A stretch of 64,000 bases of DNA from Paenimyroides aestuarii (GTDB lineage: Bacteria; Bacteroidota; Bacteroidia; Flavobacteriales; Flavobacteriaceae). The position numbers and the translations under genes were made by a program. The notes below the pieces were generated by a model, which worked only from the letters and a program-made list of their open reading frames with translations, did no database searches and was not told the DNA's origin. Where the stretch lies: assembly GCF_024628805.1 (NCBI RefSeq), contig NZ_CP102382.1:2232001-2296000 (forward strand). Direction: 5' to 3'. The stretch's first letter is position 1, and each line of letters begins with the position of its first letter. Shown here in pieces: positions 1-64,000 of the stretch.

Positions 1-210
1 TAACAAGGTTTGCAATTTTGTGATATAATTAAGGTTGAAACCTACAATTATTAACAAAATGGCATGATACATTTGATATTTCACACCTGTTTCAAAGTTT
101 TTTAGTTGCTCATTGTTAAAAATCTTTTTTAAAGCATGTGCACCAAAGGCTCCGAAAATAATTCCTAAAGCGCCAAAAACAGCACCGGTTGTTATAAATA
201 TATTGGTCAT
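1..210 (-). CDS. DUF423 family membrane protein (partial)
   Basis: This is the first 70 codons of a small inner-membrane protein of the DUF423 (YgdD-like) family; the rest lies outside the window. The translated N-terminus has a hydrophobic stretch rich in Gly and Ala, then the typical GAFGAHAL segment and a YQMYHA motif, which are hallmarks of the family. Function is unknown. Its ATG overlaps the stop codon of the upstream transglutaminase-like gene as TAATG, which suggests translational coupling as the last visible gene of the minus-strand operon starting near 2230. Confidence 0.85.
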   Translation of the reverse strand, partial: MTNIFITTGAVFGALGIIFGAFGAHALKKIFNNEQLKNFETGVKYQMYHAILLIIVGFNLNYITKLQTLL

Positions 211-1139
211 TAGTTCAAGGTTAATTCTCCTAAAATTTCTTCACTCATAAAAGGTCCGCCCGGATATTTTGCGGTATAATCTAAATTTAGCCACACTTGC
301 CCGCGTTCATCTATATGGTAATGTATCGTTTTTCCTTTTGATTCTTTTACAAACAGAACTTCTTTAATTAAATACACAATGTTTTCTAAATCGGCTTTTG
401 TTCCAATTAACATTTCAGGATACATGTGTTCTTTTGTGTGGATTAATCGCGGAGTTCCTCCAATTGCCCGGATAGATGCCGCCATTAAAATAGAGTGATC
501 GTCGCAATCGCCCGAAAAATGCTGTAATGATTCAGAAGCAGTGGCAATATATTCCCGATTTTTGGGATCGTTTACATAGTTCCATTTGTCTTGAATTTCT
601 TTAAAAATGGCAAAACATTGAATAATTTGTCGGTATTCTTTGTATCCTTTGATATTTCTAAAATGTTTAGCAGTTGCACCCACTGCAAAGTTGCGCACTT
701 TGGGATTATCGTATTCTATTGCCTTAATAATTTTTGATTTGTTGGGAAAGGGCAACAGTTTTGATACAATAATGTCTTGTGGATTGGGGTTGTCGCTCAT
801 GGCATAAATCATGGAACGGTAATCTTCGAAAACCGACTTAAAACCGTAACCTGTTGATAAAGTGCCAAATAAAAGTACTAGTAAATAGGTAATTATCGCA
901 AAGAACAAAAAGCGTTTAATGTAATGCAAAACATACGTTACAACTGCTGTAATTACTACGAATAATAAAATGCGGTCTAAGTGTATGGGCCATTCTGGAT
1001 CGATTAAATTTTGATGCAGAATAATGAAAACCGGTATTAAAGTTAAAATAGTCAACAATAAAATTATAATAGTATCCCAAGGCTTAGGTAGGCTAAGCTT
1101 ATTTAGAGTACGCAATAATTTGATGTTGGCTATTTTCAT
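210..1139 (-). CDS. Membrane-anchored transglutaminase-like protein
   Basis: 309-residue protein with about three hydrophobic segments near residues 22-42, 56-70 and 76-95, followed by a soluble transglutaminase-like domain. A catalytic triad can be proposed: Cys212 in SGDCDDHS, His238 in EHMYPE and Asp287 in LNLDYT. This order and spacing fit the transglutaminase-like superfamily, whose bacterial members are usually cysteine proteases or amidases rather than true crosslinking enzymes. The substrate is unknown. The gene sits 9 bases after the substrate-binding-like gene and overlaps the DUF423 start by TAATG, so the genes are very probably co-transcribed. Confidence 0.8.
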   Translation of the reverse strand: MKIANIKLLRTLNKLSLPKPWDTIIILLLTILTLIPVFIILHQNLIDPEWPIHLDRILLFVVITAVVTYVLHYIKRFLFFAIITYLLVLLFGTLSTGYGFKSVFEDYRSMIYAMSDNPNPQDIIVSKLLPFPNKSKIIKAIEYDNPKVRNFAVGATAKHFRNIKGYKEYRQIIQCFAIFKEIQDKWNYVNDPKNREYIATASESLQHFSGDCDDHSILMAASIRAIGGTPRLIHTKEHMYPEMLIGTKADLENIVYLIKEVLFVKESKGKTIHYHIDERGQVWLNLDYTAKYPGGPFMSEEILGELTLN

Positions 1140-1148
1140 TAACTATTT

Positions 1149-1994
1149 TTAAACAACAACTTCAGAATAACTCAATGGTTGGTTTATAATTTTAAACTGT
1201 ATTAAATCGGCAATAATTTGATTAAATTGCGTTTCTGTTGGTTTTTTTTGCGACCATTTGGTTATTTGCAACCATTGCTGAATATCTTCTAACTTTTGGT
1301 TGAAAACACTTGCCAAGGTTTTATCGATACTTGGTATCATTTTAAACTCGGCCGTGGTTTGATTTATGGTTTCTATCAAATTGTTTACCAAAGCTTTGTT
1401 TTGGTTGTAAAAATCTTTGCGGGCAACAATCATAAAACATGGCCAGGGAGTGGGGCACACACCAATTCTTCTAAAAACACCTTGATCAACAATGGGTTGC
1501 GTCATAAAACGATCCCACATAAAATAATCGGCTGTGTTGTTGGTTAATGCTTCAACAGCACCGCTTAAGGTGTTTATTATTTCGAATGATAGGGAATCGA
1601 AACTCCATTTTTGATTGGCTGCATTCACATAAGTCATCAATTCTGAACCAGAACCATAGCGCGAAATGGCTGCTTTTTTTCCATACAAATCATCAACCGT
1701 TTGGTAATTGCTCTTCGCGTTTACGTGAATTCCCCATTGCAAAGGCGATTGCACGTAGGTTTGCAAAATAACCGACTCGTTTCCATTGGCAATGTCTTTT
1801 AAAATTCCTTCGGTTAAAATCACGGCTAAATCGGTTTCATTTTTGCGCAACATTTCACACATTTTTCCTGTGCCTTCGGGTATATCGGTCCATTGTAAAT
1901 CAATACCTATTTCATTAAACATTCCTTCATCAATCGTTAATTGCCAAGGAAAATTAAAATGTTCGGGTACGCCAACAATTCTAACGGTTTTCAT
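1149..1994 (-). CDS. Substrate-binding-fold protein without signal peptide (NMT1/THI5-like)
   Basis: 281 residues resembling the periplasmic-binding type II proteins of nitrate, sulfonate and thiamine-precursor ABC transporters. Visible signs are an early strand-helix core (IVGVPEHFNFPW), a DLAVILTEG loop, and a YGKKAAISRYGSGSE segment that corresponds to the ligand-binding loop of the family. There is no signal peptide or lipobox: the protein starts directly at the first strand, so it is likely cytoplasmic. No permease or ATPase gene is next to it. It may sense or bind a small ligand rather than deliver one to a transporter. The ligand cannot be read from the sequence. Confidence 0.7.
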   Translation of the reverse strand: MKTVRIVGVPEHFNFPWQLTIDEGMFNEIGIDLQWTDIPEGTGKMCEMLRKNETDLAVILTEGILKDIANGNESVILQTYVQSPLQWGIHVNAKSNYQTVDDLYGKKAAISRYGSGSELMTYVNAANQKWSFDSLSFEIINTLSGAVEALTNNTADYFMWDRFMTQPIVDQGVFRRIGVCPTPWPCFMIVARKDFYNQNKALVNNLIETINQTTAEFKMIPSIDKTLASVFNQKLEDIQQWLQITKWSQKKPTETQFNQIIADLIQFKIINQPLSYSEVVV

Positions 1995-2026
1995 AAAAAG
2001 TTGTAATTAAAAATTAAGTAAATGTA

Positions 2027-2230
2027 CTATTTTAATTTATTATTTAGCACAGTAATCAAGGTTTGATATTTCGATAGCTCAACCAATTCCTCGTTATTTG
2101 TGGTAGAATCAATTAAAGAATCGATTAATTCTTGAATTTTTGCAATTCGGTTTTTTGCGAGCAGCGGTTGTTTGGTGGCAATGGCATCGATAATTTCTTG
2201 TGTAAGTTGATGTAAATCAGATAGCTTCAA
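2027..2230 (-). CDS. Small conserved-looking helical protein
   Basis: 67-residue protein, predicted to be almost entirely helical and rich in Leu, Ile, Thr and Lys. No signal peptide, membrane segment or known motif is seen. It is the first gene of the minus-strand run that continues with the substrate-binding-like protein 32 bases downstream, and it is divergent from the SUI1 gene. I do not recognise a family; coding status rests on its operon position and coding-like composition. Confidence 0.5.
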   Translation of the reverse strand: MKLSDLHQLTQEIIDAIATKQPLLAKNRIAKIQELIDSLIDSTTNNEELVELSKYQTLITVLNNKLK

Positions 2231-2310
2231 AATTGTTAATTTTATTCTTACAAAAATAAGCTTTCTATATAGTTTATGTATATTTGATTATCAAAATTTA
2301 TCGTTAAAAA

Positions 2311-2661
2311 ATGGCAAAAAAAATATCGAGTTTAGAAGATTTAGGTGGATTTGTTTTTTCAACCAATAAAGATTTCGATTTTGAACAAAATTCTGAAAAT
2401 GAAGAAACATTAGCACCCAACAAACAATTATTAGAAGCGCATTTAGACAAGAAAAACCGCGGTGGAAAAGTAGCAACTGTTATAAAAGGTTTTGTAGGAT
2501 CTACTGATGATTTAAAGGTTTTAGCTAAAGAATTAAAAACCTTGTGTGGTGTGGGTGGAAGTGCAAAAGATGGTGAAATTATTATTCAAGGAAATTTTCG
2601 GGATAAAATAATAGATTATCTTAAAAATGAGGGATATAAAGTAAAACGAGTGGGAGGTTGA
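2311..2661 (+). CDS. yciH: SUI1/eIF1-family translation factor (YciH-like)
   Basis: 116 residues. The N-terminal ~50 residues are variable and charged; the C-terminal ~65 residues carry the SUI1 fold with GGKVATVIKGF, KTLCGVGGSAKDGEI and QGNFRDKI, the classic signature of bacterial YciH/eIF1 homologues. The family binds the small ribosomal subunit and influences start-codon fidelity and stress translation. A TAnnTTTG-type -7 element (2279-2286) lies about 25 bases before the start. The nucleoside phosphorylase gene begins one base after its stop, so the two are probably co-transcribed. Confidence 0.9.
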   Translation: MAKKISSLEDLGGFVFSTNKDFDFEQNSENEETLAPNKQLLEAHLDKKNRGGKVATVIKGFVGSTDDLKVLAKELKTLCGVGGSAKDGEIIIQGNFRDKIIDYLKNEGYKVKRVGG

Positions 2662-2662
2662 T

Positions 2663-3535
2663 ATGCAAAAGATAAAAGATTCAGAACTTATTTTAAATCC
2701 GGATGGCAGCGTTTATCATTTGAATTTAAAACCCCAAGACATTGCCAATGATATTATTTTTGTTGGCGATCAAGATCGGGTAGCATCCATAACAAAATAT
2801 TTTGATTCGATTGAATTTTCTACACAAAAGCGCGAATTCAAAACCGAAACCGGAATTTATAAAGGCAAGCGGATAACCGTGATTTCAACTGGAATTGGTC
2901 CTGATAATATCGATATTGTGCTGAATGAATTAGACGCTTTGGTAAATATCGATTTCGCCACAAAAACAGTAAAACCAAATTTAACCAGTTTAAATATTGT
3001 TCGCGTGGGAACTTCAGGTTCCTTGCAAACAGCAATACCTGTTGATTCATTGTTAATGTCGGCATTTGCTATTGGTACAGACAATATGTTGCGCAGTTAT
3101 GAGCTACAAAATATTCAAAATCAATCCATAGAAAAAGCGTTTGTAAACCACACCAATTGGGATCTTTCTAAAGGTTTGCCTTATGTTATTTCTGCTGATA
3201 ATGATTTATTGAAGAAATTTCAATCTGATAGAATTTTTGAAGGAATTACCATAACAGCCCCCGGATTTTATGGTGCACAAGGCAGAATTTTACGATTACC
3301 CTTGCAAGATGCATTTTTGAATGATAAAATAGATTCGTTTGCTTATAAAGGATTAAAAGCCACCAATTTAGAAATGGAAACCGCTGCAATTTATGGATTA
3401 GCAAAACTTTTAGGACACAGAGCATTGTCGTTAAATGCGATTGTTGCCAATCGTAAAAACGGAACTTTTAGCGCTGATCCTTATAAAACGATTGATGCAT
3501 TGATTTGTTTTACATTAGATCGAATACTCGCATAA
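2663..3535 (+). CDS. Nucleoside phosphorylase (uridine phosphorylase-like)
   Basis: 290 residues of the PNP/UDP phosphorylase superfamily (NP-I), which cleave nucleosides with phosphate to base and ribose-1-phosphate. Visible family features are FVGDQDRV near residue 35 (phosphate-binding region), VISTGIGPDN around residue 75, IVRVGTSGSLQ around residue 113, and NLEMETAAIYGLA near residue 235, which is the conserved Glu-Met-Glu ribose-binding motif. The start is fixed by the tight junction to the SUI1 gene. The stop codon lies only one or two bases from the IS1182-family element. The exact base specificity cannot be told; uridine phosphorylase is the most likely. Confidence 0.85.
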   Translation: MQKIKDSELILNPDGSVYHLNLKPQDIANDIIFVGDQDRVASITKYFDSIEFSTQKREFKTETGIYKGKRITVISTGIGPDNIDIVLNELDALVNIDFATKTVKPNLTSLNIVRVGTSGSLQTAIPVDSLLMSAFAIGTDNMLRSYELQNIQNQSIEKAFVNHTNWDLSKGLPYVISADNDLLKKFQSDRIFEGITITAPGFYGAQGRILRLPLQDAFLNDKIDSFAYKGLKATNLEMETAAIYGLAKLLGHRALSLNAIVANRKNGTFSADPYKTIDALICFTLDRILA

Positions 3536-3536
3536 A

Positions 3537-3571
3537 AAAGAGGCTGTCCAAAAAGGGCAGTCTTTTTTTTA
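3537..3571. terminator. Terminator-like hairpin at IS left end
   Basis: The segment aaagaggctgtcc, loop, gggcagtcttt followed by a T run folds with about 11 pairs including three G-T wobbles. It lies directly after the nucleoside phosphorylase stop on the plus strand and directly after the transposase stop on the minus strand, so it could terminate both. Confidence 0.55.
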
Positions 3572-5239
3572 TGCGGCTAATTTTTGATAGTGAAAATTTT
3601 GATGATTATTTTTAGTTGAAGAAAATTCTTGATGCTTAAAAATGAAAATTTCAATTTCAAAAATCATTTTTGAACCTCGTTTTGCGGTTTTTACAACAAT
3701 TTTCTTAGAAGTCGCTCCTTTAGCCACCATTTTTCTAAAATTATGTCCAAGAGCCATCAGTAGAAATTCTAATTCTACTTTTTCTAATCCTTTGAATGTA
3801 AATCTGTTAAATTTATTATTGCTTTTGAGTTGACCAAAGACAGCTTCTACTTCTATCGGGCGTTTGCTTCGGTGTTTTAAACCTTCTTCGCTAGTTAATA
3901 ATGTTTTAGCCTTGTGTTTTAATTCATTTAATCGGTGGTTGACTTCTATTTTTCGGTTGCCTTTTGCATTGAAACATTCCCCTCGAAGCGGACAATTGTT
4001 GCAGTTTTTAGCTTGATAATAAGACACTTGCGATTCGTATCCGTTGCTCGAAATTCGTTTGCCTTTGCCTATATTTTCCATTCGTTGACCCATCGGACAA
4101 ACGTAAAAATCTTGTTCTTGGTTATAGAATAAATTCTGAACCAAAAACGGATTGTTTTCCATCTTCTTTTTCTGTTCTGCATGAAAATAATTATACTTCA
4201 CATACGCTGTAACGCTCTTATTTTCAAGCATTTCGTAATTCTCCTCACTTCCGTATCCTGCATCGGCAACCACTTCTTTGCTTTGTTTTTTGTAAGCATT
4301 TTCAAAACCTTCCAAATGAGATTCTAAAGTGGTGGTGTCACCAGGTTTTTGATGGATAGAGATGTGTGTAATAAACTGGTTTTCAGTTGAAATCTGCGTA
4401 TTATAAGCCGGTTTAAGCTGTCCGTTTTTCATGTGATCTTCCTTCATCCGCATAAAAGTAGCGTCGGGGTCGGTTTTGCTGTAAGAATTCCTATCGCCTA
4501 AAGTTTCTAGGTCTTTTTCGTATTTTTCTAATTTTGGAAGATGCTCATCCTGAAGTTTTTGTAGCTCTTTTGCCTGTTTTTTGGTAGGTTCTTTTAGTTT
4601 TTTGTTCAATTCAGATAACTTCTCTTTTAGTTCTTCGGAATTGATTTTTTTGGGCAGTTCTTCCTTGTTAAGTTCTTGATTATCTGATTGAATACTGTTT
4701 TCAATATCTGAAAGAATCGTATTGATTTTAACTTCTAATTTTTCTTTGTACTTTTCCACAGAACCCCGCCAAACGAAGGTGTATTTATTGGATTTTGCCT
4801 CTATTTTTGTGCCGTCAATATACTGAATATCAAGGCTGATGTAGCCCAATTCTACCAGCATTTTCACCACTTCGGCAAACAAATCTTTGATTTTCTCCTT
4901 CAAAATTTTCCCTCTAAATTCGTTGATGGTTCTAAAATTTGGCGTAGAATTTCCCGAAATGTACATAAAATGAATGTTTTCGGTAAGGGCTTTGGCGATT
5001 TTTCTACACGAATAAATGTTGGACAAATAGCTGTAAAACAACACTTTAATCATCATTCTCGGATGATATGCAGAGCAACCTCCGCCTAAGTAAAGATTTG
5101 TAATATCGCTGATATCCAATTGATTAACCACCGAATCCACCAACCGAACGGGGTGGTCTTCTGGAATCAAATCAAAAATATTGATAGGGAAAAGTTCTGG
5201 AGAGTTGCCTGTTTGATTTTTAAATGTTACCTTAGCCAT
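3569..5239 (-). CDS. IS1182-family transposase, intact
   Basis: 556-residue DDE transposase. The N-terminal third has the family's DUF772-like region: FDLIPEDHPVR, then YHPRMMIKVLFYSYL and SCRKIAKAL. The catalytic core includes YIDGTKIEAKSNKY (first Asp), a VVADAGYGSEENYE segment (second Asp), and a C-terminal DDE_Tnp_1-type region with RRPIEVEAVFGQLKSN-like sequence (here RPIEVEAVFGQLKSN; catalytic Glu). A Lys/Glu-rich coiled-coil insertion lies near residues 160-245. A cysteine cluster (CPMGQRM, NCNNCPLRGECF) near residues 390-425 is typical. No frameshift or stop is present, so the element may still be active. Confidence 0.95.
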   Translation of the reverse strand: MAKVTFKNQTGNSPELFPINIFDLIPEDHPVRLVDSVVNQLDISDITNLYLGGGCSAYHPRMMIKVLFYSYLSNIYSCRKIAKALTENIHFMYISGNSTPNFRTINEFRGKILKEKIKDLFAEVVKMLVELGYISLDIQYIDGTKIEAKSNKYTFVWRGSVEKYKEKLEVKINTILSDIENSIQSDNQELNKEELPKKINSEELKEKLSELNKKLKEPTKKQAKELQKLQDEHLPKLEKYEKDLETLGDRNSYSKTDPDATFMRMKEDHMKNGQLKPAYNTQISTENQFITHISIHQKPGDTTTLESHLEGFENAYKKQSKEVVADAGYGSEENYEMLENKSVTAYVKYNYFHAEQKKKMENNPFLVQNLFYNQEQDFYVCPMGQRMENIGKGKRISSNGYESQVSYYQAKNCNNCPLRGECFNAKGNRKIEVNHRLNELKHKAKTLLTSEEGLKHRSKRPIEVEAVFGQLKSNNKFNRFTFKGLEKVELEFLLMALGHNFRKMVAKGATSKKIVVKTAKRGSKMIFEIEIFIFKHQEFSSTKNNHQNFHYQKLAA

Positions 5240-5293
5240 AGTTGGGTTTTTTGTTCAACTCTAAAATACGAATTTTTTAGAGAAAACACAACA

Positions 5294-5330
5294 AAAAAAG
5301 GGCTGCCCAAACTTTTTGGACAGCCTCTTT
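5294..5330. terminator. Terminator-like hairpin at IS right end
   Basis: The sequence aaaaagggctgccc, a short loop, then ggacagcctcttt forms a near-perfect hairpin with one wobble pair. It lies three bases from the stop of the minus-strand gene at 5334-5567 and may terminate it. Confidence 0.5.
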
Positions 5331-5333
5331 GTT

Positions 5334-5567
5334 TTATTCATCATCGGCAAAACGGGTAATTTCTCTTTCGTAAAATTCACCAGCAAGATCAATTAAACGA
5401 TCCATTTCTTCTTTAAGTTCTATTTCTTCAGATTCGTCTAATTCCTCTAAAAATTCAATGTTTTCTGTTTCTAAATCAATAATGAATCGGGGATATTCTA
5501 AATGTATCACAAATAAATGATCAGGAAAATCGGTGTTATCGGCTAAAACAAATTTTGGTAAATCCAT
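5334..5567 (-). CDS. Small acidic hypothetical protein
   Basis: 77 residues, very acidic (long Glu/Asp runs in the middle and at the end), with a start resembling a beta-hairpin (FVIHLEYPRFIIDLE). No signal peptide or membrane segment. It follows the MATE pump gene after 3 bases in the same direction and is probably co-transcribed. I recognise it only as a conserved type of short flavobacterial protein without known function. Its stop codon abuts the right end of the IS element. Confidence 0.65.
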   Translation of the reverse strand: MDLPKFVLADNTDFPDHLFVIHLEYPRFIIDLETENIEFLEELDESEEIELKEEMDRLIDLAGEFYEREITRFADDE

Positions 5568-5570
5568 TGC

Positions 5571-6953
5571 TTAAATTTTTATGTTATTGTTAATATATCT
5601 TTTTGACATGAAATGGAAGCGAAGATACGAAAAAATTGCAGCCACGGTTAATCCTGCCAACAATCCATACCAAATACCTTCTGCTTGTAAACGGGTGTAT
5701 AGTCCTAAATAAACACACAGCGGAAAACCAATTACCCAATAAGATATAAAAGTAATAATCATGGGCAAATTCACGTCTTGCAAGCCTCTTAAAGCGCCCA
5801 ATGCGGTTACCTGAATACCGTCTGATATTTGAAAAATCGCGGCAATCAGTAATAATTTTCCAGCAATATCAATTACTTCTTGGTTTGTAATTGCTTGGCT
5901 AATATCGGTATTATCTAAAAAAAGCAAGGGAATATAGTTGTGAAATAACACAAAAAACAATGCAAAGCCTGAATAAAGAATCAAGGTCATTAACATAATT
6001 GATTTGGCAACGGTTTCCATTTTCACATAATCTTTCAAACCTTTTTGATTGCCCACACGTATCATGGCTGCAACGCTCAACCCCGAAGCAAACATAAAAG
6101 TCATGGAAGCCATAGACAAAGCAATTTGATTGGCTGCTTGTGAAGAAGTTCCCAACATTCCCGAAAGCCAAACAGCACCTGTGAACAAAGCCACTTCAAA
6201 TAATGACTGCATCGATGATGGAATACCAATTGCACTAATGTATCTGCTCATTTTTAGGTTGATTTCTTTGAACGCTATTTTTTCTAAATAAATTTTAAAA
6301 ACAGGTAATTTGTACATGATATATACAAAGTAAACAAGCATTACAACGCGCGAAATTAAAGTGCCATAAGCAGCACCCATTATACCCATTTCGGGGAAAA
6401 TCCACACACCATATATCAATAGATAATTAAAAAGCACATTTATGATATTGGCTATAATTGTGGCATACATAGAATATTTGGTTTGCGATTTTCCATCGGC
6501 AAATTGTTTAAAACCTTGAAAGATTACCAAAGGAACTAGTGATAACGCAACGATATCTAAAAATGGTTTAGACATTTGTGCTACTTCAGCTGGCTGATTC
6601 ATCAAATCAATAAAAGGTTTGAAGAAATACAAAAGCGCAAACAAAATCAATCCTAAAACGGTGCATAGAAACACTCCGTTTATAAAAACAGATCTACCTT
6701 TAGCGGTGTCATTTTCAGTGTCGGCTGCAGCAACCAATGGAGTGATTGCAGAAGAAAATCCCACGCCAATTGATAACGCAATAAACACAAAACTATTTGC
6801 AAGCGAAGCCGCTGCCAGTTGAGTAGCGCCAATTTTCCCAACCATAATATTGTCTATAATTCCAACAATGGTGTGGCCAAGCATCGCCAAAATTATTGGG
6901 TAAGCCAATTTAAAGTTATAGCCAAATTCTTGTGTGTACTTTTTAAGCGTCAT
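5571..6953 (-). CDS. MATE-family multidrug efflux transporter
   Basis: About 460 residues from the ATG at 6951-6953, which I prefer over the upstream ATG at 6993-6995 because the family begins close to the YTQEFGYNFKLAYPIILAML segment; the longer form adds 14 atypical residues. The protein has about 12 hydrophobic segments in two homologous halves. The first helix carries GHTIVGIIDNIMVG, which fits the MATE signature, and LGTSSQAANQIALSMASM in the second half is the equivalent repeat. The family exports cationic drugs using Na+ or H+ gradients. The substrate cannot be assigned. Confidence 0.9.
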   Translation of the reverse strand: MTLKKYTQEFGYNFKLAYPIILAMLGHTIVGIIDNIMVGKIGATQLAAASLANSFVFIALSIGVGFSSAITPLVAAADTENDTAKGRSVFINGVFLCTVLGLILFALLYFFKPFIDLMNQPAEVAQMSKPFLDIVALSLVPLVIFQGFKQFADGKSQTKYSMYATIIANIINVLFNYLLIYGVWIFPEMGIMGAAYGTLISRVVMLVYFVYIMYKLPVFKIYLEKIAFKEINLKMSRYISAIGIPSSMQSLFEVALFTGAVWLSGMLGTSSQAANQIALSMASMTFMFASGLSVAAMIRVGNQKGLKDYVKMETVAKSIMLMTLILYSGFALFFVLFHNYIPLLFLDNTDISQAITNQEVIDIAGKLLLIAAIFQISDGIQVTALGALRGLQDVNLPMIITFISYWVIGFPLCVYLGLYTRLQAEGIWYGLLAGLTVAAIFSYLRFHFMSKRYINNNIKI

Positions 6954-7027
6954 TCCATTTTTTTTTGCAAAGATAGGCACTCGTTGGCACAACATTTGTT
7001 GCTATTGCCTAAAAAAATAAAAATAGT

Positions 7028-7513
7028 ATGAAAAAAGTTCTTTTAACAACAGCAACAACTTTATTTTTAAGCGCAATGGCCTTTAGCCAAACCAATTACA
7101 ACAGAGGTTTTAGATTAGGTTTTGGGCTAAATGGCGGATTTCCCACAGACGGAGCCTATGATGGAAGTGTGGGAATAGACGTGCGTACACAATATGATAT
7201 GAGCAGAAAAACATCATTAACACTCACATCGGGTTACACACATTTATTTACAGAACCAGAAGATGTTGGTTTTATCCCTGCAAAATTAGGTGTAAAGTAT
7301 TTTTTTGGAAATCAATTTTATGCGATGGGTGAAGCGGGTGCAGCTTTTGGTGTAAACGGTAATCTTGATAATTCTTTAATATTGGCACCAGTTTTTGGTT
7401 TTGCCAATAAATATTTAGATGCCAGCTTGCGATACGAACATTACAGCGACTACGAAACCGATCAAATTGCATTAAGATTGGCGTATGGATTTAGTTTAAA
7501 GAAGAAAAAGTAG
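7028..7513 (+). CDS. Secreted outer-membrane beta-barrel-like protein
   Basis: 161 residues with a clear signal peptide (MKKVLLTTATTLFLSAMAFSQ, cleavage after about residue 20). The mature part has alternating hydrophobic and polar residues with repeated aromatic-Gly patterns (RLGFGLNGGF, AKLGVKYFFGNQFYAMGEAGAAFG, ALRLAYGFSL), which fits an eight-stranded outer-membrane barrel of the OmpA-like or outer-membrane beta-barrel families. It ends in a Lys-rich tail rather than a terminal Phe. It is divergent from the MATE gene and followed by the META-domain lipoprotein gene. Function unknown. Confidence 0.7.
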   Translation: MKKVLLTTATTLFLSAMAFSQTNYNRGFRLGFGLNGGFPTDGAYDGSVGIDVRTQYDMSRKTSLTLTSGYTHLFTEPEDVGFIPAKLGVKYFFGNQFYAMGEAGAAFGVNGNLDNSLILAPVFGFANKYLDASLRYEHYSDYETDQIALRLAYGFSLKKKK

Positions 7514-7534
7514 TATATTTGAAATAAAAATCAA

Positions 7535-7993
7535 ATGAAAAGAATCATATTTTTAGCAATCGTTTTAATGTTTAATTTAGGAATTATGTCGTGTGTATGT
7601 TCTCAAAATAAGTTCGATTCGCAGAAAGCAACATCCGAACAAATAAAAAATACATTAAACAATACTTCTTGGGTTTTGAAGCGATTAGATGTTCAAAATC
7701 GTGATTTTGTTCCAACCGATGAGCAAAAAGAATTGGTGTTGTCTTTTAATGACAACTACTACAGCTCTAGTGATGGCTGTAATGGACAAGGTGGCGAATT
7801 TAATATCACAGACAATAAAGTGAGCTTTGATAAAGGCATGTCAACCATGCGCTATTGCGGTGATGAAATGAAACATTTAATATACAGTGTACCTTTTGGA
7901 AGTGTAAAATCGATCCAAATAAAAAAAGACGAATTACAACTGTTAGATGCCGAAAAAAATGTGATTGCTACTTATCTAAAGAAAAACGCATAA
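7535..7993 (+). CDS. META-domain lipoprotein (HslJ-like)
   Basis: 152 residues. An N-terminal signal with MFNLGIMSC gives a lipobox with Cys near residue 20. The mature part holds a META domain: NNTSWVLKRLD at the start, LSFNDNYYSSSDGCNGQGGEF in the centre, and MSTMRYCGDEM toward the end, matching the conserved W, GCN and T-x-x-x-C positions of HslJ-type domains. These envelope proteins are associated with stress and drug resistance, but their mechanism is unclear. A TATATTTG -7-like element at 7514-7521 precedes it, so it may have its own promoter. Confidence 0.8.
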   Translation: MKRIIFLAIVLMFNLGIMSCVCSQNKFDSQKATSEQIKNTLNNTSWVLKRLDVQNRDFVPTDEQKELVLSFNDNYYSSSDGCNGQGGEFNITDNKVSFDKGMSTMRYCGDEMKHLIYSVPFGSVKSIQIKKDELQLLDAEKNVIATYLKKNA

Positions 7994-8012
7994 TTGAAAG
8001 GTATATTTTGTG

Positions 8013-8046
8013 AAAAAGCTGTTCAAATTTTGGACAGCTTTTTTTT
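8013..8046 (+). terminator. Intrinsic terminator after META lipoprotein gene
   Basis: Stem aaaaagctgttc pairs with ggacagcttttt across an A/T-rich loop (one wobble) and continues into a T run. It belongs to the same GCTGTCC/GGACAGC terminator type seen near 34912 and 48114. Confidence 0.8.
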
Positions 8047-8122
8047 GTTTGTAATAAATACGAAATCAATATTATTTTAATAGAAGTTTATTTAACTTTA
8101 CACTTATTGAAAATTTAAAACC

Positions 8123-8647
8123 ATGTTTCAAAACAATACAATTTCAATAAACGAAATACCCACATATCAAGAGGTGGAAACACAGCCATTGCATCACAAT
8201 TACAGAAAAATAGTATGGCTAAATTCCTTGATTATTTTGTTTTTAGGCGCGGCTGGTGCTACGGCTCTTTTTTTTATTTTTGAGGAAGTAGAAAAGTGGT
8301 ATTTCATTAGTGGAATCCTATTTATCTGTTTGCTTTTGGCTATATTTCCCTTAATTTCCTACAAAAAGAAACGATATGCCTTTCGCCAGCATGATGTCAT
8401 CTTTAAAAAAGGTTTAATTTTTAAAAACACCCACATTTCGCCTTATATTCGCTTGCAACACGTAGTGATTAAACAAGGATGGTATGCAAAAAAATTAGGT
8501 TTGGCAACATTGGCTCTATACACTGCTGCAAACAATTTTTCAGATATATCTATTCCTGGGCTCACATTGGAAGAAGCAGAGCGTTGGAAAAGTTTTTTAA
8601 TGAATCGAATGGAAGATTTAAACAATGAGTCAGAAAACGAACTATAA
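8123..8647 (+). CDS. PH-domain membrane protein (YdbS-like)
   Basis: 174 residues with two adjacent hydrophobic segments (about residues 35-55 and 61-80), then a bacterial pleckstrin-like bPH2 (DUF304) domain: YAFRQHDVIFKKGLIFKNTHISPYIRLQHV is the characteristic strand-turn pattern. The reading frame overlaps the start of the next gene by 23 bases. The pair corresponds to the YdbS-YdbT arrangement found in Bacillus and many other bacteria, where the proteins are membrane-bound and linked to envelope stress or bacteriocin resistance. Confidence 0.85.
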   Translation: MFQNNTISINEIPTYQEVETQPLHHNYRKIVWLNSLIILFLGAAGATALFFIFEEVEKWYFISGILFICLLLAIFPLISYKKKRYAFRQHDVIFKKGLIFKNTHISPYIRLQHVVIKQGWYAKKLGLATLALYTAANNFSDISIPGLTLEEAERWKSFLMNRMEDLNNESENEL

Positions 8648-10151
8648 TTTTAATCAACCTAATAAATTAGACCGCAAAGCCTTGTTTTTGGTTTTAGCAA
8701 CCTCTTTGTGGACTGTTGTTCGGGCATCGTGGCCCATTTTAGCCATCATGTTTGTTAGAAAAGGAGAAAAAAGCTGGTATTTATTGGCAGGAATTGCTGT
8801 AATTACGTTTTTTACTTTTCTAAGAAAATTGGTCGATTTTTTTTATTTTTCTTATGAAGTTGTTCATAATGAATTGATTATAAAAAAAGGTTGGCTAAGC
8901 AAATCAACTACAGTTGTGAGTTTAGATAAAATTCACGAAGTAAATCTAAACCAGAAATTTGTGCATAAATTAGTTGGTTTGTATTTGATAAGTATTGACA
9001 CAGCCGGAAGCTCTAAAACCGAAATTGAAATCAATGGTGTTGATTATAAAAAGGCTTTAGCATTTAAAGAAGTAATTACAAACTACGAATCAACCGAAGT
9101 GTCAACAATTCATGATTTTGATACGGATGAATCATCTGAAGAAGCTACAAAAAATCAAGCTAATACAATATCAAACACCATAAAAATTGGTTTGCCAAGT
9201 CTTATAAAAATTGGTCTAACACGCAATTATTTCCAAACTTTAGGTTTAATGTTTGCATTTTCTTTTCAAATTATAGACCAGTTGCAAGATCTTTTTTACA
9301 TAGATAACAACACGACGGTTTACGATGATATTTTTGATGCTTCCTACGAGCAATATATTGGTTTTGTGGGCGTGCTCATGATTTTAGCGCTCATTGTTTT
9401 AATTGTTCTTTTTAATTTAGGACGCACCTTGCTCACTTATTACAATTACCAAATCAATTTTAAAAAACAAAACATCACAGCATCTTATGGTTTAACCGAT
9501 TCGCATATTGTATCCGTAAAATCAAGCAAGGTGCAAATGTTTTTGTTTCAGCAAAATTATTTTCAAAGGCTCATGAATCTCTTTGAAGTAAAAATAAAAC
9601 AAGTTGCATCAACAGAAGATAATAAAAATAAAAAAGGATTGATTATTCCTGGAGCTAACTTTTTTGAATTAAACGCATTATTTCACGTTATTTTTAGCAA
9701 AAATTTGTTAGATAACCAGCAATTTTTCAAACCGAATAAACGGGTTTTGCTTTTAAAAGTGTTGTGGCTGTGCTTACCTGTTTTCATTGCTATGGGAGTG
9801 TTATATGCAACCGATTCTTTGTATTATTCATGGGTGGTGGTTCTTGCTTTTTTTGCAATTTATCTATTGATGTATCTGGGCTACAAAAACGAAAAATTGA
9901 TGTATCACGATGATTTTATCGTTCTAAAAAAAGGTGTTTGGGATATTGCTACCATTTATCTGCCTATCTATAAAATTCAAAAAGTTTCTATTTCACAAAG
10001 TTATTTTCAAGAAAAAAACCAAATAGGTTCACTAAATTTGCATACTGCTGGCGGAACGGTGACGTTGTTTTATTACGATTTCACACTGTTGCAACAAATG
10101 GCAAATGAAATTCTTTACAAAATAGAAAAAAATAAACATTCATGGATGTGA
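8625..10151 (+). CDS. Large PH-domain membrane protein (YdbT-like)
   Basis: 508 residues with several hydrophobic segments (near residues 20-50, 195-250 and 375-410) and three bPH2/DUF304-like repeats: VVHNELIIKKGWLSKSTTVVSLDKIHEV, YNYQINFKKQNITASYGL..VSVKSSKVQ, and MYHDDFIVLKKG..YLPIYKIQKVSISQSYFQ. This triple-repeat form is typical of YdbT. It overlaps the YdbS-like gene and the following hydrolase gene (10 bases), giving a tightly packed run. Confidence 0.85.
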   Translation: MSQKTNYNFNQPNKLDRKALFLVLATSLWTVVRASWPILAIMFVRKGEKSWYLLAGIAVITFFTFLRKLVDFFYFSYEVVHNELIIKKGWLSKSTTVVSLDKIHEVNLNQKFVHKLVGLYLISIDTAGSSKTEIEINGVDYKKALAFKEVITNYESTEVSTIHDFDTDESSEEATKNQANTISNTIKIGLPSLIKIGLTRNYFQTLGLMFAFSFQIIDQLQDLFYIDNNTTVYDDIFDASYEQYIGFVGVLMILALIVLIVLFNLGRTLLTYYNYQINFKKQNITASYGLTDSHIVSVKSSKVQMFLFQQNYFQRLMNLFEVKIKQVASTEDNKNKKGLIIPGANFFELNALFHVIFSKNLLDNQQFFKPNKRVLLLKVLWLCLPVFIAMGVLYATDSLYYSWVVVLAFFAIYLLMYLGYKNEKLMYHDDFIVLKKGVWDIATIYLPIYKIQKVSISQSYFQEKNQIGSLNLHTAGGTVTLFYYDFTLLQQMANEILYKIEKNKHSWM

Positions 10152-10933
10152 CAACGAGTGAAGAAACCGTTTTTATACAAACATCAAAGCTTTATTACAA
10201 GAAATGGTCGGTTGAAAACCCTCGAAAAACCATTGTTTTATTGCACGATTCGCTAGGTTGCACCGTTTTGTGGAGGGAATGGCCAGAGGAATTGGCAATG
10301 GCTTTGAATTGTAATGTGATTTCTTATGACCGACGAGGTTACGGCAAATCGGAAAATTATACCATAAAACGACCTATAGATTATTTGGAGCAAGAAGCGG
10401 TTATTCTGAATGATTTGTTGCAGTATTGGCAAGTGGAACAACCTGTTTTGTTTGGTTTTTCAGATGGAGCATCGGTGGCAACAATTTATGCCGGAATGTA
10501 TCCACAGAATACAACATTGTTGATTGTTGAAGGAGTTCACGTGCGGATTGAAAAAGAAACTTTGCAAGGTGTTCGCGAAGCAGAAGAAATGTTACACAAC
10601 ACACAAATTGCAAAGGCTTTACAAAAATACCACGGTGATAAAGTATATGATTTATACTACGCTTGGACCAAAACGTGGCTTTCTAATGCGCATCAAAGTT
10701 GGAATATCGAGCATTTTATTCCCCGCATCACAGTCCCAATTTTGGTTATTCAAGGCGAATTAGATGAATTTGGTTCTATGAATCAGGTCAATGCATTTGA
10801 TAATGCTTCGGGAGTTGTTCAAAAATGTATTGTTTCAGGTGCCAAACACACCGCACATAAAGAAGAAAAAGCATTTGTTTTTTCTACTATCACTCAATTT
10901 GTAAACACACATATTCATGAAAAAATGGATTAA
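10142..10933 (+). CDS. Alpha/beta hydrolase
   Basis: 263 residues with the alpha/beta-hydrolase fold. Visible parts are the oxyanion strand LLHDSLGCTVLW, the SYDRRGYGKSE strand, the nucleophile elbow GFSDGAS (Ser near residue 107), the Asp in QGELDEFGS, and the His in AKHTAHKEE. It overlaps menA by 17 bases and lies in a run with menA and menC. MenH, the menaquinone enzyme for this step, is also an alpha/beta hydrolase, so a MenH-like role is possible, but no MenH-specific motif is clear. A general esterase is the alternative. Confidence 0.85.
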   Translation: MDVTTSEETVFIQTSKLYYKKWSVENPRKTIVLLHDSLGCTVLWREWPEELAMALNCNVISYDRRGYGKSENYTIKRPIDYLEQEAVILNDLLQYWQVEQPVLFGFSDGASVATIYAGMYPQNTTLLIVEGVHVRIEKETLQGVREAEEMLHNTQIAKALQKYHGDKVYDLYYAWTKTWLSNAHQSWNIEHFIPRITVPILVIQGELDEFGSMNQVNAFDNASGVVQKCIVSGAKHTAHKEEKAFVFSTITQFVNTHIHEKMD

Positions 10934-11822
10934 AGCTGCACGTTTGCGTACGTTGCCATTGTCGGTTTCCGGTATTATTTTGGGCAGTGCATGTGCTTAT
11001 CACGCCGTTCCATCTCACGCTTCGTTTTGGTTAATTTTTGGATTGTGTTTGCTAACCACGTTGTTTTTTCAGGTGCTTTCTAACTATGCCAACGATTATG
11101 GCGATGCAGTGAAAGGTACCGATAACGATAATAGAGTAGGACCCAAAAGAGCCATTCAAAGCGGCGAAATATCCAAACAAGCTATGAAAAAAGCGATTAT
11201 AATCACTTCGGTATTGGCTTTGCTTTCATCGGTGGCTGTAATCTATTGTTCGTTTGGCAAGGAACAGTTTTTTGAAGCAATAATTTATTTGGTTTTGGCT
11301 GTGGCATGCATTGGTGCTGCTATAAAATATACAGTTGGCTCGTCTGCTTATGGTTATCGTGGATTGGGCGATGTGTTTGTGTTTGTTTTTTTTGGATTGG
11401 TAAGCACTTTAGGGGTGTATTATTTATATATGCATAGCATCGATTTAAAAATATTGTTTCCAGCAATTGCAATTGGCTTGCTAAGTACAGCTGTATTAAA
11501 CATGAATAATATGCGCGATATTGAAAACGATGCCGCCATGAATAAAAACACACTTGTAGTGAAAATGGGATATGCAAAAGCTAAAAATTACCACTTTTTT
11601 TTAATCATTACTGCTGTTATTGCGTTCAATATTTTTGCTTTTGGAACCTTCACAAAATGGTATCAGTTTGCATATGTTTTGGCATTGATTCCGCTGTTTA
11701 AAAATATAGACATTGTGGGAAAAACAAAAAATCCTCGAAAGTTAGATCCCGAATTAAAACGCATTGCACTCACTACTTTTTTTGTATCTTTATTATTCTC
11801 AATTGCAATCATTTTAAATTAA
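10917..11822 (+). CDS. menA: 1,4-dihydroxy-2-naphthoate polyprenyltransferase
   Basis: 301-residue UbiA-superfamily integral membrane prenyltransferase. It attaches the isoprenoid chain to 1,4-dihydroxy-2-naphthoate to form demethylmenaquinone. The first Asp-rich motif is visible as NYANDYGDAVKGTDND (about residues 56-71), followed by RAIQSGEIS, which is typical of MenA, and the second motif is NNMRDIENDAAMNKNTL (about residues 197-213). About eight to nine hydrophobic helices are seen. The gene starts inside the preceding hydrolase gene and is 4 bases before the MBL-fold hydrolase gene. Confidence 0.93.
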   Translation: MKKWIKAARLRTLPLSVSGIILGSACAYHAVPSHASFWLIFGLCLLTTLFFQVLSNYANDYGDAVKGTDNDNRVGPKRAIQSGEISKQAMKKAIIITSVLALLSSVAVIYCSFGKEQFFEAIIYLVLAVACIGAAIKYTVGSSAYGYRGLGDVFVFVFFGLVSTLGVYYLYMHSIDLKILFPAIAIGLLSTAVLNMNNMRDIENDAAMNKNTLVVKMGYAKAKNYHFFLIITAVIAFNIFAFGTFTKWYQFAYVLALIPLFKNIDIVGKTKNPRKLDPELKRIALTTFFVSLLFSIAIILN

Positions 11823-11826
11823 AACT

Positions 11827-12504
11827 ATGAAAATAACGTATTACGGACATGCGTCCTTAGGAATCGAAATAAACGACATTCATATTATTGTAGATCCTTT
11901 TATTTCGGCAAACGAATTGGCAAAACATATTGATGTAAACTCTTTAAAGGCCCATTATATCTTAATTACACATGCACACGGCGATCATATTTTAGATGTA
12001 GAAACTATTGCAAAAAATACAGGTGCAACGATTGTGTCAAATGCAGAGATTGCAGGGTATTACGAAGCAAAAGGTTTTAAAGCACATCCAATGAATCACG
12101 GGGGAAGCTGGGATTTTGATTTTGGACGCGTAAAATATGTAAATGCCATTCATTCAAGTAGTTTTCCCGATGGAACTTATGGCGGACAACCTGGAGGATT
12201 TGTAATTGAAGCCGATAATAAAAATTTATATATTGCCGGTGACACCGCGTTGACTTACGATTTGAAGCTGGTTTCTATGCGAAATCCGTTAGATTTAGCC
12301 ATTTTGCCAATAGGAAGCAACTTTACAATGGATGTTGACGACGCTGCTGTGGCTGCTGAATTTCTAGATGTAACCAAAGTGTTAGGCTATCATTATGATA
12401 CTTTTGGATACATTAAAATCGATCACGAAGTGGCAAAACAAAAATTCGCAAACAAACACAAAGAACTGATTTTATTGCCTGTGGGTGATTCAATTGAAAT
12501 ATAA
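11827..12504 (+). CDS. Metallo-beta-lactamase-fold hydrolase (UPF0173)
   Basis: 225 residues of the UPF0173 (YtkL-like) MBL-fold family. The metal-binding motif is THAHGDHILD (HxHxDH near residue 50); later ligands are His in IHSSSFPDG, Asp in AGDTALTYD and the final His in LGYHYDTFG. The natural substrate of the family is not established. It lies between menA and menC, an arrangement that suggests co-expression with menaquinone synthesis but does not prove a role in it. Confidence 0.9.
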   Translation: MKITYYGHASLGIEINDIHIIVDPFISANELAKHIDVNSLKAHYILITHAHGDHILDVETIAKNTGATIVSNAEIAGYYEAKGFKAHPMNHGGSWDFDFGRVKYVNAIHSSSFPDGTYGGQPGGFVIEADNKNLYIAGDTALTYDLKLVSMRNPLDLAILPIGSNFTMDVDDAAVAAEFLDVTKVLGYHYDTFGYIKIDHEVAKQKFANKHKELILLPVGDSIEI

Positions 12505-12507
12505 AAG

Positions 12508-12536
12508 AAACCCTGATTTTTTCAGGGTATTTTTTT
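12508..12536 (+). terminator. Intrinsic terminator before menC
   Basis: ccctga and tcaggg flank a T6 loop and are followed by a T run. The hairpin ends the hydrolase gene's transcript, at least partly, and overlaps the first possible start (12535) of the menC reading frame, which argues for the later ATG at 12559. Confidence 0.8.
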
Positions 12537-12558
12537 GAAAACTAATGATATATTTTCC

Positions 12559-13617
12559 ATGAAAGCAACATTTAAAAAATACCTATTAAACTTTAAACAA
12601 GCATCGGGAACATCAAGAGGTGTGATGCATACAAAGGAGACTTATTTTTTAATTATTCAAGATGATGGTAAAATCGGAATAGGTGAGTGCGGTTTGTTTA
12701 GAGGATTGAGTTATGACGACCGATTGGATTATTCAGACAAAATGCAATGGGTGTGCGATCATATTCATTTAGGTGTAGATGCGCTTTGGAATGAATTACG
12801 AGAGTGGCCTTCTATTCAATTTGGAGTGGAGCAAGCGTTTTTGTCGTTGCAAAGTAATCACCCTTTTGTTTTATTTCCAAGTTTGTTTACCGAAAGTAAA
12901 AAAGCCATCTCTATAAATGGTTTGGTTTGGATGGGTACTCCTGAATTTATGCAGCAACAAATTCAAGATAAAATTGCAAACGGATTTAAGTGCATTAAAA
13001 TTAAAATCGGAGCCATTGATTTTGAAGAAGAAATGAATTTATTAGCCGGTATCAGAACCCATTTTACGCCCGAAATGATTGAAATTAGGGTTGATGCTAA
13101 TGGTGGTTTTAGTAAAAGTGAAGCTTTAAATAAATTAATACAATTATCTGAATACAAAATACATAGTATTGAACAACCAATTAAACAGAAGCAATATGAC
13201 AGTATGGCAGATTTGTGCAAAACTACACCTGTTCCAATTGCGTTGGATGAAGAATTAATTGGTGTGACAAAAGTGAACGATAAAGAAAATCTATTGCTTA
13301 AAATCAAGCCAAAATACATCATTTTGAAGCCTAGTTTAGTAGGTGGTTTTAAAGGTACAAAAGAATGGATCGAAATTGCCGAACGTTTAGGTATTGGTTG
13401 GTGGATTACATCAGCTTTAGAAAGCAATATTGGTTTAAATGCAATTGCTCAATTTACTTTTACGTTAGAAAACAAAATGCCACAAGGTTTAGGAACGGGC
13501 GGTTTGTTTACCAATAATTTTGAAAGTAATTTATATGTAAAAAACGGACATTTGTGGTTTGATGATGCAATTGATGTTTCTATCGAAAACATCTTAAATC
13601 AATTAAAAAAGGAATAG
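12559..13617 (+). CDS. menC: o-Succinylbenzoate synthase (enolase superfamily)
   Basis: 352 residues from the ATG at 12559; the alternative ATG at 12535 lies in the terminator tail and adds residues not matching the family. MenC dehydrates SHCHC to o-succinylbenzoate in menaquinone synthesis. Enolase-superfamily residues are visible: KCIKIKIG (Lys-x-Lys base), RVDANGGF (first metal Asp), HSIEQPI (metal Glu), ALDEELIG (metal Asp) and LKPSLVGG (second catalytic Lys). Other muconate-cycloisomerase-subgroup members such as dipeptide epimerases look similar, but the menA neighbourhood supports MenC. Convergent with the gene at 13633. Confidence 0.88.
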   Translation: MKATFKKYLLNFKQASGTSRGVMHTKETYFLIIQDDGKIGIGECGLFRGLSYDDRLDYSDKMQWVCDHIHLGVDALWNELREWPSIQFGVEQAFLSLQSNHPFVLFPSLFTESKKAISINGLVWMGTPEFMQQQIQDKIANGFKCIKIKIGAIDFEEEMNLLAGIRTHFTPEMIEIRVDANGGFSKSEALNKLIQLSEYKIHSIEQPIKQKQYDSMADLCKTTPVPIALDEELIGVTKVNDKENLLLKIKPKYIILKPSLVGGFKGTKEWIEIAERLGIGWWITSALESNIGLNAIAQFTFTLENKMPQGLGTGGLFTNNFESNLYVKNGHLWFDDAIDVSIENILNQLKKE

Positions 13618-13632
13618 TTTTTTTGCACCTAA

Positions 13633-15450
13633 TTACGCAATATAAAGAAGTAATGTGCTTTCTGTTTCGCTGGTTGTTGATTCAAAGTAAATAGTTCGAT
13701 CTTTTAAAAAGCTGATTTGTTCTTTATTTAAGACTATAGGTTTGCTTAGCCAAATTTTGTAGATGGTTTTGTGGTTTTTCTTATAAATGGATAGAAAACA
13801 TGTTAGATTTTCTTTAAACTTCACACGATCGATGAATTTGCGGGTAAAAAGTGTAATGCGCAACAAAGTTTTAAACTCCACGTCGTTTAAAATAATTTTA
13901 TGATCGATAAATGTTTCTATCTTTATAAAATCTGAATAATGGTTTTTAATATCGTTGATGATGTAATTAAGATCCACAATATGGTATTCAGTAGCCGAAA
14001 TGATGTGAGAAATACGGCGCGATTCGTCTTCAATCTCCTTAATTTTATTCTGTAAAAGGGTTAAATCGGGCTGGGGATCGTTAAAATAAATCATTAAATC
14101 ATCTATTTTACTAATGGCTTTGGTATAGATGAGCTGCTTGGTGTTGTTGTTTTCTTTTAAAATAGACGCATCCATTTGTTCTTTAATATCAATCAGATAT
14201 TTATACATTTTTGTTTTTTCATCTAAATAATCCCGGTGTTTGCGCGCCAATTGTTTCATATTTACGTTTCGGTAAATAAAATAATAAAGCACCATGGAAA
14301 ACAGCACCAAAAAGGTAAAAGCTATGATATTCAAATTGCGTTTTTGAATGTTTTGTTGTTCTGATTTTAATGAAAACGTGTTTGAATTATTACTGAAAAT
14401 AAAATCATCAATGTAGTTTTTATAGGAAAGCAGCGAATCGTTCATTTTTATATAGTCTGCCATATATTTTTTCGAAAGCGCTTTGTCTGTCACGATTAGC
14501 TGCTCTAAAATGTGGTGTTCATACATGAAATTGTTGGTTTCGCGACTAATTTCCAATGCTTTCAAATAATTGCTGTAAACGGAATCTTTTGTTTCTAGCT
14601 TTTGAAAGTATTTTGCTTTTAAATAGTAATACAAAGCTTCGGTTTCTTTGGTGGGAATAGAGGCTAAATGTGCTTTGTATAGATCAAAATCTTTTTGAAT
14701 ACGGGCATCGGGATTGTTTATTTTTGCAAAAATGGTGTAGAATAAATTGGTGAAAAAAACATCTTCGCTGGTGCGTTTTTCCTTTAATAACTGCTCAATT
14801 CGTTGGCCGGTGCGCATAACTACATCATCATGCTGTGCTTTTCGCATTAAAAATTTACTGGTTTCGCTGGTTAAATAGTTTTCTAAAAATGGATTTTTAT
14901 CTAAAATTTCATCAAAAGAAGCTTTGTTTTCTATATAAAACTGCATTTTTTGGTTGTAATCCAATGAATCATGCTGTTGTAAAAGCGGCAAACTAAAAAC
15001 ATCTACATACAATTTTTGCAGTTGTTTATCTTTCAGCCTTAAAGTTTCGGCTTTTTCAAGCTCGATTCTAGACTGGGTTAAAAGTTCTAAACGGTTGGTA
15101 ATCGCAACTTTTCTTATGGAGTTAAAAAAGCGTTTTTCGTTGTTGTTTTTAAACAAATTGTGAGCCAGGGTTAAGTAATAATAAGCACTGTCGTACTTGG
15201 TATTTTTAACCAAATAATCGCTGTACAGTTGATGGTTAATACCCAACAAAATGCTATCACCTTCTTGCTTATATAAAGAGTGTAATTTTTTTAAATTGTT
15301 TGGATGCGCAGCATATTCCTTGTTGTATTTTTTGCGCATAGTGATGCTATCAATTTTGTAATTGCCGGTATAATGCACTTTTTTCTCTCTGCAATTACTC
15401 AGCATTGCAAGCATTCCTACAAATATAAATACTTTAATGAATTGGTGCAT
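13633..15450 (-). CDS. TPR lipoprotein with histidine-kinase-like but degenerate C-terminus
   Basis: 605 residues. The N-terminus has a lipobox (MLAMLSNC, Cys20). Residues ~40-380 are helical with TPR-like repeats (YYYLTLAHNLFKNN, EALYYYLKAKYFQKLE), then one membrane helix near 380-400 (IIAFTFLVLFSMVLYYFIY) and a cytoplasmic helical region with a coiled coil. The layout copies the sensor kinase encoded just upstream (4-base spacing), but I see no phospho-acceptor His motif and no N- or G-box of an ATPase domain. It is probably a partner or pseudokinase of that sensor, made from the same transcript. Confidence 0.65.
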   Translation of the reverse strand: MHQFIKVFIFVGMLAMLSNCREKKVHYTGNYKIDSITMRKKYNKEYAAHPNNLKKLHSLYKQEGDSILLGINHQLYSDYLVKNTKYDSAYYYLTLAHNLFKNNNEKRFFNSIRKVAITNRLELLTQSRIELEKAETLRLKDKQLQKLYVDVFSLPLLQQHDSLDYNQKMQFYIENKASFDEILDKNPFLENYLTSETSKFLMRKAQHDDVVMRTGQRIEQLLKEKRTSEDVFFTNLFYTIFAKINNPDARIQKDFDLYKAHLASIPTKETEALYYYLKAKYFQKLETKDSVYSNYLKALEISRETNNFMYEHHILEQLIVTDKALSKKYMADYIKMNDSLLSYKNYIDDFIFSNNSNTFSLKSEQQNIQKRNLNIIAFTFLVLFSMVLYYFIYRNVNMKQLARKHRDYLDEKTKMYKYLIDIKEQMDASILKENNNTKQLIYTKAISKIDDLMIYFNDPQPDLTLLQNKIKEIEDESRRISHIISATEYHIVDLNYIINDIKNHYSDFIKIETFIDHKIILNDVEFKTLLRITLFTRKFIDRVKFKENLTCFLSIYKKNHKTIYKIWLSKPIVLNKEQISFLKDRTIYFESTTSETESTLLLYIA

Positions 15451-15453
15451 GGC

Positions 15454-17409
15454 TTAAAATTTAACAGTTATAATAAATCGCATACCGTTATTATTTTCCA
15501 TTTTAAAATCGGCATCAATTTCTTTTAAGCGGTTAGAAATATTGCTTATTCCCAAACCTTTCTTGGCAGTTTTTGTAAAACCTTTACCGTTGTCGGTTAC
15601 AACTAACCTTACATGTTCGCCTTCTTTAAAAATCTGAATTTTTGCTTTAGTTGCCGAAGAATGTTTGTGAATATTTTGCAGTAATTCCTGCAATACCCGA
15701 TACAAATGAAAGCGCACTTTTGGATGCGTTTTGAACCATTCTATGGATTGATCAAACTCATATTGAAAAGAAATAAAGTTATTTGGTTGATTTTCAATTA
15801 ATTCAATCAGCATTTTGTGAAATGAATCTTTTTCAAACAAATTGTTTATTTCGCTGTAATTGTCACAAATTCCGATCAAGGTTTTTTTTACATCTAGTAG
15901 GGTATTTGCAGCAACAGCCAAGCTATTGGGATTCATATAATCTTTATGCAAAGAAAAACGGGTCGAAAATAATTTGTTCACGATATTATCATGCAATTCC
16001 ATGAAAATCTGCTTTTTGCTTTCATTCAACTTGTTTTCAATTGCATTTTTATAGTTCAATGTAACTTCCAATGCTTGGGTATCTTGTTCGATATAATTAT
16101 TTTTTAGTTTAATTTTCTTTAGATTTATCTTTTGTATAATGTTGAAAATCACTAATAAAACCAAGAGCGAAACCGTTAAAATGGTGGCAACCACAAAATA
16201 TATTTCTCGTTTCAATTGTGCATTTTTTCGAAGCAATACATGGTTTTCATAAACCACTTTTTGGTTCACCAATAATTTTTGATCGTTTTCTTTTTTAATT
16301 TTTCCAACCACATCCAAATAATGTTGATTAATGGCAACCGAACACGAATCTGATTGTTGAATCAATTGTTCTAAAACGCGTTTTTCTAAAAATACATTTT
16401 GATATTTTTCCTTATTTTCAATCAAAAGATTTTTTTGAAATTCTTTTGCCGCCGCGGTATCTTTCTTAATTTTTACGAGGTAATCACCGATAACAGTGTA
16501 ATTTAATTGCAATACCGGAATGCTGAACAAAAATTCTTTTTCGTTTTTTAACTGGCTCAAATAAAAATCTAAGCTGTCTAAATCGTTGGCTTCAATTTTA
16601 TGTAAAATTAAATTATGCAACGTATTCAGTTGATGAATTTTTCTATTTTTACCACTGCTTTTACTGTTGACATGATATGTTAAGGCTAATTTTTTTATGG
16701 TTTGGGTGTAATCGGTAGTTCCAATTTTACTTTCCACCACCGCAAAATGATTGGCATATCGGCTTTCAATGAGTTTAATTTTTTCTGGATGAATCAGCTT
16801 TGTATTGAAATATTCAGCTACATCTTCATAATTTTTAAGCGCTTTAAAAGCTTCTTGAAATTTTTTTTGTTGCCAATGAATGGTACTGATTAAAAGTAGG
16901 GTAGAGGCTTTCTCAAAAGCATATTCATTGTTATTAGTACCCAAGTTTTCAATGGCTTTGTAGGCATAATTTTCCGCCAACTGAAAATATTGCAAATAAA
17001 AATAATATTCAGCAATCAAATAATTAGTTAGATAGGCATCATAAAGCGAATTGTTGTTTTCAAAATAATTTGCCGCACTGAACAGCGTTTTGTAGCGTTC
17101 TTTACTTACAGAGTGGTGCGCTGTTAAGGCTATTTGTAGATTATTTGCCCGAAATATTGCAAGTGAATCAGATTTTTTGAAAGCTGTTTTTTCAAAATAA
17201 TTTATTTTTAAGGCGGCATTTTTTGAATTTTCAGCAAAGTTGATATCATATAATAAATCATAATACAAATCATCTAACGAAAAATCGGTATAGTTTTTAT
17301 TGGTGATTTGCGTGTGAATTTTTACATGGTCATACACATTGGGTTGCTTTTTACAAGAAAAAACAACAATTAATAAAATTACCGTTGCAATAAAACGAAC
17401 TATACGCAC
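15454..17409 (-). CDS. TPR-containing sensor histidine kinase (NarL/LuxR-type partner class)
   Basis: 651 residues. A lipoprotein-like N-terminus (VVFSC, Cys19) is followed by an extracytoplasmic TPR region (~45-370), one membrane helix (~404-424), a coiled coil, then a HisKA_3 domain with the phospho-acceptor His473 in ELHDNIVNKLF. A HATPase_c domain shows the N-box ELLQNIHKHS (~587), the G1 box VTDNGKGF and the G2 box GLGISNISNRL. The class signals to LuxR/NarL-type response regulators, but none is encoded nearby, so it is an orphan kinase here. The next gene downstream is a degenerate relative with the same layout. Confidence 0.88.
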   Translation of the reverse strand: MRIVRFIATVILLIVVFSCKKQPNVYDHVKIHTQITNKNYTDFSLDDLYYDLLYDINFAENSKNAALKINYFEKTAFKKSDSLAIFRANNLQIALTAHHSVSKERYKTLFSAANYFENNNSLYDAYLTNYLIAEYYFYLQYFQLAENYAYKAIENLGTNNNEYAFEKASTLLLISTIHWQQKKFQEAFKALKNYEDVAEYFNTKLIHPEKIKLIESRYANHFAVVESKIGTTDYTQTIKKLALTYHVNSKSSGKNRKIHQLNTLHNLILHKIEANDLDSLDFYLSQLKNEKEFLFSIPVLQLNYTVIGDYLVKIKKDTAAAKEFQKNLLIENKEKYQNVFLEKRVLEQLIQQSDSCSVAINQHYLDVVGKIKKENDQKLLVNQKVVYENHVLLRKNAQLKREIYFVVATILTVSLLVLLVIFNIIQKINLKKIKLKNNYIEQDTQALEVTLNYKNAIENKLNESKKQIFMELHDNIVNKLFSTRFSLHKDYMNPNSLAVAANTLLDVKKTLIGICDNYSEINNLFEKDSFHKMLIELIENQPNNFISFQYEFDQSIEWFKTHPKVRFHLYRVLQELLQNIHKHSSATKAKIQIFKEGEHVRLVVTDNGKGFTKTAKKGLGISNISNRLKEIDADFKMENNNGMRFIITVKF

Positions 17410-17459
17410 CTTACCAATTTTAAATCCAAATGTAGCAAAAATATGTGCTTTTATGGAAT

Positions 17460-18644
17460 TTATTTGTTTTCATTGAACGAATTTGGAAGTAATTCAGGTA
17501 ATAATTTAATAAGAATAGGCAAAAGCAAACTGCCGCCCGGAATTAAAAAAATAGTAAACGCAGGTACTGTTTTCCCCAGTTCAATAAACTGATTTTTAAG
17601 CTGTTGTTTTTCTTTTTTAGAAAGATTACTGTATGTGGCTTTTACAACAAGTTGCATAAGTAGTTTGTTGTTTTCCAATTCTTTAATTAAGCTTTTCTTG
17701 TTTCTTTTAATAAATAAAGCAACGCTTTTATTCGTGTTTTTATACAGCTTTTTTAAAGGATGCGAAAACTGAAAATAGGGAATTTCTTTTTTATGTGCGT
17801 TGATAAATTCCAACATAAATCGCAGTGCTTTTTTAGTGACCACTTTTTGGAGTTCCAATTTTTTGTTGAGTTCCAGAATAAATTTAAATTCTTTGCGATC
17901 GATTTTTTCATCGTTCCATAAAACCATTAGCGCAATATCTGCCAAATAACTTTTCCCATAAAAAGTTTTAATATTTTGTGTGTTTAAGGCTAAAAGATCA
18001 GGCGTAAATTGTGCTTTGTCAACATATTTCAAAGAGGTTTGCATGATTTGCTGTATCTTTTGGTCGTATTTAGTTACATTCTGTTTTTGATGAAAACTAA
18101 TCACCACCAAATGCGAAATCGTGTGTTCTAAATAGTTGTAATAATTCAGAATTTCGGTTTCATTCATCAAAAATCGTCTAAAACACAAAACATCTGTAAA
18201 AATTAAAAAGTTTGATAAATGTTCTGAAAATGTTTTGTTTAAATAATTAGCAGAACGATGCGTGCGGTCATTTAAAATTTTTTCGAGTGAAGCAAATGCT
18301 TTTTTTGAGGGAAAGGTAATGAATGAAAAATAAGATTCGGTTTTGGCATTCTTTATTTTTGCATAAAAATCTTCGGCTTGTTTGGTAAATTCGTGAAAAT
18401 CGGTTTGTTTTTTAGTAAGCACAAATGTTCCGTACAAAGCTTCTAAAAGCACAATTTTGGTAAATTCTTCTTGTGTAAGATCAAATGAATTAAAGATAGG
18501 TTGTATTGTTTTGGTCGTAAAACCATATACAAAGCCTGTTTCACGAATTTTTTCGTAAAATGTTTCTTCGCTAAATGCAGTAAAAAAAGATGGATTACTC
18601 AATTTAAAAAATTTAGTAATCCATAACTCTTTCGATGGGTTCAT
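17460..18644 (-). CDS. LETM1-related family protein
   Basis: 394 residues, largely helical. The C-terminal ~80 residues (LLMQLVVKATYSNLSKKEKQQLKNQF, then TVPAFTIFLIPGGSLLLPILIKLLPELLPNSF) match the LETM1-like domain ending in a hydrophobic Pro-rich segment; in flavobacteria such proteins are annotated as LETM1-related and biofilm-associated. Mitochondrial LETM1 affects ion exchange, but the bacterial role is unproven. It lies 4 bases after the SIMPL gene in the same direction and so probably shares its transcript. Confidence 0.8.
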   Translation of the reverse strand: MNPSKELWITKFFKLSNPSFFTAFSEETFYEKIRETGFVYGFTTKTIQPIFNSFDLTQEEFTKIVLLEALYGTFVLTKKQTDFHEFTKQAEDFYAKIKNAKTESYFSFITFPSKKAFASLEKILNDRTHRSANYLNKTFSEHLSNFLIFTDVLCFRRFLMNETEILNYYNYLEHTISHLVVISFHQKQNVTKYDQKIQQIMQTSLKYVDKAQFTPDLLALNTQNIKTFYGKSYLADIALMVLWNDEKIDRKEFKFILELNKKLELQKVVTKKALRFMLEFINAHKKEIPYFQFSHPLKKLYKNTNKSVALFIKRNKKSLIKELENNKLLMQLVVKATYSNLSKKEKQQLKNQFIELGKTVPAFTIFLIPGGSLLLPILIKLLPELLPNSFNENK

Positions 18645-18648
18645 ATAC

Positions 18649-19338
18649 TTATTTCAATTCAAAAACTACATTTACATTGGTAGAAATTTCAATTTCGCCC
18701 ACTGCCAATGTTTGATTCATGCCCGCAGATTCATCGGCCATTGCCGTTTTCATCATATATACGCGCGGATTATTGATTGACGATTGATCGTTAATAATCA
18801 ATGCTTTGCCAATATTCTGTCCCAAGGCAGCCGCATAGTCTTGTGCTTTTTTCTTGGCATCAAGCACGGCTTTTGCTCTAATTTCAGTAGCATACTTTTC
18901 AGTTTGGGTTGATTTGAATTCTACTCCGTTGATTGTATTTGCCCCTGCTTCCATTAAATCGGCCATTAATTTTTCATAATGATCTAAATTTCGCAACGTA
19001 ATGGTAACTGTTTGGCTCGCCACGAAATAGTCTTTTTTCTCTTGATATTCTCTTGTTTTGTAAAGATTCACACGCTGTGTTTGATAATCTTTTTCGGCAA
19101 TATTGCTTTTTTTGATTACTTGAATCATTTTGGCAATAATTTCATCGTTTTGCTTTTTTGCCTTTGCAGAATCCAAGTCTTTAATTTCTGCACCCATTGT
19201 GATAATTGCATAATCGGGTTTTATTTTTACCGAACCTTCGCCGTTTACATTTACCTGTGGAGTAATTGTGTTGTTGTTTTGTGCCATAGTAGTAAAAGTT
19301 ACTAATACTAATGAGAATAAATAAAGAATCTTTTTCAT
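18649..19338 (-). CDS. SIMPL-domain (DUF541) secreted protein
   Basis: 229 residues with a signal peptide (MKKILYLFSLVLVTFTTMAQ) and a SIMPL/DUF541 domain: PQVNVNGEGSVKIKPDYAIITMGAE is the typical family start, and AVLDAKKKAQDYAAALGQNIGKALIINDQ is the conserved central helix and strand. The family is periplasmic or outer-membrane associated; members are linked to oxidative stress and, in other bacteria, can assemble into large rings. No specific function can be claimed. Confidence 0.9.
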   Translation of the reverse strand: MKKILYLFSLVLVTFTTMAQNNNTITPQVNVNGEGSVKIKPDYAIITMGAEIKDLDSAKAKKQNDEIIAKMIQVIKKSNIAEKDYQTQRVNLYKTREYQEKKDYFVASQTVTITLRNLDHYEKLMADLMEAGANTINGVEFKSTQTEKYATEIRAKAVLDAKKKAQDYAAALGQNIGKALIINDQSSINNPRVYMMKTAMADESAGMNQTLAVGEIEISTNVNVVFELK

Positions 19339-19359
19339 TTTATTTTTTGTTTACAGTTA

Positions 19360-20733
19360 TTAATGAAGCCATTTAAAGTTTTTTTCAATGGCCTTTATCA
19401 TTTCACCTGCAATATCCTTGCCAGTTGCACCCTCAATTCCTTCTAAACCTGGAGAAGAATTTACTTCTAAAAGCAAAGGTCCTTTGGCAGAGCGAATTAT
19501 ATCAACTCCGGCAACTTTTAAATTCATGGCTTTTGCTGCTTTAATGGCAATTTTCTTTTCATCGGGCGTAACTTTTACAATCGATGCTTTTCCACCTAAA
19601 TGAATGTTGGCTCTGAACTCTCCGGGCAAAGCTTCGCGCTGCATAGCCGCCACAACTTTTCCGTCAACCACAAATAAGCGCAAGTCTTTTCCATTGGCTT
19701 CTTTTATAAATTCTTGAACCAAAATATTGGCTCCCACACTTTTAAAGGCGTTAATTACCGATTCGGCTGCTTTTTTGGTTTCAGCCAAAACCACCCCTTT
19801 TCCTTGCGTACCTTCTAAGAGCTTAACAATTAATGGCGAACCACCCACCATATTTATCAAATCGTTGGTATCTAAAGGGGAATTTGCAAAACCAGTTGTA
19901 GGAATGTCAACACCGTGATTTAAAAGCATTTGCAAAGAATATAATTTGTCGCGCGATTGAGTGATTGATGCGGCATTGTTCAAGCTATATACTTTTAACG
20001 ACTCAAAATGACGGATTAAAGAGCAACCATAATAGGTCATACTTGGACGAATTCGAGGAATAACAGCGTCAAAATCATTTAAAATTCGACCGCCACGGTA
20101 GTGAATTTCCGGATGATCGGCATCTAATTTCATATAACAATGTTTAATGTTTAGAAAGTGCATTTCATGACCTCGCAATTCACCTGCTTCCATAATGCGT
20201 CGGTTGGAATACAGCTCTGGATTGCTTGCCAAAACACCAATTCGCAAACCTTTTTTATCACCCAAGTGCGATGTGCTGTAATATTCTTTTAGTTTTTCTG
20301 GGGTAACGATGCCAAATTTAAAATGCTCATCAGGATCCACAATGATTCTACCCGTCATCGCCTCGCGGCCCAAAAGCATCCTAAAGCCCATAGAATCGCG
20401 GTTTGTTAAGGTAAGTTCAATATTCCATGACTGTTCCCCTAAGGAAAGCTCGGTTTGAATCACATATCTGCTTTCACGTGTTCCGGTACTGCTTTTAACA
20501 ACACGTTTATCAATAACTTTTGCTTCACAGTTTATGGTGCTTTTTGCACTTCTTTGAATGGGATGAATGACAAATTTCACCCATTTTTCACCATTTTTTT
20601 CAAAAGGAACAATTTGTTCGGCATGTAAGGCAGAGGTTTTTGCACCTGAATCTACGCGCACTTTTATAGCCGGAACCTTTAAATTGGGTAAAGAACACCA
20701 TTCTTCGCTACCAACAATAATTTTGTCAATCAT
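19360..20733 (-). CDS. rimK: RimB-RimK fusion: zinc/aspartic-protease-like domain plus glutamate ligase
   Basis: 457 residues in two domains. Residues ~1-140 are an ATP-dependent zinc-protease-like (RimB, pfam05618-type) domain with the retropepsin-like [12 protein letters not shown] motif and RMLLGREAM. Residues ~160-457 form a RimK-type ATP-grasp ligase: [42 protein letters not shown] (P-loop-like), LVQEFI, and [26 protein letters not shown] at the metal/ATP site. RimK adds glutamates to the C-terminus of ribosomal protein S6; RimB is known as its partner protease where the genes are separate. The two are one polypeptide here. Confidence 0.88.
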
Positions 20734-20807
20734 AATTTTTTTCTGTGTACAACTAATACAACTAATGTATTAAAAAAATCGAATGATTAATGCATTTTGT
20801 AAAATAA

Positions 20808-20840
20808 AAAACCGCTTTTTTTTTACGAAAGCGGTTTAAA
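20808..20840 (-). terminator. Terminator of metK
   Basis: aaaccgcttt and aaagcggttt form a 10-pair stem. On the minus strand the hairpin follows the metK stop by about 20 bases and ends in a T run. Confidence 0.8.
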
Positions 20841-20858
20841 TAGTCTTTTTTAGGTTGA

Positions 20859-22145
20859 TTATAGGTTAAAAGCTTGCTTTACAGCATCAATCTTATCTAA
20901 CTTTTCCCAAGTAAATAACTCAACTTCTATGGTTTTTTCATCACCATTTGGACTTTTAAATGTTTTGGTAACGGTTTGGTTTTTTCGCCCCATATGTCCG
21001 TAAGCTGCAGTTTCACTGTAAATAGGTTTTCTTAATTTTAGCGTTTGTTCGATATGATACGGACGTAAATCAAATAATTCAGTGATTTTTTTTGCAATTT
21101 CGCCGTCGCTAGCATCTACTTTTTTAGTGCCGTAAGTGTTTACAAAAACACCCATTGGCTCTGCAATTCCAATTGCATAAGAAACTTGAACCAACAATTC
21201 ATCGGCCACACCGGCAGCCACTAAATTTTTTGCAATGTATCGCGCAGCATACGCAGCAGAACGATCTACCTTGCTTGGGTCTTTTCCTGAAAAAGCACCA
21301 CCTCCGTGTGCACCTTTGCCGCCATAAGTATCCACAATGATTTTTCTGCCCGTTAAGCCAGTATCTCCGTGTGGTCCGCCAATAATAAAAACACCTGTTG
21401 GATTCACATGATAAGTAATTTCATCATTGAAAAATGCTTGGTATTGCGGGTATTTTTTTAATAAACGAGGAATTAAAATTGAAACAATATCTTTTTTAAT
21501 TTGATCTTGCATCGCTTTTTCTGCTTTGTTTTTGGCTTCTAAAGATGCATTTTCGGGCTTAATAAAATCATCGTGTTGGGTTGATAATACAATAGTTACC
21601 ACGCGTTTGGGTTTGTTGTCATCATCATATTCCAAAGTTACCTGTGATTTAGCATCTGGTCGCAAATAGGTAATTTCACTGTTTTCACGGCGCAAATCTG
21701 CCAGCTCTTGCAACAATTTATGTGATAAATCCAAAGCCAATGGCATATAATCTTCGGTTTCGGTGGTTGCATATCCAAACATAATTCCTTGGTCACCTGC
21801 ACCTTGTTCTTCTTTGTTCACCTTATCAACCCCTTGGTTAATCTCTGCCGATTGCTCATGAATAGCCGATAAAATACCGCACGAATTGGCATCAAACATA
21901 TATTCACTTTTTGTATAACCAATTTTTTTAATCACATCGCGTGCAATTTGCTGAACATCTAAATAGGTGTTTGATTTTACTTCGCCCGCCAAAATTACTT
22001 GGCCTGTTGTTACTAATGTTTCGCAGGCAACTTTAGATTCCTCGTCGAAAGCTAAAAAATTATCGATTAATGCGTCTGAAATTTGATCTGCGATTTTGTC
22101 TGGATGTCCTTCACTTACAGATTCTGATGTAAAATAATATGCCAT
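20859..22145 (-). CDS. metK: S-adenosylmethionine synthetase
   Basis: 428 residues. MetK condenses methionine and ATP to SAM, releasing phosphate and pyrophosphate. Signatures are [21 protein letters not shown] at the N-terminus, the [16 protein letters not shown] motif (residues ~115-130), [21 protein letters not shown] and [22 protein letters not shown] in the second half. Slightly longer than E. coli MetK (384) owing to insertions in the middle and a C-terminal extension, as in other Bacteroidota. It is monocistronic, with its own promoter, a SAM-II-like riboswitch leader and a terminator. Confidence 0.97.
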
Positions 22146-22194
22146 AATTTAGTTTTAAAAAATTTAAGGAGGTAACTAAATTGCATGCCTTTTA

Positions 22195-22262
22195 CTAAAG
22201 TAGTTTTCTGCTTTAGCATTTTTTAAAGAGGTTGCAATCAGTCAAATTTTTCCTCGCGAATA
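22195..22262 (-). promoter_or_regulatory. SAM-II-like riboswitch in the metK leader
   Basis: Read on the minus strand the leader has, in order, gcgagg, a 20-base loop ending gattgcaa, cctc, an A-rich joining stretch and the conserved tgctaaag. This order and spacing match the SAM-II fold: a short P1 (gagg/cctc), the ATTGCAA segment and the 3' GCTAAA element that makes the pseudoknot and contacts SAM. The start is at the expected transcription start. The GCTAAAG element is also the left arm of a strong hairpin (ctaaagcag, loop aaaa, ctactttag, one mismatch), a possible off/on switch. Recognised by eye, not by a covariance model. Confidence 0.75.
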
Positions 22263-22268
22263 ACGCCA

Positions 22269-22301
22269 CAAATATACAATTAAGATTTTTATTAAAGCCA
22301 A
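22269..22301 (-). promoter_or_regulatory. metK promoter (Bacteroidota type)
   Basis: On the minus strand TTGG (one mismatch to TTTG) is followed by exactly 21 bases and TATATTTG, a full match to the TAnnTTTG -7 element. Transcription would begin near 22262, at the 5' edge of the riboswitch. Confidence 0.75.
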
Positions 22302-22443
22302 CCTTTTACAATATTTTATGAGGCATAAAAGTGAATTATTTAAATCGATTTTATATTAAAGTAAAATTATTTTTAATTTTTTTATCTAAAAATTAATTAA
22401 TTGAATAAAAGTTTGTATTTTTATTAAAAAATTTAACTGCTTT

Positions 22444-22968
22444 ATGAAAACAAACTATATTTTATTTTTTACCGTACTTTTACTTATCGGTTGCAACAAA
22501 CAACCCAATTCTGAAACAGCAGATCAACCCGTTGTAACAAAAAACAAAAAAGCGAAAGAACATCCAGAAGCTGCATTTGTCAACCAACAGATATCGAACT
22601 TGCAATATCAAATCGAAGCTTTTAAAATTGGAAAAGAAAAAGTTGCAAATCCAGAACTGAAAAAATATTTGAGCGATCATTTACAGGATTTAGAAACCTT
22701 ACAAAGCGATTATAAAAGTGCAGCAGCAGCTCACCAAATCGATATGCAACCAATTTCTGAAGAGTTGCAAAAAGATGTTTATAAACTAGCTATTGCAGAC
22801 ACAAAAGGATACGATAAAGTTTTTCTTTTGTATTATAAAGATTTTCTTTCAAAAGCCATGGATCAAATAGCAGAATCAAAAACAACAGAGCCCGCTTTTA
22901 CGACTCTAAAAAATAAACACGGAAATATACTATATGAACAAAAATTGTATTTTGATGTGTTGAAATAA
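22444..22968 (+). CDS. DUF4142-like lipoprotein
   Basis: 174 residues with a lipobox (LLLIGC, Cys17). The mature part is helical: AAFVNQQISNLQYQIEAFKIGKEKV, NPELKKYLSDHLQDLE, and YDKVFLLYYKDFLSKAMDQIAES resemble the ferritin-like DUF4142 family, whose members are found in the bacterial envelope with unknown function. It stands alone, with a terminator after it, and is divergent from metK. Confidence 0.65.
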   Translation: MKTNYILFFTVLLLIGCNKQPNSETADQPVVTKNKKAKEHPEAAFVNQQISNLQYQIEAFKIGKEKVANPELKKYLSDHLQDLETLQSDYKSAAAAHQIDMQPISEELQKDVYKLAIADTKGYDKVFLLYYKDFLSKAMDQIAESKTTEPAFTTLKNKHGNILYEQKLYFDVLK

Positions 22969-22989
22969 AACGCACGATTGTATTTCATA

Positions 22990-23030
22990 CCAAAAAATCT
23001 CTTTTTTCCTTAAAAGAGGTTTTTTTTATA
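22990..23030 (+). terminator. Terminator after DUF4142-like gene
   Basis: aatctctttt pairs with aaaagaggtt (one wobble) and runs into eight T. Confidence 0.75.
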
Positions 23031-23087
23031 AGTAAAAATTGAAATAATTTATTAGTTTTATCTCAAATATCAACCTTTATAAAACAG

Positions 23088-23927
23088 ATGGAAATACTAA
23101 TTAAAAAGCAGTCTGGAGAAACAGCTGTTTTTTCTAAAGAAAGTTTATACCGCTCCTTGGTAAATTCAGGAGCAGACAAGAAAGATGCACAAGCAATTTG
23201 CACTACCATAACCCAAGAAATTTATAACGGAATTACAACAAAAGAACTGTATGAAAAGGCTTTTGCATTGTTAAAAACCATAAAATCTTCGGTAGCGGCT
23301 CGTTACAGTTTAAAAAGAGCTTTAAAAGATTTAGGTCCGGAAGGTTTTTATTTTGAAAAATGGGTCGCAAAAATCTTTGAGGTTCAAGGTTTTGATACAA
23401 TTACCAGTCAGGTTTTAGAAGGAAAATCTACAGTTACACATGAGATTGATGTAATTGTTTCGAACCGAAGAACAGATATTGTTTGTGAATGTAAATTCCG
23501 AAACGATATGGATGCCAAAATAAGTGTAACCACTCCGATGTATTTTTTATCACGATTTAACGATTTAAAAAAAGCAGATTTCACATTTTTTGGCAGACCT
23601 TTTAAACCCACCAAAGGTTTTTTAATTACAAATGCATTTTTTACAACCGATAGTATTGCTTTTGCCAAACATTATCGTATTCAATTAATCAGTTGGAATT
23701 ATCCAGAAAAGAATAGCATTAAGCGATTAACAGATCAATTTGGTTTGTATCCCATCACCTGTTTAACAACATTAACCAATGAAGAAGAACAGAAATTATT
23801 GTCTAAAAATTGTATTTTGGTACGCGAATTAGTCAAAAACCCAGTATTGTTAGACCATTTTAAATTCAACAAAAAACGCAAACAGATTATTTTACAAGAA
23901 GCTACGGATTTATTAGGAATAACATAA
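23088..23927 (+). CDS. ATP-cone plus Mrr-type nuclease-domain protein
   Basis: 279 residues. Residues ~3-90 are an ATP-cone domain (IKKQSGETAVFSKESLYRSLVNSGA, YSLKRALKDLGPEGFYFEKW), the nucleotide-binding module known from ribonucleotide reductases and NrdR. Residues ~90-200 form a restriction-endonuclease-like domain with the metal/catalytic pattern HEIDVIV (Asp121) and CECK (Glu134, Lys136), as in Mrr/type IV enzymes. The C-terminal ~70 residues are helical and basic. It is solitary: no methylase or other restriction gene is adjacent. Function is likely nucleotide-regulated DNA cleavage, but this is inference. Confidence 0.78.
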   Translation: MEILIKKQSGETAVFSKESLYRSLVNSGADKKDAQAICTTITQEIYNGITTKELYEKAFALLKTIKSSVAARYSLKRALKDLGPEGFYFEKWVAKIFEVQGFDTITSQVLEGKSTVTHEIDVIVSNRRTDIVCECKFRNDMDAKISVTTPMYFLSRFNDLKKADFTFFGRPFKPTKGFLITNAFFTTDSIAFAKHYRIQLISWNYPEKNSIKRLTDQFGLYPITCLTTLTNEEEQKLLSKNCILVRELVKNPVLLDHFKFNKKRKQIILQEATDLLGIT

Positions 23928-23953
23928 GGATTAAGGGGTGAGCGGAGGATAGA

Positions 23954-24589
23954 TCATTTCTTTTTCACCCCATATTGAATACCTGCTTTCGCAAATTGAT
24001 CTTTTAATAGATATAATTTCTCGCCGCACTCATCATACAAATCAATATTTTTAGAACTTTTTCTAAACCCGTTACATTGAAAACAAATTTCTAAAAAACC
24101 GAATAATTGATTATTTTCATCAAAAAATAAAACAGCATTTCTTGGTGTATAGCAACCAGATCCGATACTTCCGAGGTCTTTTGCCTTAATTCCGAAATTA
24201 AAAATTAAATCGGTAAATTCATTTTTCTGTTCCTCATTTAAATCAACTTTTTCTTCAAAACAATCAGCGTCATAATATGAAAAATTATTTTTTAGCTCAT
24301 CAAAATACATTTTTATGATAGAACCGTGTATAAATTCTTCTATTTTCCCACTTTTATCTAATTCTAATAGACTTTGTTTTATTAATTTGTCAATTTGCTT
24401 TTTTGATAATTTTTTTGGATCTTCTTCAAACGAAGCAAAAACAATTCGTGCTGCTTTATTAAAAGGATAGTTTTGATTTCGTTCTTCAACAGAAAAATTA
24501 TTAATTCGAACACATCTTGCTTCTTCTTGAGCAAATGTCTTTGCAAATGAAATAAACAAACAGAAAGTAACTAAAATTCGGAAAAGCAT
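23954..24589 (-). CDS. Secreted hypothetical protein
   Basis: 211 residues with a signal peptide (MLFRILVTFCLFISFAKTFAQ). The mature protein is mixed helical and strand, with pairs of Cys (FEICFQCNGF near residue 175, and ECGEKLYL) that may form disulfides or bind metal. I do not recognise a family. It is convergent with the ATP-cone nuclease gene and follows lpdA on the same strand, but is separated from lpdA by a terminator. Confidence 0.6.
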   Translation of the reverse strand: MLFRILVTFCLFISFAKTFAQEEARCVRINNFSVEERNQNYPFNKAARIVFASFEEDPKKLSKKQIDKLIKQSLLELDKSGKIEEFIHGSIIKMYFDELKNNFSYYDADCFEEKVDLNEEQKNEFTDLIFNFGIKAKDLGSIGSGCYTPRNAVLFFDENNQLFGFLEICFQCNGFRKSSKNIDLYDECGEKLYLLKDQFAKAGIQYGVKKK

Positions 24590-24616
24590 TAGTATTATTT
24601 TAAAAAGTAAACATAC

Positions 24617-24656
24617 AAAAAAACCTCAAAAGATGAATTCCTTTGAGGTTTTTTTA
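24617..24656. terminator. Bidirectional-looking terminator after lpdA
   Basis: aaaaaaacctcaaa and tttgaggttttttt form a 14-pair stem around a short loop. On the minus strand it lies just downstream of lpdA. Confidence 0.85.
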
Positions 24657-24703
24657 TTCAGTTCAACTTTTTAAACATTGAACCTTAAACTTTAAACAAA
24701 ATC

Positions 24704-26095
24704 TTACAAGTGAATCACTTCATCGTAAGCAGCAGCAACGGCTTCCATTACCGCTTCACTCATTGTTGGGTGTGGGTGTACTGCTTTTAAAATTTCGTGA
24801 CCTGTGGTTTCTAATTTACGGGCAACAACTGCTTCTGCAATCATATCGGTAACGCCAGCACCAATCATGTGGCAACCCAACCATTCGCCGTATTTTGCAT
24901 CGAAAATCACTTTTACAAAACCGTCTGGAGTTCCGGCTGCTTTTGCTTTTCCTGATGCAGAGAACGGGAATTTACCAACTTTAATTTCGTAACCCGCTTC
25001 CTTTGCTTTTTTCTCTGTCATACCAACCGATGCAATTTCCGGTGTTGCATAGGTACAACCAGGAATGTTTCCGTAATCTAACGGCTCCACATGCAAACCT
25101 GCAATTTTTTCTACACATAAAATTCCTTCAGCCGAAGCAACGTGTGCCAAGGCTTGTCCTGGAACTACATCGCCAATTGCGTAATATCCTGGGATATTTG
25201 TTTGATAGAAATCGTTTACTAAAATCTTATCGCGATCTGTAGCAATTCCTGTTTCTTCTAATCCGATATTTTCTATGTTTGATTTGATACCAACTGCAGA
25301 AAGTAAAATATCAGCTTCTAAAACTTCTTCGCCTTTAGCTGTTTTTACGGTAGCTTTAACGCCTTCGCCCGATGTATCAACTTTTTCAACAGATGAATTG
25401 GTCATGATGTTGATTCCTGATTTTTTCAAAGAACGTTCAAATTGCTTTGATACATCTTCGTCTTCAACCGGAACAATATTTGGCATAAATTCAACAATCG
25501 TTACATCAGTTCCCATTGAATTATAGAAATGAGCAAACTCTACACCAATTGCTCCTGAACCAACAACGATCATTTTCTTTGGTTGCGTTGGCAAGGTCAT
25601 CGCCTGGCGGTAACCAATTACTTTTTTACCATCTTGCGGTAAGTTTAGTAATTCGCGAGAACGAGCACCCGTTGCAATAATTATGTGATCTGCAGAAATT
25701 TCGGTTACGTTGCCGTCTTTATCTGTAACATCTACTTTTTTGCCTGGTTTTACTTTTCCGAAACCATCAATCACTTCGATTTTGTTTTTCTTCATTAGGA
25801 ATTGAACACCTTTGCTCATTCCTTCTGCAACACCGCGTGAACGACTTATTACGGCATTAAAATCTTTGTCAACTTCGCCATTGATCGTTAAACCGTAATC
25901 GGCAGCATGTTTTAAATAATCGAAAACTTGTGCAGATTTTAATAACGCTTTGGTAGGAATACACCCCCAGTTTAAACAGATTCCGCCTAAATTTTCTTTT
26001 TCTACCACGGCAACTTTAAAACCCAATTGCGAAGCTCTAATAGCTGTTACGTATCCGCCTGGACCGCTACCTAAGATAATGATGTCGTATTTCAT
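24704..26095 (-). CDS. lpdA: Dihydrolipoyl dehydrogenase
   Basis: 463-residue FAD flavoprotein (E3) of the 2-oxoacid dehydrogenase complexes. It reoxidises dihydrolipoamide with NAD+. Signatures are the N-terminal FAD motif LGSGPGGYVTAIRA, the redox disulfide in GGICLNWGCIPTKALL (Cys41 and Cys46), the NAD-binding VVGSGAIGVEFAHF, the YAIGDVVPG FAD segment, and the C-terminal HPHPTMSEAVMEA with the catalytic His-Glu pair. It is monocistronic here; the E1 and E2 genes are not in the window. Confidence 0.95.
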   Translation of the reverse strand: MKYDIIILGSGPGGYVTAIRASQLGFKVAVVEKENLGGICLNWGCIPTKALLKSAQVFDYLKHAADYGLTINGEVDKDFNAVISRSRGVAEGMSKGVQFLMKKNKIEVIDGFGKVKPGKKVDVTDKDGNVTEISADHIIIATGARSRELLNLPQDGKKVIGYRQAMTLPTQPKKMIVVGSGAIGVEFAHFYNSMGTDVTIVEFMPNIVPVEDEDVSKQFERSLKKSGINIMTNSSVEKVDTSGEGVKATVKTAKGEEVLEADILLSAVGIKSNIENIGLEETGIATDRDKILVNDFYQTNIPGYYAIGDVVPGQALAHVASAEGILCVEKIAGLHVEPLDYGNIPGCTYATPEIASVGMTEKKAKEAGYEIKVGKFPFSASGKAKAAGTPDGFVKVIFDAKYGEWLGCHMIGAGVTDMIAEAVVARKLETTGHEILKAVHPHPTMSEAVMEAVAAAYDEVIHL

Positions 26096-26219
26096 TTTTA
26101 TTTGTTTTTAGCTTTAAGCATACAGCTTTTCAGCGTTGATTTTTTTTAATATTAAATATGCTTTATTTGTGTTGCGAATTTAAGAATTTTTTTAAAACTT
26201 TTATACGCTTTTTTATTTG

Positions 26220-27977
26220 TTAATTGACTGATGTTGAACTTGCATATTGCGATTCGTACAGATTTTTATAAGCACCACTTTCTTTTGCAAGTAATTGAGC
26301 ATGTGTGCCGGTTTCCAAAATAGCACCTTGATCCATCACCACGATTAAATCGGCATTTACAATGGTTGCCAAACGGTGCGCAATGATGATTGATGTGCGG
26401 TCTTTTGTTACGATTTCCACTGCATTTTGCAACAATTCTTCTGAATAGGTATCAATTGAAGAAGTAGCTTCGTCTAAAATCAAAATACTTGGATTGCTCA
26501 TATATGCACGCAAAAATGCAATTAATTGTCGCTGACCCGATGACAGCATCACACCGCGTTCTTTTACGTTGTAATCGTATCCGCCCGGAAGTTTTTCTAT
26601 AAAATCGTTAATCCCAATTTTTTTTGCTGCGGCAATCACATCTTCTTTGCTGACATTTGGATTATCTAAAATAATATTGTTTAAAATAGAATCCGAAAAC
26701 AAGAAAACATCTTGCAAAACCACCGCAATTTGATTTCTTAAACTGCTTAAAGTAAATTCATTAATATTTTTTCCATCAATCAAAATTTCGCCTGATTCAA
26801 TATCGTAAAATCTGCTTAAAAGATTGGCTATAGTCGATTTTCCAGCACCTGAAGCTCCTACAAAGGCAACGGTTTGTCCGGCCTTAATATTCAAATTGAT
26901 ATTGTTAATTACTTTTTTGCCGTTGCTGTAACTAAAAGCTACATTCTTAAAATCAATGGTGCCATTAAAAGCAGGAGCTGTAAGTTTGCCTTCTTCCTGA
27001 ATTAAATCATCACGGTCTAAAATTTCAAAAACCCGGTCTGCGGCAACAATCCCCATTTGCATCACATTGAATTTATCGGCAATTTGTCGTAACGGGTTAA
27101 ACAACATCGAAATCATCATGGTATATCCAAACAAATCGCCAGTTGTGGTTAAATTATCGCCCTGAACAATCGTAAATCCACCATAAATAATCACACAACC
27201 CAATGTTACCGCCGAAACAATATCGGCAATGGGGAAGAAGATAGAGTTATACAAAATGTTTTTCTGCCAAGCATCGTTGTGTTTTTGGTTGATTTTTTTA
27301 AAATTTTCGTATTCAATTTGCTCACGGTTGAACAGTTGAACGATTTTCATTCCTGTTAAACGTTCTTGTATGAAAGTGTTTAAATTGGCAACTTGTAAAC
27401 GCACTTCTTCAAAAGCAACTTTCATGTGTTTTTGAAAAATTCGGGTAGCATACAGTAAAATGGGCATGGCTACAATCACAATGAGCGTTAGTTTCCAATT
27501 CATCCACAACATAATGCCTAGAACAACCAACATTTTTAAAACATCGCCCACAATCATAAAGAGTCCTTGGCTGAAAATACTTGCAATATTTTCAATATCG
27601 GATACATTTCGAGTGATTAATTTACCAACGGGCTCGTTATCAAAAAAGCTCAATCGAAATTTAAGCATTTTGTTAAACAACGTTGTGCGAATGTCTTTAA
27701 TAATGTTTTGTCCCAACCAACTTGCAATATAGGTAAAGAAAAACTGCGAACACACTTCTAAAAGAAGTACCAAAGCCATTAAAGCAACGTAAATATTCAA
27801 TCCGTTTAAATCGGCTTTTGCAATATACACATCTACAACGTTTTTAACCATGTAAGGGCGCAACGCTCCGAAAATAGAAAGCGTGATAACCGTTACAACC
27901 ACCCAAAAAATTTTGTCTTTGTAGGGTTGGGCGTAGTGCATTACTTTTTTTAGTGTAGAAGTTTTAGTTTGTTTCAT
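26220..27977 (-). CDS. ABC exporter, fused permease and ATPase (MsbA/MDR-type)
   Basis: 585 residues: an N-terminal six-helix ABC transmembrane domain (~1-310) and a C-terminal nucleotide-binding domain. Walker A is GASGAGKST, the Q-loop region is VLQDVFLFS, the signature is LSSGQRQL, Walker B is SILILDEATSSID and the switch is IIAHRLAT. The family exports lipids, peptides or drugs; the substrate is not deducible. The start overlaps the end of truA by 14 bases, so the two are co-transcribed. Confidence 0.92.
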   Translation of the reverse strand: MKQTKTSTLKKVMHYAQPYKDKIFWVVVTVITLSIFGALRPYMVKNVVDVYIAKADLNGLNIYVALMALVLLLEVCSQFFFTYIASWLGQNIIKDIRTTLFNKMLKFRLSFFDNEPVGKLITRNVSDIENIASIFSQGLFMIVGDVLKMLVVLGIMLWMNWKLTLIVIVAMPILLYATRIFQKHMKVAFEEVRLQVANLNTFIQERLTGMKIVQLFNREQIEYENFKKINQKHNDAWQKNILYNSIFFPIADIVSAVTLGCVIIYGGFTIVQGDNLTTTGDLFGYTMMISMLFNPLRQIADKFNVMQMGIVAADRVFEILDRDDLIQEEGKLTAPAFNGTIDFKNVAFSYSNGKKVINNINLNIKAGQTVAFVGASGAGKSTIANLLSRFYDIESGEILIDGKNINEFTLSSLRNQIAVVLQDVFLFSDSILNNIILDNPNVSKEDVIAAAKKIGINDFIEKLPGGYDYNVKERGVMLSSGQRQLIAFLRAYMSNPSILILDEATSSIDTYSEELLQNAVEIVTKDRTSIIIAHRLATIVNADLIVVMDQGAILETGTHAQLLAKESGAYKNLYESQYASSTSVN

Positions 27978-28710
27978 TTATATATGGATAAACTACTTTT
28001 GTTAAATACAATCCGTGGGCAGGTACTGAAAAACCAGCCTTTCCACGATTTTTACTTTGAATGATTTGATGCACATCTTGAACCGAGATTTTTCCGATAC
28101 CCACATTAATCAGCGTTCCCACAATGGCGCGAACCATATTGCGCAAAAAACGATTTGCAGAAATATGAAAAATCAATTGTGAACCGTTTTTTTCCCAATA
28201 AGCAGTGGTGATGTTGCAGTTAAACGTAAAAACATCGGTATGTGTTTTACTGAAACATTCAAAATCTTCATATTGCAGCAAAATTTGAGCTGCTTCGTTC
28301 ATTTTATCAATGTCTAAATTTTTAAACTGATAATAACTTAAATTCTTTAAAAAGCTGTTTTTGAATGTATGGATATGATATTCATACGAACGCGAAACGG
28401 CATCGAAACGGGCGTGTGCCTCCTTATCCACCTCAAAGAAATTAAAAACGGTAATATCTTCAGGCAAAAACGAATTCAATTTTTGAACCATTTTAGCTGC
28501 ATCAAAATCCACATCGGTATCAAAATGTGCATACATTAATTTTGCATGCACACCGGCATCGGTTCTGCCAGCACCAATTAACTCAAAAGGATCTTTAAAC
28601 AATATATTTAAAGCCTTTGTTAACACTTCTTGTACGCTGATTGCGGTTGGTTGCAATTGCCAGCCGTGGTAATTTGTACCGTTATATGCAAACTGAATAA
28701 AGTACCTCAA
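27964..28710 (-). CDS. truA: tRNA pseudouridine(38-40) synthase
   Basis: 248 residues of TruA, which makes pseudouridine at tRNA positions 38-40. The catalytic Asp is in GAGRTDAGVHA (Asp52); the start YFIQFAYNGTNYHGWQLQP and FLRNMVRAIVGTLINVG are also diagnostic. It overlaps the ABC exporter gene downstream. Confidence 0.95.
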   Translation of the reverse strand: MRYFIQFAYNGTNYHGWQLQPTAISVQEVLTKALNILFKDPFELIGAGRTDAGVHAKLMYAHFDTDVDFDAAKMVQKLNSFLPEDITVFNFFEVDKEAHARFDAVSRSYEYHIHTFKNSFLKNLSYYQFKNLDIDKMNEAAQILLQYEDFECFSKTHTDVFTFNCNITTAYWEKNGSQLIFHISANRFLRNMVRAIVGTLINVGIGKISVQDVHQIIQSKNRGKAGFSVPAHGLYLTKVVYPYINETN

Positions 28711-28801
28711 TTATTAAAATTTTAAACATACAAATATACTTTAATTTCAGAGAATGCGTGTATTAACAAAAAACTAAATATTTTTGTAGAAACAATATTT
28801 T

Positions 28802-30076
28802 ATGAAAAAACAATTCTTTCTATTCTTTTTGCTGCTACATTTTGTAGCAAATGCACAGCGTTTCGATGATTATTTTGATGATAAAACCTTGCGTTTAGAT
28901 TATATTTTTGCTGGAAATCACGAAAATCAGCAAGCTTTTTTAGGTGATAAGATACAGTTAGATAAATGGCACGGGCGGGTTGATAATCTGTCTGTTACGC
29001 CCATTCAAGGCAACGGTCAAATTAGGGTTTATAGCACAGCAAACAATCAATTAATCTATGTGTTGCCATTTGGAAGTTTGTTTCAGGAATGGTTAACCTT
29101 GGAAGATGCAAAAAAACAATTTAAAAGTTTTGAAAACTCTTTTTTAATTCCTTTTCCTAAAGAACCAATTCGGGTTGATATTACTTTTTTTACAGCAGAT
29201 AGACAAGAACAAATAGTATCGCAGCAATTTATCGACCCAAAAGATATTTTGATTCGAAAAGCTAAAGATGTTAACAATCCGTATGAAATTGTTCATCATT
29301 CTAAAGTAAAAAATCCAATAAAAATAGCGTTGGTTGCCGAAGGATATACTGAAGCCGAATTAGATCTTTTCATGAAATACGCCCACAAAACTGTTGAAAA
29401 TTTATTTAAACATCAGGTTTTTAAAAAATACCAAGATTATTTTGAAATTGTAGCTGTGAAAACCGTTTCAAAGCAATCGGGCATAAGTATTCCATCAAAA
29501 AATATTTGGCTGAATACGGCGGTTCAATCAAATTTTGATACGTTTTATTCAGAAAGATATTTAACCACGCTACACACCAAATTATTGCACACCCAACTGG
29601 AAAACATTCCGTATCAGCACATTATCATCTTAGCAAATACCGATTTTTATGGCGGTGGCGGAATTTTGAATTCGTACAGTTTAACAACTACGAAGAACAA
29701 AGAATTTGCACCGGTTGTAGTTCATGAATTCGGTCATAGTTTTGCTGGTTTGGCAGATGAATATTTTTACGAAGAAGATGTTTTTGAAAATAAAGCAATC
29801 TTAAGTGTGGAACCTTGGGAGAAAAATATAACATCATTGGTTGATTTTTCGTCTAAATGGAAGTATTTATTGAGCGATAAAATGCCGGTTCCAACGCCTT
29901 ATTCTACATATAAACAAGGTGTGATAGGTGCATTTGAAGGATTAAAAGGCAACGGACTGTATATTCCTACATTAACTTGCCGAATGAAAATTAATAATAC
30001 AAAAGATTTTTGCCCGGTTTGTAGCAACGCCATCGAAGAAATGATTTTATTTTACACCACAAATCAAACCAAATAA
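28802..30076 (+). CDS. Secreted M64-family metallopeptidase
   Basis: 424 residues with a signal peptide (ends near VANAQ, residue 19). An N-terminal M64-type domain precedes the zinc site HEFGHSFAGLADE (His308, Glu309, His312, with Asp319), which matches the M64 (IgA peptidase type) pattern. The central VALVAEGYTEAELDLF segment is also conserved in the family. The mature enzyme would act in the periplasm or outside. The next gene begins right at its stop codon. Confidence 0.88.
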   Translation: MKKQFFLFFLLLHFVANAQRFDDYFDDKTLRLDYIFAGNHENQQAFLGDKIQLDKWHGRVDNLSVTPIQGNGQIRVYSTANNQLIYVLPFGSLFQEWLTLEDAKKQFKSFENSFLIPFPKEPIRVDITFFTADRQEQIVSQQFIDPKDILIRKAKDVNNPYEIVHHSKVKNPIKIALVAEGYTEAELDLFMKYAHKTVENLFKHQVFKKYQDYFEIVAVKTVSKQSGISIPSKNIWLNTAVQSNFDTFYSERYLTTLHTKLLHTQLENIPYQHIIILANTDFYGGGGILNSYSLTTTKNKEFAPVVVHEFGHSFAGLADEYFYEEDVFENKAILSVEPWEKNITSLVDFSSKWKYLLSDKMPVPTPYSTYKQGVIGAFEGLKGNGLYIPTLTCRMKINNTKDFCPVCSNAIEEMILFYTTNQTK

Positions 30077-30571
30077 ATGAAGAAAATTTTGTTACTGTCT
30101 GACACACACAGCTACATTGATGACCGAATATTGCACTATACAGAACAAGCAGATGAGGTGTGGCATGCGGGCGATATTGGCGATTTAAAGGTGACCGATG
30201 CATTAAAAAAGCACAAACCTTTGCGGGCTGTTTACGGAAATATTGATGATGCAGAAGCACGAAAAGAATTTCCGTTAGATGCTGTTTTTACATGCGAAGG
30301 AATGACAGTTTGGATAACGCATATTGGTGGTTATCCGGGAAAGTATCCTGCAAGAATTAAAGAAGGTTTCTTAAAACACAAACCAGATATTTTTATTTGC
30401 GGACACTCGCATATCCTAAAAGTACAGTTTGATCAACAATTACATTGTTTAACGTTAAACCCAGGGGCAGCAGGTATTTATGGGTTTCATCAAATGCGCA
30501 CTATGCTGCGTTTTGAAATAGAAGAAGGAAAAATAAAAAATTTAGAAGTTATAGAATTAGGAAAACGATAG
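30077..30571 (+). CDS. YfcE-like metallophosphoesterase
   Basis: 164 residues of the calcineurin-like phosphoesterase fold: LLSDTHSY (DxH), WHAGDIGD (GDxxD-like), VYGNIDDAE (GNxD), ICGHSHILK (GHxH) and LNPGAAG. This is the compact YfcE/MJ0936 type that hydrolyses phosphodiesters with metal ions. The natural substrate is unknown. The start is one base after the M64 stop, and the bestrophin gene follows after 3 bases. Confidence 0.92.
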   Translation: MKKILLLSDTHSYIDDRILHYTEQADEVWHAGDIGDLKVTDALKKHKPLRAVYGNIDDAEARKEFPLDAVFTCEGMTVWITHIGGYPGKYPARIKEGFLKHKPDIFICGHSHILKVQFDQQLHCLTLNPGAAGIYGFHQMRTMLRFEIEEGKIKNLEVIELGKR

Positions 30572-30574
30572 CAC

Positions 30575-31465
30575 ATGAAAGTATATAACGCAAAAGATTG
30601 GTTAGGATTTATTTTTAAAGTACACAAGTCGGATACCATTCGGCAATTGTGGCCGTCTATTTTATTAATGGGTGCTTTGTCATGGTTAGTGGCTTATTTA
30701 GAACTCGATTATTTTGATTTGGGACAGAATTCAGCCTTAAAAAACGCATCAATTATGCATAGTGTAATTGGTTTTGTATTGTCGCTTTTGTTGGTTTTTA
30801 GGACAAACACCGCTTACGACAGATGGTGGGAAGGCAGAAAAATGTGGGGAAAATTGGTAAATGACTCCCGAAATCTTTCCGTGAAACTAAATGCCTTATT
30901 GCCTGAGGAAGATAAAACGAATCGTGTATTTTTCAGCAACAAAATAAAGCTATTTGCAAAAGTATTGCACACCCACTTAACAAGCGAATCAACAAAATAT
31001 ATGTTGGATGAGGAAGAACATCCAGAATACGACGAGTACTTAAAAGCGCAACATCCGCCCACAAAAGTAGTGAGCAGAATGTATGTAATGTTACAAAAAC
31101 TAGCTGCCGATAAAGTTATTTCCTTTGAAGATAAACTGATAATTGATCAAAATTTAAATGGTTTGTTAGATGTTGCCGGTGCTTGTGAACGCATTAAAAA
31201 CACGCCAATACCAATGGCTTATGCAGCTTTTATTAAAAAATTCATCTTTATGTATGTGTTAACCCTGCCCATTGGTTATGTGTTTTCAACCGGCTACTAT
31301 ATAGTACCTTTGGTAATGATTATTTTCTACGTTTTATTGAGTATTGAATTAATTGCAGAAGAAATCGAAGACCCATTCAATGGAGGTGCAAATGATTTAC
31401 CAACGGCAAAAATTGCAAAAAACATAGGCAAAAATGCATCAAATGTTTTAATGTATGCGAATTAA
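30575..31465 (+). CDS. Bestrophin-family ion channel (UPF0187)
   Basis: 296 residues, with hydrophobic segments near residues 25-45, 60-75, 210-230 and 235-255. The motif RTNTAYDRWWEGRKMWGKLVNDSRNL is diagnostic of bacterial bestrophins, and the C-terminal EEIEDPFNGGANDLP matches the conserved cytosolic motif. Bacterial members form pentameric ion channels; selectivity varies, so anion or cation transport cannot be decided. Confidence 0.92.
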   Translation: MKVYNAKDWLGFIFKVHKSDTIRQLWPSILLMGALSWLVAYLELDYFDLGQNSALKNASIMHSVIGFVLSLLLVFRTNTAYDRWWEGRKMWGKLVNDSRNLSVKLNALLPEEDKTNRVFFSNKIKLFAKVLHTHLTSESTKYMLDEEEHPEYDEYLKAQHPPTKVVSRMYVMLQKLAADKVISFEDKLIIDQNLNGLLDVAGACERIKNTPIPMAYAAFIKKFIFMYVLTLPIGYVFSTGYYIVPLVMIIFYVLLSIELIAEEIEDPFNGGANDLPTAKIAKNIGKNASNVLMYAN

Positions 31466-31489
31466 AATGCTATCTTTAAAAGAAAAATC

Positions 31490-32155
31490 ATGAATACTAA
31501 AATCTTTACATTTCTTAAAAAGCTAAAAGCAAATAATAATCGCGAGTGGTTTTTAGAAAATAAAGAGCTGTTTGAAACTGCTAAGGCTGAAGCTAATCAA
31601 TTATTTGAAGAAGTCTATAAAGAATTTCAGCGTATCGACAGCAACTTAGAACCTCTTAAAATTTATAGAATTTACCGCGACGTTCGATTTTCACCAGACA
31701 AAACACCTTATAAGGCACACTTTTCCATGTCGGTGGGAAGGGTAAAGCCTGATTTGCGTGGTGGTTATTACCTGCATATCGAACCGAATAACCAGTCATT
31801 TATTGGGGTTGGCTTTTTTGGACCCAACAAAGAAGATTTATTAAGAATTAGAAAAGAAATTGAATTAGATAATGAGTTAGAAATCATTCTTAATGCGAAA
31901 GAAATTAAGGAAGTTTTTGGCGAATTGGAAGGTGAAGAAGTAAAAACAGCACCCAAAGGCTTTGATAAAAACCATGAACGTATCCATCTTATAAAGAAAA
32001 AACAGTTTTTACTAACACATTCGCTAACCGATGAAGAAATTTCGCAAAAGGACTTTCACAAGAAAGCCGTTGCTATTTTTAAAGCAGCACAACCGTTTGT
32101 TGATTATATGACCGATGTGTTACTAAGCGATTTGAATGGAGAAAGAATGGTTTAA
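31490..32155 (+). CDS. DUF2461 family protein
   Basis: 221 residues matching DUF2461 (TIGR02453): NNREWFLENKELFE at the start, the IYRIYRDVRFSPDKTPYKAHFS signature in the middle, and GGYYLHIEPNNQSFIGVGFF. The function of the family is unknown. It is the last gene of the plus-strand run starting at 28802. Confidence 0.9.
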   Translation: MNTKIFTFLKKLKANNNREWFLENKELFETAKAEANQLFEEVYKEFQRIDSNLEPLKIYRIYRDVRFSPDKTPYKAHFSMSVGRVKPDLRGGYYLHIEPNNQSFIGVGFFGPNKEDLLRIRKEIELDNELEIILNAKEIKEVFGELEGEEVKTAPKGFDKNHERIHLIKKKQFLLTHSLTDEEISQKDFHKKAVAIFKAAQPFVDYMTDVLLSDLNGERMV

Positions 32156-32180
32156 AAGCATTGTTTTTTTAAACCATTCT
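32146..32180. repeat. Inverted repeat between convergent genes
   Basis: gaatggtttaaaa and its exact complement form a 13-pair stem overlapping the end of the DUF2461 gene. There is no T run directly after it on either strand, so it is not a classic terminator, but its place between convergent genes suggests a role in 3' end formation. Confidence 0.6.
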
Positions 32181-32202
32181 AGGAAATTTTGTTTATCAAG
32201 GG

Positions 32203-32886
32203 CTACTTAAAATCTTTTGTGTTTGCAGCCATTCCCACCAATCGAGCAATGATTACAGCAGGAAAAAGCACACCTAGCAATGACAAAAAAGTAGCCAGCA
32301 TTTTAGAAAAAACATTTACAGGATAAATATCACCAAAACCAACTGTAGTTAACGAAGATAAACTAAAGTAAATAAAATGTATATAATCAATATCACTGCC
32401 GTTTAAGTTTACATTTCCTGCGATGGATGAACCCACAGTTGCATGAATTACTTCTAACACCAGTGCACCCATCAGCGCTATAAGCAGATACACATTTATA
32501 GCTCCGATTATTCGGTAAGCATTGATACTTTGGTCGCGGAATAAAAGGCGTAAATTAATGATAATGAATAAAAAAGCATTGGCAATAGCAATCACATTTT
32601 CCAATACATAATAGGAATAGGGATTATTGCCAAAGCGAACTGCTCTCAAAATAAGGTGTACACTAAATAACGTAATACTAATAAAAATCAGCCATTTGTT
32701 TGATGTGGAAAAAGCCCCCGTCAAGAACACGCTTAGCAGAAGTATATTGAATACCAAAACCCCATGATTGTTGTTTTGCATTACGATGGGTAGTACAAAT
32801 ACAACAGCAATAAGCATTACTAATAGCGTAGCAAAACTTACATCGGCTAACCAATAAGATTGTAGTTTATTGATATATCTTTTCAT
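32203..32886 (-). CDS. Potassium-channel-like protein
   Basis: 227 residues with about six hydrophobic helices. The C-terminal pore loop reads SLTTVGFGDIYP, the K+ selectivity filter (TVGFGD), between the last two helices, as in the ion_trans_2 family. The first helices do not show the Arg repeats of a voltage sensor. No cytoplasmic RCK domain is present. It is probably a simple tetrameric K+ channel. Confidence 0.85.
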   Translation of the reverse strand: MKRYINKLQSYWLADVSFATLLVMLIAVVFVLPIVMQNNNHGVLVFNILLLSVFLTGAFSTSNKWLIFISITLFSVHLILRAVRFGNNPYSYYVLENVIAIANAFLFIIINLRLLFRDQSINAYRIIGAINVYLLIALMGALVLEVIHATVGSSIAGNVNLNGSDIDYIHFIYFSLSSLTTVGFGDIYPVNVFSKMLATFLSLLGVLFPAVIIARLVGMAANTKDFK

Positions 32887-33518
32887 AAAATATTTTTAAT
32901 TGTTTGTTGCGAAGATACTATTTTAATTAAAAAACTACATCTATTCTTTAAATTTATGACTTGTATAGTTAGCTTTCGGAATATAGATATAAAAAATTAA
33001 CTATTATTATAATAATGTATTTTTTTGTTGACTGACTACCCAGAATAAAAGTTAAGAATTGGTTAACTGCCTAATGGATTTCAATAACATATTAATTAGA
33101 GATTTGAAAGATTTGCATTTAAAAAGTTGCATAATTTTCATGATTTATTTTGAATAATGAATAAATTCATTTTGTTTGAGGGAATTTCATATCGAACTAA
33201 GGATAAAGATGTATTAAGAACAAAGGAATATTGATTTATGAATTTTAAATAAAAATGTGAGTGAAAATATCCACATGTTGTGAACTATTTCTATAAAATT
33301 AAATTTCTTATCAATTTATTTTCGAAAGCTATTATCTTTTCTTGCATTAAAAAGTACAATCTTTTTATAATATTTTTCCAGTTTAAATATATAGTTATTA
33401 TTGCTTTTATTTCTGTTTTTTATGCAGATAATGAGTGGGTTAGGATAGGATTGAAATTTTTGGGCGCAACCACAAAATTCATTTTTCGTAGTATAATGAA
33501 TTTAGTTTCGTAGTTCCA
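32887..33518. other. Long AT-rich gap, no supported gene
   Basis: More than 600 bases of very AT-rich sequence between the channel gene and the stress-gene cluster. Two short reading frames are visible (a 25-codon frame from 33157 and a 77-codon GTG-start frame at 33280-33513 with hydrophobic stretches), but neither shows a recognised motif. The end of the gap holds the sigma-54-like element. Confidence 0.6.
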
Positions 33519-33536
33519 TTGGCACAATTTTTTATA
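33519..33536 (+). promoter_or_regulatory. Possible sigma-54-type promoter
   Basis: TTGGCAC at 33519-33525 is a perfect -24 element. Five bases later comes TTTAT in place of the usual TTGC-type -12, so the second half is imperfect. The ATG of the cyanophycin-synthetase fragment is about 20 bases further on, a plausible leader. Only intergenic TTGGCAC seen in the window. Confidence 0.35.
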
Positions 33537-33559
33537 GATTTTAATTAAAAAAGAAAGCT

Positions 33560-34160
33560 ATGGAAATCGTAAAAATACAAGCATTAAAAAATTCAAAAAA
33601 TTGCTATTCAAATGCAGTGAATTTTTTAGAGATGACACTAAAAATGGAAAAATCTGCGAAAATGACTAATCAAGTCGAAGGTTTTTCAAATCGAATTAAA
33701 GCAATCATGCCAGGTCTTTATTTGCATAAGTACCACGATGAAAATGTAGGTGCGATTTTTCAGAAAATTAGAGAGTGGTATGCCAATATCAGAACTTATT
33801 TGTTGTATTGCTGTTGAACTTCAAATTCTTGCGGGAATGAAGGTTCGTTTTATTAAAAATAGCATATCAGATGAAACAGGAATGAATATGCTAACAATTC
33901 CTTATATGGATGAACATGCTGGTACTTGTGCCGCTCTTGCTGCTGTTGAAATAGTCGAGAGCTTACTTGACGGAAAACCATACTTTATCAAGTACGATAT
34001 TCAGCGCTTAAAAGAAGTATATGCAGAAAATCAACTCAAACAAGACATCTTGCCAAATATTCACTACTTTAAGATGAGCCCTCAAAAAAAAGCAGATTTT
34101 GGATATAGAGCTGTACAACAAAACGTTCCAAATAGTTCGCCAGTGCAACAAGCAACCTAG
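33560..34160 (+). pseudogene. Cyanophycin synthetase N-terminal fragment, frameshifted
   Basis: Two overlapping frames together read as the N-terminal domain of cyanophycin synthetase (CphA). The first frame (33560-33817) gives MEIVKIQALK, VEGFSNRIKAIMPGLYLHK and FQKIRE, matching the conserved start and the PGL..L..H and RVREG region. After the shift near 33765, the second frame (33750-34160) gives SELICCIAVELQILAGM, DEHAGTCAALAAVEIVESLLDGKPY and DIQRLKE, in the right order. The conserved GHVIEHIALELQ motif has become SELICCIAVELQ, losing its His and Glu. It stops at the edge of the ATP-grasp domain: about 180 of ~880 residues remain. Dead remnant or, less likely, an expressed short protein. 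Confidence 0.75.
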
Positions 34161-34235
34161 CACATGCGAAGGATTTAAAGTGCTTATTAGCATTTAGCAT
34201 CCAACATTTAAACTAGAAACCATAAAATTGATAAT

Positions 34236-34625
34236 ATGAATCATTTGATTAAAATTGGAAGCATACTTGTAGGAGCTGCAACCGGAGCTACAGTCGGGTT
34301 ATTACTTGCTCCTGCAAAAGGAGAAAAAATTCGACACAAATTGTTGAATAACTTTAAAAAGGGGGTTGAGGCAATTGAAACATCAACAGATAATTTGAAA
34401 AACATTTTGTTGGAAGAGGTTTCTGAAGAGTCTAATAATTTCGATCAAAAGCTTCAAAAAATCACCAACCGCTTTGCACACCAAAAGGATAAAGTCATTG
34501 CCACTTTAGAAGATAAAATATCCGAATTATCAAAAAATGAACCTCCTGCAAACGTAAACAATAGCGCAAACGAAAAAGAAGATGTTGTTTACAAAGCTGC
34601 TTATGAAACAAAAACAGAATTTTAG
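34236..34625 (+). CDS. YtxH-domain protein
   Basis: 129 residues with one N-terminal membrane helix (IGSILVGAATGATVGLLLAP) followed by the family's APAKGEKIRHKLLNNFKKG motif and a long amphipathic helix/coiled coil. YtxH proteins are often co-expressed with general stress genes; the molecular role is not settled. The gene lies between the cphA fragment and the CsbD gene, a stress-type neighbourhood. Confidence 0.85.
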   Translation: MNHLIKIGSILVGAATGATVGLLLAPAKGEKIRHKLLNNFKKGVEAIETSTDNLKNILLEEVSEESNNFDQKLQKITNRFAHQKDKVIATLEDKISELSKNEPPANVNNSANEKEDVVYKAAYETKTEF

Positions 34626-34690
34626 ACAATTATTTTAAATCATTAATAATCAAAATAAATTTAATATATAATTTTTAAAAATGTAATGCT

Positions 34691-34891
34691 ATGGACAGAT
34701 TAGAATTAGAAGGAAAATGGAATCGTGTAAAAGGAGCCGTTAAACAAAAATATGGAGAATGGTTTGAAGACGATAAAGTTTTTACAGAAGGAAAATTTGA
34801 TGAGGTGTTAGGAAAAATCCAAGAAAAATCTGGTAGAACGCGAGAAGATATCGAGCGTGAAATTAGAGATTGGGACGAGCGTACCATCTAA
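34691..34891 (+). CDS. CsbD-family stress protein
   Basis: 66 residues: LEGKWNRVKGAVKQKYGEWFEDDKV is the CsbD signature, followed by VLGKIQEKSGRTREDIEREI. CsbD is a small hydrophilic protein made in large amounts during general stress in many bacteria. It sits at the end of the cluster with YtxH and is followed by a strong terminator. Confidence 0.92.
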   Translation: MDRLELEGKWNRVKGAVKQKYGEWFEDDKVFTEGKFDEVLGKIQEKSGRTREDIEREIRDWDERTI

Positions 34892-34911
34892 ATTTTCTAC
34901 GAATACGAAGC

Positions 34912-34950
34912 AATAAAGAGGCTGTCCAATTTTTGGACAGCCTCTTTATT
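34912..34950. terminator. Strong bidirectional terminator after csbD-like gene
   Basis: Perfect 16-pair stem aataaagaggctgtcc / ggacagcctctttatt around a 7-base loop, between convergent genes. The central arms are identical to the ends of the IS1182-family element at 3537-5330. Confidence 0.9.
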
Positions 34951-34965
34951 TATCTCAACAAAAAA

Positions 34966-36060
34966 CTATTTAAAATAATTAAAATCGTGCTTATTTTCAA
35001 TATTCAAAAGCGTTTCATAAATGAGTTGAATAACGTTTTCTACATCGTTTCTGTGCACCATTTCAACAGTGGTATGCATATACCTTAACGGTAATGAAAT
35101 TAAAGCCGAGGCCACACCGCCATTGCTGTATGCAAACGCATCGGTGTCGGTTCCAGTAACGCGTGACGAAGCTGCTCGCTGAAACGGTATCTTATTTTTT
35201 TCTGCTGTGTCGATAATTAAATCGCGTAAATTATTCTGAACCGCTGGAGCATAAGTTATCACAGGACCAGCACCAATTTTGGTATCGCCCTCTACTTTTT
35301 TATCAATCATTGGGGTAGTGCTGTCATGACAAACATCGGTAACGATTGCAATATTTGGTTTAATAGTTTGTGTAATCATTTCAGCACCTCGCAAGCCCAC
35401 TTCTTCTTGCACCGCATTGGTGATATATAAACCAAAAGGCAACTTTTTATTATTTTCTTTTAATAAACGAGCTACTTCGGCAATCATAAAACCACCCATT
35501 CGGTTGTCTAATGCTCTACAAACAAACTTGTTGCCGTTTAATATCTCAAAAGTATCCGGATAGGTCACAATACAACCTACATGAATACCCAAAGCTTCCA
35601 CTTCGGCTTTTGATTCGCATCCGCAATCAATAAAAATAGTTTCAATTTTAGGCGTTGGTTCTTCTTTTCCCGTTCGCAAACGTGTGTGAATAGCTGGCCA
35701 ACCAAAAACACCTTTCACAATTCCTTTATTTGTATGGATATGCACACGTTTTGAAGGAGCAATTACATGGTCGCTGCCACCGTTTCTAATTACATAAATC
35801 ATTCCGTCATCGGTAATATAATTCACATACCAAGATATTTCATCAGCATGCCCCTCAATCACCACTTTAAAATCGGCATCGGGGTTTATTACACCCACAC
35901 ATGTTCCATAAGTATCTGTAAAAATGGTATCTACATAAGGTTTTATGTAATCCATCCACAATTTTTGTCCTTCTTTTTCAACGCCGGTTGGCGAGGCGTT
36001 GTTTAAATATTTTTCTAAAAATGCTAAAGATTCGGTTTTTAGTACGGTTTTTGTTTCCAT
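34966..36060 (-). CDS. M42-family metallopeptidase (glutamyl aminopeptidase-like)
   Basis: 364 residues of the M42 family, cobalt/zinc aminopeptidases that form dodecameric shells in the cytoplasm. Visible metal and catalytic positions are GHADEISWYV (first His and Asp), CRALDNRMGGFMIAE (bridging Asp), QEEVGLRGAEM (catalytic Glu-Glu), VTDVCHDSTTPM (Asp) and PLRYMHTTVEMVHRNDV (final His). It is monocistronic and convergent with the CsbD cluster. Confidence 0.92.
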   Translation of the reverse strand: METKTVLKTESLAFLEKYLNNASPTGVEKEGQKLWMDYIKPYVDTIFTDTYGTCVGVINPDADFKVVIEGHADEISWYVNYITDDGMIYVIRNGGSDHVIAPSKRVHIHTNKGIVKGVFGWPAIHTRLRTGKEEPTPKIETIFIDCGCESKAEVEALGIHVGCIVTYPDTFEILNGNKFVCRALDNRMGGFMIAEVARLLKENNKKLPFGLYITNAVQEEVGLRGAEMITQTIKPNIAIVTDVCHDSTTPMIDKKVEGDTKIGAGPVITYAPAVQNNLRDLIIDTAEKNKIPFQRAASSRVTGTDTDAFAYSNGGVASALISLPLRYMHTTVEMVHRNDVENVIQLIYETLLNIENKHDFNYFK

Positions 36061-36132
36061 TATTTTTATATAATTTTAAACGAAAATAGTAATAATTTTG
36101 TTCTATATTTACCTTTAATTACACGAATTAAC

Positions 36133-36825
36133 ATGAGAAAAATTTTAATGTTGTTTTTTTTCTTTTTTGCCTTGCAAATGACTGCACAAGTTCATGATTG
36201 GGAAAAGTATGCCGACTCTCTAAGAACCAATGTTTTGGAGGATGGCGAGATTGAAAAAGAATTTCTTTTACCTGAAATGCACATCAATTTTTCGAAAGAA
36301 GAGTTAGAGCGCATCAAAATCCAAAGTATTTTAAGACGTCGCATTTTGCGCGTGTATCCGTATGCGGTTTTAACAAGTGAAAACTTAACCGTAATGAACG
36401 AGAATATGGCGAAAATGGAGAGTAATTCACAAAAAAGAAAATATTTAAAACGATCTGAAAAGTATTTAAAAGAGCAATTTGAAGACCGATTAAAAAAATT
36501 GTCACGCAAAGATGGCCAAATTTTAGTAAAACTGATCAATCGCCAAACAAACAAAACTACTTTTGAATTGGTGAAAGATTTAAAAAGTGGATGGAGTGCT
36601 TTTTGGAGCAATCAAACGGCAAAACTTTTTGATATTCAGCTAAAAACAAAATATGATCCGGCAGAAGTTTTAGAAGATTTTTATATCGAAACCATTATTA
36701 AAGAATTGGCTGCGGAAGGAAAAATTAATTACCAAAAAGCGGCACGCGATTTAAAAATGGAACAAGTGAAAGCCAACTGGAAAAAGAAGTTGGGCGATTC
36801 GGGATATTATCCAAAAGAAGATTAA
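36133..36825 (+). CDS. DUF4294 secreted protein
   Basis: 230 residues with a signal peptide ending near ALQMTAQ (residue ~18). The mature part has LLPEMHINFSKEELERIKIQSILRRRILRVYPYA and KDGQILVKLINRQTNKTTFELVKDLKSGWSAFWSNQTAKLFDI, which fit the DUF4294 family found mainly in Bacteroidota. Function unknown. It may share a transcript with dnaX, which starts 39 bases later, but a TATATTTG -7-like element (36840-36847) lies between them. Confidence 0.85.
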   Translation: MRKILMLFFFFFALQMTAQVHDWEKYADSLRTNVLEDGEIEKEFLLPEMHINFSKEELERIKIQSILRRRILRVYPYAVLTSENLTVMNENMAKMESNSQKRKYLKRSEKYLKEQFEDRLKKLSRKDGQILVKLINRQTNKTTFELVKDLKSGWSAFWSNQTAKLFDIQLKTKYDPAEVLEDFYIETIIKELAAEGKINYQKAARDLKMEQVKANWKKKLGDSGYYPKED

Positions 36826-36864
36826 TCAAACATTTTTGATATATTTGCAGTAAGCATTTAATTC

Positions 36865-37947
36865 ATGGAACAATTTATTGTATCGGCACGAAAATACCGC
36901 CCGCAAACCTTTAAAGATGTTGTGGGGCAACAAACCATCACAAGTACATTGGTGAATGCCATTGAAAATAATCATTTGGCACAAGCACTGCTTTTTACCG
37001 GTCCGCGCGGAGTGGGAAAAACTACTTGTGCACGTATTTTAGCACGAAAAATCAATCAAATTGGTTATGATGATCCTAACGAAGATTTTGCTTTTAATGT
37101 GTTTGAATTAGATGCGGCTTCTAACAACTCGGTAGAAGACATTCGTAATCTGATTGATCAAGTGCGTATTCCTCCGCAAACCGGTATTTACAAAGTTTAT
37201 ATCATAGATGAGGTGCACATGCTTTCTTCAGCGGCTTTTAATGCATTTTTAAAAACGTTGGAAGAACCACCAAAACACGCCATTTTTATTTTGGCAACTA
37301 CCGAAAAACACAAGATTATTCCTACTATTTTATCTCGTTGTCAAATATTTGATTTTAAAAGAATTACAGTTAATGATGCAAAGGAATACTTGAAGGAAGT
37401 AGCAACCAGCCAAAACATCACCTTTGAAGAAGATGCTTTGCAGATTATTGCCCAAAAAGCAGATGGAGCTATGCGCGATGCATTGTCTATTTTTGACCGA
37501 GTAGTTTCTTTTTGCGGAACCAATTTAACTCGCCAAGCAGTTGCAGAAAACTTAAATGTTTTAGATTACGACTATTATTTGCGCGTTACCGACTTTGTTC
37601 TGGCAAGCGATATTCCAAATTTGTTACTTACTTTTGATTCGGTTTTGGCAAAAGGTTTTGATGGCAATCATTTTGTATCGGGATTGGCAACTCATTTTAG
37701 AAACTTGTTGGTTTGTAAAAATCCACACACATTAAATTTACTTGATGTGAGCGATGAAAATAAAAAATTATTTTATCAACAAGCAGAAAAATTCAATCAA
37801 GAAACTTTAATCGAAGCGATAAACATTGCCAATAGTTGCGATTTAAAATACAAAGCTTCGGCAAATCAACGTTTGCTGGTAGAGCTTTGTTTAATGCAAT
37901 TGGCTACTTTAACACATCCTGAAAAAAAAAATTTAGTTCACACCTAA
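36865..37947 (+). CDS. dnaX: DNA polymerase III gamma/tau, ATPase part (ends early by frame break)
   Basis: 360 codons before a stop. The AAA+ clamp-loader domains are complete: Walker A GPRGVGKTT (residues 46-54), Walker B YIIDEVHML, sensor 1 LATTEKHKI and SRC motif SRCQIFDF, followed by the lid and domain III. The zinc-binding Cys cluster of E. coli DnaX, usually between Walker A and ELDAAS, is replaced by a short acidic segment. The frame ends five codons after a run of ten A (37922-37931); the tau-specific part continues in the -1 frame. A gamma-like protein would be the direct product and a tau protein would need slippage. Confidence 0.93.
   Translation: MEQFIVSARKYRPQTFKDVVGQQTITSTLVNAIENNHLAQALLFTGPRGVGKTTCARILARKINQIGYDDPNEDFAFNVFELDAASNNSVEDIRNLIDQVRIPPQTGIYKVYIIDEVHMLSSAAFNAFLKTLEEPPKHAIFILATTEKHKIIPTILSRCQIFDFKRITVNDAKEYLKEVATSQNITFEEDALQIIAQKADGAMRDALSIFDRVVSFCGTNLTRQAVAENLNVLDYDYYLRVTDFVLASDIPNLLLTFDSVLAKGFDGNHFVSGLATHFRNLLVCKNPHTLNLLDVSDENKKLFYQQAEKFNQETLIEAINIANSCDLKYKASANQRLLVELCLMQLATLTHPEKKNLVHT
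37922..37931 (+). other. A10 slippery run in dnaX
   Basis: Ten A in a row where the reading frame breaks. In the annotated frame it reads Glu-Lys-Lys-Asn and then stops; shifting back one base, or adding one A in the mRNA, joins the frame to KKFSSHLIPASFFKN and on to 38585. No strong downstream stem-loop is visible, which favours polymerase slippage over ribosomal frameshifting. Confidence 0.7.
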
Positions 37948-38585
37948 TTCCAGCTTCGTTCTTTAAAAACGCATCAAAAAACCATACAATTGTTGTGGAA
38001 GATGCGAAAGTTGTGCGTGGTTCCGAACCTAAAAAAGAGCCGGAAAAAACAGATAATAATTCATCGCCAAAAGAAGAATTAGAAACTCAAAAAGTAATTA
38101 TTTCTAAAGGAACAAACGAGCATCAAGTTTCGGCTTTATCATTAAAAAGTATTCGCAAGAAAAGAGAATTAGAAGCCTCCATTAATCCAGTTGCGATCAA
38201 TCAAGAAGATTTACCAAAAGATTCATTCACTTTTGAACAACTAAAGGAATATTGGGATTATTGCTCTAAACAATATTACGCAACCGGTAGAATGTTGATG
38301 TCGAGCACTATGAATATGGCACAGCTTTCCTTAGACGATTGTTTGTTGATTGTTGAATTTCCAAACGAAGGAAGCAAACTGTCTTTTGAAGAAAACTTGT
38401 ATGATTTAGTATCTTTCATTCATAAAAAATTGAATAATTATCATTTAAAAATAGAGGTGAAAGTGAATGAAAAAGCTGAAATTAAAAGAGCTTACACCAT
38501 AAATGATAAATTAGATTATCTAAAAGAACTGAATCCGGCGTTGGATGTGCTTATAAAAACATTCGATTTGGAAATAAAACCATAA
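37932..38585 (+). CDS. dnaX: DnaX tau-specific C-terminal part, -1 frame
   Basis: The open -1 frame after the A run gives FSSHLIPASFF, a region that in full-length flavobacterial DnaX directly follows the ATPase part, then a charged linker (Lys, Glu rich) and a C-terminal domain with FTFEQLKEYWDYCSKQYYATGRMLMSSTM and VEFPNEGSKLSFEENLYDLVSFIHKKLNN. This is the tau domain that would contact the polymerase core and helicase. It has no sensible own start; 37995 is only a GTG inside the frame. So it is expressed only with a frame change at the A10 run. Confidence 0.8.
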   Translation, partial: FSSHLIPASFFKNASKNHTIVVEDAKVVRGSEPKKEPEKTDNNSSPKEELETQKVIISKGTNEHQVSALSLKSIRKKRELEASINPVAINQEDLPKDSFTFEQLKEYWDYCSKQYYATGRMLMSSTMNMAQLSLDDCLLIVEFPNEGSKLSFEENLYDLVSFIHKKLNNYHLKIEVKVNEKAEIKRAYTINDKLDYLKELNPALDVLIKTFDLEIKP

Positions 38586-38616
38586 AAAAATGAAGACTTT
38601 TTAGTCTTCATTTTTT
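38584..38616. terminator. Bidirectional terminator between dnaX and the convergent gene
   Basis: aaaaaaatgaagact and agtcttcatttttt form a perfect stem with a 4-base loop and A/T tails on both strands. Confidence 0.9.
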
Positions 38617-38909
38617 CTATCATCAATTTCAATTTTTAATAAAATTTTTGCCACTTCATTTTCTGCAAAAGATAAATTTCCAGCAACAAACACACCTCGT
38701 TCATCAGTTGTGGTGTTTTTAATACCATACACCGTAGATTCATCATCGGGATTGCTCATACCTTCGTATCGGTAAATTTCAACAATCTCAAAATCATTGG
38801 GTTTCGCAAGTATTTTGCTTTCTTCTACATTAAAATCTGTAGTAAATCCTTTTTCTTTCAATTCGGTTAACGCTTTTTCAACAGTTGCGTAGTGATACAT
38901 TTTCTTCAT
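38601..38909 (-). CDS. Small conserved protein (often called PRPP-synthetase-like)
   Basis: 102 residues, alternating strand and helix: [51 protein letters not shown] and [12 protein letters not shown] recognise it as the short flavobacterial protein family often labelled phosphoribosylpyrophosphate synthetase, but it lacks the PRPP-binding loop and is far too short for that enzyme, so I treat the function as unknown. The start may be Met4 rather than Met1. Confidence 0.7.
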
Positions 38910-39017
38910 AGTTTCTTTTTTTATTTGTAAGGTACAAAAAATAAATTAAACCAATTGTAAAAGTATTCTTAAAAAGTATTACGAATATTGTTTGTACTTT
39001 TGTAAAAATAAAATTTT

Positions 39018-39845
39018 ATGATAGCTATAGGTACCTTTAATAAATTAGAAATTGCTCGCCGCACAAACATTGGATTGTATTTAACCGATGGTTCACAAGA
39101 TGTTTTATTGCCCAAAAAATATTTACCAGAGCATTTTGAAATTGGCGACGAAATAGAAGTTTTTATCTATTTAGACCAAGAAGAACGCCCTGTAGCCACA
39201 ACCATTGAACCATATATTTTTTTAAATGAATTTGCACTTTTAAAGGTAAATTACATCAATCAATACGGTGCTTTTATGGATTGGGGATTAGAAAAAGATC
39301 TGTTTGTGCCTTTTAGAGAGCAAGCACGCCCCATGACCGAAGGCAACTATTATATGATATATATGTATTTAGATGAAAAAACCAATCGATTGGTAGGCTC
39401 TTCTAAACTTAATCAATTTTTAAGCAATGATCCCATTACAGTGAAAGTAGGCGAGGAGGTTGACTTGATTGTATCACACATAACCGATGCCGGCATCAAT
39501 GTAATCATCAACGAAAAACACAAGGGATTGATGTACCAAAGCGAAGTTTTTGAAGATTTTAGAACTGGAGATCGTATTATTGGTTACATTAAAAACATTC
39601 GCCCCGACGGAAAAATTGATGTTTCAAGAACCAAAATTGGTTTTGAAAAAGTATCAGATGCTGCATCCAAAATTTTAAATGAATTAGAAAAAAGCGGCGG
39701 ATTTCTAGGTTTGAACGACAAAAGCCATCCCGATGAAATTAAAAGTGTGCTGGAGATGAGCAAAAAAACTTTCAAGCAAACTATTGGTGTGCTTTACAAA
39801 GAAAAGAAAATCGTTATTAAAGAAGATGGGATTTATGAAGTATAA
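39018..39845 (+). CDS. CvfB-type S1/winged-helix RNA-binding protein
   Basis: 275 residues of the CvfB family: three S1-like OB domains (IGTFNKLEIARRTNIGLYL; LNEFALLKVNYINQYGAFMDWGLEKDLFVPF; VDLIVSHITDAGINVIINEKHKGLMY...IGYIKNIRPDGKIDVS), then a winged-helix domain (FLGLNDKSHPDEIKSVLEMSKKTFKQTIGVLYKEKKI). CvfB in Firmicutes affects virulence gene expression and binds RNA. The TACTTTTG at 38995-39002 fits a -7 element. Confidence 0.9.
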   Translation: MIAIGTFNKLEIARRTNIGLYLTDGSQDVLLPKKYLPEHFEIGDEIEVFIYLDQEERPVATTIEPYIFLNEFALLKVNYINQYGAFMDWGLEKDLFVPFREQARPMTEGNYYMIYMYLDEKTNRLVGSSKLNQFLSNDPITVKVGEEVDLIVSHITDAGINVIINEKHKGLMYQSEVFEDFRTGDRIIGYIKNIRPDGKIDVSRTKIGFEKVSDAASKILNELEKSGGFLGLNDKSHPDEIKSVLEMSKKTFKQTIGVLYKEKKIVIKEDGIYEV

Positions 39846-39912
39846 TTGTTAAAAATTTTAAAACTTCAATAAAAAATGCTAATTTTATAATACATCTAAA
39901 AAACTAAATAGT

Positions 39913-40284
39913 ATGAAAAAGATTTTACTTTTAGCATTTGTAGCGGCATCTTTCTTAGCGTGCAACAATAAAAAAGAATGTGATGAACTAAAAGGCAGCT
40001 ACAGCACCTTTGTTGAAGCCCGAAAAGAAATCACAAAAGCCAATTATCCCATAAAAAAAATGCAACTAACCCCTGAAAGTTCTTGGATTAAAAGAATTGA
40101 GTATTACAGTTGCAACGAAGAAGATGGCTATTTAATTGTATATACTACTCGGTCTGAAGAATATATTCACGCACATGTACCATTAAAAATCTGGGAAGAA
40201 TTATCCACATCATCATCAAAAGGATCGTACTATAATTCAAACCTTGTAAACAGATATCCGTTTAATTTAAAACCAGCACAATAA
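39913..40284 (+). CDS. Hypothetical lipoprotein
   Basis: 123 residues with a signal and lipobox (AASFLAC, Cys17). The rest shows a Cys in KKECDELKG and YSCNEEDGYLIVYT, and a strand-rich body, reminiscent of small KTSC-like domains (FVEARKEITKANY, then IEYYSCNEEDGYLIVYTTRSEEYIHAHVPLKIWEEL). The KTSC resemblance is weak. Function unknown. Confidence 0.65.
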   Translation: MKKILLLAFVAASFLACNNKKECDELKGSYSTFVEARKEITKANYPIKKMQLTPESSWIKRIEYYSCNEEDGYLIVYTTRSEEYIHAHVPLKIWEELSTSSSKGSYYNSNLVNRYPFNLKPAQ

Positions 40285-40319
40285 AATTGGTACATTAGTT
40301 GTATAATATTAAAGCGCAT

Positions 40320-40350
40320 ATTGTTATTCTATAATAATGCATTAATTTTG
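40320..40350 (+). promoter_or_regulatory. Bacteroidota-type promoter
   Basis: ATTG (one mismatch to TTTG), 19 bases, then TAATTTTG. Transcription would start near 40357, downstream of the first in-frame TTG/ATG candidates, which selects the ATG at 40369 as the start of the next gene. Confidence 0.65.
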
Positions 40351-40368
40351 CACCTTAATACTATACAA

Positions 40369-41196
40369 ATGAAAAAAAACATCATTATACTTTTTGCTTT
40401 TCTATGTTTTAATACATGGAACGTACAGGCACAGATTGAAGATACCGATTTAGAAGAAATGGTTATCGACAAGTTATCTCGGGCAGGTATTATTGATATT
40501 ATTAAAAAAGTACGCAACCAAATGTATAATAATTATTCGTATGATAATTACCAGTACTTTGTGTCGCACCAAGCAGCGATGAATGATAGTACAGAATTGC
40601 TTAAATCTGCTTTAATGTATGATGTTTCTATCAATTTAAAAAACAAAAAAATTAATAAAAGCGTTCTGAACCATCCAAAGAATGTTGTTTCTATGGATAC
40701 CGTTTTTTTTGACCGATACAGCGGTAACGATTCGCCCATGTATTGGTTAACGGAAGTAGTAATCAGAAAATACGTGAACATACCTGAATTAGACTTTTTT
40801 AATAATTTCAAAGATTATTCGTTTTCAAGATCTAGAACAAAATCTGGAGATTATATTATTGAATTTTATTCGGAACAGTTTTACGAAGGCTTTTTTCAAT
40901 ATGATACTAATTTTAACTTAAAACGTTTAGAATTTACTTTGATAAAACCTTATGTAATTGATCACAGCCAATCGAAAAACGGTAAATTTATGTTTGAAAA
41001 AAATTGGATTTACACCAAAGAAAAAGTAGCAATTACTGTAAAAACAAATGCCGAAGGAAAGAATTATGTAGATGAATTAAAAGCCACTGAGGAAATTAAA
41101 GATTATAATTTTACCCGTTTTGACTCGCAAGGCGGTGTGGTGATAAAAGATATTGATTTAGATTTTAAATCAGATTTAATTTTTAAAAAGATGTAA
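40369..41196 (+). CDS. Secreted hypothetical protein
   Basis: 275 residues from the ATG at 40369; the earlier start at 40321 would lie inside the promoter. A signal peptide (MKKNIIILFAFLCFNTWNVQAQ) is clear from this start. The body has no recognised motif; it is rich in aromatic residues and Asn/Asp, and includes FDRYSGNDSPMYWLTEVVIRKYVN. The function is unknown. The gene is convergent with pheT, with a shared terminator. Confidence 0.65.
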   Translation: MKKNIIILFAFLCFNTWNVQAQIEDTDLEEMVIDKLSRAGIIDIIKKVRNQMYNNYSYDNYQYFVSHQAAMNDSTELLKSALMYDVSINLKNKKINKSVLNHPKNVVSMDTVFFDRYSGNDSPMYWLTEVVIRKYVNIPELDFFNNFKDYSFSRSRTKSGDYIIEFYSEQFYEGFFQYDTNFNLKRLEFTLIKPYVIDHSQSKNGKFMFEKNWIYTKEKVAITVKTNAEGKNYVDELKATEEIKDYNFTRFDSQGGVVIKDIDLDFKSDLIFKKM

Positions 41197-41232
41197 AAAA
41201 AAGGAGCTTAATTTAAAGCTCCTTTTTTTTAT
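41194..41232. terminator. Bidirectional terminator before pheT end
   Basis: aaaaaaaaggagctt and its complement aagctcctttttttt (loop about aattt) form a strong hairpin between convergent genes. Confidence 0.9.
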
Positions 41233-43667
41233 CTTAATTCTGCACCTACTTCGCTTTGCAGTTGTTTTTGTACTTTCTGCATCACTTTGTCTATCTCGGC
41301 GTCGGTTAGGGTTTTATCTTTATCCTGCAATTTCATGCTAATTGCGTATGACTTTGTTCCTTCGGGTAATTTATCGCCTTGATACACATCAAATAAAGAG
41401 ATGTCTAAGATTAAATTCTTATCGGCTAATTTTACCGTTTTGTAAATATCTGCAAACGAAACTTCGTTTTTAATCAACAATGCCAAATCGCGTTTTACAA
41501 TCGGATATTTTGATAGTTCTGTAAACTTAATTTTGCTTGAAACCACATTCAAAATCGTACTCCAATTAAAATCGGCATAAAAAACTTCTTGTTTGATATC
41601 AAAATGTTTTAAAATACTTTTCTTAACCGATCCAAATGAAACCACTAAACGATCGCCCAAATAATAGGAAATGCTTTCTGAAAACTGCTCGCTTTCATTG
41701 GGTTTGGTAGCTACATTTTTCAACCCTAAGCGCAATAATATTGCATCTACATAACCTTTAAACAAAAAGAAATCTGTACTTGTAGTGGCAACATTCCAAT
41801 TGACTGTACTGGTATTTCCAGTCACAAAAAGCGCTAAATGTTTGTATTCTTCATAACCCGAAAGTGGTTTTGCATAGGTTTTACCGAATTCAAAAAGTTT
41901 TAAATCACTATTTTTTCGGTTGATGTTATAGGCTATCGCTTCTAATCCACCAAATAATAACGATTGTCGCATCACTGATAAGTCTTGGCTCAATGGATTC
42001 AGAATTGCTACTTGCTGGTTTCGGTTTTGCTCTGAAATAAATTCAGAATAAGCTGTGCTGGTGAGCGAATTAGACATGGCTTCATAGAAACCTTGACTCA
42101 CTAATTGGTTTGCCACAATATTTTGCACTTTATGGTCATCGGTTTTGCTGCCATAAGCAATAGTTGCATTGATTTTTGAACCAATTTTGATATTATTGAA
42201 GCCATAAACACGCAGAATTTCTTCGACCACATCAATCTCGCGTTGCACATCTACACGATAAGCCGGAATTGATAATCCTAAACCTTTATCGGTAATATTG
42301 GTGATTTTTATGTCTAAAGAAACCAATATTTTCTTGATGGTTTCGTTTGGAATATTTTCGCCTAAAATTTTGTTAACATTATTATAATTCAAGAAAACCG
42401 AAAAATCCTCTATTTTTTTTGCGTAAATATCAGTTATATCCGAAGTTATTTCTCCGTTTGCAATATCTGCAATTAATATAGCTGCGTGTTTTAATGCGTA
42501 ATTAGTGATGTTTGGATCAATGCCGCGTTCAAATCGGAAAGAAGCATCTGTTGAAATTCCATGACGTTTGGCAGTTTTGCGAATACTCACCGGATTAAAA
42601 TAGGCACTTTCTAAGAAAATAGCACTTGTATGTTCGTTTACACCTGAATGTAATCCACCCAACACACCAGCTAAACACAACGGTTGGTTTTCATCGCAAA
42701 TAACGATATCGTCTTCATGCAAAATGCGTTCAACTCCGTCTAATGTGATGAATTTTGTGCCTGCTTCTGCATTTTTAACGATGATTTTATTTCCTTTAAT
42801 ACGTGCGGCATCAAATGCGTGTAAGGGTTGCCCCAACTCGTGCAACACATAATTTGTTGCATCAACAATATTGTTTTTCGGAGTAATGCCAATAGCTTTC
42901 AGGGTATTTTGCAACCAAGCTGGCGATGGCTTCACTTCGATACCCGAAATGGTAACGCCCGCATAACGAGGTGCCAATTTGCTGTCTTCAATCACAATAT
43001 CGTATCGAAGGGTACGCTTATCCACGTTGAATTTACTAACACTAGGAGTGATTAATTCGGAATAGCTGTTATTGGGTTTGTTTTGAATTAAACCAGCACG
43101 CAAATCTCGAGCAACACCTAAATGGCTCATTGCATCTGCACGGTTTGGCGTTAAACCAATTTCAAAAACAGTATCGGTATAAATTTCAAAGATATCAGCA
43201 GCTGGTGTTCCCGGTTTCAGTTTTTCGTCTAAAACCATAATTCCGTCATGACTTTCGCCTATGCCCAATTCGTCTTCGGCACAAATCATTCCAAAACTTT
43301 CTTCGCCGCGAATTTTACCTTTTTTAATTACAAATTCGTTCCCTTCTTTATCATATAATACCGTACCAATGGTGGCAACAGGTACTTTTTGACCGGCTGC
43401 TACGTTGGGCGCTCCGCAAACTATTTGAACATGTGGTTCACCATTGCCTAAATCTACTTTGGCAATGCGAAGTTTATCTGCATTGGGGTGTTGTTCACAT
43501 GTGAGTACATGCCCAACCACTACGCCTTTCAAACCGCCCTTTAAGCTTTCGTATGCATTAATACCTTCTACTTCTAAACCTAAATTGGTAAGTATTTCGG
43601 CTGTTTCTTCAGGAGTAATTTCTAATTTAATGAATTGTTTTAACCAGTTATATGATATTTGCATTGG
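41229..43667 (-). CDS. pheT: Phenylalanine--tRNA ligase beta subunit
   Basis: About 812 residues from the ATG at 43665-43667, which begins MQISYNWLKQFIK, the normal PheT start; the upstream Met adds six unusual residues. Domains in order: N-terminal EMAP/tRNA-binding OB fold (VVVGHVLTCEQHPNADKLRIAKVD), B3/4 editing domain (SPAWLQNTLKAIGITPKNNIVDATNYV), B5, the catalytic-like core and a C-terminal ferredoxin-fold anticodon-binding domain (KYPIVKRDLALLIKNEVSFADIY). pheS is not in the window. Confidence 0.95.
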   Translation of the reverse strand, partial: PMQISYNWLKQFIKLEITPEETAEILTNLGLEVEGINAYESLKGGLKGVVVGHVLTCEQHPNADKLRIAKVDLGNGEPHVQIVCGAPNVAAGQKVPVATIGTVLYDKEGNEFVIKKGKIRGEESFGMICAEDELGIGESHDGIMVLDEKLKPGTPAADIFEIYTDTVFEIGLTPNRADAMSHLGVARDLRAGLIQNKPNNSYSELITPSVSKFNVDKRTLRYDIVIEDSKLAPRYAGVTISGIEVKPSPAWLQNTLKAIGITPKNNIVDATNYVLHELGQPLHAFDAARIKGNKIIVKNAEAGTKFITLDGVERILHEDDIVICDENQPLCLAGVLGGLHSGVNEHTSAIFLESAYFNPVSIRKTAKRHGISTDASFRFERGIDPNITNYALKHAAILIADIANGEITSDITDIYAKKIEDFSVFLNYNNVNKILGENIPNETIKKILVSLDIKITNITDKGLGLSIPAYRVDVQREIDVVEEILRVYGFNNIKIGSKINATIAYGSKTDDHKVQNIVANQLVSQGFYEAMSNSLTSTAYSEFISEQNRNQQVAILNPLSQDLSVMRQSLLFGGLEAIAYNINRKNSDLKLFEFGKTYAKPLSGYEEYKHLALFVTGNTSTVNWNVATTSTDFFLFKGYVDAILLRLGLKNVATKPNESEQFSESISYYLGDRLVVSFGSVKKSILKHFDIKQEVFYADFNWSTILNVVSSKIKFTELSKYPIVKRDLALLIKNEVSFADIYKTVKLADKNLILDISLFDVYQGDKLPEGTKSYAISMKLQDKDKTLTDAEIDKVMQKVQKQLQSEVGAELR

Positions 43668-43730
43668 TTTGTTGTTTAAAAGCACAAATATACAGATTGC
43701 TGTACGTTTGAAGAAATTATTTGTTTTATA

Positions 43731-44153
43731 TTATGATAAAAATTTTGCTCGGGTTTCCGGTGGTGGTATGCTGCATGCTTCCTTTTTTCCATACCATTTG
43801 TACCTGTTTTTTGCGATGTATTGATAGATTTTGTTTCGTAAAAAAGCAGGAACAATTTTTCCAATTTGCAACAACGGATACCAACCGCTCAATTGTTTAG
43901 CAATCTCTATGGCTGCACTGCTTTCGGTGTAATATGCAATGCCGGGCTGATACAAAACAATAGAATCGGTTTCGGGTTTTATGCCGATATATTGCACCAC
44001 TTCTTTGCCAAAATCGGATTGGAGCGAGGCAAAAACAAACACATTTTTTGAATCTGCTTTAATGATTTTTTGAACCGTTTCATCACAAAAATTACAAACG
44101 CCATCAAACAAAATCAATTGCTTTCCTTCGGGTATTTTATCAATTACACGCAT
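43731..44153 (-). CDS. Thiol-disulfide oxidoreductase DCC family protein
   Basis: 140 residues with LILFDGVCNFCDETVQKII, the conserved Asp-Gly-x-Cys-x-x-Cys of the DCC (DUF393) family near the N-terminus, followed by FVFASLQSDFGKEVV and the AAIEIAKQLSGWYPLLQ region. Thioredoxin-like fold. It follows mutS2 by 5 bases on the same strand. Confidence 0.9.
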   Translation of the reverse strand: MRVIDKIPEGKQLILFDGVCNFCDETVQKIIKADSKNVFVFASLQSDFGKEVVQYIGIKPETDSIVLYQPGIAYYTESSAAIEIAKQLSGWYPLLQIGKIVPAFLRNKIYQYIAKNRYKWYGKKEACSIPPPETRAKFLS

Positions 44154-44158
44154 TACAT

Positions 44159-46333
44159 TTACTTTTTTCGTTCTACCATTTCTAATTGTTCTAATGCTAC
44201 TTTTGATGTGAAAAAACCATAGTTTACCGTAGCTTTATTTTTTTCGATAACATCAATTGTTCCTACCGATTTTCCATCAATCATACGAACACGATCGCCT
44301 ACTTTTAATACAAAATTGGTTTTGTTGGCTTGTTGTACTTGCTGTTCTTTAATCTTTTTTTCTTTCTTTTCTTGACGAATTTTATCTAGTTTTTGTTCTA
44401 CTTCAACTTTGATTTTCAATTCTTTCTGCTCTTTAACTTTTTTCTCTTTCAGGGTGATTTTTTTTCGCTTTGAATTTTCAATCTCCACTGTTTTTAATAA
44501 TTCGCCAATAAGCGTTTTTTTATCTTTATTATTGAAATATTTTTCGGAAAGATCATCTAAACGTTGTCCTAAATAAATCAAACGTTGGTTGGAGTCATAC
44601 AATTCTTGATAGCGTTCTAATTTATCTTGAATTTTGGTGTTAATGTTTGACAATTTACTGCTTTCTTCTCGTGCACGTTTTTCTTCTTCGCGCAAATTTT
44701 CGGAAGTTTTTTCTAAGCGCGAGCGTTCTTTTTGCAAATTTGCAATGGTTTTATCAAACCGAACTTTATCGGTTTCTACCTTTTTCTTTGCCCGATTAAT
44801 TAAACTATACGGTATGCCGTTTTTTTGAGCCACTTCAAAGGTGAAAGAACTTCCTGCTTGCCCTAAACTTAGCTTGTACATGGGTTCTAACGAATGTTCA
44901 TCAAACATCATGTTTGCATTTGTTGCGTGGGGCAATTCGTTTGCCAGAATTTTAAGGTTGGTATAATGTGTGGTTATGATACCAAAAGCTTCACGCTCAT
45001 AAAATTCTTCTAAAAACACTTCTGCCAAAGCCCCGCCCAATTCCGGATCGGATCCTGTACCAAATTCATCAATTAAGAACAAAGTTTTATCATTGCATTT
45101 CTTTAAAAAATAGTTCATATTTTTCAAACGATAACTGTATGTACTTAAATGATTTTCTATGGATTGGTTATCGCCAATATCAGTTAAAATGCGATCAAAC
45201 AAAAAGGTTTCGCTTCGTTCGTGTACGGGGATCAACATGCCGCTTTGCAACATTAATTGCAACAAGCCAATTGTTTTTAAGGTTATTGATTTACCGCCGG
45301 CATTCGGACCCGAAATCACTATAATGCGCTCTTGGTTGTGCAGTGTTATGGTTTGCGGATAGGTTATTTTCTTCTTTGCTTGGTTGTTTAGCAGTAAAAT
45401 TGGGTGGTATGCTTCTCGGAAAAACAGTTTTTTTTCGGTTGTGATAGTTGGCAAAATACCATTTATTTTTTGGGCATGCTTTGCTTTTGCAGCCACTATA
45501 TCGACATGGCACAGCAAATTTTGAAGCACCAACAAATCATCATAAAACGGACGCACTTCATTGGTTAACACTTTTAGAATACGCATGATTTCTTCGCGTT
45601 CTTCATATTCTAAATTGCTTAATTCGCGCGAGAATTTAAACGTACTTTCAGGTTCTATATAAACAATACTCCCTGTTTTCGACTGGCCTAAAGCAGTGCC
45701 TTTTACTTTTTTGCGGTACATGGCCATAACTGCCAAAACCCGTCGGTTTTCTACGATTGATTCTTTAATATCATCTAAATAACCTGCATTGTTGTATTGT
45801 TGCAAAGCAACACCAAAGCTTTGATTGATTTTTCCGCGAAGAATTTGAATATTTTGCCGAATTGCTTTTAAATCAACCGAAGCAGTATCTTTAATTTCAC
45901 CATATTTATCCAGCACTTGTTCTATTTTTTGCAAAATGATTTTGTTGGGCTGGGTAATGGTTGTTGCCTGATACAAGGCACCGTAATATTCTTGAAATTT
46001 CTTAAAAAAAAGTATTAATTCGTTGGCAGTTTGGACCAATGTGGCTATTTTCTTAAAGCTTGAAGCTTCTAAAAAACTATCTTCAATGCGCAGCATTTTT
46101 AATTCAAAACTAATTGGATCAAAATAATGCGACGGAATGGCATTTTGATTACTAAACGATGAAACATATTCAGATGTTTGCTGCAAATGTTGCATCAATT
46201 CGTTTTTGCTTGGAATTGGCTCAATAAGCAATGCCTGTTCTTTTCCCATCTCGGTAGTACACAATGCGCTTATCTGCTCTAATATCGTGCTGAATTCTAA
46301 ATCTTGTAATGTTTTTTTTGCAATCAATTTCAT
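44159..46333 (-). CDS. mutS2: MutS2-like DNA-binding ATPase without Smr domain
   Basis: 724 residues. MutS2 acts on branched DNA and stalled ribosomes rather than in mismatch repair. The ATPase is intact: Walker A VISGPNAGGKSITLKT, Walker B LFLIDEFGTGSDPELGGALAE and the D-loop ITTHYTNLK. A long coiled coil (residues ~510-660) and a small beta-domain (KVGDRVRMIDGKSVGTID) follow. The protein ends there: the Smr endonuclease domain of ~80 residues found at the end of longer MutS2 proteins is missing. Confidence 0.92.
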   Translation of the reverse strand: MKLIAKKTLQDLEFSTILEQISALCTTEMGKEQALLIEPIPSKNELMQHLQQTSEYVSSFSNQNAIPSHYFDPISFELKMLRIEDSFLEASSFKKIATLVQTANELILFFKKFQEYYGALYQATTITQPNKIILQKIEQVLDKYGEIKDTASVDLKAIRQNIQILRGKINQSFGVALQQYNNAGYLDDIKESIVENRRVLAVMAMYRKKVKGTALGQSKTGSIVYIEPESTFKFSRELSNLEYEEREEIMRILKVLTNEVRPFYDDLLVLQNLLCHVDIVAAKAKHAQKINGILPTITTEKKLFFREAYHPILLLNNQAKKKITYPQTITLHNQERIIVISGPNAGGKSITLKTIGLLQLMLQSGMLIPVHERSETFLFDRILTDIGDNQSIENHLSTYSYRLKNMNYFLKKCNDKTLFLIDEFGTGSDPELGGALAEVFLEEFYEREAFGIITTHYTNLKILANELPHATNANMMFDEHSLEPMYKLSLGQAGSSFTFEVAQKNGIPYSLINRAKKKVETDKVRFDKTIANLQKERSRLEKTSENLREEEKRAREESSKLSNINTKIQDKLERYQELYDSNQRLIYLGQRLDDLSEKYFNNKDKKTLIGELLKTVEIENSKRKKITLKEKKVKEQKELKIKVEVEQKLDKIRQEKKEKKIKEQQVQQANKTNFVLKVGDRVRMIDGKSVGTIDVIEKNKATVNYGFFTSKVALEQLEMVERKK

Positions 46334-46419
46334 TGTAAATTCGCTATAAAGCTTTTGCTTTTAATAGTCAAAGTTACTAAAAAAATCTCTATGAATAGGC
46401 ATGGTTTCTCACCTGTAAA

Positions 46420-47217
46420 TTACTTCGATTCATTTTTATTCTGAAATATTTTAGGTAGTTCGTTCTCTACAAAAAATTTCTCAAAATCTCTACTATTAAG
46501 ATTTTTAATATAATCAACATCATCTTCATCAACACCCACAAATAAACCGCCTCGAACATCAAAATCTAAAATACTGTCTAACTTAATGCTAATTAAGCCG
46601 TTCTCTAACCTATCAACTTTAACAATTGCATTTATGGTTGCGTTATATTCTGAAAGCTTAAACTCAAAATCATAATTTTTTTTGTTCTTTGAAAGATTAA
46701 GAATCGATATAACATCTTGTTTATTAGCCTTTAATCGAACTTCTAAATTTGTTTTCAGGTTAAGATTTCCGTATTGTTTTGGCATCGATGTAGCAACAAA
46801 TGAAAAAGCACAAACAACTAGTACCATTGGTTTTAAAGCTTTATGGAAATTTATATAATCATTCCAATTAGAATACCAATATAGATAAGAAAATGGCAAA
46901 ACGCTTAAAGCAATCAAATCAGAATAATCGACTGTTCTATTAAGTCCGATACCTATTAAGTGAAAAGAATGGAGTAAAGGTTCTATAAATTCAGATTTCC
47001 AAAAAATAAAAAACAAGCCAGTGACTATATAATTGAAATTTATTTTGGAAGGAAAAAGTAAGCATAAAAAGTAGGGGAAAGCAAATAGACCAGAAAAATC
47101 TGACAATTTGCCTGTGAAATAGTTACCAAAATAATCTTTTAGAAAATGATCATTCAATAATAAAATAAATATTGAAAGAATAAAGATTAGTCTAAAATGC
47201 TTTTTTTTATTGCTCAT
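46420..47217 (-). CDS. Multi-pass membrane protein of unknown function
   Basis: About 265 residues from the ATG at 47215-47217. The upstream ATG at 47251 is unlikely because a TAnnTTTG -7 element (47239-47246, minus strand) overlaps it. Four to five hydrophobic segments cover the first ~150 residues (including FLCLLFPSKINFNYIVTGLFFIFW), then a soluble tail of about 120 residues rich in Asp, Asn and Lys. I do not recognise the family. Confidence 0.6.
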   Translation of the reverse strand: MSNKKKHFRLIFILSIFILLLNDHFLKDYFGNYFTGKLSDFSGLFAFPYFLCLLFPSKINFNYIVTGLFFIFWKSEFIEPLLHSFHLIGIGLNRTVDYSDLIALSVLPFSYLYWYSNWNDYINFHKALKPMVLVVCAFSFVATSMPKQYGNLNLKTNLEVRLKANKQDVISILNLSKNKKNYDFEFKLSEYNATINAIVKVDRLENGLISIKLDSILDFDVRGGLFVGVDEDDVDYIKNLNSRDFEKFFVENELPKIFQNKNESK

Positions 47218-47238
47218 TTTATTGTAATGTATTAACAC

Positions 47239-47246
47239 CAAATTTA
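47239..47246 (-). promoter_or_regulatory. -7 element of the membrane-protein gene
   Basis: TAAATTTG on the minus strand fits TAnnTTTG; no clear TTTG at -33. It lies back to back with the ung element. Confidence 0.4.
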
Positions 47247-47277
47247 CAAACAATTTATCATTTAAAGGAATATGTAC

Positions 47278-47285
47278 TACATTTG
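47278..47285 (+). promoter_or_regulatory. -7 element of ung
   Basis: TACATTTG fits TAnnTTTG. The first in-frame TTG start (47283) lies inside it, so the start must be the later ATG at 47301. Confidence 0.5.
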
Positions 47286-47300
47286 AATAAAAAAAATAAA

Positions 47301-48023
47301 ATGAACAGCTGGAAAGAATTTATTGCCTTGGAATCATCAAAAGATTATTATACGAAATTAAAGCAAGTTGTTGATGCTGATTATGAAAAGGAAACGATTT
47401 ATCCGCCAAAAGAAATGATTTTTAATGCGTTTAAGCATTGTTCATTAGATAAAGTGAAAGTGGTTATTTTAGGACAAGATCCTTATCATGGAGTTGGGCA
47501 AGCTCATGGATTGAGTTTTTCTGTTAATAAAGGAATTGGTTTGCCTCCATCGTTACGAAATATTTACGGCGAGCTACAAACCGATGTCAATTTCTCTAAT
47601 CCAGGTCATGGTGATTTAACCGAATGGGCCAAACAAGGCGTTTTATTGTTGAACGATGTTTTAACGGTTAAGGCTGGGCAAGCCGGAAGTCATCAAAAAT
47701 TGGGTTGGGAACAGTTTACTGAGAATGTTATTTCATTTTTATCAAACCATAAAAAGGATTTAGTTTTTATGCTGTGGGGAAATCATGCGCAGAAAAAAGG
47801 AAAAAATATAGACCGTTCGAAACATTTGGTTTTAACAAGTGGGCATCCATCACCAATGAGTGCCAATCAAGGAAAGTGGTTTGGTAATAAACACTTTTCA
47901 CAAGCCAATAAATACCTTACTAGCAAAGGTGAATCACCTATTAATTGGCAGTTGTCCAAAATTTTAATAAAAACGAATGAAGTTTTGACTATTTTGAAAG
48001 AAAATGTTAAATATCATATTTAA
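47301..48023 (+). CDS. ung: Uracil-DNA glycosylase (family 1)
   Basis: About 240 residues from the ATG at 47301. It removes uracil from DNA. Signature motif A is VVILGQDPYHGVGQAHGLSFSV with the catalytic Asp in GQDPYH; motif B is LTSGHPSPMSANQGKWFG with the catalytic His. LFWGNHAQKKG-type (here MLWGNHAQKKG) is also conserved. Confidence 0.95.
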   Translation: MNSWKEFIALESSKDYYTKLKQVVDADYEKETIYPPKEMIFNAFKHCSLDKVKVVILGQDPYHGVGQAHGLSFSVNKGIGLPPSLRNIYGELQTDVNFSNPGHGDLTEWAKQGVLLLNDVLTVKAGQAGSHQKLGWEQFTENVISFLSNHKKDLVFMLWGNHAQKKGKNIDRSKHLVLTSGHPSPMSANQGKWFGNKHFSQANKYLTSKGESPINWQLSKILIKTNEVLTILKENVKYHI

Positions 48024-48113
48024 TTTGCAACATACTAATCAGAATAGTACTTTTAGTGTATAATATTTGTTTTTACACGAAAGCAAAATTTGTTTGTTGT
48101 TTACTTAAATTTT

Positions 48114-48148
48114 AAAAGCTGTCTAAAGAATTTAGGCAGCTTTTAGTA
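48114..48148 (+). terminator. Intrinsic terminator after ung
   Basis: aaaagctgtctaaa and tttaggcagctttt form a 14-pair stem (one wobble) with a 3-base loop and a T-rich tail. Same GCTGTC-type core as other terminators in the window. Confidence 0.85.
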
Positions 48149-48169
48149 TTTTTACATAAAAATAATACA

Positions 48170-49213
48170 ATGGCAGGAAACTCTTTTGGTACAAAATTTA
48201 GATTAACCACTTTTGGTGAATCCCATGGCGAGGCTATTGGTGGAATTATTGATGGATGCCCATCAAACATTGTTTTAGACCAAGCTTTTATTCAGGCAGA
48301 ATTAAATCGCAGAAAACCAGGGCAATCCAAATTAGTTACCCAAAGAAAAGAAGCGGACGAAGTGGTTTTTCTTTCGGGGATTTTTGAAGGAAAAACATTG
48401 GGAACGCCCATAGCATTTCAAATTCAAAACAATAATTCAAAAGCAGCCGATTACGATTTACTAAAAGATGCATTTCGCCCCAGTCATGCCGATTATGTGT
48501 ATCAACAAAAATACAAACATCGTGATTATAGGGGAGGAGGAAGGAGTTCTGCTCGCGAAACTACTGCTCGGGTGGTTGGCGGTGCAATTGCCAAGCAACT
48601 TATTAATCCGATTGAAATTACCGCTTACGTTTCTTCTGTGGGAACTATTTCGGTAAACAAAAAATATACGGACTTACAATTAGATCTAGCAGAAAGCAAC
48701 GATGTGCGCTGTCCTGATCCGGTAATTGCGCAACAAATGGAACAACTAATCCTTGACACCAAAAAGAAAGGCGACACAGTAGGCGGCATTGTAACTTGCG
48801 TAATAAAAAATGTTCCCATTGGTTTAGGCGAACCGGTTTTTGATCGGTTAGAAGCTAATTTGGCAAAGGCAATGCTGTCTATAAATGCGTGCAAAGGATT
48901 TAGTTTTGGCAGTGGTTTTGAAGGAACCAAAATGTTTGGCTCTGAACATAATGATTATTACAATGAAGACGAATCTACCAAGACCAATTTTTCAGGCGGA
49001 ATTCAAGGCGGAATAAGCAATGGAATGGATATTTATTTCGATGTGGCCTTTAAACCAGTTGCCACTTTATTGCAACCCCAAGAAATGTTAACCACTAAAG
49101 GAACATTAGAAATTATCAAAGGAAAAGGCAGGCATGATGCATGTGTAGTTCCCCGCGCAGTTGTGATTGTAGAAGCTATGGCTGCTTTGGTGCTTGCTGA
49201 TTTTATGATTTGA
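48170..49213 (+). CDS. aroC: Chorismate synthase
   Basis: 347 residues. AroC makes chorismate from EPSP with reduced FMN, the last shikimate step. Signatures are [19 protein letters not shown] near the N-terminus, [25 protein letters not shown] in the middle and the C-terminal [18 protein letters not shown]. The stop is followed at once by the IS4-family remnant. Confidence 0.96.
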
Positions 49214-49225
49214 TTTTTTGAACAG

Positions 49226-49516
49226 ATGATTATTAGAATGTGGTAGTTTCGATTTTGCTTAGCTCCTGCAAATAAGAACTTAAAACGTTCTTGCCCATTC
49301 CCAAGTGATAACATTTTGAGGGATGAGCATAAAGAACGTTTATTAAATTTCTCAAATTTTCGCAACTTGATAAGTACCCAAAAATCAACATAAGTAACTG
49401 ATTCCGACAGATGAAATACCATTAAATATTTGCTCTATTACATTTGGATACAACACAATTTAATTTATCTTGAATGAAAATTTAGACCAGCTGAGCAAGC
49501 ACGTACTTACTTCGAA
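49226..49516 (-). pseudogene. IS4-family transposase N-terminal remnant (DUF4372)
   Basis: Read on the minus strand from about 49511, the sequence gives SKYVLAQLV, a stop, ... CRNQLLMLIFGYLSSCENLRNLINVLYAHPSKCYHLGMGKNV, in the order of the DUF4372 domain that begins many IS4-type transposases of Bacteroidota (consensus KYVFAQLV, CWNQLLCM-FGQLS-RESLRDLI, HKSK-YHLG-GK-V-RSNL-KANENR). A frameshift near 49265 leads to AKQNRNYHI, matching the ANENRNYRI that follows. Two in-frame stops and the shift show decay. No ends or catalytic DDE part remain. It fills most of the otherwise empty gap. Confidence 0.75.
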
Positions 49517-49685
49517 ACTTATGTTATCAAATTATATAATACAAAACTATAAAATTAAGTTCTGTCGCTCAGAAAATCTATAAAGTTAACTAAATTCGAA
49601 GTATTTTAAAAACATTATTTTCAAAGAATAACATCCTTAATGATCGTTTTATCGTGGATTCAAATTTAAAAAAACAAAAGTTTTC
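49517..49685. other. Short non-coding gap
   Basis: AT-rich stretch between the IS4 remnant and the propeller lipoprotein gene. Nothing coding, no clear terminator. Confidence 0.4.
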
Positions 49686-50699
49686 TTAGAACTTATAAAA
49701 TCCATTTGTTCCTACACCAGCTGTAAATTCTTTAATAATCGATCCGTCTTCTTTATAAATCACAATTTTAGCATTATCTGTAAAACCTTTTGCATCAGAT
49801 GTAAAAATAGTTCCGTTCAAAACATTAAATCCGTAAAAAACAGAATATTCATCACCAGCGGCCACATCAAATAATTTTGTACTAGAAGAGGTTAACGAAT
49901 TATTCATTTTATAAACACCTGTGCCGGCTGTGTAATACACATTGCTTCCTTCTGCCACAATATTGCGCGCAATGGGTTGTTCTAAAACTTTTGTTGATGC
50001 AATGCTGGTATTGTTAACAATAGAAATGCTCGTGGTGGTATCATTCGCACTTAAAGCATATACGTTTTGTCCGTTTGTTGAAATACCAACAATGGCTTTT
50101 TCAAACGCAATATCCATCGTATTGGTATCATTTTCAGGGTTAATCACCTCAATTGCCATTCCGCCACTATAAAATCCATTGGCAGCATAAATATAGTTGT
50201 TTGCAACCGCAATTTGTTCTGCAGTATGGTTCAGTGCAATGCTTTTTATAAAAGCAAATGTTTCGGCATTATAAACATTTACTTTAGCGTCAACCAAACT
50301 CGTTACATATAATTTATTGTTTTTAACAACAGCAAATCGGGGAGAAGTAACGTTTTCAGAGATCGTATAAACCGATTTGAATGTTTTTTTATTTACTACT
50401 TCAATCGTGTTTGAATTGTTCACAACTATGTACACATATTTATCGGTAACCACCATGTGTTGGGCAACATCTCCTAATGAGCGGGCGTTCGACGTTTTAA
50501 AAATATCGTTTGCAACAGTGCTTAAACCACTATTTATATGCGATACAGAGGCATTTCCTCCATTAAAATTTCCTTCGTTCGATACAAAAAATCCGTCTAA
50601 ATATTTTTCATCAGGATTAGGAGCAACTGAATTATCGTCTGAATTGCTACAGCTATACAATAAGGTAACAGCAAATAACGGGGCTAAAATTTTTTTCAT
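49686..50699 (-). CDS. Beta-propeller surface lipoprotein, BtuG-like candidate
   Basis: 337 residues with a lipobox (TLLYSC, Cys16) followed by an Asp/Asn-rich anchor region, as in surface-exposed lipoproteins. The body has repeated YIVVNNSNTIEVVNKKTFKSV, LYVTSLVDAKVNVYNAETFAFI and IYAANGFYSGGMAIEVINPEN units, the pattern of YncE/DUF5074 beta-propellers. It lies 3 bases after a TonB receptor gene under a cobalamin riboswitch. In Bacteroides, BtuG is a propeller lipoprotein that passes B12 to BtuB, and a similar role is likely here. Confidence 0.82.
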   Translation of the reverse strand: MKKILAPLFAVTLLYSCSNSDDNSVAPNPDEKYLDGFFVSNEGNFNGGNASVSHINSGLSTVANDIFKTSNARSLGDVAQHMVVTDKYVYIVVNNSNTIEVVNKKTFKSVYTISENVTSPRFAVVKNNKLYVTSLVDAKVNVYNAETFAFIKSIALNHTAEQIAVANNYIYAANGFYSGGMAIEVINPENDTNTMDIAFEKAIVGISTNGQNVYALSANDTTTSISIVNNTSIASTKVLEQPIARNIVAEGSNVYYTAGTGVYKMNNSLTSSSTKLFDVAAGDEYSVFYGFNVLNGTIFTSDAKGFTDNAKIVIYKEDGSIIKEFTAGVGTNGFYKF

Positions 50700-50702
50700 T
50701 TT

Positions 50703-52544
50703 TTAAAACTTTTTTATTAATTGTAGATGAATGTTTCTGCCTGGCATCACTCGTTCGGGCATATTGGTGTAAACCGTATTGGCAGCATTTTTTATTTTTA
50801 GATTGATATAAAACGGGTTGTTTTTTAGATTGAATTTTTGCTGAAAATCTACATCAATGATTCCATAAGAATTCAAAGCCGATGCTGCGGTGTTTGAAGC
50901 AGTAGTATAGATTTTTCCTACATATAAAAACGACGGACTCACACTGAAATTCCGATATTTATAAATCAATTGCGCATTCAATTTATGCAATGGTGTATAG
51001 GTCAACTGTTTTTTTGTAGTTTGATCGATAGATTGGGTGTATCCATAATTGGCTTGCAATTCCACCACATGATACGCCCATTTTTTCTGGTAGTTTGCAA
51101 AAAAATCTATTCCAAAAACGCGTACTTCGTCCACATTATTGGCTTCCCAAAAACCACTGTTTGTTGGAATCCATCGAATCATATCTTTAATAGAAATAGT
51201 ATATGCCGAAACATTCATTCGTGTGTTTTTGAAGATAAAGTTTTGATTGACATCCAATTGCAAGCTGGTTTCAGGTTTCAAATTCAAGTTTCCACCCGGT
51301 TGCCAATATAAATCATTAAATGTGGGTATGCGATAATTTTTAGATGTATTTATTTTTAACTGATAAAACGGTGAATTGTAAAAAAATCCTGCAGAAAACA
51401 AAAACGGATTGCTGTAATCTTTTGCCATTTCGTTTTTAGCACCTGCTTCCATTCCAAAGCGTTCCGTAAATTCATAATTCCCCAAAACACTCACTGCAAA
51501 AATTTCTTGTGTAGAAAATGGCAAGCTCGAATTTTGTCCTTCACCTGTTGTTTTTTGGTATTCAACAAAGCCCGATAGTTTAAAATGTTGCAAAACATTA
51601 TAGAAACTTTCATTTTTAAAGTACAGCGTATTTGCTTTTCCGCCCGATTTGCTGTTGGTGGGCAATTGATCAAAATAGGTATATGATTCGTTCAACACAG
51701 CCGCATAAAAAGTGTTTAAAAAGGTATTCGTTTTAAAATGCCACTTCAATAAATTGCGGTAATTGTTGTTTTGATATTTTGTTTTGGTTTGAAATGGGGT
51801 GAGCAATGCAAAGTGGCGGTCGTCATTATAAGTTGTGGAATAAAAAGACAAGGTGTTTTTCCGATTGATCTTATAAGCCGCTTCCAATCCAAAGTTGGTA
51901 TTGTAAAATTGACCATTAATGTTTTTGCGATTTTTACCAATCCATTCGTAATCATTATCGCTTTTATTGTAACCAAAATGAGCATTGACTGCAAATTTAT
52001 CAAAACCAGTTGTTATTTTATAATGAATGCTTTGAGTATTAAAACTACCGTAGTGCAACTGCAACTCATTTTCAGTTTTACGGTTAAATTGCAATTGATT
52101 GTTTAAATGAATCGTTCCGCCAATAGCGCTGCTTCCATACAAAACGCTTCCACCACCTGCTTTAACCACAATGTTGTCGTAACTTTTAAAAGCGGTAGCA
52201 TTAAAATCAGATTGCCCTAATAACGCCGAATTAACTCTTATTCCGTTCCACAAAACACTTGTTTGCTGGGCAGTAGTTCCTCTAAAAGCAGGCGAACTCA
52301 CCATTCCATAGCCACTTTCTTTAAAATAAATTGTAGTGTTTTTTTGCAGAAAATCAGTAAACGTTCCGATGCTGTTTTCAATAAGCGAATCGTTTAAAAC
52401 GACAAGATTTTGGGATTTTGATTGTGCAGAAATTTTAATTTTTTCAATAACCAATTCATCTAATTCAATAGGAGCAGTGTTTTGCGAAAAAGCCACAAAA
52501 CCCATAAAACACGCTGCCAATGAATGAAAAAATCTATTGCTCAT
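50703..52544 (-). CDS. btuB: TonB-dependent receptor, probably for cobalamin (BtuB-like)
   Basis: 613 residues with a signal peptide (ending near FVAFSQ, residue ~20). The plug domain follows (LDELVIEKIKISAQSKSQN, NSIGTFTDFLQKNTTIYFKESGYGMVSSPAFRGTTAQQTSVLWNGIRVNS, GSSAIGGTIHLNNQL), then a 22-strand barrel ending in a terminal Phe (LQLIKKF). Assignment to B12 rests on the cobalamin riboswitch in its leader and the propeller partner, not on ligand residues. The start overlaps no other gene. Confidence 0.88.
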   Translation of the reverse strand: MSNRFFHSLAACFMGFVAFSQNTAPIELDELVIEKIKISAQSKSQNLVVLNDSLIENSIGTFTDFLQKNTTIYFKESGYGMVSSPAFRGTTAQQTSVLWNGIRVNSALLGQSDFNATAFKSYDNIVVKAGGGSVLYGSSAIGGTIHLNNQLQFNRKTENELQLHYGSFNTQSIHYKITTGFDKFAVNAHFGYNKSDNDYEWIGKNRKNINGQFYNTNFGLEAAYKINRKNTLSFYSTTYNDDRHFALLTPFQTKTKYQNNNYRNLLKWHFKTNTFLNTFYAAVLNESYTYFDQLPTNSKSGGKANTLYFKNESFYNVLQHFKLSGFVEYQKTTGEGQNSSLPFSTQEIFAVSVLGNYEFTERFGMEAGAKNEMAKDYSNPFLFSAGFFYNSPFYQLKINTSKNYRIPTFNDLYWQPGGNLNLKPETSLQLDVNQNFIFKNTRMNVSAYTISIKDMIRWIPTNSGFWEANNVDEVRVFGIDFFANYQKKWAYHVVELQANYGYTQSIDQTTKKQLTYTPLHKLNAQLIYKYRNFSVSPSFLYVGKIYTTASNTAASALNSYGIIDVDFQQKFNLKNNPFYINLKIKNAANTVYTNMPERVMPGRNIHLQLIKKF

Positions 52545-52585
52545 TTGTTAACCTTTTTTCCCGAAGGTATAATCAATTAGTATTC

Positions 52586-52760
52586 ATTAGGCAGGTCTCC
52601 TGGCTTGCATCTTGTTTTCGCCTTCCCAAAAAAATCAGTGGCACAGATAAAAACAAGTATTTACAGTAGTAAACGAAGCTTACAGTTGCGGGAACAGCAT
52701 AGGAATTGAAAAAATCGCACCTATTTCCCTTTTCATGCATAAAATAGCAACCTAAAACGT
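52586..52760 (-). promoter_or_regulatory. Cobalamin riboswitch
   Basis: On the minus strand the leader contains ggttgctatttt, cccgcaactg-like elements, then GCCACTG (complement of 52636-52642), GGGAAGG, and the B12-box AGCCAGGAGACCTGCC (complement of 52591-52607). This order is typical of cobalamin riboswitches. High B12 should shut down the receptor and propeller genes. Confidence 0.92.
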
Positions 52761-52762
52761 TG

Positions 52763-52793
52763 CAAAAGTACTCTATTTTATCAATAATGCAAA
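52763..52793 (-). promoter_or_regulatory. Promoter of the B12 operon
   Basis: A perfect Bacteroidota-type promoter on the minus strand: TTTG (complement of 52790-52793), 19 bases, TACTTTTG (complement of 52763-52770). Transcription starts just before the riboswitch. Confidence 0.8.
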
Positions 52794-52933
52794 TTAATTT
52801 TTTTTAAACAGATTGTCACAACAAAAACTACATGATTTGTAAAACAAGTTCTACAAGAAAAATTAAGAATTAAAAATTATATTTGAAGAGATACTTTGAA
52901 TTGTGTCAAAATAATTAAAAATAAAAAGCACTT

Positions 52934-53731
52934 ATGGGATTTTTCGACAAGTTTAAAAAGAAAAAAGAAAACGAAACACCACAGAAAGAAAGCAATCTAC
53001 TGCTTTCAATGCCGATGTTTAATTCCGAGGAAAGTTACTCACTCAATCATATTATTGATGATTTACAAAATTATTGGAAACTGAATGTTTCCGAAGTTTC
53101 GGGCGATGATTCCGTAACAACCTTCAAGATTGAAAATGAAACCGTTGCTGTTGCAATAATGCCTGTTCCCGTTCCAGAAAGTGATTTGGAGCCTATTTTC
53201 GGATTTAACTATTTGTGGAAAAACGCCGCTGAAGAAGTGCCTAATCATACCAATCACGCTATTGTTTCCGTTTTGGCAAGCGGGACCAATCAGTTGGAAC
53301 GATTTAAAATTTTAACAAAAGTCAATGCTTCTATTCTTAGAACCAGTAACAATGCGATTGGAATTTATCAAGGAACACAAACCCTTTTGCTTCCAAAAAA
53401 TTTGTATCTCGATTTTGCAGATTTCTTGAATCAAGATATGTTACCGTTACAATTGTGGATTTATATTGGGATTATCAACGAGGAAAACCACAGCAGCATT
53501 TACACGTACGGAATGAAAGAATTCGGGAAAACAGAAATCGAAATCCTGAAAAGTCCGATAAAAGGAGGCGATTTGTATGAGTTTCTATTGCCGGTTTTGA
53601 GTTACATTATCGAATCCGATGTTACCTTAAAAAATGGCGAAACAATTGGGTTTACAGCAGAACAGAAAATTAAAATCACCCAATCAAAAGGAATTTATTT
53701 AGAAGGCGAAACCTTGAAATTTGAAATGTAA
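52934..53731 (+). CDS. DUF4261-domain protein
   Basis: 265 residues with a basic, Lys-rich N-terminus (MGFFDKFKKKKE). The core matches DUF4261: ETVAVAIMPVPVPESDLEPIFGFNYLW, then HAIVSVLASGTNQLERFKILTKVNASIL, and a C-terminal ILSYIIESD region followed by NGETIGFTAEQKIKITQSKGIYLEGETL. Soluble, no signal. The function of this domain is unknown. First gene of the co-directional run to 63068. A TATATTTG element at 52878-52885 could be its -7. Confidence 0.78.
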   Translation: MGFFDKFKKKKENETPQKESNLLLSMPMFNSEESYSLNHIIDDLQNYWKLNVSEVSGDDSVTTFKIENETVAVAIMPVPVPESDLEPIFGFNYLWKNAAEEVPNHTNHAIVSVLASGTNQLERFKILTKVNASILRTSNNAIGIYQGTQTLLLPKNLYLDFADFLNQDMLPLQLWIYIGIINEENHSSIYTYGMKEFGKTEIEILKSPIKGGDLYEFLLPVLSYIIESDVTLKNGETIGFTAEQKIKITQSKGIYLEGETLKFEM

Positions 53732-53757
53732 AAAATAATTACTTTAAAATTAAAAAT

Positions 53758-54489
53758 ATGAACACAAACATTTACTTTATTATTGGCGGCGTTGCTATTG
53801 CTTTCATTATCTATATGGTCGTGTTGCAAAATATGATGAAAAAAAGAAAAGCACAGCAACTAGAAAACTTTAACAGCAATCATTCTGGAAATCCTTTAAC
53901 AGAAGAACAAAAACGATTATTAACATTTGGAGCCATTCTTTTTTATCATAGGGGAGAAAAAATTCTAGGAATAAGTCCCGAAGGAAACTTAGATGTAATT
54001 ACTTACGGATTGAAACAACAATGGGAAATTTCAAACTCAGAGGAAGCTAAAGAAACCCTAAACGATTTATTGATGTTGCAGAGAAGTACAGAATTTGAGC
54101 CACTTTTTCAACAATCTTCACCTGAATTAAGTAAAATTCAAAAAAACATTGCCAAAGGTTTAGGATTGGATTTAGCAATCGTAGAACAAACTAAATCTGC
54201 TTTTGCGTGGGATATTTGTAGAGCCGTTTCTTTGGCAAAATGGTGTTATTGGTGTGGTTATATCACCGAAACCGAAACGTTTTCTATCATGGAACAAGCT
54301 GCAAAAACAGCCAATCAATTGGGACAAAATTGGACCGATTATACCGTTTCTTTCTTATTAGGAAGAACCATTCAAGGTTTTGATTTGGATGATGTAATAA
54401 TAACTACTAAACAAATTCTTCACAGCCAAAATCCGGCACTTAGAAAAATGGAAGATATTGATGTGTACCAAAAATATTCATTTAAATAA
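53758..54489 (+). CDS. DUF1266-domain membrane-anchored protein
   Basis: 243 residues. One N-terminal membrane helix (YFIIGGVAIAFIIYMVVLQ) and a basic linker precede a DUF1266 domain: the conserved FAWDICRAVSLAKWCYWCGYITETETFSIMEQAA and WTDYTVSFLLGRTIQGFD are clear. The domain faces the cytoplasm. Its function is unknown; related proteins occur next to YbeU/YbeR-like genes in E. coli. Lies 12 bases before the DUF695/RraB gene. Confidence 0.82.
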   Translation: MNTNIYFIIGGVAIAFIIYMVVLQNMMKKRKAQQLENFNSNHSGNPLTEEQKRLLTFGAILFYHRGEKILGISPEGNLDVITYGLKQQWEISNSEEAKETLNDLLMLQRSTEFEPLFQQSSPELSKIQKNIAKGLGLDLAIVEQTKSAFAWDICRAVSLAKWCYWCGYITETETFSIMEQAAKTANQLGQNWTDYTVSFLLGRTIQGFDLDDVIITTKQILHSQNPALRKMEDIDVYQKYSFK

Positions 54490-54501
54490 AGACATACAAA
54501 A

Positions 54502-55290
54502 ATGTTCAAAAATTTATTCAACAAAAAAGAAGAAAAACCAATGGAAATTCCACAAGATTGGGTTTTTTATGCCTGCAAAGTAGACAATAATCCCGCAAGT
54601 ATTCGGATTAATTTGGCTTTGGATAAAATAGCACCGATTGCTGATTATCATCACAGAACTTGGTTTTCGGTAAAGCTGAAAGATCCCGACGAAAATGGAC
54701 TTCCAACCAACGAAGAATTTCCTAAAATTTGCCAAATTGAAGATGATATTGTAGATGCTTTAACCGCAAAAGGTGCGATCATGGTTGGTGCGCTGAAAAG
54801 CAACGGAACTTTTGATTTGTACCTTTACTCGAAAAATACAGATCGTTACGATGCAATTATGGGAGAAGTTATGGCAAAAAATCATTCAGATTATCAATTT
54901 GCAACCGATTTTAAAGAAGATGCAGAATGGGAAGATTATTTTAATTTTCTGTATCCGAATGACTACCAATACCAAAGCATACAAAACAGAAAAGTTTTGT
55001 TTCAGTTAAGCAAGCACGAAGACAACCCAGAAATAGAAAGGGAAATTGATCATTGGTTGTATTTTGATTCGGAAGCAAACAGAGAAAATTATATTGACGA
55101 AGTGCAGCAAATAGGCTATAAAGTGTTGTCAAAAGACTTTCGAGACGATATGCCAAAAAATGCGTATCAATTAAATATTTCGAGGGTAAATTCTACCATT
55201 GATATTGATGATTATGTTTGGGAACTCATCGAAATTGCCCATAAATACAATGCAGATTACGACGGTTGGGGTTGCCCGATTGCAAAGTAA
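54502..55290 (+). CDS. DUF695-RraB two-domain protein
   Basis: 262 residues in two parts. Residues ~15-140 are DUF695 (DWVFYACKVDNNPASIRINLALDKIAPIADYHHRTWFSVKLKDPDENGLPTNEEFPKICQIEDDI). Residues ~160-262 are RraB-like (ISRVNSTIDIDDYVWELIEIAHKYNADYDGWGCPI). RraB in E. coli binds and inhibits RNase E, but Bacteroidota have a different RNase set, so the target here is unclear. Soluble, no signal. Confidence 0.8.
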   Translation: MFKNLFNKKEEKPMEIPQDWVFYACKVDNNPASIRINLALDKIAPIADYHHRTWFSVKLKDPDENGLPTNEEFPKICQIEDDIVDALTAKGAIMVGALKSNGTFDLYLYSKNTDRYDAIMGEVMAKNHSDYQFATDFKEDAEWEDYFNFLYPNDYQYQSIQNRKVLFQLSKHEDNPEIEREIDHWLYFDSEANRENYIDEVQQIGYKVLSKDFRDDMPKNAYQLNISRVNSTIDIDDYVWELIEIAHKYNADYDGWGCPIAK

Positions 55291-55314
55291 TTTTTTTGCA
55301 ATTGATTTTTTCTG

Positions 55315-55349
55315 GACTTTCATGTTAAATATTTTTTTGAATGAAAGTC
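55315..55349 (+). terminator. Hairpin between DUF695-RraB gene and the next
   Basis: gactttcat and atgaaagtc form a 9-pair perfect stem, with T-rich sequence in the loop but no T run directly after. It may partly separate the first three genes from those after 55455. Confidence 0.45.
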
Positions 55350-55454
55350 ATCAATCATCATTAAAATCTTTGTGGCCTTAGCGTTTTAAATTTTTTTAAA
55401 AATGACAATCAAATATTTTTTTTAAATTTAATTCTCAAAAAAACACATCAAAAA

Positions 55455-56420
55455 ATGAAAAAAAATACCATTCTTGGCTTGCTTTTTACTGCAACATTTT
55501 CGCTCAGCAGTTTTTCGCAAAATCCTTATCAGGTTAACACTTCAGAAACCAACGTGAAAGAAAAGTCGGCGGAAAAATGGGTAGAGCCAATTAGATATAA
55601 TACACTGAAACCTGGATTGCGTTTTATGGTTTTGCCAATGGTTCCAAGTTCACCCAAGGAATTGAGTTTTAAAACCAATACTGAGGAAAAAGTGCTTACG
55701 AAAGATTTTGAAAACGAAATTTTCATCTACAAAAAATCAAAAGAAGTTCCTGATAAATATGGTTATGATAAAACGCTTTATTACTTTGAAAACAAAGGAA
55801 AGGAGTATTATCTGGAAGAACTAAAAACCGATAACGAAGAAAAAATTGTGAATTGGGACGCTTCTTCTGTCGTTTGGCTAGATGAAATCGATGCAGTGCA
55901 AAAAAAATTGGAAGGAAAAACCGTTTGGCTCAATGCTGATAGATGGGGTTATGAACTGAACGGCAAAAAATCCTATATGCACAATCCGGAACGTTTTGCG
56001 AAAATAAAAGTGGTAAAAGTAGGAGTGGGGACGTATTCTAACTATCCTGTTCGGGTTTTGTTTGAAAATGAATCCGACGGGAAACACTATTTTATAGACG
56101 GCTGTGTGAGCGGAACTTTGGGGTCGTGTTTTTCGAGCACGAATCTTCAGCAATTATTTTTATTTGAAAATCCAGAAAAAATCTATCCAAACGTAAAAAA
56201 AGAATTCTGGAGCACTATTAAAAATCGGGAAATCAAAAAAGGAATGAGCGAAGAAGAATGTATTCTAAGTTTAGGAAAACCAAGTAGCAAAAATGCATAT
56301 CAAAACGAGAAAGGTACTTTTAAAATGCTGTTTTATGAGGCTACAATGTATCGAAGAATATACACTCAAATCCTTTTAAAAGACAATAAAGTTATGGAGA
56401 TGAATGAATATGAAAATTAA
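55455..56420 (+). CDS. Secreted hypothetical protein with BamE-like tail
   Basis: 321 residues with a signal peptide (ending near LSSFSQ, residue 22). The middle region is unrecognised (FDENEIFIYKKSKEVPDK, WLNADRWGYELNGKKSYMHNPERF). The C-terminal ~70 residues (EIKKGMSEEECILSLGKPSSKNAYQNEKGTFKMLFYEATMYRRIYTQILLKDNKV) look like the small strand-helix SmpA/BamE or Omp-like fold found in envelope proteins. Function unknown. Confidence 0.65.
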   Translation: MKKNTILGLLFTATFSLSSFSQNPYQVNTSETNVKEKSAEKWVEPIRYNTLKPGLRFMVLPMVPSSPKELSFKTNTEEKVLTKDFENEIFIYKKSKEVPDKYGYDKTLYYFENKGKEYYLEELKTDNEEKIVNWDASSVVWLDEIDAVQKKLEGKTVWLNADRWGYELNGKKSYMHNPERFAKIKVVKVGVGTYSNYPVRVLFENESDGKHYFIDGCVSGTLGSCFSSTNLQQLFLFENPEKIYPNVKKEFWSTIKNREIKKGMSEEECILSLGKPSSKNAYQNEKGTFKMLFYEATMYRRIYTQILLKDNKVMEMNEYEN

Positions 56421-56473
56421 TAATTGTTGTTTTAGTTTATTTCATTTTTAAAAAGGATAAGTGGTTTGTTAAA

Positions 56474-58357
56474 ATGGCTAAGTGGTTTATTCAAATAATT
56501 TTTTGGTTCTTTTTTTTAATGTTGCAAATGAGTTGCAGCAAAAGCAAAGATTTGCCTGAAAAATTACGAACTACCCAAAAACTCGCCACAATCCCTCTTC
56601 GGTTTGATACGCTCAATGCTTCTCAAAGAATGGCTGTTTCAGATTCAATGGCGCAATTGTTTAAAACCGATAACGACACCTTAAATCCTGTTTATCATTA
56701 CTTTAAGGCTTATCAATTCAAATTGAATAACGAAAACGAACGAGCAAAAAACCAACTGCAGAAAATTGCTGGTTCTATTCCTGCCGAATGGAAAGTTTTG
56801 AAATCCTATGAAATGCTCAACATTTCAATTGCCAATACCACCACCATTCCATCGGGTACTTTTAATGAAATTTATCAAGCCATTCAAGAGGCAGAAAAAC
56901 AGCAGAGTCAATATACCTATCGCTATTATGACCTTTTGGCAAAAGCCTATTTCAATAATCGCCAAACCGAAAAAGCCAAAGAATTTTCGGATGTGCATTT
57001 CCAAAAACATCCCTTCAAAAGTCACCCCATCATCAAACAACGTTATTTTGATATTTCTTTTTTATTGGCAGAAAGATTGGGGGAAGAACAATTGATGCAA
57101 ACCTATCTCGACAGTTGTCGCACCCTTGCTACTCGCACGCTGGATAGCCTTGCTCTGATGCGAACTTATGAATACGAGGCACAGTTGAGAATTAGACAAA
57201 ATAGATTTGATGAGGCCATACAAGCTGAAAAATTGTATTTTGATTATCTTAAAAAAAACAATAATCTCTATGTTTTTGCTTTTAACAATTTGGCACAACT
57301 ATATCTCAAAGCCAAGCGATACAACGAGGCTTTGTCTTATTATCAACAGGGATTAAATTGGGCAAATGAACACCATCCGGAGAGCAATCTAAACCCCATC
57401 TACAACGGGATGAGTGGCGTGTATGCCATCATGGGTGATTACAAAAATGCGTACATCACATTGGATTCTTTGGTGCAATGGGACAAAAGGAATGCAGAGA
57501 AAATTCAGGCACAAAAAATCGCCGAGCTGCATGCTGCTTATGATACCGAGAAAAAGGAAACAGCCATCAAAATTTTGGAATCAACCAATGCTACCAATCA
57601 AAAAATCATAGCGCAGCAAAAATGGATGTTTGGAATTTCTGCCTTGGTTTTTTTATTAGTGGTTTTGTTTATGTACAATTATTATCGTCAGCGTGTGTTG
57701 TCTGAGCAGAACAAACATTTGGCACTGGAAAATAAAAAACTGCTTCTAGAACAAAAATATAGCCAAATGCAACTCAACCCTCATTTTATCTTCAATGCCA
57801 TTTCCAATCTTCAGGGACTGATTGGCAGTGGAAACAAGCGTGTTGCCAATGAATATTTGGTGGCTTTTTCTAAATTAATGCGCCATGTGTTGGAGCATAA
57901 CCGACAAGATTTTATCAGTTTGGAACAGGAAATAGAATCGCTTAAAAATTACCTTAAATTGCAACAAATTCGCTACGAAAATAAATTTGAGTACACCATA
58001 GAAATCAATGGTTTAGATACTGAAAACATAGGAGTTCCGCCCATGCTTTTGCAGCCTTTTGTTGAAAACACCATTGAGCATGGCTTCAAAAAAATTGATT
58101 ATTTGGGCCAAATTCACATTCAATTCGCCAAAAATGTACAGCAATTGCAAATCACCATCACAGACAATGGCACAAGTACTCCAAAACCGATGAATCCTTC
58201 TAAAAAATCATTATCAACAAAAATAATCCAAGAGCGATTGGACCTTTTGTTTAACCGCAAAGAACTAAAGGCAGGCTTCCAATCCAGAAGATTAAATAAT
58301 GAAAATCAAACGGGTTATGAGGTAATTTTGCATTTTCCAATAGAACCCTTGAATTAA
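56474..58357 (+). CDS. TPR lipoprotein sensor histidine kinase (LytS/YehU class)
   Basis: 627 residues. Lipobox LMLQMSC (Cys21), then an extracytoplasmic TPR region (~40-370, with AFNNLAQLYLKAKRYNEALSYYQQGL), a coiled coil, one membrane helix (~380-398, MFGISALVFLLVVLFMYNY), and a His_kinase domain with the acceptor His437 in QLNPHFIFNAISNLQGLI. The ATPase part has the N-box PFVENTIEHGF and TDNG. The gene overlaps the LytTR regulator by transcription (10-base gap), giving a complete two-component pair. Ligand unknown. Confidence 0.9.
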   Translation: MAKWFIQIIFWFFFLMLQMSCSKSKDLPEKLRTTQKLATIPLRFDTLNASQRMAVSDSMAQLFKTDNDTLNPVYHYFKAYQFKLNNENERAKNQLQKIAGSIPAEWKVLKSYEMLNISIANTTTIPSGTFNEIYQAIQEAEKQQSQYTYRYYDLLAKAYFNNRQTEKAKEFSDVHFQKHPFKSHPIIKQRYFDISFLLAERLGEEQLMQTYLDSCRTLATRTLDSLALMRTYEYEAQLRIRQNRFDEAIQAEKLYFDYLKKNNNLYVFAFNNLAQLYLKAKRYNEALSYYQQGLNWANEHHPESNLNPIYNGMSGVYAIMGDYKNAYITLDSLVQWDKRNAEKIQAQKIAELHAAYDTEKKETAIKILESTNATNQKIIAQQKWMFGISALVFLLVVLFMYNYYRQRVLSEQNKHLALENKKLLLEQKYSQMQLNPHFIFNAISNLQGLIGSGNKRVANEYLVAFSKLMRHVLEHNRQDFISLEQEIESLKNYLKLQQIRYENKFEYTIEINGLDTENIGVPPMLLQPFVENTIEHGFKKIDYLGQIHIQFAKNVQQLQITITDNGTSTPKPMNPSKKSLSTKIIQERLDLLFNRKELKAGFQSRRLNNENQTGYEVILHFPIEPLN

Positions 58358-58367
58358 ACAAAAAGAG

Positions 58368-59105
58368 ATGAAAGTATATATCTTAGAAGACGAAAGCCAT
58401 ATTTTGCAGTACATTATTTCTTTGGTGGATGACAATCCTCATTTAGAATTGGTGGGTTATTCAACCAGCATTGCCAAAGCAAAGTTGGAACTTCCCAATT
58501 TACAGCCAGATTTGATTTTGTCTGATATTCAGTTAGAAGACGGCAACAGTCTATCGCTTTTTTCTGAAATACCAACCGATTTGCAGATTATTTTCATCAC
58601 GGCTTATGACCAATTTGCCTTGCAAGCCTTGAATTTGGGGGCGTTGGCTTATTTGCTAAAACCTTTGGACACAGATGCTTTTACAGCAGCTATTGAAAAA
58701 TGCCATCAGAAAACAGAAAAATTTAAAGTACAAAAACAACAAACCCAATTGGCGTTGCAGCATTTTGCGGCTCCCCAATTTTCCAAAAAAATTGCGTTGC
58801 GCAGTACAGATGTCATTGAGATTGTCAACATAGAAGATATCCTATACTGCAACAGTGACAAGGGATACACCACATTCCATTTGGCAGATAAAAGCAAAAT
58901 ATTGGTGAGTAAAGTGTTGAAAGAATTTGATTCCCTGTTACCGAGTCCGCTCTTTTTTCGCTGCCATCAATCGTATCTTATCAATACCAATTTTTTGAAA
59001 AAATACTACAAAGATGGACAGATAGAAATGTGCAATGGCGCCATCATTCCCGTTTCGCAGCGTAAGCGTGCAGAGCTAATTGCACATATCGACGCAAATT
59101 TTTAA
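58368..59105 (+). CDS. LytTR-family response regulator
   Basis: 245 residues. Receiver domain ~1-120 with the phospho-acceptor Asp53 in LILSDIQLEDG and the conserved Thr/Lys in FITAYDQF and LLKPLDTD. LytTR DNA-binding domain ~135-240 (IALRSTDVIEIVNIEDILYC, RCHQSYLINTNFLKKYYKDGQIEM). It pairs with the kinase just upstream. Its target promoter is not recognisable; the gene clusters on both sides are the natural candidates. Confidence 0.93.
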   Translation: MKVYILEDESHILQYIISLVDDNPHLELVGYSTSIAKAKLELPNLQPDLILSDIQLEDGNSLSLFSEIPTDLQIIFITAYDQFALQALNLGALAYLLKPLDTDAFTAAIEKCHQKTEKFKVQKQQTQLALQHFAAPQFSKKIALRSTDVIEIVNIEDILYCNSDKGYTTFHLADKSKILVSKVLKEFDSLLPSPLFFRCHQSYLINTNFLKKYYKDGQIEMCNGAIIPVSQRKRAELIAHIDANF

Positions 59106-59231
59106 TCCCCAAAAATCGACCTAACGCTTGCGAATATAAAAAGAGAGCAAGCAAATATAGAATTGCCCTTTTTTTGAAGCTTTCATGGGTTAATTTTGAA
59201 TGAATTAATTTGAAAATCCATTCATATTACC
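59106..59231 (+). other. Short intergenic stretch after the regulator
   Basis: AT-rich, holds a possible hairpin near 59120-59150 (cttgcgaat, aagagagcaag) of low certainty and no clear promoter. The next gene may have its own start or continue the run. Confidence 0.3.
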
Positions 59232-59810
59232 ATGAAAAACAAGAGAATATTAATAGGAGTCGGCATTTTTCTTTTGATAACATTTGCAGGGATTTTTTGG
59301 TTGTATAATAAGATTAGTAACATCCAAGAAAACCGCGAACTATCGGCTCAAATTCCATCATCTTTAACCGATTTTTTTGCCTCCAAAAAAATTGAAGACT
59401 ACCCTTATGAACCCCAAGAAGTCAATTGGGATGGACGATTTATGCTGTTTGATTGGGAAGGAAATTTGGTGTATAACAAACAACGCAATGAAGCGCTGAA
59501 AACCAATCAATATTTTCCAAATGGCGAAATCAAAGGAATAGTGCTGGTAAAGCATGACAGCAAATTGCGTGGGGTTTATGTAGAAGATGGAGAAGACCCA
59601 AACCGTTCGTCAGAAAAAGCGTATCAACAATATTATGCCCTTTCCTTTTTGGATTTGGCAAGCGAAAAAGTATTGGTTCGAGATACCATTTGGGGCGAAG
59701 AACCCAAACAAAACAAACGAGAGCATGAAGACCAGCACGGTATTTTACCAACCGCAGGAATCCCCAGTGAGGGCGATTTAATCAAGAAAATTGAAGAAAA
59801 AATTAAATAA
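59232..59810 (+). CDS. Membrane-anchored hypothetical protein
   Basis: 192 residues with one N-terminal membrane helix (ILIGVGIFLLITFAGIFWLYNKI) and a soluble domain of ~160 residues: WDGRFMLFDWEGNLVYNKQRN and IKGIVLVKHDSKLRGVYVEDG show a strand-rich pattern. Ends in a Lys/Glu-rich tail. Unknown family. It is the first of six tightly packed genes (2- to 30-base gaps) that continue to 63068. Confidence 0.65.
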   Translation: MKNKRILIGVGIFLLITFAGIFWLYNKISNIQENRELSAQIPSSLTDFFASKKIEDYPYEPQEVNWDGRFMLFDWEGNLVYNKQRNEALKTNQYFPNGEIKGIVLVKHDSKLRGVYVEDGEDPNRSSEKAYQQYYALSFLDLASEKVLVRDTIWGEEPKQNKREHEDQHGILPTAGIPSEGDLIKKIEEKIK

Positions 59811-59811
59811 T

Positions 59812-60576
59812 ATGTTCAAGTTTTTTAAAGAAATTATTTCCTCTGTAAAAGAGGGAATAGCAGAAGGGATTGAGGAGGCCAATGCAGAGGAGGCACAAGA
59901 AAAATCAAACAAAGATAAAGCCGCTCTCGCCCAAAGAGAACTAGAACAAAAGCTAATCCAAAATACTCCGTTTCAAGAATCGTTTGGAACAGCTTTGGGC
60001 GCTCCATTTCGGTCGATTCTTTTTGGTGATTGGGTTTCGGTTTTTGACAAAAACAAAGACAGTGAAAAATATCCCATTCATCTCTATACTTTTGGTGAAT
60101 ACCAAGGAAAAGAAGAACGATTTTCTGATTTTAAAATGGCGCTGAAACGGGATTTTGGCATTGTTGATACCGAAAGTTGTAAAAAAACCTTGGCTGATTT
60201 CTTTGCACTTGCCCAAATTTCGACTGAACACACCCTTTTGGAAGCCATAGAAGGCAATGCCAATTCTATTTTTTGGAATCTGGAAAAACAAGGGGCCAAT
60301 GCGCTTTATGCTGCTGTTCTTAGCCATATCATCACTGCTTCGACCGATGTCCAATTTATCCAAAAAGAAGAAGCCCTGAGACTTCTCGAAAAAATTAATG
60401 AATTTGTTCGTCCGAACTATTCGAACTGGGAAGACTTTGGAGTTGATTTTCTTATTGGTGAACAGAATATAGGATTAAATAATGCTTTGGGTAGAAAATT
60501 TCTAAAAAAAACAGTAGGATTTTTACAAGACAAAAAAGGAAGTCCTTGGAAAAATTTGGAATGGTTTGAGATTTAA
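59812..60576 (+). CDS. DUF1266-related soluble protein
   Basis: 254 residues from the ATG at 59812, two bases after the previous stop; an earlier ATG at 59791 overlaps the preceding gene. The C-terminal half resembles DUF1266 weakly: ALYAAVLSHIITASTDVQFIQKEEALRLLEKINEFVRPNYSNWEDFGVDFLIGEQN has the same helix-W-x-x-(Y/F)-G arrangement. The N-terminal part (GDWVSVFDKNKDSEKYPIHLYTFGEYQ) is acidic and unrecognised. No membrane segment. The resemblance is partial, so the family is a guess. Confidence 0.55.
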   Translation: MFKFFKEIISSVKEGIAEGIEEANAEEAQEKSNKDKAALAQRELEQKLIQNTPFQESFGTALGAPFRSILFGDWVSVFDKNKDSEKYPIHLYTFGEYQGKEERFSDFKMALKRDFGIVDTESCKKTLADFFALAQISTEHTLLEAIEGNANSIFWNLEKQGANALYAAVLSHIITASTDVQFIQKEEALRLLEKINEFVRPNYSNWEDFGVDFLIGEQNIGLNNALGRKFLKKTVGFLQDKKGSPWKNLEWFEI

Positions 60577-60604
60577 AATAATTAATTGAAATAAAAAGGA
60601 AACT

Positions 60605-61081
60605 ATGAAAAAATACATTTTATGCCTACTATCAGGCTTAACCATATTTATAAGTTGCACCCACAAAGGCGAACCAACAAAACAAGGCGAAATGCTAACG
60701 ACAGAACAAATGAATGCGTTGGCTAATGACCAATCTATGAATGGAAAGCTGGTTTCGGTGAAGGGATACGCCTCTTTTTGTGGTGTGTTTTCTAGTGTTA
60801 AAGGAGGAAAGAAAAGCAGAATGAACATTTATACTGACGGATTTTGCAAGGGAGAAAAATTATTGGATGCCGAAATTTTAATTGCAGATAATCAAACGCC
60901 ATTAAGTGGTGAGGAAGAGCGGAATCAAGCTATCGTGGATAAGAATTTCTCCAACGAAACAATTAAATTCACAACCGATGATTACCAAGAAGTTTCGAAT
61001 GGTGAATTGACGTTTAGCGGAACCGTAATCTATAACGGTGCGGATTTTTATTTAGAAAATGTAACCATTCATAAACAATAA
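60605..61081 (+). CDS. Lipoprotein with OB-fold-like domain
   Basis: 158 residues with a lipobox (TIFISC, Cys18). The mature domain, with GKLVSVKGYASFCGVFSSV, SRMNIYTDGFCKGEKLLDAEILIAD and LTFSGTVIYNGADFYLENVTI, has the strand pattern of small OB-fold (tRNA_anti-like) lipoproteins. Ligand and function unknown. Confidence 0.65.
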   Translation: MKKYILCLLSGLTIFISCTHKGEPTKQGEMLTTEQMNALANDQSMNGKLVSVKGYASFCGVFSSVKGGKKSRMNIYTDGFCKGEKLLDAEILIADNQTPLSGEEERNQAIVDKNFSNETIKFTTDDYQEVSNGELTFSGTVIYNGADFYLENVTIHKQ

Positions 61082-61082
61082 T

Positions 61083-61472
61083 ATGCAAAGTAAAGGAGCA
61101 AAAATTGGGTTCATCGTATTGGTTCTTTTGGTTTTTGGAGGTGCAGTCTTTTTTATGTACGGCCCCAATAGCCATAACGCAAAACAAAAGGCAGAAACCA
61201 AAGAACGACTAAAAAATTATGTACGTGCCGAAGCCGAAATTATTACAACCGAATCCAATGGGAGAATTGGAAAAGGTGCGGATGTAATTTATACTGTTCA
61301 ATTTATGGTAGAAAACACACAATCTTTGAAAACAGCAAATTTTGGAGGACGTGAAGATGGTTGGTCAGATAATAATTACAAAAAAGGAGATAAAGTTGTT
61401 TTGTATTATGACCCTGAAAATCCAAACTTAATAGAAAGTGAAATTAAATATAAAGAAGTTTTAAACTATTAA
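61083..61472 (+). CDS. DUF3592-like membrane protein
   Basis: 129 residues with one N-terminal membrane helix (IGFIVLVLLVFGGAVFFMY). The rest is strand-rich: AEAEIITTESNGRIGKGADVIYTVQFMVE and KKGDKVVLYYDPENPN, which match the DUF3592 pattern (a Y-D-P-x-N-P end). Function unknown. The ATG follows the previous stop by one base. Confidence 0.75.
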   Translation: MQSKGAKIGFIVLVLLVFGGAVFFMYGPNSHNAKQKAETKERLKNYVRAEAEIITTESNGRIGKGADVIYTVQFMVENTQSLKTANFGGREDGWSDNNYKKGDKVVLYYDPENPNLIESEIKYKEVLNY

Positions 61473-61483
61473 TATTAAATAAT

Positions 61484-62095
61484 ATGAAAAAAACAATCGT
61501 CTTATTTGCTGCGGCAAGTATTTTAACCCTACAAAGTTGTGATTTACTCAATTCGTCTGAAAAATACGATTTGGCACAACCCGAAAAAGTAACCGAATTA
61601 AAGACAGAAATCGACAAAAATATCAAAGCTGAGGATTTGGTACATCAAATTAATTTTATTGTAAGTAACCATGATGGATTTAGCAATGAACCCAATGTGG
61701 TAAACGTAACGCTGGGAAAACCTGGAGAAGATAAGAAAGTGGAAAGAGTAAGCTTGGTTCTTTCACCCGAAATCAAAGTAGAACGCGAGGATACTGAATA
61801 CGTGGGGAAAGTGCATTCTATGCCGTATAGCGAATTTGATTTGTCAAAAGTTCCGACGTATATTTCAGAAGCTGCCGCTATGATTCCAGCCGAGGAATAT
61901 GAATATGCCGGTATTGGCGATTACCGAATACAAGCGCAAAGCGAAGGGTTTTTAGAGCATCATATCGTGTTGCAAGTGACGCCTACAACGGGTGCTACAC
62001 AAATGAACGGACGCCGTATCGAAACCACATATTACGAAATCGAATACAAAACCGATAAGGACGGGAAGTTGAATATGCTAATCGAAGAAGAGTAA
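61484..62095 (+). CDS. Hypothetical lipoprotein
   Basis: 203 residues with a lipobox (ILTLQSC, Cys19). Mature protein with no recognised motif, mixed strand/helix, rich in Glu and Val: VVNVTLGKPGEDKKVERVSLVLSPEIKVERED. One-base spacing to the next gene. Function unknown. Confidence 0.65.
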   Translation: MKKTIVLFAAASILTLQSCDLLNSSEKYDLAQPEKVTELKTEIDKNIKAEDLVHQINFIVSNHDGFSNEPNVVNVTLGKPGEDKKVERVSLVLSPEIKVEREDTEYVGKVHSMPYSEFDLSKVPTYISEAAAMIPAEEYEYAGIGDYRIQAQSEGFLEHHIVLQVTPTTGATQMNGRRIETTYYEIEYKTDKDGKLNMLIEEE

Positions 62096-62096
62096 A

Positions 62097-62360
62097 ATGA
62101 AATTTCTTTACAAACTTTTTTCGGCATTGGTGGTTTTGGCAACATTTGTCTATTTGGCTTATACCATGTATTTCTTTGATGACTTGAGCGGGAGACAATT
62201 TTTCTTGGTCATTTTGATTGCTTCCTTTATGATTGGAATTTTTGGAAAAACCGTCGCTGCCATCATCAGTTTGGTCATTGGATTGCTCGCTGCCATTTTT
62301 GTTTTGTGGAGTAAAGATGAAGATGAAAGCGAAAAAATTATCCCTACTAAAAAATTGTAA
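62097..62360 (+). CDS. Small multi-pass membrane protein
   Basis: 87 residues with about three hydrophobic segments (FSALVVLATFVYLAYTMYF, FFLVILIASFMIGIFG, AAIISLVIGLLAAIFVLW) and a short charged tail. No family recognised. The start ATG lies one base after the lipoprotein stop. Confidence 0.7.
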   Translation: MKFLYKLFSALVVLATFVYLAYTMYFFDDLSGRQFFLVILIASFMIGIFGKTVAAIISLVIGLLAAIFVLWSKDEDESEKIIPTKKL

Positions 62361-62381
62361 AACATTTAAAATAAATTAATT

Positions 62382-63068
62382 ATGTCACCAACAATTATCA
62401 TCATAGTTGCTGTGCTTTTTATAGGATCGTTCATTTATATGCGTTATATGATGAACAAACAAAAGCAAGCAGCACAAAAATATTCAGGAGATGATGCCTT
62501 GAATAAAACACCTGAAATGCAACAAGAGCTGATTCCGAAATATTTTTCATCCCTAGAAAAACAAATGCAAGGTGCACCCATAGATGCCTTTACAGAATGT
62601 GCACACATCACAACTGTAGGCAATAAAGTAGCTTCTGCTGCAGCCACGGCAGCCAAAACGGTTGCATGGGCAGCGGTTGGCGTAAAAGCGAAGTACCAAG
62701 AAGCCGATCATGCCAGTTATTTGGTGTTGAGTGGCGATGAATTACATTATTTATTTTTTGAAGAAGGCGCACCCAAAGAACATTTGATTTTTGACCAAAC
62801 CAGATTGCTCAATGCGCGTGTAGGAACCATCACCAATGCAGAAAAAGTGACCCGTATGTCGGCCATTGCGCAACAAAAACCGAACAAATTATCAATTGAC
62901 ATTGACGGAAAACCGGTCGATATTTTGTACTATAATGAGGTGAGACGGATGCCTGAAACCACCTTGGCATTTGAGAAAAATGGAATGGACACCCAAGCGA
63001 AATTTGGACTATTGGGTCGTTACTTCAAAAAGAAATTCTTTGAGAAATATCCACACTTAAGCAACTAA
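62382..63068 (+). CDS. Membrane-anchored protein with PH-like domain
   Basis: 228 residues with one N-terminal membrane helix (IIIIVAVLFIGSFIYMRYMM). The soluble part includes SYLVLSGDELHYLFFEEGAPKEHLIFDQTRLLNARVG and KLSIDIDGKPVDILYYNEVRRMPE, a strand pattern that looks like a PH/GRAM-type domain. The assignment is tentative. It is the last complete gene of the run and is followed by a terminator. Confidence 0.6.
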   Translation: MSPTIIIIVAVLFIGSFIYMRYMMNKQKQAAQKYSGDDALNKTPEMQQELIPKYFSSLEKQMQGAPIDAFTECAHITTVGNKVASAAATAAKTVAWAAVGVKAKYQEADHASYLVLSGDELHYLFFEEGAPKEHLIFDQTRLLNARVGTITNAEKVTRMSAIAQQKPNKLSIDIDGKPVDILYYNEVRRMPETTLAFEKNGMDTQAKFGLLGRYFKKKFFEKYPHLSN

Positions 63069-63085
63069 TCCGCCTAAGCCTTTCA

Positions 63086-63123
63086 AAAGCCTTTGCTTCG
63101 AAATTTCGGGCAAAGGTTTTTTG
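63086..63123 (+). terminator. Terminator after the DUF cluster
   Basis: cctttgc and gcaaagg flank a hairpin whose inner part contains the palindrome cgaaatttcg; T run follows. Confidence 0.75.
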
Positions 63124-63216
63124 TTTTTGGAGGGGTTTTGTCTAAAAAAAACATCAACCAATATACAAAATAGCCAAAAGCGTTGCCCTTGACTAATGTA
63201 GTAAAGGCTTTCAGCC

Positions 63217-63275
63217 ATTTGATACCATATTTCCCTGAAAGGGATATAGAACCCAACCCAATGCATTGGTGGTTG
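63217..63275 (+). repeat. Two adjacent inverted repeats, possible dispersed element
   Basis: tatttccct/agggatata form one hairpin (63226-63247). A 12-base perfect palindrome ccaatgcattgg (63258-63269) lies after it. The style recalls the short structured dispersed repeats found in Bacteroidota intergenic regions. Only one copy is seen in the window. Confidence 0.4.
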
Positions 63276-63341
63276 AGAATAAACCTTTAACAATCAAAAC
63301 ACCACAAACAATTTGAAACAAACATTTTTAACCCCAATTTT

Positions 63342-64000
63342 ATGAAAATCAACCTAATCATTCAAATTCTAATTATTTCTATTGCACTTGTATCCTGTTC
63401 AGAGAAAGGATTTGAAAAAGCTGAATCCAAATCGGAATATCTAGCCGAAATGGAAAGTCTTTCAGAAGGTTCCTTAAAAAACCAACTTCAAAAAGATGTA
63501 GATTTCATTCAAAATCAAGTAGATGAAGTAAGTGGCCTTACCTTTTATTTTACGATGTCTTTTGGCTTTGGTGATGGCGAAATGAAGGAAGAAATAGACA
63601 CGGCAGATTGGTTTCGTTTAGCTGATGAAGATTCAATTCGATTGGATTTTCAACATATAAAAGATTCAATTTCTACAAAACAGAAATACCAACTTCCAAA
63701 CTCAACTTTTGATTTTGACTCAGAGAATTATGACTATGATTTTTCCTATTTAGAAACCAATGATTTGCAATATGAAATCAAAGAAATTTATGCCCAAAAT
63801 AAAAGGTTATCACCAACAAAAATTGGACTTGAACGTGCGGATAGTCTTTTGGTGAAAATTGACTATACGTTTCCCAAAAGTTTGGACACATTGGTTTTGG
63901 ATAGATCGGCAAAAGATTCGGTTTTGTTTAAAAACCACCTCATCAAAATCGACACCGTTGGTGCAGAAAGAATTGGGCTGAAAATTCCGATGGATTTGTA
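63342..64000 (+). CDS. Hypothetical lipoprotein (partial)
   Basis: Open for 219 codons to the window end. Signal and lipobox (SIALVSC, Cys19), then a coiled-coil-like start (SLKNQLQKDVDFIQNQ) and a soluble body with TFYFTMSFGFGDGE and IKIDTVGAERIGLKIPM. No family recognised. It follows the DUF run after a terminator and the repeat. Confidence 0.65.
   Translation, partial: MKINLIIQILIISIALVSCSEKGFEKAESKSEYLAEMESLSEGSLKNQLQKDVDFIQNQVDEVSGLTFYFTMSFGFGDGEMKEEIDTADWFRLADEDSIRLDFQHIKDSISTKQKYQLPNSTFDFDSENYDYDFSYLETNDLQYEIKEIYAQNKRLSPTKIGLERADSLLVKIDYTFPKSLDTLVLDRSAKDSVLFKNHLIKIDTVGAERIGLKIPMDL

Follow-up and report, generated by a model that had tools for sequence, protein, structure and literature searches.

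A horizontally acquired mosaic island between btuB and btuF of Paenimyroides aestuarii that may carry a regulated envelope module

Between the vitamin B12 uptake genes btuB and btuF of Paenimyroides aestuarii, a block of about 14.9 kb is a discrete insertion, and we tentatively propose, as a real possibility, that it is a horizontally acquired mosaic carrying a regulated envelope module. In the window, that is, the whole stretch of 64,000 nucleotides analyzed, the island spans positions 52844 to 64000, and it runs onward in the genome to C1:2299756, as delimited by blastn against the site of the nearest relative (G026). The left flank was collinear with G026 up to L002:844 (78.5%), and the match restarted on the right at L002:15758 (80.4%). 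The cobalamin riboswitch of btuB (52573 to 52770, minus strand; Rfam RF00174, 95.4 bits) lies outside the island, in the conserved left flank. Genes A to O were missing at all 20 same-genus btuF sites fetched, a subset of the 60 other genomes with btuF, and the same site in the nearest relative was occupied by a different 1.8 kb. As expected for an island acquired by horizontal transfer, the orthologous site in relatives was empty of these genes and its flanks were intact. The G+C content of the island genes (33 to 40%) did not deviate clearly from that of the window (33.9%), and proof of transfer by base composition was therefore dropped.

The island comprises about 16 genes, mostly uncharacterized and often membrane associated. 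The initial annotation had described at least twelve co-directional genes, nearly all without known function, continuing past the window end. In agreement with this, 13 complete plus-strand genes were found between 52934 and 63068, and a 14th, starting at 63342, is open at the window end; past 64 kb lie the remainder of this gene (N), O, the transposase gene P, and then btuF and btuC. Genes A to O, 15 in number, occupy one strand, with 11 of the 14 gaps no longer than 53 bp. Because three gaps are wide (164, 126, and 273 bp, against 1 to 53 bp elsewhere), A to O probably form four transcription units rather than one.

Pfam recovered the domains that had been named from the letters alone, with the DUF3592-like one falling just below the cut-off. 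Gene A (52934 to 53731, plus strand, as for all genes below; 265 aa) encodes a DUF4261 protein (E value of 7e-25), and no other cluster relative lay alongside it in any of the four full-length cases fetched from the same genus. Gene B (53758 to 54489; 243 aa) encodes a DUF1266 protein with one N-terminal helix (2e-22) and an all-helical structure model (pLDDT 92.9); its identity in Pedobacter is 73 to 74%, and it was present in 9 of 395 Bacteroidota genomes, the host genome included. The product of C (54502 to 55290) combines DUF695 (4e-38) with RraB (8e-22), and over the RraB part it matched PDB entry 1nxi by sequence (1e-5). Gene D (55455 to 56420; 321 aa) had DUF3192 as its sole Pfam match (0.04, below the cut-off), and its product is probably exported, judging by eye from an apparent signal. 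The TPR sensor histidine kinase E (56474 to 58357; His_kinase 4e-21, TPR), with two hydrophobic segments, and the LytTR response regulator F (58368 to 59105; Response_reg 1e-12, LytTR 1e-18) are adjacent within the run, with 10 bp between them.

Downstream, G (59232 to 59810) encodes a single-helix protein of 192 aa, a relative of which adjoins M in locus L075 (33% over 180 aa), and H (59815 to 60576) encodes a second, divergent DUF1266 protein (1.5e-12). The lipoprotein I (60605 to 61081; 158 aa) has a relative (63%) in Pedobacter array L015, alongside those of B and J; I-type lipoproteins lie close to M in L015, L016, and L072 to L074, a grouping that reflects weak similarity (L073, 3e-4). 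The DUF3592-like membrane protein J (61083 to 61472) scored 23.4 bits against a Pfam cut-off of 25.3 and has a relative (49%) in L015. Relatives of the lipoprotein K (61484 to 62095; 203 aa) in L015, L016, and L067 (26 to 28% over 88 to 100 aa) link it to B. finegoldii L079. The small membrane protein L (62097 to 62360; 87 aa) is 51% identical to a protein adjoining M in L049. Gene M (62382 to 63068; 228 aa) belongs to an unnamed family and encodes one helix and a domain that is PH-like in the structure model. The WG-repeat lipoprotein N (690 aa in the genome) begins at 63342 and is cut by the window end at 64000, its sequence continuing past 64 kb, and after it, beyond the window and on the same strand, comes the lipoprotein O. 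Among the 14 window genes, G, I, K, and N (as cut) had no Pfam match at an E value of ≤1, and D, L, and M gave matches below the cut-off only. A simple hydropathy scan found lipobox-like ends in I, K, N, and O and at least one hydrophobic segment each in B, E, G, J, L, and M, which bears out the lipoproteins and membrane proteins initially annotated. Its lipobox call on C was a false positive, judging from the sequence, and it missed two features seen by eye, LQMSC in kinase E and the signal in D.

Some of these families were found together elsewhere. Outside the host genome, M lay within 1.3 kb of a DUF1266 gene in 8 of 27 M loci, which are not fully independent, where about 0.16% per locus was expected; the M-DUF1266 pairing thus recurs far above chance. 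Free variation of the neighbors had been named beforehand as a sign against a common module, and this was half borne out: membership varies greatly, whereas the pairing recurs. Within the island itself, M sits 1.8 kb from H, the nearest DUF1266 gene, and 7.9 kb from B. Of the 12 loci fetched via B, three contained a clear M, two a weak M-like match (E value of about 1e-4, uncounted), and seven no M; M was found in 3 of 345 genomes of the class, counting the host. Relatives of B, I, J, K, and M occur together in L015, and the order K-small membrane protein-M is common to the island, L015, and L067. No relatives of A, C, D, N, or O were found in the M arrays compared.

The regulator was also encountered near M. 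Two of the 27 M loci had a kinase-regulator pair marked nearby, and the other 25 had none. In genome G1078, the best match of F among 36 regulators sits 0.5 kb from M, together with its kinase, and in G988 the best match among 20 regulators sits 3 kb from M; both loci had been noticed before the best-match test of F. A LytTR operator for F was also sought, and nothing convincing was found in the gaps, two of which share only an 11-base AT-rich string. The joint recurrence of some island families in distant bacteria suggests a regulated, mobile system for envelope protection.

Gene P, after O and outside the window, encodes a Y1/IS200-like transposase that exceeds the cut-off of the NCBIfam IS200/IS605 model (60.2 versus 55 bits) and falls below that of the RAYT model (18.9 versus 80 bits). 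It is 85% identical to a transposase within L016, a Pedobacter array that holds relatives of B (74%), K, and M. One REP-like repeat copy (63151 to 63263; repeat search, family D1) lies in the M-N gap, and two further copies flank P on either side, beyond the window. P thus has REP-like palindromes on both sides, as in a RAYT/REP-type arrangement, and the repeats set N and O apart from the remaining island genes. An exact REP-like 21-mer has four copies in the genome, all within the island (reversed control, 0), and none in G026, G783, or G784. Together, the Pedobacter-like transposase and the island-confined 21-mer, as expected of foreign mobile DNA, show that P and the palindromes are of outside origin. 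They are the likeliest means by which the genes were gathered, and they may also have transferred them; here, an IS200-like transposase with palindromes is seen inside mosaic arrays common to two orders. Carriage of B and M by phages or plasmids was rejected: a single-protein pattern scan, which detects close relatives only, found neither in viral contigs, no M relative was found in plasmids, and B had one plasmid match.

We read the island as a regulated envelope module that can be transferred and whose function would most likely be protective. The TPR kinase E would sense a disturbance of the envelope and phosphorylate F, which would turn up the G-M unit and perhaps also units A-C, D-F, and N-O. 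The products of B and M, each presumably held in the inner membrane by a single helix and most likely exposing its domain to the cytoplasm, could then cooperate across the envelope with the lipoproteins I, K, N, and O to limit damage, probably inflicted by competitors. This reading is supported by the defined island ends, the absence of A to O in relatives, the M-DUF1266 pairing, and the F-type regulators near M. Against it stand the lack of any recognized immunity or defense protein, the rarity of the pair near M (2 of 27 loci), and the occurrence of M as a lone gene at 11 of 27. The initial suggestion of an envelope, contact, or immunity module holds in part, insofar as it concerns an accessory envelope module built around a two-component system. 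A more specific proposal, which we regard as quite unlikely, is that M, DUF1266 proteins, small lipoproteins, and the TPR kinase-LytTR pair constitute an undescribed inducible envelope-spanning system of Bacteroidota that stops either phage attack or attack delivered by contact, with IS200-like transposases and their palindromes collecting and mobilizing it.

The possible immunity setting deserves closer comparison. Heterogeneous polyimmunity loci, as described by Zhang et al. 2012 (PMC3482391), consist of closely spaced same-strand genes of variable content with no toxin gene, and in several cases they adjoin a recombinase such as XerC/D. If the island were such a locus, each small gene would counter a different toxin delivered by neighboring cells, and joint action would not be needed. 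The island matches features listed there (PMC3482391): its small genes are co-directional, tight, and mosaic, their content varies between relatives, the island was acquired, no toxin gene was recognized, and its relatives have ankyrin-type neighbors. It departs from that description (PMC3482391) in having no described immunity family, a two-component system, and an IS200-like transposase where no XerC/D-type recombinase was recognized. Relatives of DUF1266 and K do occur alongside Imm5 and PoNe immunity genes in an array on a Bacteroides plasmid, and Imm17 was matched in 1 of 76 array proteins. Within A to O, neither Pfam nor NCBIfam gave an Imm, SUKH, or SuFu match within the E limits applied, and PADLOC families matched none of the 13 island proteins other than E, F, and P. 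An immunity setting thus has indirect support, through the relatives in the plasmid array. Nor would independent immunity genes be expected to show a regulator matching F close to M in two further genomes, recurring orders such as M-DUF1266 and K-small membrane protein-M, or a lone conserved M in one clade. On balance, we consider a polyimmunity locus unlikely, if still a serious candidate.

PADLOC over the 76 array proteins matched PDC-M72A in two and 'Ankyrin' in one, and a follow-up with 10 proteins (7 from relatives' arrays) gave no match. The small membrane protein was rejected as Imm17, there being no match in three 75-aa proteins at that position or in the L049 relative of L. The toxin or secretion gene anticipated past 64 kb was not recognized there or in A to O by Pfam or NCBIfam. 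A type VI secretion (T6SS) link was discarded, as TssD (PF17642), present in 5 of 14 genomes asked, was missing in the host as well as in the two Pedobacter genomes that hold the most similar arrays; an apparent T6SS near the L046 DUF1266 relative was not backed by Pfam on five neighbors.

Acquired interbacterial defense clusters of Bacteroidales are acquired arrays that carry orphan copies of known immunity genes. The island resembles them as an acquired array in Bacteroidota and differs in that no orphan known immunity gene was identified in it; the Bacteroides plasmid array with DUF1266 looks like one of these clusters. The nearest counterparts are the Pedobacter arrays L015 (P. xixiisoli NZ_OCMT01000001.1) and L016 (Pedobacter sp. 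NZ_JAVHXT010000011.1). Like the island, both contain B, K, and M, with I and J also in L015, and an IS200-like transposase (35% to P in L015 and 85% in L016). Unlike the island, both carry ankyrin-repeat genes, with no two-component pair marked, whereas the island is free of ankyrin genes and contains A, C, D, N, and O in addition.

A module for envelope stress or homeostasis that spreads by transfer and has nothing to do with conflict appears rather improbable. The two-component system, lipoproteins, and membrane-tethered proteins would suit it, as would the linkage of the regulator to M and the stable lone M genes; a lone M that keeps the same chromosomal setting within a single clade fits housekeeping better than defense. 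However, the patchy presence of B and M across the genomes counted, and the setting of one relative among ankyrin and immunity genes, argue against it. Least probable, and very doubtful in our view, is an insertion hot spot where genes were merely gathered with no common function beyond the kinase-regulator pair: the different 1.8 kb in the nearest relative, A without cluster relatives elsewhere, the four likely transcription units, the repeats parting N and O from the rest, and the non-adjacency of M and DUF1266 in the island agree with it, but the co-occurrence of relatives of B, I, J, K, and M in a single Pedobacter array does not.

DUF1266 is also encoded by ybeR and ybeU of E. coli, which lie next to hscC and J-domain genes. 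There, too, DUF1266 is found within an uncharacterized accessory cluster, unlike the island in having chaperone partners rather than a two-component system and lipoproteins. A parallel to the ybeR/ybeU cluster exists in Dickeya (PMC6329079), and in two papers, that one among them, DUF1266 figures merely as a list item. Hardly any literature exists under the names DUF1266, DUF4261, and DUF695. The comparison gives DUF1266 a specific partner, the unnamed family M, along with looser links to lipoproteins and a regulator, and the function of several orphan families thereby becomes testable.

The run of genes that starts at position 52934 of the window is real and was acquired. Gene calling and Pfam searches bore out the content listed in the initial annotation. 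On the + strand lie, in order, a DUF4261 protein (A), a DUF1266 protein (B), a DUF695-RraB protein (C), a probably exported protein (D), a TPR histidine kinase (E), a LytTR regulator (F), a single-helix protein (G), a second DUF1266 protein (H), a lipoprotein (I), a DUF3592-like protein (J), another lipoprotein (K), a small membrane protein (L), a single-helix protein without a family (M), and a WG-repeat lipoprotein of 690 aa (N) that is cut by the window end. The window (G000:C1:2232001-2296000) lies on a 2.96-Mb contig, and the run does extend past it, as had been proposed, with the rest of N, a lipoprotein (O), and a Y1/IS200-like transposase (P) preceding btuF and btuC. The suggested toxin or secretion gene was not recognized in this N-O-P-btuF-btuC stretch. 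About 14 to 20 kb beyond the window end (L003:7342-12535), a type I restriction-modification set (HsdM-like and HsdS-like) and an ATPase gene were noted by eye.

The left flank of the island is btuB with a cobalamin riboswitch, and the right flank is btuF. Collinearity with the nearest relative, G026 (BtuF, 81%), ends at L002:844 and resumes at L002:15758; therefore, the insert is about 14.9 kb long and starts at window position 52844. Every one of the 61 genomes of the genus, counting this one, had btuF. Genes A to O were found at none of 20 sites fetched from the other 60, some of them cut by contig ends and one (L039) only 5 kb long. A distant relative of P (35%) lay near one of these sites (L034). 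In G026, the btuB-btuF site carries a different insert of about 1.8 kb (L020:13889-15988) with many short CAAATCTGGT-like repeats, recognized by eye. Thus, the site itself accepts DNA, and it may be an insertion hot spot. The G+C content of the island was not clearly deviant.

Single families of the island were counted over genomes with this genome included. B occurred in 9 of 395 Bacteroidota genomes, A in 6 of 101 genomes of the genus (one a fragment with a stop codon), and K in 9 of 345 genomes, being strong besides this genome only in G186, itself part of the query alignment. M was found in 3 of 345 genomes of the class (G062, one of the three, had contributed to the query alignment) and in 24 of 301 genomes in the family of G783. 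A B relative with 57% identity (P0144) is named from Acinetobacter sp. ANC 4648; judging from this name, transfer of B beyond Bacteroidota would be possible.

Repeats with palindromic cores were located in the M-N gap and on either side of P. A REP-like 21-mer was present in four copies in this genome, every one inside the island, and was absent from G026, G783, and G784. P shared 85% identity over 150 aa with a transposase within a Pedobacter sp. array (L016), near which the palindrome core was found without the 21-mer. A second relative (35%) occurred in the P. xixiisoli array (L015), where the core was absent. Matches to P numbered four in this genome, six in G784 (two being adjoining pieces), and two in G783, and the chance of a match falling in an array was about 2%, 1.6%, and 0.5% for assumed array lengths. 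Some matches contain a stop codon, including the L016 match, as the query is longer than the reading frame there. The L067 array, which has B and M relatives, contained no P relative, and G1060 gave no match to P. NCBIfam assigns P to IS200/IS605 and not to its RAYT model, so the label "RAYT-like" depends on the palindromes.

The proposal that these genes form a module was borne out in part by their neighborhoods elsewhere. A DUF1266 gene lay within 1.3 kb of M in 8 of the 27 M loci outside this genome (L015, L016, L044, L061, L062, L063, L065, and L067), but M stood alone in L066 and in 11 loci sharing one common chromosomal setting (L050-L060, hosts probably Sphingobacterium from the names of matches). 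These 27 loci, annotated with small HMMs built from the same loci, comprise all 24 from the family of G783 plus L016, L044, and L068; L041 and L042 were left out as weak M-like matches (E ~1e-4). In L061, DUF1266 is split into two reading frames (L061:8899-9612) beside an intact M, and in the window the closest DUF1266 gene is H, 1.8 kb away. From the other side, 12 annotated loci fetched through B (L015-L018, L040-L044, L046, L048, and L079; L019, L045, and L047 not counted) had a clear M in 3, a weak match in 2, and no M in 7. Three M/B pairs on contigs of equal size outside this genome, noticed before counting, came from 31 of 70 listed M proteins and 27 of 120 listed B proteins (of 420).

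Other neighbors of M recurred as well. A small exported protein, S (e.g., L072:10379-10831), lay upstream of M in 7 of 27 loci; its mature part often starts with KIPFGER or similar, and two members tested had no Pfam match. I-type lipoproteins adjoined M or were one gene off in five (L015, L016, L072, L073, and L074), with the assignment in L016 and L072-L074 relying on weak similarity to I. Between K and M in the window, L015, and L067 there is a small membrane protein, and one also adjoins M in L049 and L074; this grouping is by position and takes in both a 75-aa type and L.

The run is probably regulated. Kinase-regulator pairs of the same type as E and F were found near M in 2 of 27 loci, L065 (0.5 kb) and L073 (3 kb), and the regulator genes of these pairs were the best matches of F in G1078 (36 matches) and G988 (20 matches), respectively. 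Such proximity of the closest counterparts of F to M would be hard to explain by chance; because the pairs were selected beforehand, the comparison serves as guidance rather than as a formal test.

Taken together, we tentatively favor an acquired island carrying a regulated envelope module, at somewhat less than even odds, with a protective envelope function as our best guess. That M, DUF1266, the lipoproteins, and the TPR kinase-LytTR pair would form an inducible envelope-spanning system against contact-delivered or phage attack, moved by IS200-like transposases, is unlikely. Both readings were weighed lower because of the M-DUF1266 distance in the window, the number of loci fetched through B that lack a clear M, and the pairs in just 2 of 27 loci; two rival explanations gained slightly. 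In the literature searched, DUF1266 is named in three papers, DUF4261 in one, and DUF695 in none; two of the DUF1266 papers mention the family without giving it a function.

Support for the suggested immunity context was indirect and came from an array with relatives of island genes. In a Bacteroides finegoldii plasmid array (L079), K relatives and two DUF1266 genes accompany annotated ankyrin (three), Imm5 (two), PoNe immunity (one), and YfbM (one) genes, but none of the island's own proteins matched an immunity family. PADLOC matched none of the 13 island proteins tested. A Pfam group scan of 76 proteins (5 of the island and 71 hand-chosen across eight arrays, leaving aside M, B, and the majority of ankyrin genes) matched 51 families; among the 25 shown, Imm17 and CHAP each occurred in one protein and DUF2931 in two. 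The plasmid array is headed by a 1,685-aa protein annotated as Imm5 (L079:5930-10987), which looks like a polyimmunity protein. The polyimmunity-locus criteria used for the island come from PMC3482391.

Four Pedobacter-type arrays hold adjacent relatives of two L079 ankyrin genes, and in Fusobacterium such relatives occur together with one small gene while the rest of the array is absent. In this recurring set, a small gene (~165 aa) accompanies the genes for two ankyrin proteins (~484 to 527 and 323 aa); the set was located at L079:12215-15250, L015:2-2941, L067:12544-15645, L072:16316-19438, and L080:8033-10966, with no detectable match for the small gene in the Bacteroides plasmid copy. The last gene of the set retains 50 to 59% identity across phyla, and the set may constitute a separate, undescribed system.
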